Assembly: GCA_003194525.1 (NCBI GenBank)
Contig: NBIV01000006.1
Location: 372,001 to 436,000, forward strand
Origin: Gracilariopsis chorda
Lineage: Eukaryota > Rhodophyta > Florideophyceae > Gracilariales > Gracilariaceae
DNA length: 64,000 nucleotides
Reading direction: 5' to 3'
A model generated the notes under the pieces. It searched no databases, was not told where the DNA came from, and saw only the letters and a list, made by a program, of their open reading frames with translations. A program made the translations under genes and the position numbers. Shown one piece after another: positions 1 to 64,000 of the stretch. Numbering within the stretch: position 1 is the first letter of the stretch; each line of letters begins with the position of its first letter.

Positions 1-2
1 TT

Positions 3-749
3 GGAGTAACAGCATCTGTTTGCTCCTTATTCCTTCGATTTGGACGTCGTCTGCTCCTAAAGTCCCTCAAATACGACCGTCATACATCCGCCAGAATGCG
101 AACCGAAGATAAAATTCGTTCGTTCCAAGCGGCAATATGTGAAAAATACTCGATGCTTGGTGATGTGTACGCAGCTGCAGATGGCCTGAAAATATATCTG
201 GAGCAGTCGACAGATTCTGTTATACAAAATATGTTTTACAATGGGTGGCTACATGATCATTATGTGGGGAACGTGTTTGTCTTTGCACCGAATGGCTGCA
301 TCATATCATGTGCAATTAATGCACCTGGTGCAATGCACGATTCTGTAGTTGCGGAATGGGGAAATGTATACGCGAAACTGGAACATTGTTTTGAGGAGTT
401 CGGTGGGAAATATGTCGTAGACTTGGCATTTTGTAGAGGACAGTGCCCATTTCTCATTAAATCGGCCCAGGATCCGGTAACATCTGCCACGAGTGCACAT
501 GACGTAATCCGGTTGCAGCAAGCAACGTCTCTCCGACAGGCATGCGAGTGGGGAATGAGAGCTCTAAAAAGCAGCTTTCCGCGGCTCAAAGACCGTTTAG
601 CCTACGAAGAACGAGGAGAACGGAAACTAAGTATACGATCAATTGTAGCCTTGTTTAACTTGTGCGCAAGACTCGTCGGGATCAATAAAATACTTTCTAC
701 TTACATGGCTCACCTCGGCCCCGAAACTAATCACTTGCTATATCGCTAA
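3..749 (+). CDS. Harbinger-type DDE transposase, 5'-partial
   Basis: The frame is open from the first bases of the window, so the N-terminus lies outside it; the first Met inside is at 96. Counting from that Met, motifs typical of the DDE_Tnp_4 fold are visible: AADG (D29), a GAMHDS block near residue 78, VVDLAF (D109), and an R..CEWGMRALK block whose E151 is the likely third catalytic acid. The product would cut and rejoin the transposon's terminal repeats in the nucleus. The C-terminus appears complete and there is no internal stop. The partner ORF next door carries in-frame stops, so this copy is unlikely to be fully autonomous. Confidence 0.8.
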   Translation, partial: GVTASVCSLFLRFGRRLLLKSLKYDRHTSARMRTEDKIRSFQAAICEKYSMLGDVYAAADGLKIYLEQSTDSVIQNMFYNGWLHDHYVGNVFVFAPNGCIISCAINAPGAMHDSVVAEWGNVYAKLEHCFEEFGGKYVVDLAFCRGQCPFLIKSAQDPVTSATSAHDVIRLQQATSLRQACEWGMRALKSSFPRLKDRLAYEERGERKLSIRSIVALFNLCARLVGINKILSTYMAHLGPETNHLLYR

Positions 750-764
750 TGCTTAAAGCAAAAG

Positions 765-1733
765 TTACTTGTTCATATCTTTTGTGATCCACATCATAAA
801 CATTTCCATAAACCTTTGGTGCCGTTTGCTGTCTTCCTCTCTCCATTAGCGCTCATCCTGTCTATCCAAAGCCCTTTTTTTGCGCTCTTCTTCACGCTCT
901 GCAGCCATTCGAATACGTTCTTCTTTTTCCAGATCTCTCTGCTCTTGCCTCCGCTTCCTCTCTTCCTCCCGTTCCATTTCACTGGCGTCATTCTCTGCCT
1001 CTCTACGCGTCTGTTCTTGCATCATTTAGAGCTTATAAAGCTCATATGTATCGTGCGATGTCGTGTTCGGTCCTTCTTTTGTGACCTTCTTGCGTACCAG
1101 GGGTCGAGGAGCAACCGAGGTTGACGTTGCGAGCGGTGTATCGTGGCCAGATCCCGCTTCATTTGGGGAAGATTTAATGCCTACTTCGCCTACATCCAAT
1201 GCATTACAGTCCTCGTTTTCTGGGTCTGATTCAAAACCTACGTCCTCATTAGACTCTTCCCCGCCCCCCATATCAGTACGCTCCGTCATCAGATCCCTGA
1301 TTCGCTTCGATCGGTCCACCTCTGGTGGCATAGTTGGATCGCCCGTGGGTATCTTTCTCCTATGCAGCGACGCAAACTTCCTTCTTAAGTTGTCCACATT
1401 TCTTTTCTTGTCGGAGTACTTTTGATGATGAATTCTTAGAACGACGTCCCATTCATCTCTTCCCAAGGGGAGCTTTTCGTCGAGAAGTTCTATTAAACTG
1501 TCTACTTTTTGCCTCAAAAATTCAGATCCGTGTCCTCCAGTCTGCGGCGCCCGATTGGTTTTCTGTTTCTTAATATTCTTGGCACAGTGATTCCTCTGCG
1601 AATTTCGTAGTCCACGTCTGTGATTGGTTCCATGTTGCATATTTTGTACAGCAAGCGGAAGGTGTTGAGCATTTTCATGCGTGTTTGTTTGCATATCATG
1701 CACAAGACTGTTCAAAGCGGTGGTAGGTCGCAA
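765..1733 (-). pseudogene. Harbinger Myb/SANT-like accessory protein, two in-frame stops
   Basis: The open part (1026-1733) has a basic N-terminus, then a Myb/SANT-like segment beginning VDSLIELLDEKLPLGRDEW and containing KKRNVDNLRRKFASL. An acidic tail follows. This is the DNA-binding partner protein seen in Harbinger elements (DUF6818-like). After the TAA at 1026-1028 the same frame continues with a highly charged coiled coil (many E-R-E-E-R-K units) and ends with a conserved-looking RFMEMFMMW block before a TAA at 765-767. A second in-frame TAA lies at 846-848. The coiled coil is what one expects at this protein's C-terminus, so I read the two stops as decay. Translation ending at 1026 with a shorter product is the alternative. 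Confidence 0.65.
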
Positions 1734-1918
1734 GACCGTCTTGTCGTCGGCTTTTGGTCTACCTTGGGAGAGCTGATCACTATATTTTCATGGTGGTTTT
1801 GATTTCTGTCGTTCCTGTGGAATCCTTTTTGCGATTGGTGGGCAATAATCGTATGTAGAGTATGATTGGGATTGAAAGAAGACTGCATCTTGTGCTGTAT
1901 TGAGGCAGTGAGAGCGTT

Positions 1919-2368
1919 TTAAGACGCATTTGAGAAGTCCCGTCCGACACTCTTATGGCTCTGTACGATGCGAGTTACATAAGACCCGTTCACAGCGCTA
2001 CGATCCACGTTTTCAACGTTTTGTGCAATTGAATTCTGACTTTTTACGATATGAGGTGTAAGAGAGCTGTTTGGAGCGCTTGTAGAGGCGTTTGGAACGT
2101 TTCGTGCGACCGAGTTTCGGCTCCGTTCGATGCGAGGCGCAGGAGATTCGGTCTCAGCGCTTGGTCGGAGATCTGGTAGATGCTCAGGTTCTGCCATAAG
2201 GCAAACCAGAACCAAAGCGCAGTGCCCTTCGGTACGAAAGTGTGCGATTTGTGTCTGGCGCATAATCTACCTCGCACGATCGCAGACACCGACCGAAGCC
2301 CCAATTTACTGCGGCACATCTCGGCTATTTTTGGCGCAAACGTCGGATTTGTGAAGTACTTAACTTAA
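1919..2368 (-). pseudogene. Decayed zinc-finger-like ORF with 27-residue repeats
   Basis: Reading leftwards from 2368, one frame gives KYFTNPTF, a single Cys in AEMCRSKLG, and CARHKSHTF. This pattern recalls a BED-type zinc finger (KYF...C..C...H...H) with part of the metal-binding set missing. A second frame takes over near 2263 and encodes three 27-residue repeats. The switch of frame between the two recognisable parts suggests an indel in an old gene. BED fingers are common at the N-terminus of hAT-type transposases, but no catalytic domain is visible here. Function is not assigned. Confidence 0.3.
1922..2185 (-). repeat. 81-bp tandem repeat, about 3.3 units
   Basis: Three diverged 81-bp units lie at 2105-2185, 2024-2104 and 1943-2023, followed by a partial unit. 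They keep one reading frame and encode 27 residues each, with the shared core RI..S..SV. Conservation of period and frame while the bases diverge suggests that the repeat was once translated. Confidence 0.6.
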
Positions 2369-4061
2369 AAATGTGTAATCCGGAACCCCCCAGTAGGGCG
2401 AGAATTGGGTTGCCCAGCTAAAAATGTTCTCTGGACCTTTCCGTAGAAAATACTGTTCCGGTGTGACTTGTCCATGTCGTAGTGTAGAAAGGGCTTAAGG
2501 CACAAATACTGTGTGCAGCCTACTGTCAATTTTGCAAGCAATGCTCGACCAAAGTATTCAAACGTTTTAATGTTCCGGTCACGCCCGGTGTGCATCAAAT
2601 AAATGTCATGATATTGGGCGCCTCCTGAAACCGCAAATGCACAGATTTAAAAGGCTATACATGAGTGTGAGGTAGGATGCGTTTCCACGAAAGCCCAGGA
2701 CTTGTGATGCTTCTTCCCTGAGCTTTGATTCTGCTAAATAGAAGGTGGAACAAATCTCTCGCAAGCGAGAAAACGAGGAAACAATTTGTGCTTTTGTGTT
2801 TTCAGGAGACGCCCATTGTCAGATCGCTACCGCGTAAGAATAAGATACTGGACCTGCACAAAAAAAGAGGCAGAACAGCACCATGATGCCACGGACACAA
2901 TGAGTCCCTGATAGCAGAGGTGACGAATTGTCCTTAAGACAGAGCGTTCAGCTTACTTGGAAGCTCGGTAAGGCTTAATGTAAACTTCTAAGGGAAGGAC
3001 CGCAGAGGACATCAAAGCTTCTGGCAAAGTATTCTGATCAGTTGAAGCGGAAGCCAGGCAGGTGCAGGGCTCCTTTCTGTTTGAGTTGAACTCCTTAAAA
3101 CGATAGTCCTGCGGACTTGATCTTCTTAACATGTATGATGCTCCCCAGACTCCATGCTGAAAAGGTCAACGCAACGGTATACGAGTTCAATGACTTTCTG
3201 CTAGTCACCGCTTCCACACATGAAGTGTTGTGCCCAGCTTCAAGGCAAGACATAGAGTTAAGTGACAGAAGTTGTGGCGCCTGTTGCAGCCACAGTGACT
3301 TCGTCACCTTGTCACTTAGGCCCGCCGCGTCTTTAGAGACAGAATCTTACACGATTTAGATTTTACTGTCACCGTCTCTTCGCTGAAGGAGACAGTGAGA
3401 TCGCGGTAGATCACAATAAGGCATTCCTCGTTGATCTTAGAGAGATGTTAACGAGGCAGACGTGCCCTCATTTTCTTTTCTTGCCCTTAAAAAGAACAGA
3501 AACTCCGCCAAAGATCCCACGATGAATTTAAGAACTTGTCGGTGACAAAGATGAGAAGTCTTACTTTTACCTGAGCATTTGGTCTGCGATAAGAGTTATC
3601 GTAGTTTCGAACTGAATTAGAGTTTCGGAAAAGTGAGGTTTCATAGTTAGTGAGTGTGTGTGTGTGGTTTATTTGTGCCATATTCCTAGCTCCGAATACG
3701 CCATGGGGCCACTTGCAAAAGAATCCCTCTCTCTCTAGGAAGGCCCGTTGCCAATAGGAAAGAGCGCGTTCCAGGATTATCTATCAAAAGCCATCGCAAG
3801 ACAACGAAGAGACTGAGATGAATCGACAATGTAACAAAGCTCCACACTTGACCTGAATTTGTCGCTATAGGTTGGTGTCACCCAGCACAGGATCATTTCT
3901 GTTGTGGTAGAAAAAAATGTCGAGAAAAATGCCTTCAAGAAAGCGGCCAACAGACTTGTCCACATTCTTAAAATGTGAATCACTTTTCTGTGCATTGTAG
4001 ACTACAAGCAAGGGAATAACCAATCTGCATGCGAGGAGATTGCTGTGCTTCATACAATCCC
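2369..4061. other. No gene recognised
   Basis: Only short, mutually overlapping reading frames with no recognisable motif occur here. There is a short (GT)n tract near 3655-3667. I see no tRNA, no clear transposon end and no TATA-linked ORF. Confidence 0.5.
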
Positions 4062-5124
4062 GCAATCGATTGCAAGGACTTGCACTTATACTTGCAATCC
4101 TATTGCAATATCGACCTTTCATTGTAGTCGGGCGCACAATGTGTGCCACCAGAAGCACTTCAATGTGCAGAAACGACCATTACTGTACCTCATCCTCAGA
4201 ATTAAGCAAACTTAGTACTTATTGCCCCAGTTCAATATCTCAGAATCAGTCATTCACTCGCGAAAAGAGAATGGCTTCAAATAAATACGCCGTGGTTAGC
4301 ATTCGACAATGAAACAGAATCTTATCATTAACTACACTTTCAAAATCCTATCTACGTGCATTGAGCTCCTCAGATTTAGGTTACAATGACATTGCAATAT
4401 GAATGGATGGTTGCTCTGAGAACTGCAGTCGGATTGCAATCTCATTTTTGGAGAGCAATCCCTGATTGCAATCTTTGGATTGCAAGCGATTGCGTTCCAC
4501 CCCTTGCAATATGTTGATGTCAAATTGCAGGAGCGAAGAGAAGGGCAATGCGTGCAGATCAGCAAAAGCAGGTGTGCTCCACTACACAAAGAAGCGATGC
4601 TGGACATTCAACATCCCCAAAACAGTGATTAGTGCAGTGTTGCGATTTCACCTTTTTGGCATGTCATCTGTCTCCAACATGTTATGAGCACAATCGCAGG
4701 AGCTACGGGTTGCAGAAATCCGTTCTCGCAAGTCAGAATTGAGGGCACTGACCATCAAATGATTTTGTTGACATGTGCCCATATGCGTATGGACATTCCA
4801 AGAAGTGCGTAAAGAAGGGCTGCCAACTATGAATGCAGCATACAGTAGTACCGTTGTACTACGTTGCTGAAATGCTTCGAAACATGTGCTGATTCCGAGG
4901 GCATACGAAGGACAAACGTTTTAATTGAGGTTGGGAGGGCTATCTCTATACCGCTGGGTCCCACTAATGTTGGTGCAGGTAATTTGGTTGAACAATGGCA
5001 GTGACGATACGATACGAAGACAGGATGTATTAGAAGGCGTATGCAATAAGAGAAGGCGTCAAGCCATTCACACAAACACAACACACGGAATGTACAATCG
5101 ATGCAAGGGCAGCAATCGATTGCT
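4062..5124. other. Non-coding stretch rich in ATTGCAAT / GCAATCGATTGC motifs
   Basis: The 12-bp palindrome GCAATCGATTGC occurs at 4062-4073 and again at 5112-5123. Between them TTGCAAT-type heptamers and octamers recur, for example near 4092, 4102, 4391, 4433, 4466, 4479 and 4504. No convincing ORF overlaps them. They could be binding-site clusters or remains of a simple repeat; the sequence alone does not decide. Confidence 0.4.
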
Positions 5125-7823
5125 AGCTCCGAAAAGGCAAATCGCACTGCTGTGTGTCTCATACATGGACGCATGACTGAATCGATCTGAGGTTGAGAGC
5201 AGTTGAATGCAGCAACCGATCGAATTACAGCGTTTTCAGAACAAAAGCACAAAGCGGCGACGGGGTGTTGAATGGCTGTTTAAAGGGGCTCAAACAACGC
5301 CACACGACTGAAGGAATAAGAAGTGCTGTGGTGAATGTGTTCCACGAGTGATTACGCGGCAGCACAATGAAAAGAACGCAGCATTGTCACGCGCTTTGTA
5401 TCATGCACTTTAGGTAACTGTAGTTGGCACAACTGTTTGTTGAACGACAACGTATTGTCGAGAAGCGAAGAGGGTTGAATTATGTAGTTGAACAGCTCTC
5501 CGAAAGTGTGGCTCGCTTTTTCATTAGTTCCAACAAGACTTGGTTTAATCACCCGTCAAACAAAGCAGTTGAGAAATGTGACAGCAGGAGCGCACACAAT
5601 AGCACATTACAAAAACGAAGGTAAGCGTTTTCTTCCGCAGCGAAGCGCAATATCTACTAGTGACAATGTGTTTGCAAACCCGAGAGGTGACAAACTGTGA
5701 CCCCGCAACGATGAATGCGAATATAAGCACGCGCACGCGGCAAAGAATCGCAAGATTGCAGGTATGAAAGCATGACAATGAATGAAAACGCTAAAAGGCG
5801 AGCAAGGGTTGTTTTTGTTGGTGCTCCAATCACAACGTTTGCCGCGATGACAGCACGAAACGCAAGACGTGTCAGTTGTCGGCCAGAGGGCTCGCTCTCA
5901 AATTGCTGCACCTCCAAGCGCCGCCCGCAAACACGCTTGCAGAATCTTCTGAGCACTGTGTTACGGGGCTGCACTGCCGTTGTGCGCTGTTGTTGCGCTC
6001 GAGAAAGGCGTGAACACAAGGAGTTACGCCGTACATACGAACAGTAACGCTGCGTGAATTGGACACGTGCGCTGTGACTGGTGCAACCTCGCGTATGTAA
6101 GCAGCGATAGGAATCGCACAGAGTAACAGCCTCTTCCATATGCTAAACTGAGGATATGGAGGAGGCTGTTGTTCTGTCGTATGTGGGTGGGTGTATTTTG
6201 GTTGCAAGGAGGCACGAAGGGGGATGCTTTCCACACGTGCCAGGTTGCGGCGGTGATGAGGTCATCAGTGACCGCTGAACCGCGCAGCGCAGCCCAAGCC
6301 TCAGCCGCCAACACTCACACCGGAGCGCCATCACTGAAGAGAAAGGCGCCGCGATGTGGATGCGTGCGAAGAGCGGCGCGGTACGTCCCACACGTATTAC
6401 AGAGGCGGCAACGCACTTGCGCCTCTTTTTTGGCGCGAAATGATTCCGAGTGACGTGCATATGCGCAGAACGTGAAGGGTTAAAAAGATTCGGTACAAAA
6501 GATTCTGCACAATCAGTTTGCTGAGCTCATTGGTGCGATGCTCGCCTCTTCGTTGGGTGCCACCGACGGGAGCACCAGAGAGGGTGCTGACCAGACACAC
6601 CCACCAGCTTTATGTACCAACGGTATCTGGCGTCACTCCGTGTCCACTGTATCTATGATACACCATTGTAATTACAAGCGCACGTTCGGTACAGTCCGTA
6701 GTTGGTATTAAAACGTGTAAGGGTTAACCGTTTATGCGCTTTCGGAAGCCGATAAAGCTTTCAGAGCGCATGGCTTCCTGAAAGAACCATAAAACACGCT
6801 GCTCAACCGTAAGACGTGTACCTATTAGGCACAGCTTATCTGCTCGCAAATCAAGCCCTTACCAGTATTCGTAAAGCGCTTTCACGGGAGATCATGATGA
6901 CCACAGACGGCGTTCCTCTTTTCTATTGCCCATCGTTCCCCTACGCATAAATAACTGTTCTTTCTAGAAAACTTTTACCAACCACGGCTCTGCGCTGAGC
7001 GGGAGCTTTCGAGCGCAACGTACCATTGGTACAATAGCAGGTGGTACGGTAAAACAAAGCGCTGGCGGCAGATGGCAGATGGCAGTGGCGCGGTGTGAGC
7101 AGATTCGCAACGCAAACGCTGCTTTTGCGTGCGGGCGTGCAGCTGATTGCGCGTGACATGCCCAGCGCGCGGTGTAAACGAGCTCAATTAAGCATGACTT
7201 GAGTGCGCTCTCAGAGGCGCATCGCGGCGGCTGATACGCAACTGATGTGCGCTCTGCCAGTGCGCAGCTCTGCTCGCAGCTGCGGATCAGTTGTCGCGCG
7301 ACCGCGTCTGACGTACAGGCGGCGGTGGCACCCGCCCGTACACATTTGGCGTCCGTCGCGCAACTCGGCATGGGCGTGCACCCAAGCGCAAAAAAAAAGC
7401 GCACGCGCTTGTAAAAAGGGTGTCCAAGCATGGTGGCGTTCACAAGTGCAGCCCCTCTGAGTGACGGCTTTCGTCCGCGCGCGTGCATGTCCGTTTGACA
7501 CTCGCAGAAAAACATCATCAACAGCGAAAAGAACGCCACGGGCGCAGCCGCCACAACGACAAACTGGAGGCGGAGCGTATGCAAGGATTACATAGGCTAC
7601 GTCAGAGAACACGGTCGCGAGTGGTATTCCAGTGCTGCAATTACAGAGTGCTGCGCCGATATGCTTCGCAACTCACGGAAGACGCACCAACGTGATGCAG
7701 GCGCACACGCAATTACGGGCAGTGTTCTCGACAGTCGAGACGCGTGCAGCAGCAGCATGACGGAAACCGTTGGCTGTGTAAACAAAATGCGGGTAGCAAT
7801 CATACAGGCTCAATTTGAGAAAT
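5125..7823. other. No gene recognised; GC-rich, CpG-rich section
   Basis: Several medium ORFs overlap on both strands, as expected in GC-rich non-coding DNA. The longest (6964-7584, minus strand, 206 codons) has a hydrophobic stretch near its start and about 15 cysteines, but matches no family I know. I do not call it a gene. Confidence 0.4.
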
Positions 7824-8386
7824 GGGTTAATTTGAGACGAGTTGGTTGCCAAAAAGATCGCTAACGTAGAGCAAAAACTGGTTTTTCGTTTTTGTAATTA
7901 GTAAATTTTTTGGTTTTGTAAAATTGAGACTTGTAGCGCAGATCCAAATTACAGGCGTTTGTCTATCAAAGTGTCAATGTCAGATGCGTTGTATTTTTGA
8001 AAGTGCCAGAATCGTCAAAACTGTACTTCGTTTCCAAGGCATGGAAACTTGAAAGTGAATTACTCAAAGTTAAAAGCTCGTGTGTCCTCCTCGCAGAAGA
8101 AGGAAAAGCGGTTAGACTGTACAAAGAAGCATATTAGCTATGGTAAACATTTCTTGTGTAGCTGTTGCCTTTTTGTCCAAAACACGCAGACCAAACGCCC
8201 TCGATGTTAAAGAAAGCAATTATGTCCGTCATCTCAACTTTGTCGCAACTAGTATTTTTATTTTTCGAATAGTCTGTTCTATTGTGGTTCAAACTAACAA
8301 GATCCAATGCCACTATGGCAGAAAAGAACGCAGGTTTAAAAAGACCATAAAAAGTCCAACCTAGTCCTTGTCTCAAATTAACGCCC
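7824..8386. mobile_element. Possible MITE with 13-bp inverted ends
   Basis: GGGTTAATTTGAGAC (7824-7838) and GTCTCAAATTAACGCCC (8370-8386) are inverted copies sharing 13 exact bases, and the similarity extends inward (GAGTTGG against AGGTTGG). The 563-bp AT-rich interior has no recognisable transposase. A clear target-site duplication was not seen, so the call is tentative. Confidence 0.4.
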
Positions 8387-9003
8387 TTCTTCGTCTAAAA
8401 TCAATGCTGGCGTACCAAAAGCTACGCAAAAGTTTACATATTTTAAGGTCATTAATCTGTTCCAAATTAAGCCATGCTGATTTCTAACCCTACTTTTGCC
8501 ATCTGATACACTATGTATGAGTTATGTCGACCAATGTAGCACGACCAGGGGCAATAATGATCCCAATCCACAGAAGAGGTGGCATACCAATATCGCGTGC
8601 GGATGAGCGCTAATTGAGCGAGCTGTGCGATATAAGCTGTTTATCGCAGTGTCGCTTGCCGTACGACCAATCAAGCGCAACGCAGAAGTGCTTGACAAAT
8701 GAAATGAAAAAGAAGATATTGATAACGCTCACTGGTTTGGTTCGATCGAACGAAAGTTACTGTACAGTGCGCGCCACTTCTTTAAGCAAACGCTTTCGAC
8801 TGACAAAAGAAGTGTTCTGCGTCTGCGAGCATGAGACAAATGATGTTTGCACACACAAAACATGGTTTTCAAACATAACCTATAGAACCGTTTGCACCAG
8901 TTCCGTATCATTCGGACCACACGTGCAAATAATGCCACGAAACATCTTTAGCCACGCCAAACAGTATATGAAACACCTAATAAGACCCTACGTCTTTATT
9001 CGT
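8387..9003. other. No gene recognised
   Basis: A plus-strand frame of 133 codons (8614-9015) runs into the antisense of the Tc1/mariner relic and resembles no known protein. I treat it as chance. Confidence 0.4.
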
Positions 9004-9762
9004 TCAGCACTTTGAAGCACTGCCACGATTGTTCATCACAGCCAAAAGACGTTTGGGAATAGATCGAAAGAGCTTTTGCATGTAATTTGCCGTTAAACTG
9101 CGCTAAACAGTGACAATGAACTCCTTCATATCCTCAACAATGTCAAATTACTTTTTGTTGGCGTACACCTTCCTAGCAATCCGTTCCAAAACGTTTTCTA
9201 TAATAAACAGGTCTGGAGACTTAGCCGGCCATGATAGAGTACGAAACTGGTGTCCATGTAGCCAGTTTCGCGTATAATTATAAAGTGCAATGCCCTCAGA
9301 GAGGGATTCTTGGTACTTGGTTGATTTTCCGAATGTTTCGGTAATGTAGTCATTGAACGAACTACGACCACTAATAGTGTATTTGACACTTGGGAAAGGA
9401 AAGAGTCAATTGGGGGTTGGCCACACTGGTGGGCATGAACCACCAAAATGGAGTAATTTAGCTAATTCTATTTATTATTTTTACACCCATTTCTGGGATG
9501 GTTAGTACTTAGTGCGCTGGCGGGTTGCGATCGCACCAGTAAACCTTCCCTAACAAGGGATCCCAACCTAAGGATTTGGCTCTAGACCTCAAAGCCTTCG
9601 CGTGCGCTCTACTTCTCTTTGGAGGGAAGCACCGTCGCATACGGGATGTCTAATCCACTTGCCTATCTAAAGGACCCGAGTATTCGGATTGTTATTCCAG
9701 CTGTCTTGGTGTTCGCCTTGTATAAGATTTATTTACAGACACTGCCGTTAGTCTTCGTCACG

Positions 9763-11094
9763 TGTGGTGCAATGCCCCAAAGGGAAAAACACCGAAAGAC
9801 GTTCGGGATCTTCCTCTCACGAGGTGAACCCAGTTGGGTAGAGCCCTCCCAGAGGTGTCACTGTAGTGCAATACATTCCCGCGTACGGGCGATGGTGAAA
9901 CTCATATCTGAGGTGTACTCGGGGCGAGCGATGAAGCGGGATGCATGAATTTTAGCCCCCGTTTACCGGGCTAATTAGCGGTCGGGTTACCCAGGGTGGT
10001 TATGGGAACATTCATATTTTGTGGTACTTGCCTGGCAAGGGTGGTGGACACGTGGCTACAGCCCCGGCCAGGAGGCCCAAAATGGCTACTTATTTTAGTG
10101 TAGTTTAGGGGTTAATTTTACTTAGGCTAGTGCACTACCTACTGTACTGCACTGAGCTAGTACTTGAGCGTCGGCCGCACGACTGCGAACTCACCAAGAA
10201 AAGGAACAAGGGTTCGGCTCTGACTCTATTCGCCATGCGAAGTGTCTAACTCCTCGCGGAGGTACACCGCTTGCCCGGTAGTTTCACCCGACTCGCACCA
10301 CCGAGGAGACCGTGCTCGTCGTACCCAGTGGGTTATGACCACTCGTGGTATTCATTGTTGTCGTGTGACCGCCCGTACAGGCCCTATCTCCGCCCCAGTT
10401 TTGGGTATTGATATTACCGACGTGTGTCGTGAGACCGTGAGACCATCTCTTCCCCTCATATCCCCTAACCGCCGCGCGGCGCGTGTTCGTGTGTTAGTAT
10501 CGGCACCCCCCTCCGGGGTCTGTTCCCACTTTCCGCACGCCCCCGTCGGGTGGTCCCTTTCCCTCTTTTGTTCCCCTGTTCGCAGGCTACTTCCGGACCC
10601 GCCGTGGTTCCGACCCGTTCTAACCCCTAAACCCCCGAGGTACATCCAGGCTCCCGACGGAGTTACACCCGTCATACGGGACACGGAGGGCTCTACCCAG
10701 CTGGGCCTACCTCTCCAAGAGAGCAAGGCTTCGAGCTGCCTTGGGTGCCTTTCCCACACCGGGATTGCACCACAGTCACGGCGAAGACTAGAGCCAATTC
10801 CCCAGATTGGGGTCCCTTGTTGGGGAAGGTTTACTGGTGCGACGGCAGTGCGCCGTCGCACTAAGTACTAACTTCCCAGAAATGGGTGTGAAAATAATAA
10901 ATAATATTAACTAAAATACTCCACATTTCGTGGCAATATCCACTACTGTGGCCAACCGCCAATTGACCCAAAACCGTGTCCCACGTCTCCATACCCACCA
11001 TTGTGGGGCGTAGTTCATACACGCACTACACAACCGATAATATCGGGAAAACGATCAAGTACCAAGAATCCCTCCCTGAGGGCGTTGCACTACA
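9763..11094 (-). repeat. Solo LTR C2 (short form of the element-C LTR family), inside LTR E
   Basis: Reverse orientation; TCACG precedes it (9758-9762) and TCACG follows it (11095-11099), a perfect 5-bp target duplication. Without the LTR nested inside it, it is about 414 bp and matches the short 5' LTR of element C (48131-48545), including the same internal junction that lacks about 410 bp found in the long form. No coding region remains. Confidence 0.88.
9862..10774 (+). repeat. Solo LTR D (913 bp), inside LTR C2
   Basis: It runs from TGTAGTGCAA to TTGCACCACA and is flanked by a perfect GTCAC duplication (9857-9861 and 10775-10779). Its ends resemble the element-C LTR but most of the interior differs, so it is a related yet distinct family. 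It is the youngest of the three nested LTRs here. The ORFs seen inside it are LTR sequence, not genes. Confidence 0.88.
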
Positions 11095-12145
11095 TCACGA
11101 CACTGATGCCTCAGCTCCCCATTATTTTTCCCTTTACAGGGTGGCTTTCCCGCTTTCTACGGCTCGTGTTCACGCGTGCCAGTAACGTGGAAACCTCACC
11201 TCTCTAGAGGACGACCACCCCCATACACCGCTACTGCGGATATCCGATTCTTGCCTCAACCTCCCTGCGTAAGTCTCGACGGATGGCTTCGGCCTTACAA
11301 ACCGACATATTCGTGCCACTCCTGGGAGGACTCTACCCAACTGGGCTGACCTCTGACGAGGAAAGATCCCAAACGTCTTCCGGTGCGCTCCCGCTTTCGG
11401 GCATTGCACTACAAATGAGAGCGATGAATTAAAGCATTATCTTGTTGGAAGATCTTGGTTGACATAGGTTTAAAAGGTTCTGCACTCTAAGGTAGTGAAA
11501 CAAGCTCCAATCTCTCAAAGTACTTCCTAGAATCCTTATTGCCAGTCAAGCACATGAACTTACTCACCCTGTAGAAAGAATTAGCTCCCCAGACCATGAT
11601 TCAAATACTTCCTTCCGCATGGGAGGACAAGCGTCTTGGTTCCGTCCTAAAATCACGCCATTAATATTAAAATTCATCAGGACCATCTAAGTTGAACTTC
11701 TTCTCATCTGAGAAAACAACTTTGTTCCAAAAAAATTCTCCCTTCGAAGAATTGCGCCGGGGCAATTAAATACGTGCAATTTTATGAGCTAGAGTCATCT
11801 TTGGGCCTTACTACATCTTGGAATATTTCAAATTCTCATTCTCTTTGAGAAGCTGCTGTACCCGTCGCACAGATATCTGCAGATTAAGGTCCTTTTTGAG
11901 GTCAGAAGCACTGGCATTTCTTTTTGCGCTCTACGTAGAAGAGCGCGATGTTGCTGCGGAGAGATTTTTTGGGTGTTTTTTGCAATATAAGGTGGTTTAT
12001 GCCGGTTTTTGGAACTAAGAAAGCTGCGTACAGCTCCTACGGATCGCTAGACATGATCTGCTATCTGTTGGAGAGACATTCCTTCATGGCGGAGTGCAGA
12101 TATTTGCCCTTTTTCGTATCGGGTCAAATATTTACCTCTTGCCAT

Positions 12146-12953
12146 TTCTGGAGCTACGGAGGACATAAGAGTGAAGGGAAATACTGGCAGTAACGGGTAG
12201 TAAGGATTATGAGGCAATAGATTTGAATTCTGAGGAAGTTCCGCCTTTTTCATGACATGTGTCAAATACTATTTGGTGTGTTTAAAGGAATTATGTGACA
12301 TGTTTTATTGATATCATAACCCTAGATGGTTTCTATGGGGAGAAGTGACTACAACTGTTGTTAGTAGGCTAATGTTCAACGTGCAAGCACAGCTTCGTGC
12401 TGCTGCTGCATTCTCAATTTGACAATAAAGGCTTGTTGCATGGTGTGCCTAAAGCAGTTGTGCGCACTGTATCTACCGACGGGTACCTTTTTTACCGTTG
12501 GTAGGACGGGGCACTGAAGCGCAATGCGCAGCTGCCGCGAGTGGCGGTGAACAGCAACATACTGTTTCGCAACACAGCGCCCGATCCGAACAGCAAACCG
12601 ACGTCGGTCTCAAAGATGCGGTCGGCACGCGCATACAGCCAGCAAGAGCAAATCAACGCCCAGTGTGCCGGCACGCGTGACAAAACATCACCCCTCCCCC
12701 CGCCGCTCCGCTCGCCTCGCGAATCTTCCGCAACCGCCGCGCAGCAGCCACCCGCAGTTCGTCAGGAGCACAGCGAGGCATTCATACAACTCTTATTCTC
12801 CCCAGAATCTTACACGCTGTGCGTCACGCTGCCACTCTATGAGCTCCGCTCACCCCGCCCCCCGGCCCCCTGCGCCGCACAACCCCCCCCACCTCGCCCT
12901 CCGCCACCTCCGCCCCCCTACTCCCCTGCCGACCCCCACGTTGTTACGAAGGG
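12146..12953. other. Intergenic; strongly C-rich region upstream of the phosphate transporter
   Basis: From about 12680 the plus strand is strikingly C- and pyrimidine-rich, with little G. The frame of the downstream transporter stays open through here from 12541, but this is low-complexity sequence upstream of the TATA box and probably untranslated. No other gene is seen. Confidence 0.5.
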
Positions 12954-12961
12954 TATATATA
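12954..12961 (+). promoter_or_regulatory. TATA box of the PiT gene
   Basis: TATATATA stands alone in C-rich DNA about 160 bp upstream of the ATG at 13123. It would give a 5' leader of roughly 130 nt, which includes a run of C residues (about 13080-13093). Its position supports 13123, not an earlier codon, as the start. Confidence 0.6.
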
Positions 12962-13122
12962 GTGTGCTGTCCCGTCCGCACCGCCAGTCGACGCACCGCC
13001 CTACCTGCTCGCCTGACGTGATTCGTCGCCCCTTACCGCAACTCTCTGTTCACAGCCCGTTCTTCGTCAACTTGTCCCCACCCCCCCCCCCCCTCTCATC
13101 CTTCCACGCATCCGTCGCACCC

Positions 13123-15084
13123 ATGGCGTCTCCCTCCCTCGACTTCAGCTGGCCGCTAGACCAAACCGTCCGCGAAACCGTGGGCGGCGCCGTACAGATC
13201 AACTCCGTGTCCAACTACTACTGGATGGTCGTAGTAGGGGGCATCCTAGCTTTTGCAATGGCCTGGGGTATCGGCGCCAACGACGTCGCCAATGCATTCG
13301 CCACATCAGTCGGAGCGGGCTCCCTCTCCCTCAAGTGGGCCTGTGCAATCGCCGCCGTCATGGAGTTCAGTGGCGCCCTTCTGCTGGGCGGAAACGTCAG
13401 TGACACCGTGCGAAAGAAGATTATTGACCCGGACGTATTCGACCCTAACCAGCCAAACGGCGCGCTTAATGGCCCTGAAATCCTCATGACTGGCTTTCTT
13501 GTCGCTCTCATGGCCGCCACTGTCTGGCTTATTATCGCAACCTATCTCAGTCTGCCAGTGTCCACCACCCACTCAATCATCGGCGCGCTTGTCGGCGTTG
13601 GAATTGCCTATCGGGGCGGAGGCACTGTCAACTGGTTTGAGGGTGACACTTTCAAGAAGAAGCTCAAGGGTGTTGTCGGTGTAATCTTATCATGGATCAT
13701 TTCACCACTTCTCTCCGCTGTGTTTGCAGTTATCTTCTTCCTCATAGTGCGTACGCTGGTGCTGAGAAGGAAAGACCCCGTCCGCAATGGACTTATCTTT
13801 ATGCCCTTGTTCTACGGATTCGCTGTCGCCTTGGCTGTCTTCTTCATCATCTACAAGGGTGATTCTAGATTCGACATTGCAGAGGATCTCGGTGTTGGAC
13901 CTTGTATTGGTATTGCACTCGGATCTGGCGCTGTCGTCGCTATCATATCCGCATTCACCATTGTTCCTTTGGCGAAGCGCTACCTTGCCAGATGGGAGGC
14001 CCGTCGACAGGAGGCTCAGGACAACCCCGAAGCGGCTGCGAAGAAGGCCGAGAAGAGTAAGAAGGTTCACGATGCGCTTCGAAAGGTTGGTGTCAACGTC
14101 AGTATCAAAGAAGAACTAGATGAAGATGTCATTCGCATTCATGACAGCGCGGAGGATTTCGACCCCAAGGCCGAGCAACTGTTCACATGGATCCAGATTT
14201 TCACGGCGGCGTTTGATTCATTCGCCCATGGCGCCAACGATGTCGCTAATGCCATTGCCCCGTTTGCTTCTATTTTTCAACTGCACCGTAACCACGGTAT
14301 CATCAGTGGCCCGGAAACGGCTGAATTTGAATCTGATGGCACATTTACGGATGGTGAAAAAGATGGTGAGTCGTTTAGGGAAGGAGACGATCTTCCTAAT
14401 CATGCTGCATTCTGTGGAACCGTGGACGGAAGAGACTACTTCCAATGTACGGATACGCCGGCCTTCCCGTTCGCAAACTCGCACTCTCCGCGAGCGCAGA
14501 GTGTACGTCTGGACCAGTACGACGAAAATGGTGACTTGGTCTCAAGTGATAGCCTTTGCTACACTAACTGTAATCGCGGTTCCTACTCTTCTTTTGACGG
14601 CCTCAAACAGGATGTGCCGCTGTGGATCTTGGCAATGGGTGGTGTTGGTATCGTGCTCGGTCTTGCCATGTGGGGTTACCGAATCATTTTGGCTATCGGT
14701 GTTAAGCTTACTAAGCTCACCCCGTCTCGAGGCTTCTCTATCGAGATTGGCGCTGCCATTACTGTGCTCATTGCCTCGCAAATTGGCATCCCTGTGTCCA
14801 CTACTCACTGTCAAGTCGGTGCCACTATGGGAGTTGGCTTGGTTGAGTTCAAGAGGAGCACCGTGAACTGGAAGCAGTTTGTATTCATTTGCATTGGTTG
14901 GGTGTTCACTGTTCTGTTTACCGGTCTCGTATCGGCGGTTATCTTCCTTGTGATTACACGCAGTCCGCAAAACTTCTCGGCTACTGCGTCAACACTCGAC
15001 TACTGTCCGGGTCAACGCCTGTTCTTGTACGACTCTACCATACAGAAGTTCCGTGGAATTTCGTGTGCTGGAGTTGACTTTTGA
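13123..15084 (+). CDS. Sodium-dependent inorganic phosphate transporter, PiT family
   Basis: This 653-residue membrane protein should take up phosphate with Na+ across the plasma membrane. The two PiT signatures are present: GANDVANA at about residues 51-58 and again at 370-377 (HGANDVANAIAPF). These mark the inverted halves of the transporter (PF01384). Each half also has the VSTTH motif (PVSTTHSIIGA and PVSTTHCQVGA). Hydrophobic helices fill both ends. A charged cytosolic loop (residues about 280-350) precedes the second half, and a Cys-containing insertion lies between the second signature and the last helices. Length fits Pho89/PiT-1 relatives. The frame is open upstream to 12541, but 13123 is the first ATG after the TATA box. 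No intron is needed. Confidence 0.93.
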   Translation: MASPSLDFSWPLDQTVRETVGGAVQINSVSNYYWMVVVGGILAFAMAWGIGANDVANAFATSVGAGSLSLKWACAIAAVMEFSGALLLGGNVSDTVRKKIIDPDVFDPNQPNGALNGPEILMTGFLVALMAATVWLIIATYLSLPVSTTHSIIGALVGVGIAYRGGGTVNWFEGDTFKKKLKGVVGVILSWIISPLLSAVFAVIFFLIVRTLVLRRKDPVRNGLIFMPLFYGFAVALAVFFIIYKGDSRFDIAEDLGVGPCIGIALGSGAVVAIISAFTIVPLAKRYLARWEARRQEAQDNPEAAAKKAEKSKKVHDALRKVGVNVSIKEELDEDVIRIHDSAEDFDPKAEQLFTWIQIFTAAFDSFAHGANDVANAIAPFASIFQLHRNHGIISGPETAEFESDGTFTDGEKDGESFREGDDLPNHAAFCGTVDGRDYFQCTDTPAFPFANSHSPRAQSVRLDQYDENGDLVSSDSLCYTNCNRGSYSSFDGLKQDVPLWILAMGGVGIVLGLAMWGYRIILAIGVKLTKLTPSRGFSIEIGAAITVLIASQIGIPVSTTHCQVGATMGVGLVEFKRSTVNWKQFVFICIGWVFTVLFTGLVSAVIFLVITRSPQNFSATASTLDYCPGQRLFLYDSTIQKFRGISCAGVDF

Positions 15085-18000
15085 GGTTGCATCAATCTAT
15101 TCTTTTTTTTGTCTTATTATTGCCATGTCTGTCTATCTGTCTCTCTTTGTGTCCTTGTTCATATTCTTCTGTGTATGTCGTGTCGAACAGCTGGTGTTAG
15201 TGAAGCGGTTTGTGTGAGAGGTAAAACGTTTTCGGGGCCATCTTTCAATTGTCTCAGGTTTATGTTTCTTCCAGGGATTGCACAGAAGAACAAGATCGCT
15301 ACATTGCATCGTTCTTGATACTGTGTTGGTGTCACTGGCTGAGTTGCAGTTTTCCTCTCTTCCAATTGGTTTCCTTGTCCAACTCCTTGGGTTCCCATTC
15401 AGCCGTGTGACTGTGTTCAGGCAAGAACGCACAATTTGCCATTTCAACTCAGCAAAGCACCTCTTGGCTGGGTTCGGTGTTGGGATCGAGCAGCAATGAA
15501 TTGGGGGGTATGAAAGCTCACTTTCTAGGGTTAACTAGGCTTAACCGAGAGATAGCCTTTTATCTCCCTTGTCGTTTGTAACCCTTCCTAACCTAGCTTT
15601 TTGCGCACAAGATCAATCTCACCTTCAGTTGTTTCGTGTATAACCCTTCGGTACATACTGTAGATAGCCTCGGCACATGGCAACGTTTAGCCCTCTCTGC
15701 AAGTTTCATGGAGAATGCGTGACAGGCGCTCGTTTTCAGTGAGTTGGAAGGTCTACGCAGCATAGAGAATCTGTGGACGTAACTTCGGCAGTCAGGCACT
15801 ACACGTACTGAAATGCAGTGCAGGCACTACACGTACTGAAATGCAGTGCAGGCACAACTGGCATGCATGGAGTGAAGGGGTCGCTATGAAAGAAGGTAAA
15901 CGGGTGACAATCAACAAGCAAAGTCCTGTCTTGCACTGAGATAAAGGACAGTATTTGTTGGCTCCCCACATGATGAGAATGCGTGGATATGGCTTTTCCA
16001 TCATACAAGCTGGAGCTGCAATGTCGCTCGTTTCGCGCGTCGTGCGCACGATTGGAGATGCGTCTGTGTGTTGAGATCGTGAGATCGCTCGTCGTACCAC
16101 ATTACAGTCCTCGCTTTGTAGCATTCTAACCGTTTTCTCCTGGGGCAACACAGCACCCACTGGTGAGGCTCAAACGAGGTAAATGTTTTCGTGCTGAAAT
16201 TCGCATTCCATTATCGCAAGATAGAGCTCACCACAACTCGAAAGATCGCACATTCGAGGTTTCTAGACTCGGGCCCGTAGCTCAACAGATATATACATAT
16301 ATATTATTTCATACGCATCAGAGTAGTGTTGAACAATACAACAACAACGGTTCTTCAGCAGTTTAGTCCGAAACCTGCAGAAGTTTTGCATAGCTAAGCA
16401 ATCGAAATTTGAAATCTCCCTGGCTCGAAAAAATGCGCACGTGCTTCAAGGATGAATTCCTCTCCAAAACAGCTATGTCTTTTCAACCCGCTCCCGCTGT
16501 GTGCACAACTTCCCAAAGGTTCATGCGAGTTGGATGGAAGTCTTGTGGATAGCGACTATCACTGCTATAGAAACCGGAGCTTCACTGGGCAGCCTGAAGA
16601 TGCCCCCCATCCGCTTTATCACATTTTCCTATGGTAGCGAGGCAACCCATCACGAGTCAAACGCAACAGGACTACTTGAGGAATCGCGTGCTTTCGCAAT
16701 ATGGAGAGTTGAGGCATGGTGTTACTTTCCTTGAATACTCCTTGCTAGCTCTAGGTCGTGGATTATTATTCTTGAGACTACGTGTACCGTTGCACCTGCC
16801 AAAGGGAAAGTGCCCTCGGCCATGACACTGGAAGGGGGGTAAGTGTGCAACAATGACATGTAATGGCTCTCACATTATTCATGGAAATCATTTTCTATAT
16901 TAAGAAAGTGACGTAACACCACAGCCAATCACCCTGTTTCGTTAATTCAGGTAAAGAGCTACCAAAGAGCAGGTAATCTTTGTCCCTATCGGTGGGCTCG
17001 AAGGATAGACCGAGTGCTCTTCATCTTCAGAATTGCATAAAAGTTCCATCTTTTGTGGATATCAGTAATCAATCCTTCATCGTCATGAACAAGCATTGGC
17101 TATCAACGAAAAACAGTCCAAGGTTTCAATACTCTCCGAATCGATTTTAAGAATGCACACTGCACTCCCTGCGATTAATCTATCAAGGGCTTGGAGTGGC
17201 AGCAGTAGTGAAAAAATGGTCGTAAAGAGTGTTGGAACTCTTACGGAGACAGGAGTTCTTTGATAAGAGCTCCTACCACGCTTTCGGAATTAGTAGCGTT
17301 CGCCCTTAAACACACATACATTCATACATACTTAAGATTGTTCAAGGTTGATTCTGCGAGCAGGTGTTCGATGGGAATACGACGGAAAACCTTGTGGATG
17401 CGTAATGAGCATCACTTGCCCGTGAAGTGTACACAACGGAAGGAATTCGGGAAGACGGCAACAGGGATTATGCTAGTAGTGATGAGGGTCTACTTCTACT
17501 CTGCCGAAGTAGCGGCGTTGGGGATGCTTGAAAGGAACAGCGGCAAAGCTCACAGATTCCCGGGGCTTAGCGATGGTGTTTAGGCCCCTCCCTGACCACG
17601 AAAAAGCTATCTATCTACTGATGGGCTGCAAACCCAGTGGGCATAGAAAGAAAGCGCATACTCAGACAGTGTAGAAGTCTTAAACTAAGGAGCTCGGCAG
17701 TGAACGAATTCACTTCGAAGAGCGTACACACTAGCTACCTTTACTATCTACAGCTACAGTATTAACAGGGTTAGCAGTCCAGTCATTGTATCCTGCCTCA
17801 GTGATCTATTCTACTAGCTCTACATCATCTAGCATAGCATACAGGTTGGAAGCATGAATCGATGCAGAAATGAGTCCGGAGCAAACAGGGAGGGCCAATC
17901 CTGATCTGAATGCATTCAATATGATGGATTGATTCATGATGGACTCAATCATCCACTCGCAATAAAGCAGTTCACGGTTAATGTTGTCGTGCTCAACGAA

Positions 18001-18317
18001 ACAAATGTGAGGCGCTCACGGCTCCCGTCATCTGCCCCTTCTCTTCATCGTATTCACAAACCCATCGATGCGAGGAGTGCTATCTGTTCAAAGATTGTTG
18101 CAAAGCCCGACTTGGGTCATCGTGGTCGACAAAATGTGAGGAGTTCTTCAATTCACCAAACAAGCGTGACGCTCATAGGGGTGGACATGTGTTCTCACGG
18201 CAACAATCGTTTGCCCTTACCGCTCAGTAGCACAGCTGTGCTCTCGCAAGTATGGCCATCCAAAATCGTTACCAGTGGATGGTACGCTTGGTAAATAGAG
18301 ATATGCGCAAGACGAGC
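15085..18317. other. No gene recognised between PiT and sulfotransferase
   Basis: The first few hundred bases are probably the PiT 3' UTR. Short ORFs such as 17260-17583 and 17929-18294 (+) have no recognisable motif. An AT-repeat tract sits near 16290-16306. A 43-bp sequence near 17270-17312 is shared with 26123-26166. Confidence 0.5.
15793..15848. repeat. Perfect 28-bp tandem duplication
   Basis: The unit beginning CAGGCACTACACGTACTG is present twice without a mismatch (15793-15820 and 15821-15848), and a third copy begins (CAGGCAC) before the match is lost. Recent slippage or duplication is the simplest reading. Confidence 0.9.
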
Positions 18318-19343
18318 TTAAACAGATGTAGGATATTTGATCGCACCTACTTTTGATTCAAGCGCAAAGCGATGCAACTGCCCTGCAGCCAACTCCGGTA
18401 CGAGCAAATTGTAACTCTTAGAAGCATGCTCCTGACGTACACCGTCGGAAACTAAATCCACAAAGGGCAATCTTCTTAGCAGAGGGGTCAAGTTGGTTAC
18501 ATTTGATAAATCGTCCACATCAAGTACGATATGATACGATATATACTCAAAGAAGAACTGTTGCGGTCGAATGTGAATGTCGAGTTTGCGCAGATGCTTA
18601 AGTTTGGAGGCGAATGGCAGAGTGCGGTTTGAGGTGACGATTTGACGGCATCGATCAAGTGCTTCTGCGAATTCGGAAATATTCATACAGTTCGGTTGCG
18701 TCAGTGGTAATGCAGCTTGTCTTCGAAGAGTAGGTACCATAGATTCTCGATTCCTTACGTCCGTGCCGTACAACGTTGTGTTACATGTGAATTTCGATTT
18801 GAAAGCTGATAAAAGTCTGTCGTATGGATTGCGTTGGATTGCGACACGAAGTGTAGTAGCTCCTGTGAGGACCTTCCGACGGTGAGGAAGCGACAGGTTG
18901 TAGAGATAGGTGGCTTGGTTATTCCAACAGGGGGAATGAACATTGTGTACATATGAGCCGCATTGTTTGACGGAGTATCTTGGAACACCTGTGACGCCTG
19001 CGAAAATGCATTGAAACAGTGAGGTGGATCCGCCTTTCGCTAGCGTTGCTAGCAGGATATCTGCGCTGGGGATGTAAACAAAGTCTCGATTTTTGTCGGT
19101 AATAAGTTTGAGCAGGGCATCGTCGTCAGCAAGGGGCGAAGTGAGGCGCGCTGAGCCCGGCACTATGGAGGCAGAAGGAAGCAATAGGTGCAGATCCGAA
19201 AAGTAGAGAACAACAAGAGCCGGCATAAAGACGGCCACCAACAAAGTGAGATGAAGGAGTGATAAGCGTGGTAGTATCGGTGTACAGCTATCGGCGCGTA
19301 TGGGACGCGGCACGCTCACGAACGTTAGCGACATTCTGGACAT
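18318..19343 (-). CDS. Golgi-type carbohydrate sulfotransferase (Sulfotransfer_2-like)
   Basis: Predicted 341-residue type II membrane protein that would transfer sulfate from PAPS to a polysaccharide in the Golgi lumen. A short basic N-terminus is followed by one hydrophobic anchor (about residues 27-49). The 5'-phosphosulfate-binding loop reads LAKGGSTSL (about 101-109), where relatives have PKxGSTS. The 3'-phosphate-binding motif is VAIQRNPYDRLLSAF (about 167-181, R.P..R..S.F). Several N-glycosylation sequons (NVT, NRT, NTT) lie on the lumenal side. Sulfated galactans dominate red algal cell walls and such enzymes are numerous there, so a wall role is likely; the substrate cannot be read from the sequence. 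The first ATG of a single uninterrupted frame was used; a second Met at residue 4 is possible. Confidence 0.85.
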   Translation of the reverse strand: MSRMSLTFVSVPRPIRADSCTPILPRLSLLHLTLLVAVFMPALVVLYFSDLHLLLPSASIVPGSARLTSPLADDDALLKLITDKNRDFVYIPSADILLATLAKGGSTSLFQCIFAGVTGVPRYSVKQCGSYVHNVHSPCWNNQATYLYNLSLPHRRKVLTGATTLRVAIQRNPYDRLLSAFKSKFTCNTTLYGTDVRNRESMVPTLRRQAALPLTQPNCMNISEFAEALDRCRQIVTSNRTLPFASKLKHLRKLDIHIRPQQFFFEYISYHIVLDVDDLSNVTNLTPLLRRLPFVDLVSDGVRQEHASKSYNLLVPELAAGQLHRFALESKVGAIKYPTSV

Positions 19344-20326
19344 TCTGGATTAGACTTTACATACCGAACGGTACGAAGGGTAGCTAGATGTCATAAATGG
19401 CAGCGCGTCAGACGGTTTGGAGTGGCAAGTTGCTGTCGATGTGCGGCCCATGTGTGGATGCCGTTAAAAGCATTTAAGTTTGCACTGTATTCACCTCCGT
19501 CATGCTACAGCACTGTACCTTCCGTAATTTACGTGTACGATGGCACGTTTCTTTCTAGAAATTCTGTGGCTCATCATCAGGGCGGAGGGAGCTTCCACAT
19601 CTTTGACGGCGCTTTTGTCGCGGGAGGAAGTCTTGTTTTCCTGAAGCATACCGTGGGAACATGATTACCCCGGAGAGCTCAAATGCAAAAGAACGCTTCC
19701 ATCGCCGTCTGTGCCCAACTCTTTCCTCATCAATTGACGCAACCACCTGCCAACAACGACGGTCTGGGGATGACATCGCGCGCTATGGCGTTGCCTCAAG
19801 GTTGAGACCGCCGCCAGACTGCAGCTCTGCTGGTGCTTCGACAGAGCGACATCCCCCGACCAATCTCCTTAGGTAGTGAGGAGCGCATACACGAACGACC
19901 TGACTCGGCGCTGCGTTGGAGTAGGTTTGTACCGCATGCTGTTTCCAGAGGCGTCTACAGAAAACGTGCCGTGAAACAACCTTTCCAGGAAAGCGCTTCA
20001 CTTCTCACAACGCGTAGCTTGAAAGAAGGGCTGATTTCAGAGTCCGCACGACGGAAATCCATAGAGGTTATTAGAATCACCCCGCAATGCGACGTAATCC
20101 TCCCGACTTGAAAGCTAACACCTTATCCTTAAACTACTACTCATTCGCTCAGATCACACTCGCTGGCACACCTGCACTACCAGCTGGATCTGTTTCTGTC
20201 GAAAGAGTATTTCCTCGAGCGGTAATGTACCTTTGTACCCGGCTTGTACCGACGGTACACAGCTTTCATGATGCATGTGTGTTTGTGTGTGTTTGTTTAT
20301 ATGAGCTCGTGTCTCTAATTCCAAGA
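19344..20326. other. No gene recognised
   Basis: Upstream side of the sulfotransferase gene. No clear TATA box is visible before 19343 on the minus strand. ORFs here are short and overlap on both strands. Confidence 0.45.
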
Positions 20327-20872
20327 CTACTGTGGAGGGTAGCGGTTTAACGCTTTAGATTGAAAAGAACCCTCTCTCTCTAGATGTACCAACAACTGTT
20401 CTGGCCAGGTTCTTACTGTTGATTCCGCGTCAGAACATTGCCTCTCTTGGAGAGGTGGAAGTTCTCTACGTCGGTACGCCGCTCTTCGGCGGCATCTAAG
20501 AATGAAATGGTCTACACTATTTAGTATGTTGAGTCCACATCCGACTGGGCAGAAACATTTTTGTTGTGGGTAAACGTAGAAACCGGGTGTATTGATGGGA
20601 CGTGACAGGTAAATATTTGCGCCAAGGCAGTATGCGCTTTTCTTAGTCACTATATTTGGTAGCGGCTCTGGAATTTCGCATATTTTCTCTGCGCTAGGAA
20701 GGCGGATGCAGGTTCTTTGTTCCATTTCCAGGAAGTCGATCTCTTTTTGCAGTTGCTGCAGGATGCGTCGAGCGCTTTCGAGCAAAAGGTCAAATGCATC
20801 CTGTTCAGTCGTGAAATAGAAACGCCCTAATACAGCTGGCCCGTGATTCATGCGATCTATTGTCGAACACAA
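20327..20872 (-). pseudogene. Unknown ORF with LINE-like C-terminal CCHC pattern
   Basis: 181 codons. The N-terminal third is helical (FDLLLESARRILQQLQKEI). Near residues 108-140 the order CPVGCG, then DHFILRC, then RRREL fits the C..CG...H....C...R..L zinc-knuckle found after the reverse transcriptase of many non-LTR retrotransposons. No reverse transcriptase motif is visible next to it, so if the match is real this is only a tail fragment. It could equally be a host orphan gene or a chance ORF. Confidence 0.3.
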
Positions 20873-21669
20873 TCTGAACTACAAATGCAGAAATCATGAG
20901 CTTTCATCTTGACACTCTGCTTTGGTAACACTGTGAAGACTCTAAATCCATTTGCAGCAGCCTACCATCCGTCCATAGCCGCATTACTATATCCATTTCA
21001 TGTCGACTGTGTCCAAAGAGAATGGAAAAAGCAAATTGCATTGATGGCTCAGGTCATAGAAGCCGTGGTTCGCTACAGTACATGCATCAGACTACTAGCT
21101 AGACCCCAGTCCTCTTTTCAAAATCTGCGCTTCACGATCCATCCGCATGCTGGACTATAGAACCCGTACAAATTTTGCTTGGGTAGGAGGGTTAGCAGCC
21201 GTACGGACCGTACGGTACAGTTTCTTTTGGTCATGATAGTTCGCTTAAATCATACCGTGCTACCCTTGGTAGCTGTGCTCGTCTGTCCGACATGATGCTC
21301 AGCGGGTCAATGGTAGCAACGCGATAGGCGCTTGTCTCAAAGTCTAGGTTCGAAGTAGAGCACAAAGTGAGAAACATGTAGACATGGACACGAATAATCC
21401 AATAGCACTGACGAACAAGGGGATGGCGGTTTCTGCAACTATGTCTACTGGAGGTCTAAAGCAGAATCACCTGCGTCACTAGTATGTTATTTAACCGGAT
21501 AATCAAACTCCGTACCTGTATGTTATGTGGCACATGCTTTTGAATAGTATGGTCTCCATAAAAAAGTCAACTCTCAGTCAGTCTCATTTTTGAAGATTCA
21601 TTTCCCTCTGCTGTTGCACTGCTTTAAAAAACAGTGCAACAAAAGGCCGCGGAGACCGCGTTGTTGCGA
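20873..21669. other. No gene recognised
   Basis: Contains a tRNA-like string at about 21290-21360 that does not fold (see the rejected list). Otherwise featureless. Just downstream of the tRNA on the minus strand, T-runs in the complement of 21601-21650 could end Pol III transcription. Confidence 0.4.
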
Positions 21670-21757
21670 TGGATCTGCCGGGCCAATCGTGCACAGCATT
21701 CGATCCCGGTACCTCTCCCATGCTAAGGGAGCACTCTACCAATTGAGCTACAGACCC
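21670..21757 (-). tRNA. tRNA-Ala(AGC) with about 15 extra nucleotides in the T loop
   Basis: Read on the minus strand, the acceptor arm is GGGTCTG/CAGATCC and includes G3-U70, the identity base pair of alanine tRNAs. The D arm is GCTC/GAGT with box A TAGCTCAATTGG. The anticodon arm is CTCCC-TTAGCAT-GGGAG, giving anticodon AGC. The variable loop is AGGTA and the T stem CCGGG/CCCGG. All stems pair. The T loop, however, starts ATCGA as in plant tRNA-Ala but spans 22 bases instead of 7. The gene is therefore 88 nt, 15 more than the usual 73. An intron in the T loop is the best explanation; a damaged tRNA copy is the alternative. T-runs downstream could terminate Pol III. Confidence 0.78.
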
Positions 21758-22502
21758 GTCCTCGCTTATGAAGGCAGGCAAGTGAACCCTTCTTATAGTT
21801 TGAGCATGTTTTTGGTGTTCTGTATTGCGCAACCCTTGTCGCCCCGACAGGATTTTCGTGCAGCTTTCGACCAATGTTCAGGCAGTGCTCGATCCAGATA
21901 TCTCCTGAAATGTCTATAAGATTGGTTTTCATGATCAAAGTATTCTCTATAGCACTGGTTGCAGCGGCGTCGGTGGTTTCAGTGCCATGTTGTAATTGCA
22001 TGTGGTGAAACCTTGCAGCTGGCGTTGTGGAGGTATCAGTCGAAGTAGTTGCGGTATAGAAGCATGAGTTTGTTTATTCCCATTTTTCTTTGTTCTACTG
22101 CACTTTTTCTGTTGAATTTTGAGACGTGGTTTGCATTGAACTCAGATCGTTTTATCCTCTTCCTGGTCGCCAGAGGAAGCTCCACTTGAGCCAAGCACGG
22201 CACATGTTTCCTGATTATACTGCTTCTGAATCGAATCGTAGGCAGATTTGTGGACAAGTTGTACGTTTGAGAATAACTGAGCTGCTTTCGTGTACACGTA
22301 GGTACCTGTCGGCAGCGAATTGCAGCACTGTCGCCTGCTGCATGCATCATGCACATCTATTGCCAGCGACGCATCGCAAACGTCATAAACCTCTCCACCG
22401 TTGTTCTTCGCAAGCCTCTTTCCCCCTTGCGTCACTATCCCCTTACGCTCATTCCAACCCCCCCACTTCTGCATTACTTCACTCTTCCCAACCCTTCTAA
22501 AC
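21758..22502. other. No gene recognised; leader of the ZNF598-like gene at the right end
   Basis: Nothing coding is supported. The last 100 bases before 22503 are C/T-rich, as seen before the PiT start, and probably form the 5' leader. No clear TATA box. Confidence 0.4.
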
Positions 22503-24203
22503 ATGCCGCAGAGAAACCCCAAGCGTAACAACACCGCCAGCGCAAAGCGCAAACGCCACACTAACGCTTCAACCTCTGCATCCAAGACGGAAAACACCCC
22601 CGCTCCAAAGCACACCACTTCCGAATCACGCGTTACTCAGCAACATTCGGAAGAAGCTTCACATACCACATGTTCCATCTGCGCTGAAAAGGCTGCAGAT
22701 TGGGCAGTTGGTCATTGCGGTCACATTGTATGCGGCGATTGCTTCCATCGTATGCGCGTCCTGTACGATCGTAAACACTGTGTTATGTGCAAGGAAACCA
22801 TAAAAGGAGTTGTGTTCGTCCCGCTGCACCTTTACAAACAGGGAATGAGGTTTGAGCAAGGAGTGGCCTTACCGGGCGCCTTTCATGACAAGCAGGTCAA
22901 TATCTGGTTTACTGATTACGCTAGATACGATCAACTGCGAACTTTGCGAGGTTGGAAATGTTCTCACAAAGCTTGTACCTTCAAGTTTCCACAAAACTCC
23001 GTGTTTTCCAACGCGGAACAACTACGTGCACATGCCAGAGCGGAGCATCGTTGTGTTTATTGTAACATATGTTTCAATGGAAGAAAGGCTTTTGTATCTG
23101 AAATTGAACTCTATCCTCTTGATAAGGATCGCAACTTCAGTTCTCGTCATCGTGCTCACATGCGGAAAGCCCATCCCATGTGCAAGTTTTGTCGTAAGTA
23201 CTTTCTTGACGACGACGCTATATACAACCATTTACAAGAGGACCACGAGACCTGCACAGTGTGCGAACGTAGTGGACGATTACATGAATACTACGCCACC
23301 TTTGAGCAGCTGGAAAGACATTATGAACACGAACATTACGTCTGTCAACACGATTCGTGCAGGGGTATTGTGTTCGCCACTAATATCGAGTTACAAGCAC
23401 ATATCCATACCCGCCATAACGACAACGCTCGTGGAACTCGCTCCCGCACTCTTCGTGTCAATCTTCACGATCTCCACAGAGAAGAACGGACAAGGCGTCC
23501 TGCCATGCATTCTCCAGTAGATGAACAGCGTGAACGGGACCGTCAAGCCGCTCGTCGCCGAGCATTTCTATCTTCCAATGTTGTCTTCTCTGGCGCACTA
23601 GATTTTGAAGCGAACCCTACTGACTTTGTACCAGCAGATGAAGAAAGTCCATCCAGCGTGGCAGCAACCGCCGCTCGTTCGGCAGAGCCTTCTGCAAACT
23701 CTTCCAGAAGTCAACCTACGGATACAGTCTCCGCTGCCGAAGATGCTGACCAAGAGTCTATCGCCTTGACGCGAAGGCCTGACGATGGTCGTTTCCACCC
23801 GCTTGCGCTTCCAAGAGACGCTGAAGAAAGGCAAGCAAGGAATACAGTACTCGTGAGAACAATGCGTTCACTGTTGGAACCAGCAGAGTATGAGCAGTTC
23901 CGCTCTACTTCTTCAGAGTTTCAGAACGGAAGGAAGTCGGCAGAAGAGTACTATGACGCTGTGGTAGACGCGTTTGGAGTTCGTGCAGCTGTACGTGATA
24001 TTCTTCCGGAGTTGGTGTCTCTTTTGCCAAATCCGCTTTTGAGGGAACCTTTGCTGCAGGTGTGCTTGCGAAGAACCAATACACCTGGAAGTCAAGCTGG
24101 ATACTTGGACCCTAGTGGGCCTAGTGCAACATCTCAATCATCTTCAAGTGCCCAGACGGAACAGTTTCCAACTCTTTCTGATGCCCCTCCCCCCGCAGAG
24201 TGA
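22503..24203 (+). CDS. ZNF598/Hel2-like E3 ubiquitin ligase, N-terminal part
   Basis: ZNF598 (human) and Hel2 (yeast) sense collided ribosomes and ubiquitinate 40S proteins to start ribosome-associated quality control. A basic leader is followed by a C3HC4 RING finger at residues 57-96 (CSIC, HCGHIVCGDC, CVMC). A row of Cys/His fingers comes next (about 165-320; CVYCNICF, CKFCRKYF, CTVCERSG, CQHDSC with spaced His). This order is diagnostic for the family. The part ends in an Arg/Glu- and Ser-rich region containing EQFPTLSDAP, one of the family's short FPxL motifs. The first ATG is at 22503; the frame upstream has only non-ATG starts. The frame closes at 24201-24203, while family-typical sequence continues in another frame, so the gene is not complete here. 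Confidence 0.85.
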   Translation: MPQRNPKRNNTASAKRKRHTNASTSASKTENTPAPKHTTSESRVTQQHSEEASHTTCSICAEKAADWAVGHCGHIVCGDCFHRMRVLYDRKHCVMCKETIKGVVFVPLHLYKQGMRFEQGVALPGAFHDKQVNIWFTDYARYDQLRTLRGWKCSHKACTFKFPQNSVFSNAEQLRAHARAEHRCVYCNICFNGRKAFVSEIELYPLDKDRNFSSRHRAHMRKAHPMCKFCRKYFLDDDAIYNHLQEDHETCTVCERSGRLHEYYATFEQLERHYEHEHYVCQHDSCRGIVFATNIELQAHIHTRHNDNARGTRSRTLRVNLHDLHREERTRRPAMHSPVDEQRERDRQAARRRAFLSSNVVFSGALDFEANPTDFVPADEESPSSVAATAARSAEPSANSSRSQPTDTVSAAEDADQESIALTRRPDDGRFHPLALPRDAEERQARNTVLVRTMRSLLEPAEYEQFRSTSSEFQNGRKSAEEYYDAVVDAFGVRAAVRDILPELVSLLPNPLLREPLLQVCLRRTNTPGSQAGYLDPSGPSATSQSSSSAQTEQFPTLSDAPPPAE

Positions 24204-25120
24204 CTCCGAAAGCAAAGCGATTTGGCCATCTGGGCCCAGAAGAATTTCCGCGTTTGGGAAGAGTCAATCGAACTGAAGCCCCAGCCGCAAAAGAACCCAC
24301 TCAGGCTCAGGCGTCTTCTGGAGCAGGTCCCTCTTCGTCCGCTGGTGCGTCGTCAAGCAAGGCGCGTATACCTCAAAAAACTGCCGCTTCTGTGCTGAGA
24401 GAACCTCCTCCAAGGCGGGTTCTCGGACAAGCGAGAGCTGCCGGCGTTCCTGCAAGCGGCAGTGGCGGGATAAGCTCTGGTGTCCTGGCGAATGCGTTTC
24501 CATCGTTGTCATCTACGATCACTAGTGGAAGAAACCCTGCACCACGTTCAGAGCCCAGTCAACAGAGCAGAGCGAATTCCTCAGCACGGCCGGCGCCAAT
24601 TACGACCGCCCTTTCTGATTTTCCATCGCTGAGCATTTCAAATAACAGCAGCTCTTCAGGCGTGGGTTCAAGTAGTGGAAACGCTCCCCCTACTCAAGAG
24701 GATGCGCGACCGGCTGATGTCGCATTACGCGCAGGGGCGGTTTGGGGTGGAGCTGGGAGTCGAGGTCGTGGCGGGAAGAGGCGTGGGCCTGGTCATGGAC
24801 GTCGGCCTGCTACCCCTCCCAAGTCAGTTGTCTTGGCTTCTACTAAGGGAATCCCCGATATTCGATTGGGTTCTTCTTCTACGGGTGAGAGCGGTCCTCC
24901 GTTGTCGTCCGGTGCACAGCAAACCAATACTCCACGACGTAACAAGGTGATAGATGTTACGCAAATTGCGAGAGCACGGAAAGAAGCACTACAGAAGAGT
25001 AACGTTCCCAAAATCGGTGGGAGCGGGTACGGGTTCGCTTGGGACAGGAAGAAGGTGCAGCAGAAAAAGCGGGAAATCAAGAGCAGCATGAATGCAAATG
25101 AGGATGAGAACGGGAATTAG
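24199..25120 (+). CDS. ZNF598/Hel2-like E3 ubiquitin ligase, C-terminal part (different frame)
   Basis: This frame has no ATG at its start and directly abuts the first part, so it is read as the same gene. It carries further FPxL motifs (EEFPRLG, NAFPSLSS, DFPSLSI), Ser/Pro-rich linkers, an Arg/Gly patch and a conserved-looking basic end (YGFAWDRKKVQQKKREIK), as at the C-terminus of ZNF598 relatives. The join may be a short intron ending in the strong acceptor CCCCTCCCCCCGCAG (to 24198). It may instead be one base lost from the C6 run at 24189-24194, or a sequencing error there. The two parts together give about 870 residues, close to human ZNF598. Confidence 0.75.
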
Positions 25121-26337
25121 AGACTGGTAGTAGATAGCAAGAGTGATCAGCAACATGAGCATTCCGATTCGCAGAAATCAATGCATAAACTCTATGCTTT
25201 GATTTGCGGCTTGGTCGCCTTCTTGTTTGTCAATCCACCTTTCGTACAAACAATCCGTATGGGTGTCGTTGGTGTTCACAAATACCCTTGGTATTCCTTT
25301 CATTTGAGTCAAGAGCTTCGAACTGCAAGGGTACGTGGAGCTAAACGTGCTATACCGTGCACTGCTACCTGGTTCTTGACTTTCAGGGCTTTCTCGGTAG
25401 GTTTCAATCCATGAATACTCTGGGAATGAGGGATGTAGCACTAGAGCATGTTGTTAGCGATGTGCTCCAAAGATCATCTGTTGGCGGAACATACGGACAG
25501 GAAGACCACGATGGATGATAATGCAGCGAAGCCCAACAGTCCGAAGTAACTCCGAGAACTAACTTCTACGCTTATAAAGTTGTGAGCAGCGATAACTGTG
25601 GTGAAAGGGTGTACGGTTTACGAATAGCCTACTAATTACGACCAATTAAGTTGGTGGGAGGGCTTGGTTGTGATATTGAGGCTACAAGAACACCGGTTCT
25701 GGGTAGGCCTCTGATAGAGTTCGTCAGAATCATCGACAAACGTTGGCGGAGGCTTCTATCGTATCAGCCTTAAAGCGTACGTGGTTGTTTCGATAGTTTC
25801 GATGTATGGACTTATCTCGGCCAAGCCTTCGACCTCATCTTGGATGATGGTGTTTTGTAAGGATTTACGCGCAGAGTACAAAGCTGGTTTCTGCCCTCTT
25901 AAACCTTTAATTGGCCGATGTTCACGAGGTGTGGAGCATAGTACTGAACATGGTTCTGTTCTTTCACAATTTCCTGATTTATGCTCCGACCGCATTCACA
26001 AACAGGAGCTCCGTGATGTGAGCGATAACAAGAAAAATTTGTGTTAACCTCACACTACAACGAATGACCTAAAGAAATAGTGAGGTGGGGACTAGGAGGG
26101 GTACGAAGGGTTTTATTACGATGATCTACCACGCTTCGGAATTAGTAGCGTGCGACCATAAACAAGAAGAACTACATTGCGAGGAACAGCAGGAGGAGGG
26201 AGTCCCCCTACGATTCTCGCAGATGACGTTCCGCACCTTCTTAAACACCTTCCTTGATCCGAGAACAGCTTTCGTTGGTCATCACTTGAAAACATTTTTC
26301 GTGCCAATATTTTAAATTCAAATATACAGAGTTCAAA
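25121..26337. other. No gene recognised
   Basis: Lies between the ZNF598-like and separase genes. ORFs are short and unlike known proteins. Positions 26123-26166 repeat a sequence found near 17270 and can form a small hairpin (CACGCT...AGCGTG). Confidence 0.45.
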
Positions 26338-26362
26338 TGGACTGGTCGCTGCGACCAGTCCA
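26338..26362. promoter_or_regulatory. 12-bp perfect inverted repeat upstream of separase
   Basis: TGGACTGGTCGC, one T, then GCGACCAGTCCA: a near-continuous 25-bp palindrome about 215 bp before the separase ATG. A second, weaker pair (CTCCAG...CTGGAG) follows within 40 bp. It could be a dimeric factor-binding site or a mobile-element footprint; function is not shown. Confidence 0.4.
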
Positions 26363-26576
26363 GACTCCGGACTCCAGAGACGTCCTGGAGACTATAGAGC
26401 ACATTGGAGTAACTCCTGGTTGACGGCCCAAATTTCGGTTCATCCCTCGAACGCTATCCTGTTGTTGGCTTGTTGAACTCTAAGACTCCCGTTCAGTCTC
26501 ACCATTGTTCGAAGAAAGAACCTAGCACCCTGGTATCTCCCATCGACTTTGCAGAAGTTGAGGCTTTCTGCGTCTC

Positions 26577-29500
26577 ATGTTATCTACAGCGTCCAGGAGG
26601 CTGATTGACGACTTAAAGACCGGCGAAAATGTTTCTCTCCGACTGCGAAGAATTCTCTCTTCTGAGAGCCGAATTTCACAGGCGGAAAAGCTTGAGCTGT
26701 CAACATCAGTTCTTGATATTGTAACTTCAACTCCGAAGAGATCACATGAGACATTTCTCGAAGCCTTAGAGTTCTTGCGGTCACTTGTTCCGCATATGAA
26801 GACGAAGAAACAGTCTCTCCTTGATACTACGGCCAGTGTCGAAAGGTATTCTGTAAACTACGGGCTTTGCTACGGTTCGGAATCCGTCGAAAGCCCGCCG
26901 ATGACATTTCTCCAAGATGGCCTGCGTAAACTAATCGAAGTACGAACGGCGCAAAATCAGAAGCTGAACGCGAAAGCCACCCGTTCGAGATCTCGTTCTG
27001 CCAAAGTCGAAAAGGAGAATTTCGATCCAGAGCAATGCGACGATGGGCTCGATGATGAGTTAAATTCGTGTCTTTTTTTCTCTTCTTTCAACAAGCTTAC
27101 TCTCAAGAGCTTGGTTCCGGATGCAGACTCCCCAATTGTAGCAGCTACTATTGCAGGTGCGATGACGGTGTTGTTCACGACGAACAAAGAAAGCTATACT
27201 TTGTCACAGCTTCTTTCAGTGGCAAAAAGAGTCATCACGCCCTGGATTGAATATCTATATTCTGCCGATGATTCGCTGAAGCATACTGCCTGTTCTTATG
27301 CGTCCCGAATAAGTAGATTTCTTCTGCTTCGATGCCAAACGACGAAAAGCGATCTATTTGACGTTTTCAAGGTCAGATGTTTCGCGATCAAACTTGGGGA
27401 AGTCAAGCTCACGCGATACACTCGAGATCTCCTTCAAAGCGCAAATAACTTGGTACGCAATAAAAAGCTTTCTCCGGAAGATCGTCCAAGAGCGTCAAGT
27501 CTTGTTCGCCAAGAATATGCAAGAGCATTGCGGTTTGTACTATCGTTCGACGAGGATGACCCAAGATGGATCTACGAAGATGTTTCCGCATGGATAGACA
27601 ACGTACTTCTTGAATGGTCCAAGCAGAAGCCTATGCGGCGCATGCTGCCTGAGTTGCAACAAGTCTTGCAGATAAGAAAAGCAAAGGCAGCGCAAAGTAG
27701 GAACTACGAATATTTGTCCAAAATCTTTTCCTTACAACAAGAGCTTTTCACCGCTGGGGCGTATTGCTCGGAGCTGACTTTAAGAACAGAAGATGGGGTA
27801 CAGGTTTTCTTCAATGATACATGGAAAAGTATTCAAGATGTTTTCGATCGACAGGACTTCACGGAACTTGCCTTTGAGAGCAAGAACCGGGTACAGGTGA
27901 CCGACTTCGAGGGTCCGGGTAAAACGGAGATAGAAGTATGTCTCGAGCAGTTGCGCTTACTACGCACTCTTGAACCTCTTCGGCAAGTGATCGTGGCCGT
28001 ACCTAAAGACAAATGTTCACTTCCAAGAGGAGGAGAATTTGTGCTACGGCTTTGTCTCATATCGTTATCAGAGGGGTTGTCGACAAGCAGAAGCGAAGCG
28101 TTCTCGCAATCACGAGATGAGCTCAGTGTGGAAGTTGAGTCCCGGTTGCAAAAAATGGTCGGAGGTGCCATTCAGGCGTCCAGAAGCCTGCTGCGACACT
28201 ATTGGGAGTTCTTGAACCCCCTGCAGTTTGGGTGTGTTTACAACTTGACAACAGAAGTTCTAATGCATCATGAGCGTTTCTCCGTAAACTCGGCTAGCAA
28301 GTGGAGAACTTGGGTATTCGTTCCAATTCTAGGCAGATTTGAAAGCCAGCTGGCACTTTCAACAAAGATGAACTCAAAAGATCGAGTGGAAGCCCTTGAG
28401 AGGATTGGTCAGATTGCCGAAGCCTGTACGGACGAATCCAAGTCTTTATCCCAAGATGAAGCGGCTTCGACTGAGCTGGCCAGCCTCTTGCAAATTGCCA
28501 GGGAAGCATACGCCTCCATGAGAAAGTGGTCAAGCGTTGCACGTGTGTCGTTAAAGTGGTTATGTTTTCATGCGGCGTTTAAGAACAAACACGGGCGCTG
28601 CGATACCCGCGCGTTTGAAGTTGTCCAAACCTTTATTCATGATACAGTGAATACAGTTTTGAAGGATTCTGTTCCTCTCAGCTTTGACTCGGATTATCTA
28701 ACTCCGGAGTTCATCATTTCTATCTTCCATGAGTATCTTTGGTGGACGTATTCCAATACCAGCGAATTCAAATCAGTTGAGCAACTTGATCAACTTCGTA
28801 CTGGAATCCGGATTACAAGGATGATGCTCTCCCGGTCATATATGGAAGCTAAGAGGTCATGTCCTGTGCACATATTGCATTCGCAATGGATTGTTTTTGC
28901 TTGTGAGGCTTCAAAGACCTTCACCAATCAAGGCAATAAAAGCAGTAAGGTTTTGTCAAAGAAGAGCGCGTGTGAAGGTCATAAGCATACTGGGTTTTTT
29001 GCAATAGATGTATGTGAAACCCCTTGCAATTCAAAGCGCTCATCGTATGTTCAAGAACTGCGTCGTGTTTGGACAGCGACCAAGACGGGAGAGTTTTCAG
29101 AAACTGGTAAATCCCTGTCGAAAATGCTGAAACTTATCTCGTTGCATTCTGAAGTAATGGAAAGCCTTGAGTTAAGGATAAGCTCACTGGAAATCCTGGA
29201 ATGGGTTTGCGTCCAACTGAATTTACACAGTTACTGTATACTCGCAAATCAAGCATGGGAAGTCTTAATGCACTGCCTGCCATCGTCTAACGGCTACAAG
29301 TCGGAAAGTCCGCTCTCGGACATCGGCAACGTTTTGAAGCAAAACCCGTTCACCAAGAAAGACTCCTTTTCGACCCGGCATTTTCGTGGAGAAGCGGAAT
29401 CTTTCGACCTTATATCAGAAGCAGCTAAAGCATTGAACAAGTTGAAAGAGATTCTGATACAGTTAGAATCTTCAAGGCGAAGAAAGCAATGGTCATCACA

Positions 29501-31826
29501 CACAAGTATTATATGCGCAGTGGCTGGAGTTGAGACCGATATTGGGTACGATGTGAGAAACGAAGTGGGAAAGCGTACTCTTTGCAAAGTTCTTCTTCTC
29601 ATCCAGAACTTGATCCAGGTTGCCATCATTCTTCTCTCAATGGAAAACATGGCAGATACGAAGTATTACGCTGAGAAATGTCTGTTCGTGACAAATCAAT
29701 GCCTTCCTTCAAAGAATCTCGTTCGTCGCCTTGTTAACACCATGTATGTTACCACGTGCGTCCCTGAAGCTTTACGACGCTCAGAAGTTGAACAAAAGTT
29801 GCATTCAACGGCCTTAGAGATTTTCGATACTGCCGATCGCGGAGGTGAACAGAGCGCCACGACTCCTGTTCTTTTTGAACTTTCGTGGTCAATGCTAGAC
29901 ACCATACTCTCTCGCTTTCATGAACACGCTAACCATGAACATAACCTTCCCGTCCTGGATCTGCTCGAACATTGCAAATTGGTAATGGAAACTAAAACCA
30001 AGACTGAAGCCAACAATTCGATCACTAACATTGAGCTTCGGTTGCTCATGGGAGTAGCTTGTACTGTTCTTGGAAACTACGAAAAGGCAGAGCACTTTAT
30101 CAACCAGCTGGCGAGTGAAGAATATGATGTCCCAGCAGATACGGCGATGTTTACGATCTTCAATTCCGTTTGGTGCGTCTTGCAGCTCCATGGAAACGTG
30201 AATCTACTGCATGGGGACCCGGACAACGCAATAATGTCAAACGAGAAAGAAGTGGCTCGTATAACGAGAAGTCGGACCAGGAGAACGACACGCACTGCCA
30301 CTAGAGGAACAGACGCAAAGCTAGAGAGTGCTTTAGACGGTATTCAAAGAAGGTTAAGTTTGTTACAACGTGAAGAAGTATGGCATATGGGGCAGCCCTG
30401 GGTTCAGAGACGGGTACTAAATATGATCGGATTTCTACATGGTGACGGTCATTCTCAAGTGTCCCGAGCACCATTGTCAATTGGAACTTCATTCAACGTC
30501 AGACATAAGCATGCGACACATGCCAGGGGAAGAGCGGAAAGAAGTTCGGACGAAAGCAGCCATGCCTTCCAGCAAACGTCCATGCCGTCTATATTGACAT
30601 CCGCCAGTCACTTTGAGATCGTCACGGACTGGCTGCGTCGAAACAGGAGTGTGCTAGTTAGTATCTCAATTGATGAAAGCAGAAGAGTTATGCTCATATG
30701 GAGAATGAGTCCAAACGGAACAACGTCAAAACTCGTCATGCTAGAGACTACCGGACCCGTGTCATTGGATGGAATCAATTGTCGTATGGAGGAATTATTG
30801 AAATCAGTGAAGGCCGGAGCCGCAAAGCCAGGGCAGAAGTTTTCTAAGGAGGAAAAGATAGCCTGGTGGGAAGAGCGATCGAGGCTCGACAAGCAAATGC
30901 AAAACATTTTGCATGACATTGAGAATGAATGGCTCGGAGAGACTGGTAGCGCCATGCTCACTCCATCCATCACTTCCGTACCTAACAAGAGTTCGAATAC
31001 ACGTCGCGGAAAGTCTAGAACACGCTCAGGAAGGACGAGAAACGAAAAGGTTGAAGAATCCCCCGAGAGCGTTCTGGAAGCGTTGCAGCAGTTAAGCATA
31101 AGCGACCAACAAGAAACTCTTCTTGGACACCTTATTTTGATGACAGATACAGTTCTAGAGCGAATCCCGTGGGAATCTCTGCCGCTTTTGAGAGAGTTGA
31201 ACGTATCGACATCTCGTATCCCATCCTTGTCGTATCTGTATCAGCATATCCTCGAGCCATGTAACACAATTAATAGCGACAAAGTGTTTTACGTCATTAA
31301 TCCTGCAGGGGATCTAAAGAAGACTGAAAGCCACTTTCAGGAGCTCTTGCGAAGTCATCCGTCCTGGGTGGGCTTCTCGGGAAGCACGGATGCACAAGCC
31401 GCTGCGTCCAAGTACAGCGGAGAGGAAGTATTCCTGTACTGTGGACACGGATCGGGAGAACGTTATTTTCCACCAGCTCGGGTATGTCGGAAGAGAGAAG
31501 CTCCCGTAGCGTTGTTGATGGGATGCTCATCGCTACGGCCTTCTAACTTTGGAATCGGAGAACAGGAAAGCAATGGGACAGCGATTAACTTTCTTGTGCA
31601 TGGCTCCAAAGCAGTGGTGGGAAATTTGTGGGATGTGACGGATGGTGAAATTGATCGTTTGACGACGTCCATTCTCAATGAATGGATTTGCGAGGATAGA
31701 GGTGATGGGAAACAGAGAGTGAGTCTTGCAGAGGCGCTGGCAGAGTCGCGTCCTAAGTGCGTGCTGCCGTATTTAGTTGGGGCAGCTTGTGTAGTGATTG
31801 GAGTGCCACATCTGTTCGCTACTTGA
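26577..31826 (+). CDS. ESP1: Separase (peptidase family C50)
   Basis: Separase cleaves the cohesin kleisin subunit at anaphase onset. This 1749-residue protein has a long helical N-terminal region without recognisable motifs, as is usual for the family, and a C-terminal caspase-like protease domain. The catalytic His is in YCGHGSGERYF (H1624) and the Cys in LMGCSS (C1650). The 26-residue gap equals that in yeast Esp1 and human separase. The flanking VGFSGST and AVVGNLWDVTDGEIDR blocks are also typical. Basic/Ser-rich stretches near residues 1230-1250 and 1470-1490 may be regulatory. An in-frame TGA at 26559-26561 makes 26577 the first possible ATG of this exon. No intron is needed. Securin partners cannot be judged from this window. 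Confidence 0.93.
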   Translation: MLSTASRRLIDDLKTGENVSLRLRRILSSESRISQAEKLELSTSVLDIVTSTPKRSHETFLEALEFLRSLVPHMKTKKQSLLDTTASVERYSVNYGLCYGSESVESPPMTFLQDGLRKLIEVRTAQNQKLNAKATRSRSRSAKVEKENFDPEQCDDGLDDELNSCLFFSSFNKLTLKSLVPDADSPIVAATIAGAMTVLFTTNKESYTLSQLLSVAKRVITPWIEYLYSADDSLKHTACSYASRISRFLLLRCQTTKSDLFDVFKVRCFAIKLGEVKLTRYTRDLLQSANNLVRNKKLSPEDRPRASSLVRQEYARALRFVLSFDEDDPRWIYEDVSAWIDNVLLEWSKQKPMRRMLPELQQVLQIRKAKAAQSRNYEYLSKIFSLQQELFTAGAYCSELTLRTEDGVQVFFNDTWKSIQDVFDRQDFTELAFESKNRVQVTDFEGPGKTEIEVCLEQLRLLRTLEPLRQVIVAVPKDKCSLPRGGEFVLRLCLISLSEGLSTSRSEAFSQSRDELSVEVESRLQKMVGGAIQASRSLLRHYWEFLNPLQFGCVYNLTTEVLMHHERFSVNSASKWRTWVFVPILGRFESQLALSTKMNSKDRVEALERIGQIAEACTDESKSLSQDEAASTELASLLQIAREAYASMRKWSSVARVSLKWLCFHAAFKNKHGRCDTRAFEVVQTFIHDTVNTVLKDSVPLSFDSDYLTPEFIISIFHEYLWWTYSNTSEFKSVEQLDQLRTGIRITRMMLSRSYMEAKRSCPVHILHSQWIVFACEASKTFTNQGNKSSKVLSKKSACEGHKHTGFFAIDVCETPCNSKRSSYVQELRRVWTATKTGEFSETGKSLSKMLKLISLHSEVMESLELRISSLEILEWVCVQLNLHSYCILANQAWEVLMHCLPSSNGYKSESPLSDIGNVLKQNPFTKKDSFSTRHFRGEAESFDLISEAAKALNKLKEILIQLESSRRRKQWSSHTSIICAVAGVETDIGYDVRNEVGKRTLCKVLLLIQNLIQVAIILLSMENMADTKYYAEKCLFVTNQCLPSKNLVRRLVNTMYVTTCVPEALRRSEVEQKLHSTALEIFDTADRGGEQSATTPVLFELSWSMLDTILSRFHEHANHEHNLPVLDLLEHCKLVMETKTKTEANNSITNIELRLLMGVACTVLGNYEKAEHFINQLASEEYDVPADTAMFTIFNSVWCVLQLHGNVNLLHGDPDNAIMSNEKEVARITRSRTRRTTRTATRGTDAKLESALDGIQRRLSLLQREEVWHMGQPWVQRRVLNMIGFLHGDGHSQVSRAPLSIGTSFNVRHKHATHARGRAERSSDESSHAFQQTSMPSILTSASHFEIVTDWLRRNRSVLVSISIDESRRVMLIWRMSPNGTTSKLVMLETTGPVSLDGINCRMEELLKSVKAGAAKPGQKFSKEEKIAWWEERSRLDKQMQNILHDIENEWLGETGSAMLTPSITSVPNKSSNTRRGKSRTRSGRTRNEKVEESPESVLEALQQLSISDQQETLLGHLILMTDTVLERIPWESLPLLRELNVSTSRIPSLSYLYQHILEPCNTINSDKVFYVINPAGDLKKTESHFQELLRSHPSWVGFSGSTDAQAAASKYSGEEVFLYCGHGSGERYFPPARVCRKREAPVALLMGCSSLRPSNFGIGEQESNGTAINFLVHGSKAVVGNLWDVTDGEIDRLTTSILNEWICEDRGDGKQRVSLAEALAESRPKCVLPYLVGAACVVIGVPHLFAT

Positions 31827-31945
31827 TGGTTGTAGGGTGCAACAGTTTGATAGTGAGGCGAAGGGTACATAAAGGGCTCTGTATATAATTCAGCTCGTGG
31901 TCCAGAATGGAATGATACGGTGATTTAGTAAGACAGTGAATAATA

Positions 31946-32315
31946 GTGTCTATCGGACCGCTGACCTCATATGAGGTCAAAACAATCAACTTAACCTTTA
32001 ATTTTAGTTATTTTGATCAGATTTTTTCGCCTTTTGTAGTCCGTAGACGTTATGCAACCTGTTTTGGTTAAGCAAAAATTCTAAGCCTCTGTTGTTTATG
32101 CTCGGTGAGAAGCAGAAACATAAGAAAACCAAATGGGTTAATAGAGATGTGCTTGAAAAATATGTCGAGTTTACTACAGAGCTTCAGAAAACAGCCTTCT
32201 TTGATATCAAAAACGTACTTTTGAGTCAAAAACACCGTTTCTGACACGTGTATGAATGGTTGAAAACCTTCAAAAAATAATCATTTGGCAACATTACATC
32301 CGAGCAGATAGACAC
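31946..32315. mobile_element. MITE 1, TA-flanked (Tc1/mariner-like ends)
   Basis: 370 bp between TA dinucleotides, with ends GTGTCTATC (31946-31954) and GATAGACAC (32307-32315) as a 9-10-bp inverted repeat. A perfect 16-bp palindrome, GACCTCATATGAGGTC, lies at 31963-31978. No transposase. TA duplication is the mark of Tc1/mariner-type mobilisation. Confidence 0.75.
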
Positions 32316-32317
32316 TA

Positions 32318-32686
32318 GTGTGTATCGTACCGCTGACCTCATATGAGGTCAAAAAACTCAACTTTACATTTAATTTTAGTTACCTTGGTCAGAGTTTTTG
32401 CCTTTTGTAGTCTGTATAAGTTATGCAACATGTTTTTGTATAGAAAACATTCTAAGCATATGTTGTTTATGCTCGGTAAGAAGCAGAAACATAAGACAAC
32501 CAGATGGTTTGATAGAGATGTGGTTGTACAATATGACTAAATTACTACAGAGCTTCAAAAAATCGGCTTTTTTGATATCAAAAACGTACTTTTTATTCAA
32601 AGACACCGTTCCTGAGGCGTGTATGAAAGGTTCAAGAACTTCAAAAAGTAATCATTTGGCTACATTACATCCGGGTGGATAGACAC
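32318..32686. mobile_element. MITE 2, same family, directly adjoining MITE 1
   Basis: 369 bp, same orientation as MITE 1 and clearly similar along its whole length, sharing a single TA (32316-32317) with it and ending before TA at 32687. It has the same 16-bp palindrome (32335-32350). Its left end has one change (GTGTGTATC). Short ORFs inside are not conserved between the two copies, so they are not genes. Confidence 0.75.
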
Positions 32687-32837
32687 TAGCCTTTAAGAGC
32701 ATCTCCAACGGGAACGAAAAACCGAGAGCAAACTAGCAAAACGTGGCCAGCTTGGTGAACAATAAATGGCTGTGAGAGTTTTGGTTATTTGCTGATTTCC
32801 TCCCGTTTCGTTCCAACTCCAATGGCAAGACGGTACA

Positions 32838-33020
32838 ATGTCTTCAGGTATCGTCAACTTTGACCTTGACGAACACCTTGATGGGCTGTTACAAGACATC
32901 TTAACGAACTCAGATAGCGAGAAAAACACAGGGTATCATGGTGGGTCTACCACCAACCACAGTCGCAATATTTACCGTCAACGACAGTGCGGCTACGACC
33001 GTTTACATCGTGATTATCTA
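32838..33020 (+). pseudogene. Harbinger transposase, N-terminal fragment
   Basis: Starts MSSGIVNFDLDEHLDGLLQD, an acidic leader typical of Harbinger transposases, then GGSTTNHSRNIYRQR and a LHRDY block that in full-length relatives precede the helix-turn-helix. The match is lost soon after LHRDYL and no DDE domain follows. An internal deletion probably joined this start to the Myb-like side. Confidence 0.6.
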
Positions 33021-33169
33021 CCACACGCACAGGGCGGCCACTAACGACGCCATCGACGGTGCGTCCGGAGCGAAGCAAGACGCGAGCCTCAATTCAGAGC
33101 GTGAAGAGCAGCTCTTGTGTGCTGTAGCAGAGAGCTGGAGAGGGGAACGGGCGACGTGCAGACTTAGTC

Positions 33170-33696
33170 TTAGTGCAGTCGAGCACACCGGGTTCTGAGG
33201 CGAGAGTACAAATAGAATGTGCAATTTGTCGTTAATAGTTTACTGCAGTTAACGATGGATTCAGTAGATGGCATTAAACCATTTGTAGGCTTGAACAACT
33301 CCTTGTACACTTTGGAAATTGCGTCGTAGAATATGCTATTTTTGCGGTCTGTTCGTATTATAAGGTCTTCTGAAGTTTTGATGTAGGCTCTGGCGATTGC
33401 AGCGTCTTCTTGAGGTGGAAACCTTGGACCTCTGGTACATGTATTCTTCTGTTCCATTGTGTGTTTCTGAGACGAACAAGTTGTTCTCGAAGGAAACATG
33501 GTGGAACGAGACAGAGTACTGGATCATATTCAGGGTTCAATCGATGTACTCTTTTTCGCTTTTTTGGAGCAAAAAATTGGCTAGTGAGCCATTCAGAGCC
33601 CGAAATTTGGAACTGTTTTCGTATCAGTTGTTTGAACCGGTTTGCATTTCCGAACCAGATCGTCCTGATTTGGTTCCGAAATATGAACTTGTTCAA
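33170..33696 (-). pseudogene. Harbinger Myb/trihelix-like accessory gene, frame-broken
   Basis: The recognisable segment reads FPPQEDAAIARAYIKTSED, then RTDRKNSIFYDAISKVYKELF. This is the single Myb/trihelix domain of Harbinger ORF1 proteins, where the usual opening is W(T)..ED..L..AY...S.D. The basic leader (APKKRKRVHRLNP) sits in a neighbouring frame upstream (33358-33696), so at least one frameshift separates them. The predicted DNA-binding role is only historical. Confidence 0.6.
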
Positions 33697-33880
33697 AATT
33701 TTGCTCCTGTTTCACAACCGTTGGAGATACAAATGGCAGTAAAATAATTCTTTGCTGTTTTGCTCTTGCTCGTCGGAGATGCTCTAAGTGCTAGCAATCT
33801 AAGAGATCGTAATCAAAAGACCAAGACTGAAGAGATGAAATTTAAAGCAGTGGCTGTAGCCGTTCAGTCGCTAATTCGAC

Positions 33881-34837
33881 TGTGGAGCAACGCTTTACCG
33901 TCGGTTGGGAGTTGTTCGTATTCATAGGAGTATCTACTGGTGGATTGGTTCGATACCTCATTTATGAGTTGATCCCTCGCGGGATAGCGATGAGGTGGCA
34001 CTTGAGGGACCTATACAGGTATTACTAGTGGCATTCTGGTGACAGATGGTACGCTGGACGAGTGTGGTAATTTCGGTTCCAATTTCGGATATTTAATTTT
34101 ATGGTTATCGCCACTTGTGGCCCAGAAAGTGGGAACTCCACGTGTATGGACCTCAAGAGGTGTGCACCAAATTAGTTAATTTATTTAGTTTATTGTGGTG
34201 CAAACATACTTAGGTAATCACGGCTTCGCCGTCAGAACCACCAGTAAATGGTAACCTTGGTTCTCTTTCGAGATATACTCTTTGCAGAGTAAGGCTCTGA
34301 TAAGAAAGGCCCTCGTAGGGATTACGACTCCTCGTGGAGAGTATCCACGAGTGGATTCCGTCTACCATCCCCTTGGGAACATTCAGGCGTCACTACTGCC
34401 ACAGTATCACCGTGTACGGTATTGGTTATTTGTTCCACTGTCAGTCTTGGATTCCGCCCCAGTATTGGGTTCTTCGTCGTGGTGTTTACCACATTCCCGT
34501 TTGGGATTCGTTCTTTATTTTGGTTCGCCCCGACGCCGGGTCTGTTGCCGCGTGTTGCACGCCCCGTCGCCGGTTCTCTTGGGTTTTCCCTTTTTCCTTT
34601 TGCTTTCCTTCACAGGATATCGTGTCATTATACACTCACGTGTGTAACATCCGTCCCTGGAGTTTACCCTTTTTCTGGGCCATTCCCGAACCTCTGCAGG
34701 TATAGCCAGAACCACTTTGGTCTTACAAGCCAGCCTTTACGTGGCGCAGAGGGCTCTCTCAACCGAGACACCATCCCATAGGGAGCGAGGTCTCAAACAC
34801 CTTGAGGGTACTTCCCGCCTCCGGGTTTTGCTCTACA
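33881..34837 (+). repeat. 5' LTR of element A
   Basis: Runs from TGTGGAGCAA to TTGCTCTACA, which are near-inverted copies of each other. Many short hairpin-forming repeats lie inside, for example GCCCTCGTAGGG and ACTCCTCGTGGAGAGT. ORFs crossing it are not genes. Confidence 0.93.
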
Positions 34838-34839
34838 AG

Positions 34840-34857
34840 TGGTCTCCCGACCTAGAA
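34840..34857 (+). other. Primer-binding site of element A
   Basis: TGGTCTCCCGACCTAGAA lies two bases inside the 5' LTR. It begins with TGG, as expected for pairing to a tRNA CCA end. Elements B and C have the same 18 bases. Confidence 0.75.
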
Positions 34858-35054
34858 TCTGGGATTCCACTCTTTTGGGTTGTTCGTCGGTTTGTTCCCA
34901 TTGCTGGGTTCTCAATTGTCGAACCACTGAGTGGTTTGGATACTCACTTGAGTTTGTGACTTTTCTGTGAAGTATTTTTGTGTTTATCCGTTCTTCGGAA
35001 GTCTTGAGATCGATTTACGTATATCGTTTACCGATAGCGGTTGTCAGTTACAGT

Positions 35055-36128
35055 ATGGCACCGACGGCTCCGGGTCCTCAGAATGGTTCTACTCGCCCCG
35101 CTGGGTCAGGCCCACCGGCCGCACCCAGGTCGAGGATGTCCGTTCCCGACGACCGGGATGATATTGAGATCGATCCGGATCTTCGGAGAGCACCCTCAGC
35201 TGCGTCTGCACCTCAAGAGGTTGTTACAGTTTCTAAACCTCCAATTGTGGAAACGCCGTATGCAGCTGACCGAATTCGGTTTGTTAATTCCGAGTTCCGG
35301 AGGTTGGAGTCACGTGTGGAAATTGCCAATGTGGCACAGGTCGACCTCCTGCAGGAAGTTGCCGCTCTGCGGCGTAAGGTGGATGACGCCCAGTTGCGGG
35401 ATGTTTCGGGGGATATTCGTTCCCTGAGACGGGATGTCAACTCCATTTTGGAAAGTTTGGGTACCTTTGGGGTTTTCATTCAGGATTATCACATGTTTGT
35501 GGAAGAATTCCGCGAGCGAGCGGATCGTTTCGAAGCCCGTTTGAGCAATCTCGAAGAGATATTCCGTCTGGGCGCGGACATCGAGGCCAAATTGGCGAAA
35601 TCCGACCGTTTGGAGACGTCTGGACACCGCTCCGTTAAACGGAATAACCGCAGTTCCAAAAAGGAAGTTCATCCTCAAGGGAATTCGTCTGGGTCAGATT
35701 CTGATGACTCGCGTCTCAGTTCTTCTTCGGATTCCGATTCGCCGGAGAAGGATGAAAAACGACTTAAACCGCGTGCTACCCAATCTGGGGCTACTCAACC
35801 CACACAGAGGGACGTACATACCCGTGTGAAGGGTCAGAAGCACTTGGGAATCAAGGAACTGAATCCTACGAATCTGCTCTATCGGAAGTTGTTGTCGTAC
35901 CGGTATTATCGGTTGGTGAACACGTCTACAGAACATTCATCCCGTGGTACGGGCAAGGTCAAGGACTTTATTAAGCGCCTTAGCATTACCCTGTACAAAA
36001 GGGAGTTCAAAGGCGACGCCCCAATATCGGTTCTTGATTTCCTTGCGAGGTTCGTCCGCGAAGCGGATATACTTGGTATGAGTGAAGTGCAAGCTTATTT
36101 GACTTTACCCTACTTTCTAAAGGGTTCT
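35055..36128 (+). pseudogene. Element A gag region, left part (up to element B)
   Basis: From the ATG at 35055 come a Pro-rich leader, a coiled-coil segment, a Ser/Asp-rich linker and the start of a capsid-like domain (YRKLLSYRYYRL, DFLARFVREADILGMSE). The domain closely parallels the gag of element C. The region is interrupted by the insertion of element B. Confidence 0.8.
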
Positions 36129-36666
36129 TGTGAGATAGTGCGCGCGAGCGCCCTACTCAGGTGAAATGTCCGGGAACGGTGACGGTGGGTATCGCGCAAC
36201 GGGGTGTAAGGCCGTGCGGCTACCGAGTCGGAAAAGGCGGAACGGTGAAGGTGCGGAGTAGCGCAGGACCCTCTGCTGTGAGGCCGAGTACGGAGACACG
36301 CGTAGCCGAAACAGGTACCACGCGCCTAAAAAGAGAGCCGATGTAACGGTAGATATCCGATACGGCACAGCCTGTACAGGACTTTGACGAGCTGCGTCTC
36401 CTACTACGACTTAGGATCCGTGCCAAGGAACTAAGACGAAGAACCTAGTAGGAAGCACCTTGAGTTTACTTGGTGAGGGCGTCGGCCGCGCTGGCGGAGA
36501 ATAAATATCCAGCTGGGCCGCGCCACACGTGTATGGCTTACCGCTCGCGGGGCACTAGCTGCCACCGGCACACACGTGTGCTACTACAACTACTACACTG
36601 GCCGAATAGCGGAAGGGCTCCTACAGCCAGAATACCACTCCAATAAACGGTTTTCACTTCCTTACA
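36129..36666 (-). repeat. 3' LTR of element B
   Basis: On the plus strand it reads TGTGAGATAG ... CTTCCTTACA. It is nearly identical to 45787-46324. Its promoter could also be a source of antisense transcripts into the neighbouring extra ORF; that is inference. Confidence 0.92.
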
Positions 36667-36783
36667 GACCCCTCTTCTCACACTGTTGTCCGTCCCCGGA
36701 CAAACATCTTCGATTTCCGTGTACGGCCTCTTTCAACCGTTCTGCTCGACCCGTCCTCATAAGAGTCCCCTTCACTTTCATCC

Positions 36784-38691
36784 GTGTATCGCTTCGTCCC
36801 ACACCCTGGTTCACACTCCATCATGCCGCAGGTCGGCGAGAATTGGGTCAGCTCTGACATAGAGTTTGACCATCGCCGCCTTCCGGGACGCACACCAATT
36901 TCCCGTCGTCGGATTGTTCTTCCCTCTCCTGTCGATGAGTACGTTGCTGCCGCCGCTGAGTGGTTCGATGCTTCTCGCTTTTCCGCCATCCCGGTTCGTC
37001 CGAGCATTGGTTATAGGGCTGTGAATAAACTCCTTCGCGACGCTGCGTGGGAAGCCCGATGGGGGCACATGCGAATCCGAGTCAATGAAGGACCCCACCT
37101 TAATGCCTTACGAACGGAACTCGCTGTATCCGTTGATATGTCGTGGGTTCGGTGCGCACAGGAACGAAATTATTAACACAGACTTTCCATAATTCTCAGC
37201 CGCCTTCGGGATCAATATGATTCAAACACCGACACGGAACCCTTCCCACCACCAGGCCACAATCTCCTTGCTGTAGTCGCGTGGCGGGCGCCCTTAGACG
37301 GATTCTACCTCACCTGCGAGCGTGAGCGCTGGGGTGATGACATCAGCGACGAAGCACGCATCCGGAGCTGTCACGCGGTGTTCTTTGGATGGCACAACCA
37401 GGAGTTCCACGATCTTCTTCGTCCGAAGCGGCAAGGCTTATATCTTCCTGTTCCAAAGGAAGAGCGGATGTTCGACGTTTCGAGGTATCTCTGTGTGCCG
37501 ACTCCCCCGATTGCGGCATACTATTCGGGCGTGATGATCGCCGAGGGGCGACTGCCATCCATCGCCCGCACTGTTCTCCAGACGGAATGGGCAGTGCTGG
37601 CATTCTTCGCGTTCCTTTACGCAGCCCATGACGGACTACCAATGCAGTCGAAGTTCTCCGACTGGTGCCTTGGACAAGATGCTGACTTGGACGCTCCGGT
37701 TGGATGGCTGTTCAGGCTCCCATGTGAGCTGGTTCGCTTCATCTGGGGGCTCGGGGTCGAAAACATAGTCCGCGGAACCGCATTCGGCGCAGCAGAAGCC
37801 GACTCTCTCCTGGATTACGTCGTCAGGATCGACTGAGAAAGGACACCGAGCCCCGGATACTTGTGGTACGACTACGGCGAAGACCGTTTCACGGATATCC
37901 CAAGGCATCCTGTAGGGCGTGATGATGGCAAGGAGTACAGAAACAACCCTCCTTATCTGCCGGAGTCGCAGTGGATGGCGGCGCCTCGCGACTACGCTAC
38001 ACACTATTTTCCACAAGCAGCGGGGTTCGTTCGGGAATGCCTTGATGGTATGCAATTATTAAATACCGTCAGCAGAGATGACGATGACGAAGGCGCATTG
38101 GCCGTCCAGTCTGAAGCAACACAAGATCCGGCTCGGATGCGCCCAGGCGTTCGCTACATGCACCAGTGCCGGGTTTGTTCGGTCAATATCGAACCAGATT
38201 CGGTAACTGCTCTGCATCATGTCCATCGGAATTCCGTTGTGACTGAAGAGCTCGACTTGTCCACCGATAGAACACATCTTTCAGCAGCACTGTACCGAGC
38301 GTATCGCAAGTTGAACGACCGGTGTGCAGAGCTGGAAGTGCCGGTATCGGATAACATTACGCAAGCACTGGACCGCGCGATGGAATGGGTGGTGGAAGCG
38401 AAGCGCCATGCGAGCTCGCGAATTGCTGCATCCCACCAGTTTAACGAGATAGTCAATCAGGTGAGGCGCAGTGCTGAAACCGTGCTCGGGAATGCAGGTA
38501 GTGTGTTCGCCTGCGAGGACGCAACCGATGTTATAACGGGAGTGGCGGCGGGTTTGGCGGTCGAAGCGTCCGGTGCGAAAGGGGTGTTGGGCGAGGACCA
38601 TGTAACTCCCGCTGACAGCGGAACAGATAGAACAGATATGCCAACGTCGGATGGGGCGCATGGCGATTCTCAGAGGCAAGGCGCGTGCTGA
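36784..38691 (+). pseudogene. Antisense extra ORF region of element B, unknown protein
   Basis: Between the end of pol and the 3' LTR, element B has about 1.9 kb of coding-like sequence on the strand opposite to gag-pol. It looks broken (about two breaks). Parts include Trp-rich, soluble-looking segments, a hydrophobic block (VLAFFAFLYAAHDG), and a possible metal-binding pattern CRVC followed by ALHHVHRN. I recognise no family, and there is no envelope-like signal peptide plus anchor. Antisense ORFs in this position are known from plant Tat-lineage Ty3/gypsy elements, which are not chromodomain elements. Confidence 0.55.
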
Positions 38692-39203
38692 CTGAGTGCA
38701 ATTGTTCAAATAAAATAAATGACCAATTTTTTGAGCAGTGCCACATATGGTTGAACTTGTTCATGCGCCCGAGCTCCGAATACCGGCCAGGAGACACCAA
38801 AGAGGGCGTTTTCCAGAGAGTTCAAATCCGTATTCAGATTCGTTCTGCGATGCCTAGAAGCCGAGATACGGGCAATTCTTCGTTTCGGCCACTTTTTCGG
38901 CTTGCAAACCGGTTTCAAAAAATCTGAACAATTCCGGGGCGGATTATTTGATACTGTCTCGCGCGCCGTGGCAAAGCCTTTCGCGCTATAAGCGTCTATG
39001 CTTTCCAGGTGTCACACCAGGTTAGCTTCTCAAGGGGTGGATCTTTAGCATTGTTGACGCCGTTTCGGGGCTTGTGGTTCAACCGCCGTGTCATTGCTGC
39101 TGTGCGCCACGTCCCGATGTGACGCAGTACCGCCTTGGGTTTCAAAGTATGAGCTTTGGTACCTTCTGCCTACTCTGTTGAGTCAGAGCGACACGAGAAT
39201 GAT
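38692..39203. other. Element B spacer between antisense ORF and pol
   Basis: About 500 bp between the two convergent coding regions. No gene is recognised; it would hold the ends of both transcripts. Confidence 0.5.
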
Positions 39204-42200
39204 TCAATATGTCGAGTTTCGCTTTCGGTGTTTTGTACCCCCCGTCTCAGTCGGCGACGCGTCCTCGCGGCGAACCGTTCTTCGGAAGTAACGTGCCACG
39301 AAGTTGTGTGGAATGTTCCGCTTTGGTTCCCATGTGGGCTTCTTGAAGCCGTACCACTTAACGCGGACCAGTTCTTCTCTGTCTTTGGCAACTCCATGGT
39401 CGATGACCTTCTCGACCACCCATTCCTTTTCTGCCAATATCGGATCAGAAGCCTTGGAGTGACAGTTCTCCGCGTCTGGGACTTTGTCGGGATCAACCGA
39501 TACCGATTTTTCTGCGATTGCAGAGCCATCCGATGCGCGTTCGCGCATGGGTTCTGGGAACGACTCATCCGTTCCAACTTCATTTTCCTCCGATTCTTTG
39601 GGTGCGGCCGTGTTCGGTTGGACCTTCTCAGAAACCATAGGTCCAGCTGCCGTCACCCGGTCAATACTAACTATATCGTGTAGCTCGTCGACGTCAAGCG
39701 TGATCGTACTGTCGGTAGCACGGATGACCTTGTAGGGGCCTTCCGAGTTCGGTAGTAGTTTCCGGACGATATCTTCGTACTCGGTGGATGCTTTCTTCCG
39801 AGGCGGGGTATCTAAGTAAACCATATCACCCTCCGTAAAAGTTGGCTTGTACCGTATTCGGGAGTCGTAGGAGGTTTTGTAGCGCTCCTGTGCAGTACCT
39901 AATTTCGTGTAGGCCAGCTTCATGAGTTCGGAAATCCGGGCGCGCGTGACGCGCTTGGTTTCTCCCGGTGTCGGGACGAGGGATGCCGTTTGCGGAAGTG
40001 CAGATGTAGGGTCATCCAGCACGATCCCTGGAGGGTGCCGAGTGAGGGAGAGGTCGAAAGGAGTGAAACCGGTTGAACAGTGAACTTGCAGGTTATACCC
40101 GTACACGAGGGGCTGGAACAGCTTGTCCCAGTCCTTCTGGTGTTCGGATACGTAGTGTCGCAAGCGGTTGATCAACACTTTGTTAAACCTTTCGGCCTGT
40201 CCGTTCGTCTGCGGATGATAGGCGGCTATAAGTACATGCGTAATTCGGAGATCGGCTGCAAGCGACTCGAAATACTTGGCGACGAACTGCGGACCGTTGT
40301 CGGTAAGTAGGTGGGTAGGAATCCCGTAAGGGTAACCCCAGTTCTCCAAGAAAGCGATGGCGATGTCAGTTGCCTTCGTATCCGATAGCGGTATGGCTCT
40401 CGTGAGCTTCGTGAAGCGGTCCGTTATCACTAGTATGTACTTGTTTCCGCGTCCGGTTTTCGGCAGTGGGCCAAGGATGTCCATAGCCACGAATTCGAAT
40501 GGTCCCGATGCCGGGAACAACTTCAAGTATTTCTGGTTCTTGAAGTATGTTCCGCGAATGGCTCGACATGGCTCGCACCGTGAGACGGTTTCATATACAT
40601 GCTGTGACCTGAGGGGCCAGTAGAAGTCCCGTCTCAATGTATAATACATCTTGACGGAGCCCGGATGACCAGCCAGGCGTGGGTAGTGAGAGAGATAGAG
40701 TACTCTATCCCGTAGAGACTCCGGGACGACCCTCTGTATGGCTCCGTCAATCGGTGAGATTCTGCAGAGTATTCCGGAGCGGTTGTAATCGAACTGGGAC
40801 TTCGGATCTCCAACGGACAGGGCATTCTCCTTGGAAAACGGGTCCTCTGCTTGGGCGGCGATAAACTCTTTGACCGTTATCGTGGTGATGTCAGGCTGTT
40901 CCGGTACGGTCGCCATAACGTGCAAGGGTTCTCCTGTGCCCGTAGTCGTCGGAAAACTCACCAGTACATTCTTGTAGACTTCTCCGTTCACGGCAACATC
41001 TGTGACGACATATTCCGACTCGGATTCATCCTCGTCCACGAATAGACATGGTATTTCATCCTCGAGAGGAGTTTCATCGTTTCCGTCTGTTGGTATGCGG
41101 GACACTGCGTCCGCGGGAAGGTGCTTGATCCCGGGACGGTACTGGACTTCGACGTCGAACTCCGCGAGGCGCAAGCGCCATCTGGCGAGTCTTCCGGTCG
41201 CATCGGTTATATTTAGAAGCCAACGCAGAGCGTTGTGATCCGTTCGAACGATGAACCGTTGTTCTTCAAGGTAAGGCCGTAGGAGTAGCGTGCTCCAAAC
41301 GATGGCCAAGCACTCACGTTCAGACGTGCTGTAGTTCCTCTCCGGTGCAGTTAACGAACGGCTCCAGTACCGAATTGGTCGGAAATCTTTCACATCCCCT
41401 TGTTGCTGGAGCAATGTGCACCCGACTTGACGGTTACAAGCATCCATTTCCAGTATGTAGGGCTTACCGGGTTTCGGGAGAGAAAGATTTGGAGGTGAGG
41501 TCAATTTCTCTTTGAGTGTTCTGAAGGCCTCCATATCTTCATCCGAAAACGGTTCCAGGTCCACGGGTTGGTTCTTCTCTAACTTCCGGTTTAGCGGATG
41601 GGTGATTCGTGCAAAGTTGGGCACGAAACGTCTGTAAACGTTACAGAGGCACAAGAATGCCCGAAGCTCTGTCTGTGTCCGTGGCGGTTTAGCTTTCGTA
41701 ACAGCGTCGCAAGTCCTCGACGTCACTTGAAGCTTTCCGGGTCGGATGACGTGTCCCAAGTAGTCAACAGCCGATTGGAAAAAGAAGCACTTCTTTAGCT
41801 TCAACGTTATTCCGGCTTCTTTGAGGAGGCCAAGTACCTTCGTCAGGTGCTTGAAATGATCCAAAACAGAACTAGAGTATATTATGACATCGTCGAGATA
41901 CACTATAGCAAACTGCCAACGAACCTTATTCAGGATGACGTCTATGGCCCTCTGGAATGTCGCCGGGGCGTTCTTCAAGCCAAATGGCATCCGAGTAAAG
42001 CGGTAGAGACCCACATGAGAGGTGAAAGTCGTCTTATCCCTGTCGGGTTCGTCGATTTCCACTTGCCAATATCCCCAGTTGGCATCAAGAGTGGAGAACA
42101 CCCTTGCGTCTCCTAGTGAATCAATACACTCATCCATTCGTGGTATCGGGTAAGAGTCGCGAACCGTGACAGCGTTGAGCTTTCTGTAGTCCAGGCAGAA

Positions 42201-42287
42201 GCGCCATGAGCCGTCCTTTTTCAAGGCTATGACTACTGGGCTTGCCAATTCTGCCGAAGACGGTTCAATAACTCCTTCGTCGAGCAT
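39204..42287 (-). CDS. Element B pol: RT, RNase H, integrase, chromodomain
   Basis: An open stretch of 1027 codons. RT blocks LDYRKLNAVT, MPFGLKNAPATFQ and YLDD (about residues 130-133). RNase H begins EMDACNRQVG. The integrase HHCC zinc finger is in the HYPRLAGHPG ... CEPCR part, with core motifs MDILGP, LTDNGPQF and YHPQTNGQAERFN. The C-terminus is a chromodomain (EWVVEKVIDHG ... VKWYGFKKPTWEP), which in chromoviruses directs integration to marked chromatin. Ty3/gypsy order (RT before integrase) is clear. Confidence 0.92.
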   Translation of the reverse strand: MLDEGVIEPSSAELASPVVIALKKDGSWRFCLDYRKLNAVTVRDSYPIPRMDECIDSLGDARVFSTLDANWGYWQVEIDEPDRDKTTFTSHVGLYRFTRMPFGLKNAPATFQRAIDVILNKVRWQFAIVYLDDVIIYSSSVLDHFKHLTKVLGLLKEAGITLKLKKCFFFQSAVDYLGHVIRPGKLQVTSRTCDAVTKAKPPRTQTELRAFLCLCNVYRRFVPNFARITHPLNRKLEKNQPVDLEPFSDEDMEAFRTLKEKLTSPPNLSLPKPGKPYILEMDACNRQVGCTLLQQQGDVKDFRPIRYWSRSLTAPERNYSTSERECLAIVWSTLLLRPYLEEQRFIVRTDHNALRWLLNITDATGRLARWRLRLAEFDVEVQYRPGIKHLPADAVSRIPTDGNDETPLEDEIPCLFVDEDESESEYVVTDVAVNGEVYKNVLVSFPTTTGTGEPLHVMATVPEQPDITTITVKEFIAAQAEDPFSKENALSVGDPKSQFDYNRSGILCRISPIDGAIQRVVPESLRDRVLYLSHYPRLAGHPGSVKMYYTLRRDFYWPLRSQHVYETVSRCEPCRAIRGTYFKNQKYLKLFPASGPFEFVAMDILGPLPKTGRGNKYILVITDRFTKLTRAIPLSDTKATDIAIAFLENWGYPYGIPTHLLTDNGPQFVAKYFESLAADLRITHVLIAAYHPQTNGQAERFNKVLINRLRHYVSEHQKDWDKLFQPLVYGYNLQVHCSTGFTPFDLSLTRHPPGIVLDDPTSALPQTASLVPTPGETKRVTRARISELMKLAYTKLGTAQERYKTSYDSRIRYKPTFTEGDMVYLDTPPRKKASTEYEDIVRKLLPNSEGPYKVIRATDSTITLDVDELHDIVSIDRVTAAGPMVSEKVQPNTAAPKESEENEVGTDESFPEPMRERASDGSAIAEKSVSVDPDKVPDAENCHSKASDPILAEKEWVVEKVIDHGVAKDREELVRVKWYGFKKPTWEPKRNIPHNFVARYFRRTVRREDASPTETGGTKHRKRNSTY

Positions 42288-42308
42288 CTTCGGTACTTGC
42301 TCCTTCTC

Positions 42309-43358
42309 TCATTCACGGGCCTTCTGACCAGATCTGTAGGGGACTTGGTGCACCGGTCGGGCATCGGGTTCCATGTCAATCCGATGTTTGACGGCTGTAA
42401 TGGTACCTAAATGTCCATCCCACATGTCAGCATACTCGGAGAGCATCTGAATGATCTTGCTCTGTTGCGGTTCATACTCTTCACCGATGTTAACGGTCGA
42501 TGTCCAGTCCGCGTCTGGGTGTTTGTCCTTGAATTTCGTACCCCCCTTCTCAGTGTTGTCGACGTCCTCGTCGACCTGAGTATGGGTTGTATCTGTAATG
42601 GAGAGGATAGCCGCAGGTGCTGGGTGAGTATTACCGATGACGGTTTTTTTCGATAAGTGTGTAGGGCGGTCACTCATGTTCAAAACCAATACGTAGAAAG
42701 GCCGATTCGGAAGGACTTCCATAACGCCATTCGCCAGCAACTGGAGGTTGCGACGCGTTGTGTGAAGGTGATTCTGTATGTACACCAGTCCGTGCGTATC
42801 GGATTGAACCAGGACTGCGGTGTCGGACGTAGGAGGGAGTAATATTGAACGAGCGACTCGAAGCTTCGTTGATACCGTATTACGGGGGATTCGAGCGGGG
42901 ATGGTTACACCGTTGCGGGAACCATTTCGGGCATCTAAAAGAGCCACCGGCGGTGAGTTGTGGAACGATATTTTCCGTTCCTTGGGGTAGATCGCTTTGA
43001 CATAGCGGTCTATAGATGTAGTACCCAGTATACAGTCGACTGCCAGGTTGGATGAAACAAGGAACCGAATTCGGACCTTCAAGTTACCGAGGCGGATGTC
43101 GAGAGGAACGACACCGAGGATGGTCATAGAGCGACTTGACACATCCGATACCCTAGGAGTATCGAGCGGTAGTAACTTCGATTCCCATCCGGGTGGTAGT
43201 ACGCGGGTGTGAATCAGGTTCGGTGAGGCACCTGTATCCAGAACGCTGGTAATCATTCGTGTCAATCGGAGACTGTGATAGAGGGCTGTCAGGACCTTAT
43301 AGTTCTGACTTCGGAACAAGTACACCGGTTCGGAAGTGTCGAGGGTACAATTCAACAC
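42309..43358 (-). CDS. Element B protease region
   Basis: Aspartic protease with the active-site motif VLDTGASPNLIH about 40 residues from the first Met, then a linker running towards RT (HRIDMEPDARPVHQ, the usual pre-RT block). It lies just upstream of the RT part. Confidence 0.8.
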   Translation of the reverse strand: MLNCTLDTSEPVYLFRSQNYKVLTALYHSLRLTRMITSVLDTGASPNLIHTRVLPPGWESKLLPLDTPRVSDVSSRSMTILGVVPLDIRLGNLKVRIRFLVSSNLAVDCILGTTSIDRYVKAIYPKERKISFHNSPPVALLDARNGSRNGVTIPARIPRNTVSTKLRVARSILLPPTSDTAVLVQSDTHGLVYIQNHLHTTRRNLQLLANGVMEVLPNRPFYVLVLNMSDRPTHLSKKTVIGNTHPAPAAILSITDTTHTQVDEDVDNTEKGGTKFKDKHPDADWTSTVNIGEEYEPQQSKIIQMLSEYADMWDGHLGTITAVKHRIDMEPDARPVHQVPYRSGQKARE

Positions 43359-43503
43359 TTCATAATGGAGTCCATCTTCCGTAACGGCGGTACGTTCGAC
43401 GGCTGGGTCTCCATTGAGGATATCACCTTTGACAGGGTGCGGCGCCTCTACGCGTCCTGCTGAACGTTTCCCCTCTCTTCATGTTGATGGGCGTGATCCT
43501 CTT

Positions 43504-45688
43504 CTAAAGCAAGAACCGAACGAAGAGTGTTCCTGTTTGCAGGTGGAGGACTTCCGGGGATCGGAGCTGTATTGTTGGTGCGACTTCCCTGGCTACCAAC
43601 ATTACCGGGACGACTTCCCTGGCCTCCAGTAAATGGCATCCCACGGCAGAAATATCCTTCATCAACACGTTCGGGTCAAAAGACTGGCGTGGGATTTGGT
43701 AGGCCGAGTACGGTGCCGAAGGCGCCGTATCTTGGGAACTCATATGAGAAGGTGAAACAGAACCGGTAAATGGTATCGACGGGAAGGATATGCTCGGCGA
43801 GGGCATCACTGCAAGTGCCTCTCCAGCCGGGTCTTCTACTGTCCCGGACTCCATACTACTTTCCGTTTCGGCAAGGAGGGCTCTGGTGTGAGACTTACGT
43901 GCGTCGCGAGCCTTCTCAGTCGTGGAGTAAACTTTCTTACCACCACGGTGAGTATCTCCTAAACCTTCCGCGAAGAGAACCAACTGCCGGAATCCGATCT
44001 TCGGGTGCGTGGCAGAGTGGTTGCGAACCGAAGCGCGGATGGCGGGCAGTAACCCTTCCACGAACAAAGCCTTAAGCCGAGAGTCGGTGAAAATGTTCCC
44101 GCAAGGGAGACTCTTCTTCCATAGACGGTCTGCAAATTCACTTTCCGTTATACCGGAACACTGCCGATAAGTGGTGGTATCGTGGTACGCTTCCGCAATT
44201 TCTTCGTCGGTAGCGTACGTTTCCAGGAGATGGTTTACGACCTCCGGATAGGATCGTAAAAGCTCATCATCCTCATCCCAATCCACGGCACCAGACTCGC
44301 CTGAGATGCGGTTCTTGACGAGTTCCAAAGCCGGGCCGGATGTGAAGAACTGAAACAGCCAAACAGAGGCCCCCTCATGAATGCCGTTCTGGTTGCACGC
44401 GGTTTTGAACGCGCTAAGAAACTTGAGAACCGTGATCGGATCATTCCCACTGAACTTCTCGGGAATCTGTAGCGCCATCCGTTTCGCGGACTTCGCGACT
44501 GTACGGGCAACTCGGGCATCATACTTTCCGGAACGGTTCATCAAGCGGTAGGTCTTGAAGCTCAAGACCTTGGCGAACTCCCGATCGTTCGGGTTGATTC
44601 GCCGGATACGGGAGATATCGGATTCATCTTCCGTATCGGAGGATTGATTCGTATCAGAGTCAGAGCGTTCCAACTTGGTGTCGGAATCAGAATGTCCATA
44701 ACGAGAATAACGTGACCGTCGACGTTTCCTGTTACGGTTCTTCCTTTTGTTACGCTTCTTTTTCTCCGACTTCGGCATGGCGTTCGACGTGCCTCTCGCG
44801 ATCTCCCTATCACGGAGGAGGCCATCCGAACTCGGTACCAGAACTGGATCGACGTTTGACGTGCCCCGCACAAGCTCTTTTTCGTGGAGGAGGCCATCCG
44901 AGTTCGGGTTCACCGGAGCCAGTAAGGGGTTCGACGTGCCCCAGATCACCGAGGAGCCCTTTCATTCTCGGATTTCGAGCGGCTTTCGACGTGCCCGCCG
45001 TGAGCTGCCCCTCACGGGGGAGGCCGCCGGTATTGAATACTTCATGCCTAGAGGGTTCAGCGCGGATTTCCCTGTTGGGGTGACTCAGTTGCTGCAACAC
45101 TTCCGTTGCGGAGATAGGTTGAGGGTGAGTTCCGGCAGGTAACAAACAATGCCTGCGGAGTTGGTTCGCGACTTCCGTTTCCACGGTTTCGACGACCGCG
45201 TCGGTTACAACCGAAGCATTCCGAAAACGGGTGGACACACTTTCCACAATGATGGGGAGGTGCGTTTCTATTCCGGACGGGACTCGCTGTTCGAGGACAG
45301 TATCGACCTGAACAGGCACTCGATTGGAGAGTTCCTCCGACAACCACCTCTCCAAGTGGGGAAGGAGGGAGGCAAAATCCGAGACATTTGGTGCGTCTAG
45401 TAAGGCGGAGATTGCCGATTCGGGGCCACGAGTCTGCACGGGGGGTGCAGGTCCAGGGTCTCCTCTTCCTCGTTCCGTGTTCTGTTGTGATTCTCCGGTG
45501 CGGCGGAGCAAACGCTCCGGGTTATCAACTTGTGGTACAATCCCTTGGGGCTCACTGCGCGTGCTGTTGGACCATGGAGGCGGCAACGACATTGCAGGGG
45601 GATTCGGTTCCGGGCGCGCACGGCTGGGCGTCGACGAAACCGATTTCGGACGAGCAAGCTCGTCAAGCCGGGACGGTTTAGAAGTCAT
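43504..45688 (-). pseudogene. Element B gag region
   Basis: Pro/Arg-rich leader, a tandem-repeat segment, a very basic patch (KKKRNKRKNRNRKRRRSR), an acidic Ser/Asp stretch and a capsid-like domain (MALQIPEKFSGNDPITVLKF ... LWKKSLPCGNIF). The coding is spread over overlapping frames; at least one break is likely. I see no clear CCHC knuckle. Confidence 0.75.
44770..45045 (-). repeat. Minisatellite in element B gag
   Basis: About four units of roughly 62-82 bp, each opened by ACGTGCC and most containing GGAGGAGGCC or a variant. In protein terms the motif GTSN ... SDGLL..RE recurs. Unit lengths vary, suggesting repeated slippage. Confidence 0.6.
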
Positions 45689-45766
45689 CAGGAGTGATGC
45701 GGCGTTTTAGGCAACTCCTTCTTCCGATACGGTGAAAACAGATCTGTTGTTCCCACGAAAGGACCG

Positions 45767-45784
45767 TTCTAGGTCGGGAGACCA
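45767..45784 (-). other. Primer-binding site of element B
   Basis: The minus strand reads TGGTCTCCCGACCTAGAA, two bases inside the 5' LTR. It is identical to the site of element A. Confidence 0.75.
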
Positions 45785-45786
45785 GT

Positions 45787-46324
45787 TGTGAGATAATGCG
45801 CGCGAGCGCCCTACTCAGGTGAAATGTCCGGGAACGGTGACGGTGGGTATCGCGCAACGGGGTGTAAGGCCGTGCGGCTACCGAGTCGGAAAAGGCGGAA
45901 CGGTGAAGGTGCGGAGTAGCGCAGGACCCTCTGCTGTGAGGCCGAGTACGGAGACACGCGTAGCCGAAACAGGTACCACGCGCCGAAACAGAGAGCCGAT
46001 GTAACGGTAGATATCCGATACGGCGCAGCCTGTACAGGACTTTGACGAGCTGCGTCTCTTAATACGACTTAGGATCCGTGCCAAGGAACTAAAACGAAGA
46101 ACCTAGTAGGAAGCACCTTGAGTTTACTTGGTGAGGGCGTCAGCCGCGCTGGCGGAGAATAAATATCCAGCTGGTCCGCGCCACACGTGTATGGCTTACC
46201 GCTCGCGGGGCACTAGCTGCCACCGGCACACACCTGTGCTACTACAACTACTACACTAGCCGAATAGCGGAAGGGCTCCTACAGCCAGAATACCACTCCA
46301 ATAAACGGTTTTCACTTCCTTACA
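45787..46324 (-). repeat. 5' LTR of element B
   Basis: 538 bp, TG...CA ends on the minus strand, partner of 36129-36666. It contains an AATAAATATC AT-rich box in otherwise GC-rich sequence. Confidence 0.92.
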
Positions 46325-47310
46325 GTTCTGCAGAAGACCAATTTCTATCCGTCCGCAGATCCTGGAGGGCCTCGGAAGGAGGAGTCACGTGTTGGACAGA
46401 AGCAGTACACTACCTTATCAGGTCATACGCGACACCGAATGCGGTTCAAGCAGCAATTCTCGCTTTGAGAGACACTCTTCAACGACCGACGGAGTCCGAA
46501 ACGGAATATTCAACCCGCTTGAATAAAGCGTTTCGCCGATGCGGTAATGTTCATTCCCATCAGGAAAAGTGTACCATGTTTGTCGATGGTTTGGACCCTT
46601 CAATCAGGGCGTTGGTATCCCGATATCGGGAGGAGAATCGCAGAGCGAAGTACATGGACCTGGTCCACTACGCTCAAGCCGAAGGTGATACCTTCCGGGC
46701 TAGGCGGAATCCGAGAGCTCGGAAATCGAGAGCGCTCATTGCCGATGGTTCGGATTCGTCTTTGTCCCTGGCACAGGGTAATACCAGTCATGGTGTACAG
46801 GACCACATCCACTTCCTTGGAAGCAATCCCGAGTCGTTCGGTACGTCTGAGTTGCCGTCGACTTCGAATCTGTCAACGGAAGATGATCCTAGCTTGTATG
46901 GGTACCCTCGCAGGGTACCGGCAGTCTCACTCGCTCACGCGAATCAAGCTACTCGTTTTTTCCCGACTGGGATGGAGGGACACTGCACTGCATCACCTTC
47001 ATCCACACCGTGTGGACACGCGTCTACATCCGAACCCGGAACAGTTGATTTGCTTTTTATGTTACCTCTCAGGTCATAAAGCACCAGACTGTACATTCCC
47101 ACTTCGGAAGGGTTCGAAAATAGTCGCGCATTACGAAGCCTTGACTGCCGAACAGAAAGCTCGAGTGCCGAGTCGATCCTATGAGGAACAAAAGTTGCTT
47201 CGATCTCACCTTGGTTCACAGGTCTCTGGGTTTATGCCCGCGAACGGGGAACAGTCTGTTTCCCTCAAAGGTAGTGTTGCACTGCAATCGGTGGAGCCCG
47301 CTTCGAAAAC
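46325..47310 (+). pseudogene. Element A gag region, right part
   Basis: Resumes after element B with the duplicated GTTCT. It encodes the remaining capsid-like segment (LNKAFRRCGN, MFVDGLDPSIRALV) and, near 47050-47090, a CCHC zinc knuckle (CFLCYLSGHKAPDC) that would bind the element's RNA. Confidence 0.8.
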
Positions 47311-47358
47311 CTAATCTCGGGAGTTTCCCCTACGGGAGGGGCGCCTTCTGAACCGAAG

Positions 47359-48130
47359 TTGAAGACGCCCGAGGCGTTACAGCTTCGCTCTCCATCAGTG
47401 GTCAAGAATATTTCAAGGAAAGCGGCTACTTCCGACGCGGACTCTGAACACTTTGGTGTTTTACGTCGCCCGTGGATACGGTCCCGTAATTTCCGTATTC
47501 CGGATAGAGTCATGGTTATGGCCAAGCGAAACTATAAATTTTACGCTGATTATGGCCTTTCCAACCAGTTTATGGTTCGACAGTTGTCTGTCCTGGACAC
47601 AGGAGCTGCGCCGAATCTTATCCATTTGGATCTCTTACCGCCCGCTCTTCGGGAACGTATTCGTCATGGTCCAGATTTGGATATCGCGGGTGCGAACAAC
47701 AACCCGTTGCGCACGGTTGGTAACGTTTTCCTTTGTGTAAGGATTGGTACATCTTGGTTCAATTGGACTTTATTGTTTGCGAAGGACTCGCTGCACCTGT
47801 TATACTCGGTTGTGATTTTTGTGATCGATTCATCGAAGCAATCCGACCTCAGATGAAGACTGTTGAACTGGAAAACGGTTTTACTGTTCCGATTGTCCGG
47901 AAGCCTTTGAAGTCCACCACGCGGAAGCGCGTACCGTTACCGGTTGCTCAAGAAGTTCCAAACATGTATACGGTATCAACGAAGCTTCGCGTAGCGAATT
48001 AATCGCCATTGCGCCGGAAACCCAGGTGTGGGTAGCATTCCTAACCAAGCAGCATGGTACGAACGTTGCTCAGCCCCTGGCTTCTCTCTACCACACACGA
48101 CAACTCGCTCTAGCGAATGGCGTTGTTTCC
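47359..48130 (+). pseudogene. Element A protease region (up to element C)
   Basis: Aspartic protease motif VLDTGAAPNLIH with flanking sequence closely matching the protease of element C (MAKRNYKFYADYGL, GCDFCDRFIEAIRP). Cut by the insertion of element C. Confidence 0.8.
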
Positions 48131-48545
48131 TGTAGTGCAACGCCCTCAGGGAGGGATTCTTGGTACTTGATCGTTTTCCCGATAGTATCGGTTGTGTAGT
48201 CTGTATATGAACTACGCCCCACAATGGTGGGTATGGACAGGTGTGACACGGTTTTGGGTCAATTGGCGGTTGGCCACAGTAGTGGATGTTGCCACGAAAT
48301 GTGGAGTATTTTAGTTAATATTATTTATTATTTTCACACCCATTTCTGGGAAGTTAGTACTTAGTGCGACGGCGCACTGCCGTCGCACCAGTAAACCTTC
48401 CCCAACAAGGGACCTCAACCTGGGGAATTGGCTATAGTCTTCGCCGTGACACCTCTGGGAGGGCTCTACCCAACTGGGTTCACCTCGTGAGAGGAAGATC
48501 CCGGACGTCTTTCGGTGTTTTTCCCCTTTGGGGCATTGCACCACA
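48131..48545 (+). repeat. 5' LTR of element C (short form, 415 bp)
   Basis: Lacks about 410 bp of the middle found in the 3' LTR. The junction (GGCTATAGTCTTCGCCGTGAC) also occurs, with a single base change, in solo LTR C2, so the short form is a real subtype. Confidence 0.9.
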
Positions 48546-48548
48546 AAG

Positions 48549-48566
48549 TGGTCTCCCGACCTAGAA
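48549..48566 (+). other. Primer-binding site of element C
   Basis: TGGTCTCCCGACCTAGAA, three bases inside the 5' LTR; the same 18 bases as in A and B. Confidence 0.75.
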
Positions 48567-48650
48567 TCGGTTTTTGCTTTCCCTCTTACGAGGTTTGTTT
48601 TCATTCACCGGAAGTTCCGTGATCGTTTCCCGTCGTAACGGTATTTTCTC

Positions 48651-50825
48651 ATGTCGAGAAATCCCTCCGATGCGGAGCCAGTTGTTACGCGTAGTCGCTC
48701 CCGCGACCATGCGGAGACTTCCGAAGTTCGGGTCGTACCCCGTATCCCTATACGGACAAGTTCCAGCCGTACTGGCGCCGCCTCATTGCGGAATGATACC
48801 CCTGACCGAAAACCCCGGAACCTCCTTTTGCCCTTGTTATCACCCCCGCAGGGGAATGCAGCATCGACTCCGGCTGTGGCCGCAGTGCCCCAGGCACCCC
48901 GGCCCGCTCCCGCTGTCGCGGCTTCAAACCCCCGTGGAACGGGCGATAACACCCCCCAGGGGATTTCCCTGGAATCCCAGGTCCGCGCTCTGTGGACCGC
49001 CCATGACAGCCTTGTAGGGGAACTAAAATCCCTCCAAGAGGTGGTCTTGGGAACCCCCGTAAAGGAGGTCGCCGAGGAACTCCGTATTTTACGGTCTGAC
49101 GTCAACTCCGTGTTGGAGAGTTTGGGACAACCCGCCACCTTCATCGAAGGAGTTGACGCCCGATTTGATCGGATTGGTGCCCGCCTGGAGACGCTGGAGC
49201 AGTTCGTCCTAATGGACAAACCATCCCCGGATGATCTAGTAAACAAGGCATCGCACAACGACCAGCTTGCTGGGAAGAAGAAACCCCGTCATCGACGGAA
49301 AAACCACCGAAAATATTCGGACTCCGATTCTTCGACATCGTCGGACTCATCCCGAAACCATTCGGTTAGCTCGAGCTCCTCGGAATCCGACTCGGAGGAC
49401 GAGAAGCGAGGCTACTCCTCCCGCTCGAAGTGGTCATCGGCCACTGAAGGTGTGGTCCGAACCCGCCAGAAGGGGAGAAGACACCCCGGTCTTCGGGAAT
49501 TGAAACCGACAAACCCGGATTACCGGAAGCTTTTATCATACCGGTACTACCGGCTCGAAGACTCGTCACTTGGACGTACGCCCCGTGGTACGGGAAAGGT
49601 GCGAGAATGCATTAAGCGAATGCAGCTCTCGCTCCGCAACCAGTATTTTACTGGAGAAGACCCAGTCCTAGTACTGGATTTCCTATCCCGCTTTGTAGCG
49701 GAGGCCGATATCCTCGGTATGAATGAGGGACAAGCCTATTTGGCTTTACCTTATTTCTTACGGGGAGTGGCGGAGGACCAATACAACTCTGTCAGAGGAT
49801 CTTCTCGTGCCTCCGAGGGAGGAGTTACTTGCTGGCCGGAGGCTGTGCAGTATCTTCTGCGCTCCTACGCCACAAACACCGCTATTCAGCAGGTTATCCT
49901 CGCTTTGCGAGATACACGCCAGCGTGCTGGAGAGACCAAGACTGATTACTTGGTGCGCCTTAACAAGGCTTTCCACAGATGTGGTAACGTATACCCCGCT
50001 AGGGAGCGCAGTACCATGTTCATCGATGGTCTTGACCCGGCAATCCGGAGTTTAGTTACCCGTTATCGGGAGGACAAGCGGAGGATCACCTAGCTCGAGC
50101 TGGTCCAACACGCCCGAGCGGAAGGGGATGCACTTCGTGCAAGAACTCCGAACAATCGGTCTAAATCCGCCAAGGCGTTGTTGCTAGAAAGCGAAGCTTC
50201 CTCACTCCTGCTCACTGCGGATGGGAACCCTGGACAGGGATTTGATACCGTGCATTTAGTGCAGGAGAATGGTGTGTCGATACCCACCAGTGATTTACCG
50301 TCAACGAGGGAGATGACCCATGATACGGGAACGGGAGACCCCGTTTTGTACGGTGGTAACAGTCGGGTTCAACCCCAACGACTCCCGTTTTCAAACGGTC
50401 AATCCCGTTATCAACGGCCTGGGTGGACTGACACCCGCCCTGCGGTTCGCTTCTCCGATACTCGGAATAATAATCCGCGTGTCGCGGTATTGGCTTTCAT
50501 TTGCCACCTGTGCTATGCCCATGGCCATACCTCACCTCAGTGTATTTGTTCACTGAAGGATATGGCCAAGGTGGTGGCAAATTATGAGGCCCTCACTCCA
50601 GAGGAGAAACGTTCCGTCCCGACGGCTTCCTACCTCCGTGCTAGAACGGACTTTTCCCATGCCCTACCACAGACCCCGCGTGCGCGGCAAGCTTCATACA
50701 CCCCGATTCGGGAGATCACGCAACCATCTGTTGCAACCCCGGCTTATGCGGATAGAAACCCCCGTCAACGGGATGAAGCGCTCGTTGTCGAGGAAACCAA
50801 CCCACCGCCGAAGGCGGAAAACTAA
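48651..50825 (+). pseudogene. Element C gag region
   Basis: Pro/Ala-rich leader, coiled coil (EELRILRSDVNSVLESL), Ser/Asp-rich linker with a basic patch (KKKPRHRRKNHRK), capsid-like domain (YRKLLSYRYYRLEDSS, ADILGMNEGQAYLALPYFL) and a CCHC knuckle (CHLCYAHGHTSPQC). Broken once or so. Confidence 0.82.
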
Positions 50826-50872
50826 CTGAGGGAGTCTCCCCTTTAGGAGAGGCGTCCTCAAAAACGAGGCTG

Positions 50873-53800
50873 TTGGCGCCCGAGGCGTCCTCGCCTCGCT
50901 CCCCAGTGAAAGTCCTCTCGAGGAAAGACACCGCTGACGCGGACTCTGCGCACCTCGGTGTGTTGCTTCGCCCGTGGATAGGGAGTAAAAATCCCCAGAT
51001 TCCCGGTAGAGTCTTGGTCTTGGCCAAGCGCAACTATAAGGTCTATGCCGACCTTGGCCTTGACCCCCAGTTTATGGTGAGGTTTCTCCCCGTCCTGGAT
51101 ACAGGTGCAGGTCCCAACTTTGTTGTGGAATCATTGTTACCCCCGCTTGTGCGGTCTCGTATCCGCTCTGACGCGGTCCCCGACATTTCGCATGCGAACA
51201 ACAATCCGTTACAAACGGTGGGCACAGTGGACCTCGTCGTGAGACTTGGTACCTCTGTAGTGAAGTTGGACTTCATCGTTTGCCGTTCATTGTCAGCACC
51301 AGTCATACTGGGATGTGATTACTGCGACAGATTTGTCGACGCAATCAGGCCCCGCCTCAGGCGTGTAGAACTTGACGACAGATCGTGGGTTCCGATTCTT
51401 CGCCGCCCGCTAAAGCGGTCCTCTCGGAAACAAGTTCCGCTCCCTGCTGCGCAGGAACCACCGCCCGCGTCCCGCGAGTCCACCAAGCTCCGCGTCGCTG
51501 CCTCGGTTTCTATACCGGCTGAGTCCCAAGTCTGGGTGCAGGTAAATTCCCGTCAACACGGTCTTCGGGTTATACAACCCCTCGCCTCGTTGTACGAGAA
51601 ATCCCAGCTGGCGCTGGCTAATGGAATTGTCTCCATTTCCCCGGATGTTCCTTTCCGGATATTGGTTGCCAACCTTGGCAAACACCCCCAGTATCTGGTC
51701 AAACACCAAGTAAATGGGAGTGTAACCCCCCATCCTATGGGAATGCTGCCAACAAAGATGACAGCCGCCGATGTACTCGGAGTTACCACCTCTTCTGAGG
51801 AGTTCGCCCCGCCGTCCGAAGACGTCAAGCCTAGGGAGGGGGAGGAAACCGCTACTTCAGCGTTGAACATACCGAGTAACTCGGAATTGCGAACAACACC
51901 TGTTCCACAGGACAATGCTCCATCGAGCAACGACCGGATTGATCCGGAAAAGGCACTCGAAGCGCTGGACTTTAGCCACGTGCCAGATTCGCACCGCGAC
52001 AAACTCCGTACCATGTTACGGGAATTCACCACAATGTGGGATGGCTCGCTTGGCGAGATTAACGCAACGGAACACCGGATCGATTTAATCCCCGGTGCGC
52101 GACCGGTTGCACAACCCCCTTACAGGGCAGGTCCGAAAGCTCGGGAAGAGGAGCAGTCCCAAGTGGACAAGATGCTCCGCGCAGGTGTGGTTGAGCGGGC
52201 TCAATCACCCTGGGCATCCCCAGTTGTACTGGCTTTAAAGGCCGACGGAACCTGGAGGTTCTATGTCGACTACCGCTGGCTCAATGCCGTGACCGTTAGG
52301 TACACGTACCCTATCCCTCGTATGGACGAGTGCATTGACTCCCTTGGAGACGCCACCGTGTTTACGGCCCTTGATGCCAATTGGGGATATTGGCAAGTAC
52401 CTGTCAGACAGGAGGATCGCGACAAAACCGCATTCACCTGCCACGCAGGAACGTACCGCTTCAAGCGGATGCCATTTGGGTTAACCAACGCCCCCGCCAC
52501 CTTTCAGCGTGCAGTAGATATTCTACTCACCCGCTTTAAGTGGCGGAGTTGTCTGGTCTACCTTGATGATATTATCATCTTCTCCAACTCGTTGGACGAC
52601 CATCTCACTCACGTCCGAGACGTGCTGACCGTACTCCGCGATGCGGAAATTACCCTCAAGTTGAGGAAATGCGAGTTTCTCACGGATACTGTGAAGTATC
52701 TGGGTCACATTATCCGTCCTGGACGGTTAGCGATCGAGAAAGCTCGAGTCAAATCCCTCGTTGAGGCGAAAGAACCCCGTACTCAAATGGAACTGCGCTC
52801 CTTTTTGGGGCTGGTCAACGTCTATCGACGGTTTATCCCAAACTTTTCGGATACTGCGGCGCCCCTAAACGCGTTGTTGCGAAAGGGGAACCCCCCAAAA
52901 CGGGGAACATTTACGCCCGAGCAATCGGAAGCTTTTAACTCATTGAAGGAGGCTGTCACATCAGCACCAATCCTACATCTCCCAAAACTTGGGTTGCCAT
53001 ACTCCGTAGGTACGGACTCGAGCGATCACCAAGTCGGGTGTGCTCTCTTTCAAACCACCTCCGAGGGGGAACGACATCCAATTGGTTATTGGTCGCGCTC
53101 GCTCAATGTTCATGAGCGGAACTACTCCGTATCGGAGAAAGAGTGCCTCGCCGTCGTATGGGCAATGACCACTCTGCGCCCCTACCTTATGGGAGTTCAC
53201 TTCACCGTGTACACGGATCATTCCTCATTGAGGAGGTTAATGAATATCTCTGACCCGTCGGGACGCCTCATGCGCTGGAGACTCCGCCTGGCGGAATATG
53301 ACTTTCAAGTCATTTATAAAAAGGGTGCGCAGAACACCCAGGCCGACGCTTTGTCGCGGTTACCCACAAGTGGGGAAGCACTCCCAACGGAGGATGATGA
53401 AGTCCCATGTTTCATGGCCATAGACCCGGATGATCCGGAATGTGCCGTCGAGGCTGGGCCAGAAAACTGGGACGAGGATGCTGAGTTTGAGGAACTACTC
53501 GCATCGCGAGATGAATCTGAGAACCCGCTACCGGGAAACGTTGTACCGGTATCACTGGAAGAAATGATCCGAGAACAATTCGGCGACCCATTCTGTACGA
53601 GGAATCGTGCCCGTCTTAACGGTGGTGAAGATCTCCCTTTCGGGGTAAACGACAAAAGCTACCTCGTAAGGAAGGTCGAAGCCCGCCCACAGATTGTGGT
53701 ACCGCATTCCCTGCAGTCGCGGGTGCTACATCTATCACACTACGCCCCCATTGGAGGTCACCCAGGTGGGAGGAAACTCTACCTAACCCTGCGAAGGGAT

Positions 53801-54766
53801 TTCTATTGGCCCGCAATGGCGGTGGATTGCTACGCAACTGTGCGGTTCTGTAGCGAATGCGCGAAGAATCGCGTCAAGCTCCGCAAAAATGCGAAGAAGA
53901 TGAAACTATTCCCCGCAAGGGCGCCACTCAAGTTTATCGCAATTGATCTTCTTGGACCACTACTCACCACAAAACGTGGAAACAAGTTTCTACTTGTCAT
54001 CACCGACCGCTTTTCTAAGCTGGTACGGACTGTCCCTCTTCGGAGGATAACTGCTCTCACGGTGGCCCAGGCTCTGGTGACGCACTGGATTTTTGTCTAC
54101 GGTCCCCCTGTAGAGGTGCTCTCCGATAACAGGAAACAGTTCGTGAGCAAGTTCTTCCACGATGTTTGTCGCATCCTGGATGTCAAGAACTTGTTCACGA
54201 CTACCTACCACCAGTGTAATGGGCAAGTTGAACGGTTTAACCAGACGTTACTCGCGGCGTTACGTTCCTACGACGCTGACCACCCAACGAATTGGGATCT
54301 CTACGCTGATGCGGTAACCTACGCGTACAATACGCAGGTACACCGGACTACCGGAGTTTCGCCATTCGAGTTGGTTCTATCTAGAATACCCCCGCCTGTG
54401 GCGCTGGAACCCCAAGCTACCTTGGACAATTTCTCATCTGTGGGTATCTACCGGCAGCAATGGAAGCAATGGCATTCCAAGCTGGTCCCCGCTGCGCGGA
54501 AGTCTATGGCACGGGCCCAAGCGGCTTACAAGCGGGATTTTGATGCTCGCTTGCGAGGAAAATCGTCCCCGATTCGGGCAAATAACTACGTCTTCATCAG
54601 GAAGGAGTACTACAACCCGGAACGGGAGAAGCGTCACAAACTCTCGCCCGTGGCGGATGGACCCTTCAAGGTCATCTCTGTGAACACCGACACTGTCGTG
54701 GTAGAGATGGGCGACACGCACGAACAGATTTCCCGTGATCGTGTTGTCCTTGCCCCTCCTCCCTAG
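50873..54766 (+). CDS. Element C pol: protease, RT, RNase H, integrase
   Basis: One open stretch of 1297 codons. Protease LDTGAGPNFV (D near residue 76), RT with YLDD at about 563-566, RNase H beginning GTDSSDHQVG, integrase zinc finger in the LSHYAPIGGHPGG ... CSECAKNR part (about 950-1000), then the catalytic core opening at IDLLGP (about 1023) and a C-terminal DNA-binding segment (NNYVFIRKEYYNPERE). Unlike B, the chromodomain is not part of this stretch. Confidence 0.9.
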   Translation: MAPEASSPRSPVKVLSRKDTADADSAHLGVLLRPWIGSKNPQIPGRVLVLAKRNYKVYADLGLDPQFMVRFLPVLDTGAGPNFVVESLLPPLVRSRIRSDAVPDISHANNNPLQTVGTVDLVVRLGTSVVKLDFIVCRSLSAPVILGCDYCDRFVDAIRPRLRRVELDDRSWVPILRRPLKRSSRKQVPLPAAQEPPPASRESTKLRVAASVSIPAESQVWVQVNSRQHGLRVIQPLASLYEKSQLALANGIVSISPDVPFRILVANLGKHPQYLVKHQVNGSVTPHPMGMLPTKMTAADVLGVTTSSEEFAPPSEDVKPREGEETATSALNIPSNSELRTTPVPQDNAPSSNDRIDPEKALEALDFSHVPDSHRDKLRTMLREFTTMWDGSLGEINATEHRIDLIPGARPVAQPPYRAGPKAREEEQSQVDKMLRAGVVERAQSPWASPVVLALKADGTWRFYVDYRWLNAVTVRYTYPIPRMDECIDSLGDATVFTALDANWGYWQVPVRQEDRDKTAFTCHAGTYRFKRMPFGLTNAPATFQRAVDILLTRFKWRSCLVYLDDIIIFSNSLDDHLTHVRDVLTVLRDAEITLKLRKCEFLTDTVKYLGHIIRPGRLAIEKARVKSLVEAKEPRTQMELRSFLGLVNVYRRFIPNFSDTAAPLNALLRKGNPPKRGTFTPEQSEAFNSLKEAVTSAPILHLPKLGLPYSVGTDSSDHQVGCALFQTTSEGERHPIGYWSRSLNVHERNYSVSEKECLAVVWAMTTLRPYLMGVHFTVYTDHSSLRRLMNISDPSGRLMRWRLRLAEYDFQVIYKKGAQNTQADALSRLPTSGEALPTEDDEVPCFMAIDPDDPECAVEAGPENWDEDAEFEELLASRDESENPLPGNVVPVSLEEMIREQFGDPFCTRNRARLNGGEDLPFGVNDKSYLVRKVEARPQIVVPHSLQSRVLHLSHYAPIGGHPGGRKLYLTLRRDFYWPAMAVDCYATVRFCSECAKNRVKLRKNAKKMKLFPARAPLKFIAIDLLGPLLTTKRGNKFLLVITDRFSKLVRTVPLRRITALTVAQALVTHWIFVYGPPVEVLSDNRKQFVSKFFHDVCRILDVKNLFTTTYHQCNGQVERFNQTLLAALRSYDADHPTNWDLYADAVTYAYNTQVHRTTGVSPFELVLSRIPPPVALEPQATLDNFSSVGIYRQQWKQWHSKLVPAARKSMARAQAAYKRDFDARLRGKSSPIRANNYVFIRKEYYNPEREKRHKLSPVADGPFKVISVNTDTVVVEMGDTHEQISRDRVVLAPPP

Positions 54767-55978
54767 TCAGAGGTAGTCCTGGATCCAGGCAACCCCGTTT
54801 CTACGGACTCTGAAACACCGGAATCATCCGGGAGTACTAAGCCTACGGTACTACCACACCCCAGCCGGGGACTCTCAGACCTACCGACTCTGTCGGACTC
54901 ACCGGCTCAGCCGGGTAATTCGGTCCTCTCAGCGCCCGCCCCTACCACGTCTGCTCCACTGGCGCGCATTTATACCCGCCAGGCGGGGAATGTTATCCTT
55001 TATCCCCCCACTCCGTCTAAGAAGGGGGAGGAGAACACTCGTTTTCTAGGAACGATATCGCCGTCGCAACGGGAAGTTGAAACGCAGCTACCGCACACCC
55101 CTGTCAGGGAGGGATCCCCGTTACGGGAGTACGGCGACGATCGCCCTCAATCCCCTGAGCAGGGCGATGCCTCGAAGCCGCCGTTGGCGGAAGTTTCCGC
55201 GGAAGCGGTTCAATCAGGCCGATCAGACCCGCGCCTTGCGGAGAAGAGGCGCCCAGATACACCAGCGCCGCTGGGAAATCCCCACACCCAACCTGGGGAA
55301 AAAGGCAGCCAAGCCGCAGCCGAAGCTCCGGGCCCTGTCCCGCAAGCGCCGGAAACGCCTCCCGTCGTCGACGAAATTGAAGCCCCCGTTCCGGGGAATA
55401 ATTTGCGCCACCTCCCGCAACGCTGCGGGGAAGAACCGAGGAATTCGGAAAAAGCGCACGCCATTGCACGCTCGAAACCGGTCATACCGGACGCTTCTCC
55501 TCCGCGTGGAGACGGTGCACTGCACTTAGCGGCCAAGCCCCTGAAAAGGGTGTCATCGGCACCTGCCCGGCACCCCCCAAAGGGGAATTTTGACCAAAAT
55601 ACCGGTGTACCGGAGTTAGCCCCAAGCAACCCGTCAGTAACCAGGGACACCACGGCATCGCCGGAACGTATGGTGCAGAGCGCCCGTGCGCCTGGCAGGG
55701 AGGCGGTTTGCCACCCAATCACCGTGTCGCACCGGACCCCCCAGGGGATTGTGGAAATGCCGATTCCGCAGGAGCGGTCATCTTCCCGGCAACTCGCGGT
55801 TCGTGAGCTCAACCGCGAAGGCGGAGCCCAAGTCCCCCGCCAACTGGCGGTTCGCCCGCAATACTGCGAAAGCAGAAACGAACCTGCCCCAATGGGGAAT
55901 GACTTGCCGGTGAAAACCGTGGCACCGCACACCCTCTTGAGGGATATTTTCCCGCATGAGCAGCGGCCACTAGGATAG
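54767..55978 (+). other. Element C variable Pro-rich linker region
   Basis: Low-complexity sequence between integrase and chromodomain. A Pro/Ala/Arg-rich frame covers 55184-55978. The sequence is full of short inverted repeats, so long ORFs appear on both strands; none resembles a known domain. Probably an extension of pol. Confidence 0.45.
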
Positions 55979-56026
55979 CGCACAGCAACGCCGGAGTTAT
56001 CGCCGAACACCCTGCTCAGGGACATT

Positions 56027-56299
56027 ATGCCGCACAGCGGGCAGCCCCCGCAAGGAAGTACAACGACCACCCGGCACGGCCGGCAGGTCTACGAACGAGA
56101 GTTCGTAGTAGACCGACTTGTCGGACACACCTGGGACCAGGATGGTATTCTACAATACCGCGTCCGCTGGTACGGGTACGACCCCAGTGGGGATACGTGG
56201 GAGCCAAGAAAACACCTCCCACGGTCGCAGGTCCTGCGATACCACCGTCAAACGGGAACTGCAGCTCCAGCCACGCTGGTAAATGCCCAAGTTGGGTAA
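56027..56299 (+). CDS. Element C chromodomain
   Basis: YEREFVVDRLVGHTWD, then YRVRWYGYDPSGDTWEP and HLPRSQVLRYH: a complete chromodomain fold signature with the aromatic residues that hold methyl-lysine. It is the C-terminal targeting module of chromovirus integrases. Confidence 0.85.
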   Translation: MPHSGQPPQGSTTTTRHGRQVYEREFVVDRLVGHTWDQDGILQYRVRWYGYDPSGDTWEPRKHLPRSQVLRYHRQTGTAAPATLVNAQVG

Positions 56300-56555
56300 C
56301 GTTGCCGCGCGAGCGGAGGGCGATAGGAAAGGATAAAAAGGCAAGGTCCGTCGAAGACGGGGAACTCAAACGAGAATCACCGTTCTAAACGGGAAAGTTT
56401 ATTCAAGAGAGCAGCTAGCTCCCCACAACACTATACTACAATAGCTAGCTATGCCAGGAGAGACGAACCGGAGACGGCGCACGCGCTTTTATCACCCATT
56501 TTCGTCTGGGAACCCTCCGCTTCCGCGGTCGTTTTCCCGTATTAGGGGAGAGATA

Positions 56556-57382
56556 TGTAGTGCAACGCCCTCAGGGAGGGATTCTTGGTACTTGATCGTT
56601 TTCCCGATAGTATCGGTTGTGTAGTCTGTATATGAACTACGTCCCACAATGGTGGGTATGGACACGTGGGACACGGTTTTGGGTCAATTGGCGGTTGGCC
56701 ACAGTAGTGGATGTTGCCACGAAATGTGGAGTATTTTAGTTAATATTATTTATTATTTTCACACCCATTTCTGGGAAGCTAGTACTTAGTGCGACGGCGC
56801 ACTGCCGTCGCACCAGTAAACCTTCCCCAACAAGGGACCCCAACCTGGGGAATTGGCTCTAGTTGTTGCCGCTTGCGCGCGTACTCTACTCCTCCTTGGA
56901 GGGAAACGCCGTAAACCACGGGACATCTAACCCCCTTGCACATTTAAAGAAGCCCATACTTGGGAGTATAGTTGTTCCAATCATATTGGTGTTTCGCCCT
57001 GTATAGGGAGTCCTGTCCACCGGCATTGCCGTATCTGTTCGTTGCTCTCGCGACTCACATCGTCCTCTCTTCCTCCTCTTCACCCTTGCTTTTCCCCCTT
57101 TTTAGGGTAGCACCTCCCGCGATCCGCGGCCCTCGTGTGCGCATCCGCTCACACACCCCCACTTACGTGGAAAAATACCTCTACTGAGGATCACACCCCG
57201 CTCACGCGGATACCGATTCTTCGCCTTCACCTCCCTGCGCGAGTCGCGAAAGGTGTCCCTTGTCTTACAAACCGCCTCCGCCGTGACACCTCTGGGAGGG
57301 CTCTACCCAACCTGGTTCACCTCGTGAGAGGAAGATCCCGAACGTCTTTCGGTGTTTTTCCCCTTTGGGGCATTGCACCACA
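56556..57382 (+). repeat. 3' LTR of element C (long form, 827 bp)
   Basis: The polypurine-like AGGGGAGAGATA precedes it. It contains a 10-bp perfect stem (GTGCGACGGC/GCCGTCGCAC, 56789-56813) and many smaller hairpins, such as CCCACAATGGTGGG at 56643-56656. Confidence 0.9.
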
Positions 57383-60300
57383 TTTCAGTAGAACTGGATA
57401 AACCCTTCCGGGTACTGGTTGCTAACTTTGGCAAAACCACTCAGTGGTTAGTCAAAAACCAAGTACTGGGTTCAGTTCTTCCACACCCGCAAGCGGTCGT
57501 CCCGACTAAGTTACCTATCGCTGAGGTTCTTGGGATAACAGACGCTAAGGAGGGGGAGGAAACCGCTCAATTCGGTGAAGCTGATGAACAACAACCTCGC
57601 GAGGTGAAGTCGGGTACTGCACCCCTCGAAACCTCAGAAGGTCAGCTACCACCTGGTACAGAACAGAAAGATCCTGTCGAGGAACTAGCGAAATTTGACT
57701 TGACTCATGTCCCAGAATCCCATCGGGAGAAGCTCAGGGATATGCTGTCAGAGTTCACTCCCATGTGGGACGGTTCCTTGGGAGAGATAGGAATTACAGA
57801 GCATCGAATTGATCTCCTTCCGAATACTCGGCCGATTTCACAACAGCCTTACAGGGCTGGACCGAAAGCTCGGGAAGAAGAGAAATCTCAAGTTGAGAAG
57901 ATGATACGCGCTGGCGTTATTGAACCAACCCAGTCTGCATGGGCATCGCCAGTTGTGTTAGTTCCGAAACCGGATGGTTCGTGGCGCTTTTGTATCGATT
58001 ACCGTCGCCTCAATTCGGTCACGGTTAAGGATGTTTATCCTATTCCAAGAATGGATGAATACATCGACTCCCTTGGGGATGCTACTGTGTTCACTACCCT
58101 CGATGCGAATTGGGGTTATTGGCAAATTCCTATCAGTAAAGAGCACCGAGATAAGACGGCTCTCGTATGTCATCAAGGATTGTTCCGATTTCGGAGAATG
58201 CCTTTCGGGGCTTACGAACGCTCCTGCTACCTTTCAAAGGGCAATCGACATACTGCTAGCTCCATTAAAATGGAAAACGTGTCTTGTTTTCCTCGACGAT
58301 ATAATCGTTTTCTCCAATAACTTGGATGAGCACTTATCCCACGTTCGGGAAGTAATGAAGGTACTGCGCGACGCATGTATAACTCTGAAACTCAAGAAGT
58401 GTGAGTTCTTTACCGAATCGGTGAAATATCTGGGTCATATCATCCGTCCCGGAAAGCTTTTGATCGATCAAGTGAGAGTAAATTCCTTGAAGGAAGCGAA
58501 GCACCCAACTACTCAGACTGAGCTGCGTTCTTTTCTAGGATTGTGTAACGTGTACCGTCGTTTCTTTCCGAACTTTGCGGAGATTGCTACATCTTTGAAC
58601 AGGTTACTGACCAAAGGTCAACCCGTCAAACTGGCGCCTTTCGGGGACGGGAAGTCATCCCCTTTCACGGAATTGGTGAACGCCGTGACGTCCACACCGA
58701 TTTTGGCATTACCCACTCTGGGCCTTCCATATGAAGTCGATACCGACGCTAGTGCTAACCAAATCGGTTGTGCGTTGTTTCAAACCAATGAAGATGGTGA
58801 ACGACACCCCATCTGGTTTTGGTCGCGATCTCTAAACGTGCATGAACGTAATTATTCCGTCTCGGTGAAGGAGTGTCTCGCCGTTGTGTGGGCACTCTCT
58901 ACTCTACGACCCTATTTGATGGGTGTTCACTTTACCATACATACGGACCATTCTTACCTCCGTTGGCTTATAGAAATTACCGAACCGTCGGGCCGGTTGA
59001 TGCGTTGTTGTCTCCGACTGTCGGAATTTGATTTCGATATCCTGTACAGGAAGGGTACCCTGAACACTCAGGCGGATGCGTTATCCCATTTGGGAACCAA
59101 TTCTGAAGCACTGCCGACTACGGACTTGGACATACCATGTTTTATGGTGGAAGACTTGGATGACGGAGCCGAAATCCTTTTGGATGGTATACGTGACGAC
59201 ATACTCGTCACGAGAGATGTAGAACCACCTATTGGTTCTTTTATACCCATTACTTCCGAGGAGTTAATACGGGAGCAACAGACAGATCCGTTCTGTACTC
59301 AGATCCGTGCTCGCCTCAATGGAGGATGTCAGATACCGTTTTCGGTTAACGATCAAGGCTATCTTGTCAGGTTTGTTAACTCGAACCCACAAATCGTGGT
59401 GCCTCACTTGCTACAGCAGCGAATTCTTCACTTGTCATATTATGTGAAGGTTGGCGCTCATCCTGGTGGAAGAAAACGGTATCTCACATTGAGAAGGGAT
59501 TTCTAATGGCCAGCTATGGCATTCAACTGCTACGCGGTGCGCCGTTCCTGTACAGGATGTGCGAAGAATGACGTTAAGTTACGCAAATACTCTAAAGAGT
59601 TAACGTTATTCCGTGCCAGGGCACCGTTGGAATTCGTGGCCATCGATCTCCTCGGAGAACTGATTAAAACTCCCCGCAGAAATCGGTACCTATTGGTAAT
59701 CACAGACCGATTCTCCAAATTGGTTCGGACAGTTCTGCTCAAGCGGATTACGGCAAGTATTGTTGCGAAGGCGTTCGTCACCCATTGGGTATTCGTTTAT
59801 GGACCACCCGTACAGGTGCTTTCCGATAACGGACCTCAATTCACGTCGAAGTTCTTTCAAGACGTTTGCCGTATTCTGGATATAAGAAATCTGTTTGTAA
59901 CAACGTACCACCCTCAGGGTAATAGTCAGGTGGAAGGGTTTAACCGAACGATGCTTAACGCATTACGGTCGTACGTTGCGGATCACCACAAGGATTGGGA
60001 CCTGTACACAGACGCAATCACATATGCGTACAATACCCAAGTGCATAGGTTTACGTCTTTATCACCATTCGAACTGGTACTGTCGCGTATACTGCCGCCG
60101 GTTTCTATCGAGGCACAGCCAACACTGGCAGCTTACCCTTCGCCGGGTCTGTATCGCGACTCCTGGAAAGGATGACTAAAGAAGATGTTTCCGGTTGCAC
60201 GGAAAGCTATGGCAAAGGCGCAAAACGCTTACAAGCGTAACTTCGATCAGAAGATTCGGAGACCTTTACCGGAAATTCGGGCGAACGAGTTTGTCTTCCT

Positions 60301-61096
60301 TCGAAAGGATTACTACAATCCTCAGAAGGAAGGTCGCCATAAGCTTTCTCCAATCGTGGATGGACTCTACCGTGTGGTATCAGTCGCACAAAACACCGTC
60401 GTGTTGGACATTAATTCTCAATACGAGAGGATATCACGCGACCGCGTTACTCGGGCACCCAATCCAAATCTGGAAGTGTTGAACTCACCTACAACCCTTT
60501 CAGGGAATGCTGACATGGTTGACCAGCCTTCTGGTAATGGACAGCCGCGTCCGGCAATTCTTCCGCACCCGGATCGCGGACTAACTGATCTGCCGCCTAC
60601 CGCTTCCAGCAATGGAAATGCTGACCCGCTACACCCCAAACGGGCTCGGCACAACGACTCTCAGAGAGTAACACCCCCACAGGAGGTTGTCAGCAGACCC
60701 CTGGCTCCGCCTAAGGAGGGGGAGGAGAATACCATTTCGGTTTCGGCGTCGCCCGCTGCAACCACGAATGGTAACGCTCCTGCCGAAGAGACAGTTGTCC
60801 TTACTGGTTTTTCGCTGCAAACTCGCGCATCACGCGATGGCACGGCAGAACCGGTAAGGAATAACGTCAGAAGCGATGAAAACAGGCCTGCAAATGATGA
60901 TGAACAGAACGACGAAACAAACCAATCTGGTAACCTGTCAAGTGATACTTCTCGCATTCGCAATTGTGATACTGCGTCACCGAAGAACACGGTCTCCGAA
61001 GACCCGAATCGGGTAGTGTCTACAGACCCGCACGCAAGAGAACTCGATGGCGAGGACGGGGATCCAGCTTGGAACGACGTCTGGAACTGGGAGTAA
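57383..61096 (+). pseudogene. Element A RT, RNase H and integrase region
   Basis: Continues element A after C: pre-RT linker (HRIDLLPNTRPISQQPYRAG), RT blocks (IDYRRLNSVT, FLDDIIVF), RNase H, integrase zinc finger and core (IDLLGE, LSDNGPQF), DNA-binding tail (NEFVFLRKDYYNPQKE) and a Pro/Asn-rich extension. Broken, about three or four times. Confidence 0.85.
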
Positions 61097-61642
61097 GAGA
61101 ACTCCAAAGGAGATGCGAAACCATGATTGGTGGACAATTGGACCGTGAAGGACCCACTCAGGGTGTGCATTAGGTCATAACGCGGTGGCGTGCGCTCGCG
61201 CTTGTGAAATGAATGGCGCTCCGTGACTCCCTGCCGGGAACGGACAAACCCTAGACGGGCACGTGCCAGAGATGTGGCACGCAAGCGAACCTTCCGGCCA
61301 ATCGGATTTTCGGAAAATTTCCCGTGGACCAGCGGTCCGCCGCCCTTGCACAGGGAGTGTCGAAGAGGTGCACCACCGTCAGAACGGTCTTCCCGCTGAA
61401 GCGGTTCATCTTCTGAATTGCTGAAGCTACCGTTCGTCGGTTAGGACTCCGTCACGGAAGAAACAATACTTCCTGGACTCAGGAAAGCGAGACCTTTCGA
61501 GTGAACCCATTTGGGTGACGTTTGCTCTCCGCTAACGGAAATTACGCCTTCTCCGTCATGACGGATACTGCACAATCACCGTGGTGAGCGACGCGCTTCT
61601 AAGACCGGAATACTACCGCCAGGCACTCTGAAGCTAACCACA
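61097..61642 (+). other. Element A linker between pol extension and chromodomain
   Basis: About 550 bp of internal element A sequence corresponding in position to the variable linker of C. No domain recognised. Confidence 0.45.
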
Positions 61643-61912
61643 GTGGTTCTATTGCCTCTCCCTTCGCCAGAGATAGCACAGGAAAGTTCCAAACTGGATT
61701 GGTATCACATGGAGTTCGTGGTTGAACGCATTGTGCGTCATGAAGTTACCCCGGAGGGTGAGTGGTTCTATCAAATCCGTTGGTACGGATACTCTCCCGA
61801 GGAGGATACGTTGGAGCCAGTCAAGCACCTCCCGAGGTCTAAGATCATATCCTATCACCGACGGATGCGGTTGGCTCAACCTCCAAATTTGGATGAAGCA
61901 CTAGTTGGCTAA
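61643..61912 (+). pseudogene. Element A chromodomain
   Basis: MEFVVERIVRHEV, then YQIRWYGYSPEEDTLEP and HLPRSKIISYHRR. Same module and position as in element C. Confidence 0.8.
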
Positions 61913-62010
61913 TCCGAATCCGGAAACATTACGTGACCACGATGGTCATTCTTTGGGAGACTCTCACGAGTGCGACCCATGTTGGAAGGGGAAACAAGAA
62001 GGGGAATACC

Positions 62011-62092
62011 GGAAACGATTCAGAACAACAAACCGGAAACGGTTCAGAGCGAATTACCGGAAACGGTTTAGAACAACAAACCGGAAACGGTT
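62011..62092 (+). repeat. 24-bp tandem repeat in element A
   Basis: Units at 62011-62034, 62035-62058 and 62059-62082 (GGAAACG..TCAGAACAACAAACC type), and a partial fourth. Lies just after the chromodomain. Confidence 0.8.
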
Positions 62093-62204
62093 ACACAAGC
62101 AGGTGTACTGAAGAAATTGGATCCTGGAATAGGAAGAATGAAGTGGAAAGAAGATCTCAGAAGAGAAGAAGAAAAAGCGAAGAATTACCACTAACTGGTT
62201 GTAC

Positions 62205-62761
62205 TAATTCACAATGTCTTGAGGATCAACCGCAATGCGGGCTCGCCAGTCCCCGGAGTCTACAAGGGCACGCGGAATCCCGCCAGGGAGCATGCCATCC
62301 TCGACATAGGAATCGATGAGTTCGTCATCTCTCACCGCCGTGGGATGGAGCCACGGGGCCTGGGAAAAGATGAGCGGATCCATTGATGGACTTCTCGCGT
62401 CAAGCGATTCTTTGGAAATCTACCCTTGCGGGTTCGCTGTCAACGGCATCGCCTGCTCGGAATTCCAAGCGACCGCGGCGACATCCAACTGTAGAGCTAC
62501 AGAACCACCCGGTGTCGGGAGAGGATTGGAAGGAAACCCAGGAGGGTCGTCAGTGAGAGGGGCTTGTGAGGAGGAACTCCCCAAGGGATTGATATGGAAC
62601 GGCTGCATTCCTGAGACAGGGGAGTGTGCGTTGGCAGATGTGTGTATATCCGGAGGCGGGAGATGTTCGGAAGACGAGGAAGGCGGATGGTGCGTGTGCT
62701 GAACCGAGATGTCCAGTAAGCCCATGATAGGAGTCGTACTATATATACGCTTTCGCGTCAC
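62205..62761 (-). pseudogene. Antisense ORF remnant in element A
   Basis: Opposite to gag-pol, between chromodomain and 3' LTR. Ser/Pro-rich sequence (HTHHPPSSSSEHLPPPDIH) leads into a more ordered part (GGIPRALVDSGDWRARIA). Broken, about once. TATATATA at 62740-62747 lies near its start. Different from the antisense ORF of B and not recognised. Confidence 0.45.
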
Positions 62762-62797
62762 GTGAAATCCCTCGTCGCGGTGTGGCTTTCCCGGCTT

Positions 62798-62810
62798 AAG
62801 GAGGGGGAGA
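62798..62810 (+). other. Polypurine tract of element A
   Basis: AAGGAGGGGGAGA directly abuts the 3' LTR and would prime plus-strand DNA synthesis. The same 12 bases (AAGGAGGGGGAG) recur inside the element at 57547-57558 and 60713-60724. Confidence 0.8.
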
Positions 62811-63767
62811 TGTGGAGCAACGCTTTACCGTCGGTTGGGAGTTGTTCGTATTCATAGGAGTATCTACTGGTGGATTGGTTCGATACCTCATTTATGAGTT
62901 GATCCCTCGCGGGATAGCGATGAGGTGGCACTTGAGGGACCTAGACAGGTATTACTAGTGGCATTCTGGTGACAGATGGTACACTGGACGCGTGTGGTAA
63001 TTTCGGTTCCAATTTCGGATATTTAATTTTATGGTTATCGCCACTTGTGGCCCAGAAAGTGGGAACTCCACGTGTATGGACCTCAAGAGGTGTGCACCAA
63101 ATTAGTTAATTTATTTAGTTTATTGTGGTGCAAACATACTTAGGTAATCACGGCTTCGCCGTCAGCACCACCAGTAAATGGTAACCTTGGTTCTCTTTCG
63201 AGATATACTTTTTGCAGAGTAAGGCTCTGGTAAGAAAGGCCCTCGTAGGGATTACGACTCCTCGCGGAGAGTATCCACGAGTGGATTCCGTCTACCATCC
63301 CCTTGGGAACATTCAGGCTTCACTACTGCCACAGTATCACCGTGTACGGTATTGGTTATTTGTTCCACTGTCAGTCTTGGATTCTGCCCCAGTATTGGGT
63401 TCTTCGTCGTGGTGTTTACCACATTCCCGTTTGGGATTCGGTCTTTATTTTGGTTCGCCCCGTCGCCGGGTCTGTTGCCGCGTGTTGCACGCCCCGTCGC
63501 CGGTTCTCTTGGGTTTTCCCTTTTTCCTTTTGCTTTCCTTCACAGGATATCGTGTCATTATACACTCACGTGTGTACCATCCGTCCCTGGAGTTTACCCT
63601 TTTTCTGGGCCATTCCCGAACCTCTGCAGGTATAGCCAGAACCACGTTGGTCTTACAAGCCAGCCTTCACGTGGCGCAGAGGGCTCTCTTAACTGAGATA
63701 CCATTCCATAGGGAGCAAGGTCTCGAGCACCTTGAGGGTACTTCCCGCTTCCGAGTTTTGCTCTACA
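62811..63767 (+). repeat. 3' LTR of element A
   Basis: 957 bp, partner of 33881-34837, followed by TCGAC. The ORF 63212-63931 that runs out of it into flanking DNA is chance. Confidence 0.93.
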
Positions 63768-64000
63768 TCGACGGGTGTAGCGATTTTTTGGAAAGAAGTA
63801 AATCGAACTTCGCCTATCTTGGTACCTATCTAGTCTATAGCCATCAAAATCCACTAAATTTGAAGAAAAGAAGCTATAAAATAGATAAGCCGAACATGAA
63901 ACGCGTAATCAGTTTAATCGCCGCAAAATAGGTTACAAAAACCAGCTGGAATGGCTCAAAAAGCAAGCTTACTCAAATCTGGCAAAGAATATGCGCATGC
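63768..64000. other. Host flank right of element A
   Basis: AT-rich sequence; with 33785-33880 it would have been contiguous before A inserted. No gene seen. Confidence 0.5.

Follow-up and report, generated by a model that had tools for sequence, protein, structure and literature searches.

A probable bulge-helix-bulge intron in the T loop of a tRNA-Ala(AGC) gene in the nuclear genome of Gracilariopsis chorda, a red seaweed

The stretch of 64 kb analysed here (the window) carries a tRNA-Ala(AGC) gene on its minus strand, at 21757-21670, whose T loop is interrupted by an insert of 15 nt. With a probability of roughly nine in ten, this is a live nuclear gene with a bulge-helix-bulge (BHB) type intron between tRNA positions 59 and 60 that would be excised by the tRNA-splicing endonuclease. 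Introns of this kind were previously described chiefly in archaea and in one unicellular red alga, and the sequence evidence indicates that the intron in Gracilariopsis is very probably real and spliced. The earlier note had supposed a florideophyte host. This was confirmed by the splicing endonuclease subunit Sen2, which was 100% identical over 182 residues to a protein of Gracilariopsis chorda, a match covering the whole database record and 55% of the query; identity was 62% to a protein of Agarophyton chilense and 58% to one of Gracilaria domingensis.

Reading the sequence directly, we found all four cloverleaf stems paired, as the earlier note had stated. They are an acceptor stem of 7 bp, fully paired and including the alanine identity pair G3-U70, a D stem of 4 bp, an anticodon stem of 5 bp presenting AGC, and a T stem of 5 bp which closes a loop of 22 nt. 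The discriminator base is A73, and CCA is not encoded by the gene. The interruption of the T loop, previously estimated at about 15 nt, proved by comparison with unsplit paralogues to be exactly 15 nt long and to separate positions 59 and 60, a site different from the canonical intron site one base 3' of the anticodon (37/38). The small stem ATCG/CGAT was also recognized earlier and does pair, but not within the insert where it had been placed: ATCG belongs to the exon (positions 54-57) and CGAT to the intron, and their pairing therefore makes up the middle helix of a bulge-helix-bulge. Similarly, the internal B box (52-62) is interrupted as claimed, but only after its eighth base, which leaves 52-59 contiguous and displaces 60-62. 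The features of the locus and the related genes are listed in Table 1.

Table 1. Features of the split tRNA-Ala(AGC) gene (window coordinates) and related tRNA genes elsewhere in the genome (contig handles). A slash within a motif marks the predicted splice site.
Feature	Position	Strand	Remarks
Exon 1, tRNA positions 1-59	21699..21757	-	Acceptor 5' strand, D arm, anticodon arm, variable loop, T-stem 5' strand, T loop to A59; same in three split copies
Intron, 15 nt, TGCTGTGCACGATTG, between 59 and 60	21684..21698	-	Missing in two unsplit paralogues
Exon 2, tRNA positions 60-73	21670..21683	-	G60, T-stem 3' strand, acceptor 3' strand, discriminator A
BHB central helix, exon strand ATCG (54-57)	21701..21704	-	
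BHB central helix, intron strand CGAT	21686..21689	-	
5' bulge AA/T, 5' splice site after A59	21698..21700	-	Predicted from strict BHB geometry
3' bulge TG/G, 3' splice site before G60	21683..21685	-	Predicted from strict BHB geometry
First TTTT downstream	21641..21644	-	Likely RNA polymerase III terminator
T6 run after first TTTT	21626-21631	-	
Split Ala(AGC) paralogue	C132:46946		15-nt insert
Split Ala(AGC) paralogue	C285:86573		17-nt insert
Unsplit Ala(AGC) gene	G000:C6:444817		
Unsplit Ala(AGC) gene	C24:49416		
Split Ala(UGC) gene	C141		13-nt D-loop insert, 20/21
Split Lys(UUU) gene	C41 (L036 or L053)		15-nt D-loop insert, 20/21
Split Lys(UUU) gene	C13 (L036 or L053)		14-nt D-loop insert, 20/21
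Split Tyr(GUA) genes	C117, C504 (L079, L080)		13-nt D-loop insert each, 20/21, plus ordinary 37/38 intron

The gene with its flanks (146 bases) was used as a BLAST query against the whole genome (91.3 Mb, 1081 contigs) at E values up to 10. All five genomic matches were Ala(AGC) genes, three of them split at 59/60 and two unsplit. The uninterrupted Ala(AGC) gene envisaged in the earlier note thus exists in two copies (C6:444817 and C24:49416). As determined by a script, the joined exons of the three split copies are identical to each other and, over 73 of 73 nt, to the insert-free gene on C6, while the gene on C24 differs from them in the anticodon stem. In contrast, the inserts of the window gene and the C132 copy differ at 5 of 15 sites, compared with none of 73 in the exons (Fisher p = 7.7e-5). 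This pattern, seen in three copies with the same exons, is that of purifying selection which acts on the exons and is absent on the insert, although the exon identity among the split copies may instead reflect gene conversion. The BLAST alignments end within 3 nt of the gene borders, so the copies are not fresh segmental duplicates. One exact-pattern scan for the Ala sequence in each of the genome_contigs and viral_contigs sets gave no match.

As two unsplit Ala(AGC) genes exist, the window gene is not required, and it might be a dead copy, a tRNA pseudogene which kept a 15-nt insertion by chance. Of what the earlier note had named as marks of a dead copy, only half was encountered, namely the ordinary genes that make this one dispensable. 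Eukaryotic D-/T-arm insertions have also been described as affecting, for the most part, a single gene among many synonymous ones and as supposed pseudogenes (PMC4090602). However, decay would be expected to hit the exons too, whereas the three copies share the insertion site and identical exons and have diverged in their inserts; together with the geometry shared by other split tRNA genes, among them the only Lys(UUU) genes found (see below), this renders a pseudogene improbable. The case for splicing of an intron in Ala(AGC) is comparative only, given that unsplit genes exist.

In a strict BHB, four base pairs lie between two bulges of 3 nt each (PMC4033280), and exactly this arrangement is present at the predicted splice sites of the window gene. 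The corresponding register, in which the exon's bases at -6 to -3, counted upstream from the 5' splice site, pair with the intron's bases at -6 to -3, counted upstream from the 3' splice site, was applied to the eight introns at ectopic positions found in the genome, belonging to four tRNA species. With G-U pairs allowed, 31 of the 32 base pairs form. The eight do not all count as independent, as the introns within Ala(AGC), within Lys and within Tyr may share ancestry, and for C13, C117 and C504, in which the junction can be moved by one base, the BHB-giving junction was chosen. The central helix pairs at 4/4 positions in the window gene and at 3/4 in the C285 copy. Among 48 registers scanned this one was the best; the next two (27 and 24 pairs) lie on the same diagonal and represent the helix shifted by one pair, and none off that diagonal exceeded 21. 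Shuffling the intron letters never reached 31 pairs in 20,000 trials (maximum 26). In addition, the intron strand covaries with the exon strand: ATCG is matched by CGAT or, with one mismatch in C285, by CGAA, AGTG by CGCT, and GTTG by CGAT, CAAT or CAAC. The free minimum calculated by RNAfold shows a shifted register for the window pre-tRNA and no T arm for that of C285.

A second alternative is that the insert is retained and the tRNA functions with a T loop of 22 nt. Outside the T loop the cloverleaf is undamaged, which would permit this without being direct evidence for it. In normal elongator tRNAs, however, T loop and D loop dock with each other, and the inserts diverge yet preserve the strand that pairs with the exon, making retention very unlikely. 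If the intron is spliced, as we favour, RNA polymerase III would transcribe the 88-nt body of the gene, and the T stem together with the pairing of exon ATCG (54-57) and intron CGAT would form the bulge-helix-bulge. The tRNA-splicing endonuclease, with Sen2 and Sen34 as catalytic subunits, would then cleave within the two 3-nt bulges, AA/U and UG/G, and a ligase, probably RtcB, would join the exons to a normal 73-nt tRNA.

The proposed splicing enzymes are encoded in the genome. Sen34 (C128) and Sen2 (C296) both match PF01974 and the human subunits in PDB, and Sen54 matches PF12928 and human Sen54; RtcB was detected with 506.6 bits over positions 1-394 of 426, plus a weak second piece. In Sen2, the residues Y245, H254 and K291, which we take to be the catalytic Tyr, His and Lys with roles as in human Sen2, are invariant across all 37 sequences of the alignment. 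The AlphaFold model of Sen2 (mean pLDDT 74.5, pTM 0.61) has human TSEN2 as its best fold match, followed by archaeal endonucleases. The N-terminus of Sen2 (L072:853-1839, G000:C296) scored 19.7 bits against the SAP domain, below the cut-off of 23.9. At E values up to 0.01, SAP was matched in 23 of the 37 aligned Sen2 sequences, the alga's own included, with 31 of the 37 covering this stretch. Residues 31-60 are modelled with high confidence, and the SAP structure 1zrj occurred among the fold matches (probability 0.98, at a non-significant E value of 0.84). The N-terminus looks SAP-like, which may point to a red-algal SAP-Sen2 architecture; a role of this region in splicing specificity would be speculation.

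Altogether eight ectopic introns were found, three at 59/60 and five in the D loop at 20/21, so that several tRNA species carry D- or T-arm introns and two Tyr genes carry two introns each. The split genes on C141, C41 and C13 were identified among 61 tRNAs obtained with the Rfam model RF00005 (E up to 0.001) and read with ARAGORN and by eye. A DNA pattern for split D loops, restricted to D arms of the GCTC/GAGC type with an insert of 7-16 nt, gave five matches, namely the two Lys(UUU) genes, two Tyr(GUA) genes and one site on C341 (L081), which was dropped since no tRNA is present there; the same pattern read backwards as a control gave one match. The resulting count of 72 tRNA genes (the 61 plus four Ala, four initiator Met and three Tyr genes), eight of them with ectopic introns, represents lower bounds in both numbers, as the Rfam search had missed the four initiator Met genes as well as an ordinary Ala gene. 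When known tRNAs were concatenated into one query, only 40 of 65 candidates were scored; the 41 matches all fell on places of the 61-gene list, none with an ectopic intron, and were therefore uninformative. Missing isotypes were considered as proof of gene disruption and rejected: initiator Met was absent from the 61-gene list, yet four ordinary genes for it were found by DNA search, and absence from the Rfam list therefore means nothing.

The split genes amount to 3/5 for Ala(AGC), 1/2 for Ala(UGC), 2/2 for Lys(UUU) and, counting D-loop introns, 2/3 for Tyr. That Tyr exists solely with D-loop introns was refuted by a third gene on C119 with the 37/38 intron only, and Ala(UGC) likewise has a copy without a D-loop intron. 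Also a 35-nt piece of the tRNA-Tyr 3' end was noticed on C341 (L084:209-243, G000:C341:55858-55892) with no tRNA 5' half nearby. It was set aside as a fragment; alternatively, it may be the trace of a retroelement primer site.

For Lys(UUU), no unsplit gene was found in the genome; the other three matches of the DNA search were Lys(CUU) genes. An unsplit Lys(UUU) gene that is divergent or unassembled may exist. AAA codons require Lys(UUU) and, by established decoding rules, are not expected to be read by Lys(CUU); three stop-to-stop reading frames in the window contain 49 AAA codons (6, 36 and 7). Because both Lys(UUU) genes found are split, the D-loop introns are most likely removed. These split-only genes make a requirement for ectopic splicing testable in a seaweed.

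The remaining explanations are hardly credible. A mobile tRNA-derived repeat (SINE head) with an insertion would account for its occurrence at three dispersed places, but the exons are identical among the split copies, the flanks extend similarity by no more than 3 nt, and the search at E values up to 10 gave five genomic matches only, a number to be read with the reservation that a very abundant repeat could be hidden since common words are skipped. A sequencing or assembly error, conceivable in a draft assembly of 1081 contigs, would not be expected to produce at random eight ectopic inserts of one geometry on eight contigs. By contrast, a spliced T-loop intron in a florideophyte, proposed in the earlier note as an extension of what is known from Cyanidioschyzon merolae, agrees with the three copies, whose exons are the same and whose inserts at a shared site have diverged, with the same strict BHB in eight introns of four tRNA species, and with the split state of the sole Lys(UUU) genes found. 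The novelty suggested along with it is smaller, since introns in the D and T regions have reportedly already been validated in Chondrus crispus.

The ectopic tRNA introns of C. merolae were reportedly described by Soma et al. in 2007 and 2013. Nuclear tRNA genes of this alga contain short D- and T-arm introns with BHB junctions, sometimes several per gene, and it possesses Sen2, Sen34 and Sen54 (PMC3978253, PMC4090602, PMC9602550). In that alga, the permuted genes for Ala(UGC), Arg(CCU) and Lys(UUU) make use of the 59/60 junction, which is a permutation junction also in archaea (PMC3978253, PMC4090602). Gracilariopsis resembles C. merolae in having D/T-arm introns with BHB motifs and genes for the three subunits Sen2, Sen34 and Sen54. 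It differs in being a seaweed with a 91 Mb genome and in showing, among the introns found, two ectopic sites only (20/21 and 59/60). Taken together with C. merolae, this suggests that red algae more broadly, and not one extremophile alone, possess BHB introns at sites other than the anticodon loop. PlantRNA 2.0 (Cognat et al. 2022) is said to contain experimentally validated non-canonical splice sites in the D or T regions of tRNAs of Chondrus crispus. Chondrus belongs to the Gigartinales and Gracilariopsis to the Gracilariales; the two florideophytes would thus share non-canonical D/T-region introns across different orders. For Chondrus, 30 of 120 tRNA genes in PlantRNA are given with introns but without intron positions (PMC9126412).

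Archaeal tRNA introns, as described for Thermoproteales and others, have a BHB with a 4-bp helix between two 3-nt bulges and occur at several sites (PMC4033280). The introns of Gracilariopsis match them in this helix, the two bulges and the non-canonical sites, and differ by the eukaryotic host, the Sen2/Sen34/Sen54 enzyme and the absence of an encoded CCA from the Gracilariopsis gene. Nucleomorph tRNA introns of Guillardia theta were reportedly treated by Kawach et al. in 2005. Located ectopically in the D and T arms, they measure 3-24 nt and their excision was confirmed by RT-PCR (PMC4090602), and many are described as lacking a defined BHB (PMC3978253). The D-/T-arm introns of Gracilariopsis are likewise ectopic but have a strict BHB. 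Within the openly licensed literature, no report of ectopic tRNA introns in Gracilariales was among the matches listed. A still broader view, in which red algae overall retain archaeal-style tRNA splicing, a SAP-Sen2 endonuclease reads BHBs anywhere and AAA decoding is wholly dependent on it here, appears rather doubtful when all parts are taken jointly.

A TTTT run as expected of a Pol III terminator follows 25 nt downstream of the gene, and 57 of the 62 tRNA genes examined have TTTT within 60 nt downstream as counted by a script. The five misses include the three Tyr genes, which were missed only because the query for them was truncated; judged by eye, T runs follow these genes too. The A box is located at 8-19 and the B box at 52-62 (PMC3978253); introns at 20/21 hence adjoin the 3' end of the A box. 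TATA-like words starting at -45 to -20 precede 11 of 62 tRNA genes. In background windows their frequency is about 1.1%, a difference that hints at Pol III elements upstream of the genes. The 11 include the two Lys(UUU) genes and the split copy of Ala(UGC); all three split Ala(AGC) genes and all three Tyr genes lack such words.

Standard gene finders miss or underscore tRNA genes split in the D or T arm. ARAGORN reported no tRNA in the whole 64 kb window and none at any of the three split Ala(AGC) loci. The Rfam tRNA model, run on window positions 10000-40000, gave 24.9 bits for the gene with the T arm skipped, below the gathering score of 29; the C132 copy was also below (24.9) and the C285 copy just above (30.4). 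The Tyr genes on C117 and C504 gave no Rfam tRNA match at E values up to 1. A covariance model tolerating a T-loop insert, the check proposed earlier, recognized the gene with 88.9 bits and the two split paralogues with 89.6 and 82.6 bits, scores that are high by construction, as the three split genes were themselves among the 23 sequences from which the model, with a neutral 15-nt T-loop insert, was built. As finders miss such genes, the tRNA sets of red seaweeds may be under-annotated.

Two further observations were made by eye. Between positions 39000 and 61000 of the window, several long reading frames resemble polyproteins of Gypsy-type LTR retrotransposons. Elsewhere in the genome, a Cys(GCA) gene (L029, G000:C19:33892) is AU-rich and organellar in appearance, and perhaps marks an insertion of organelle DNA.
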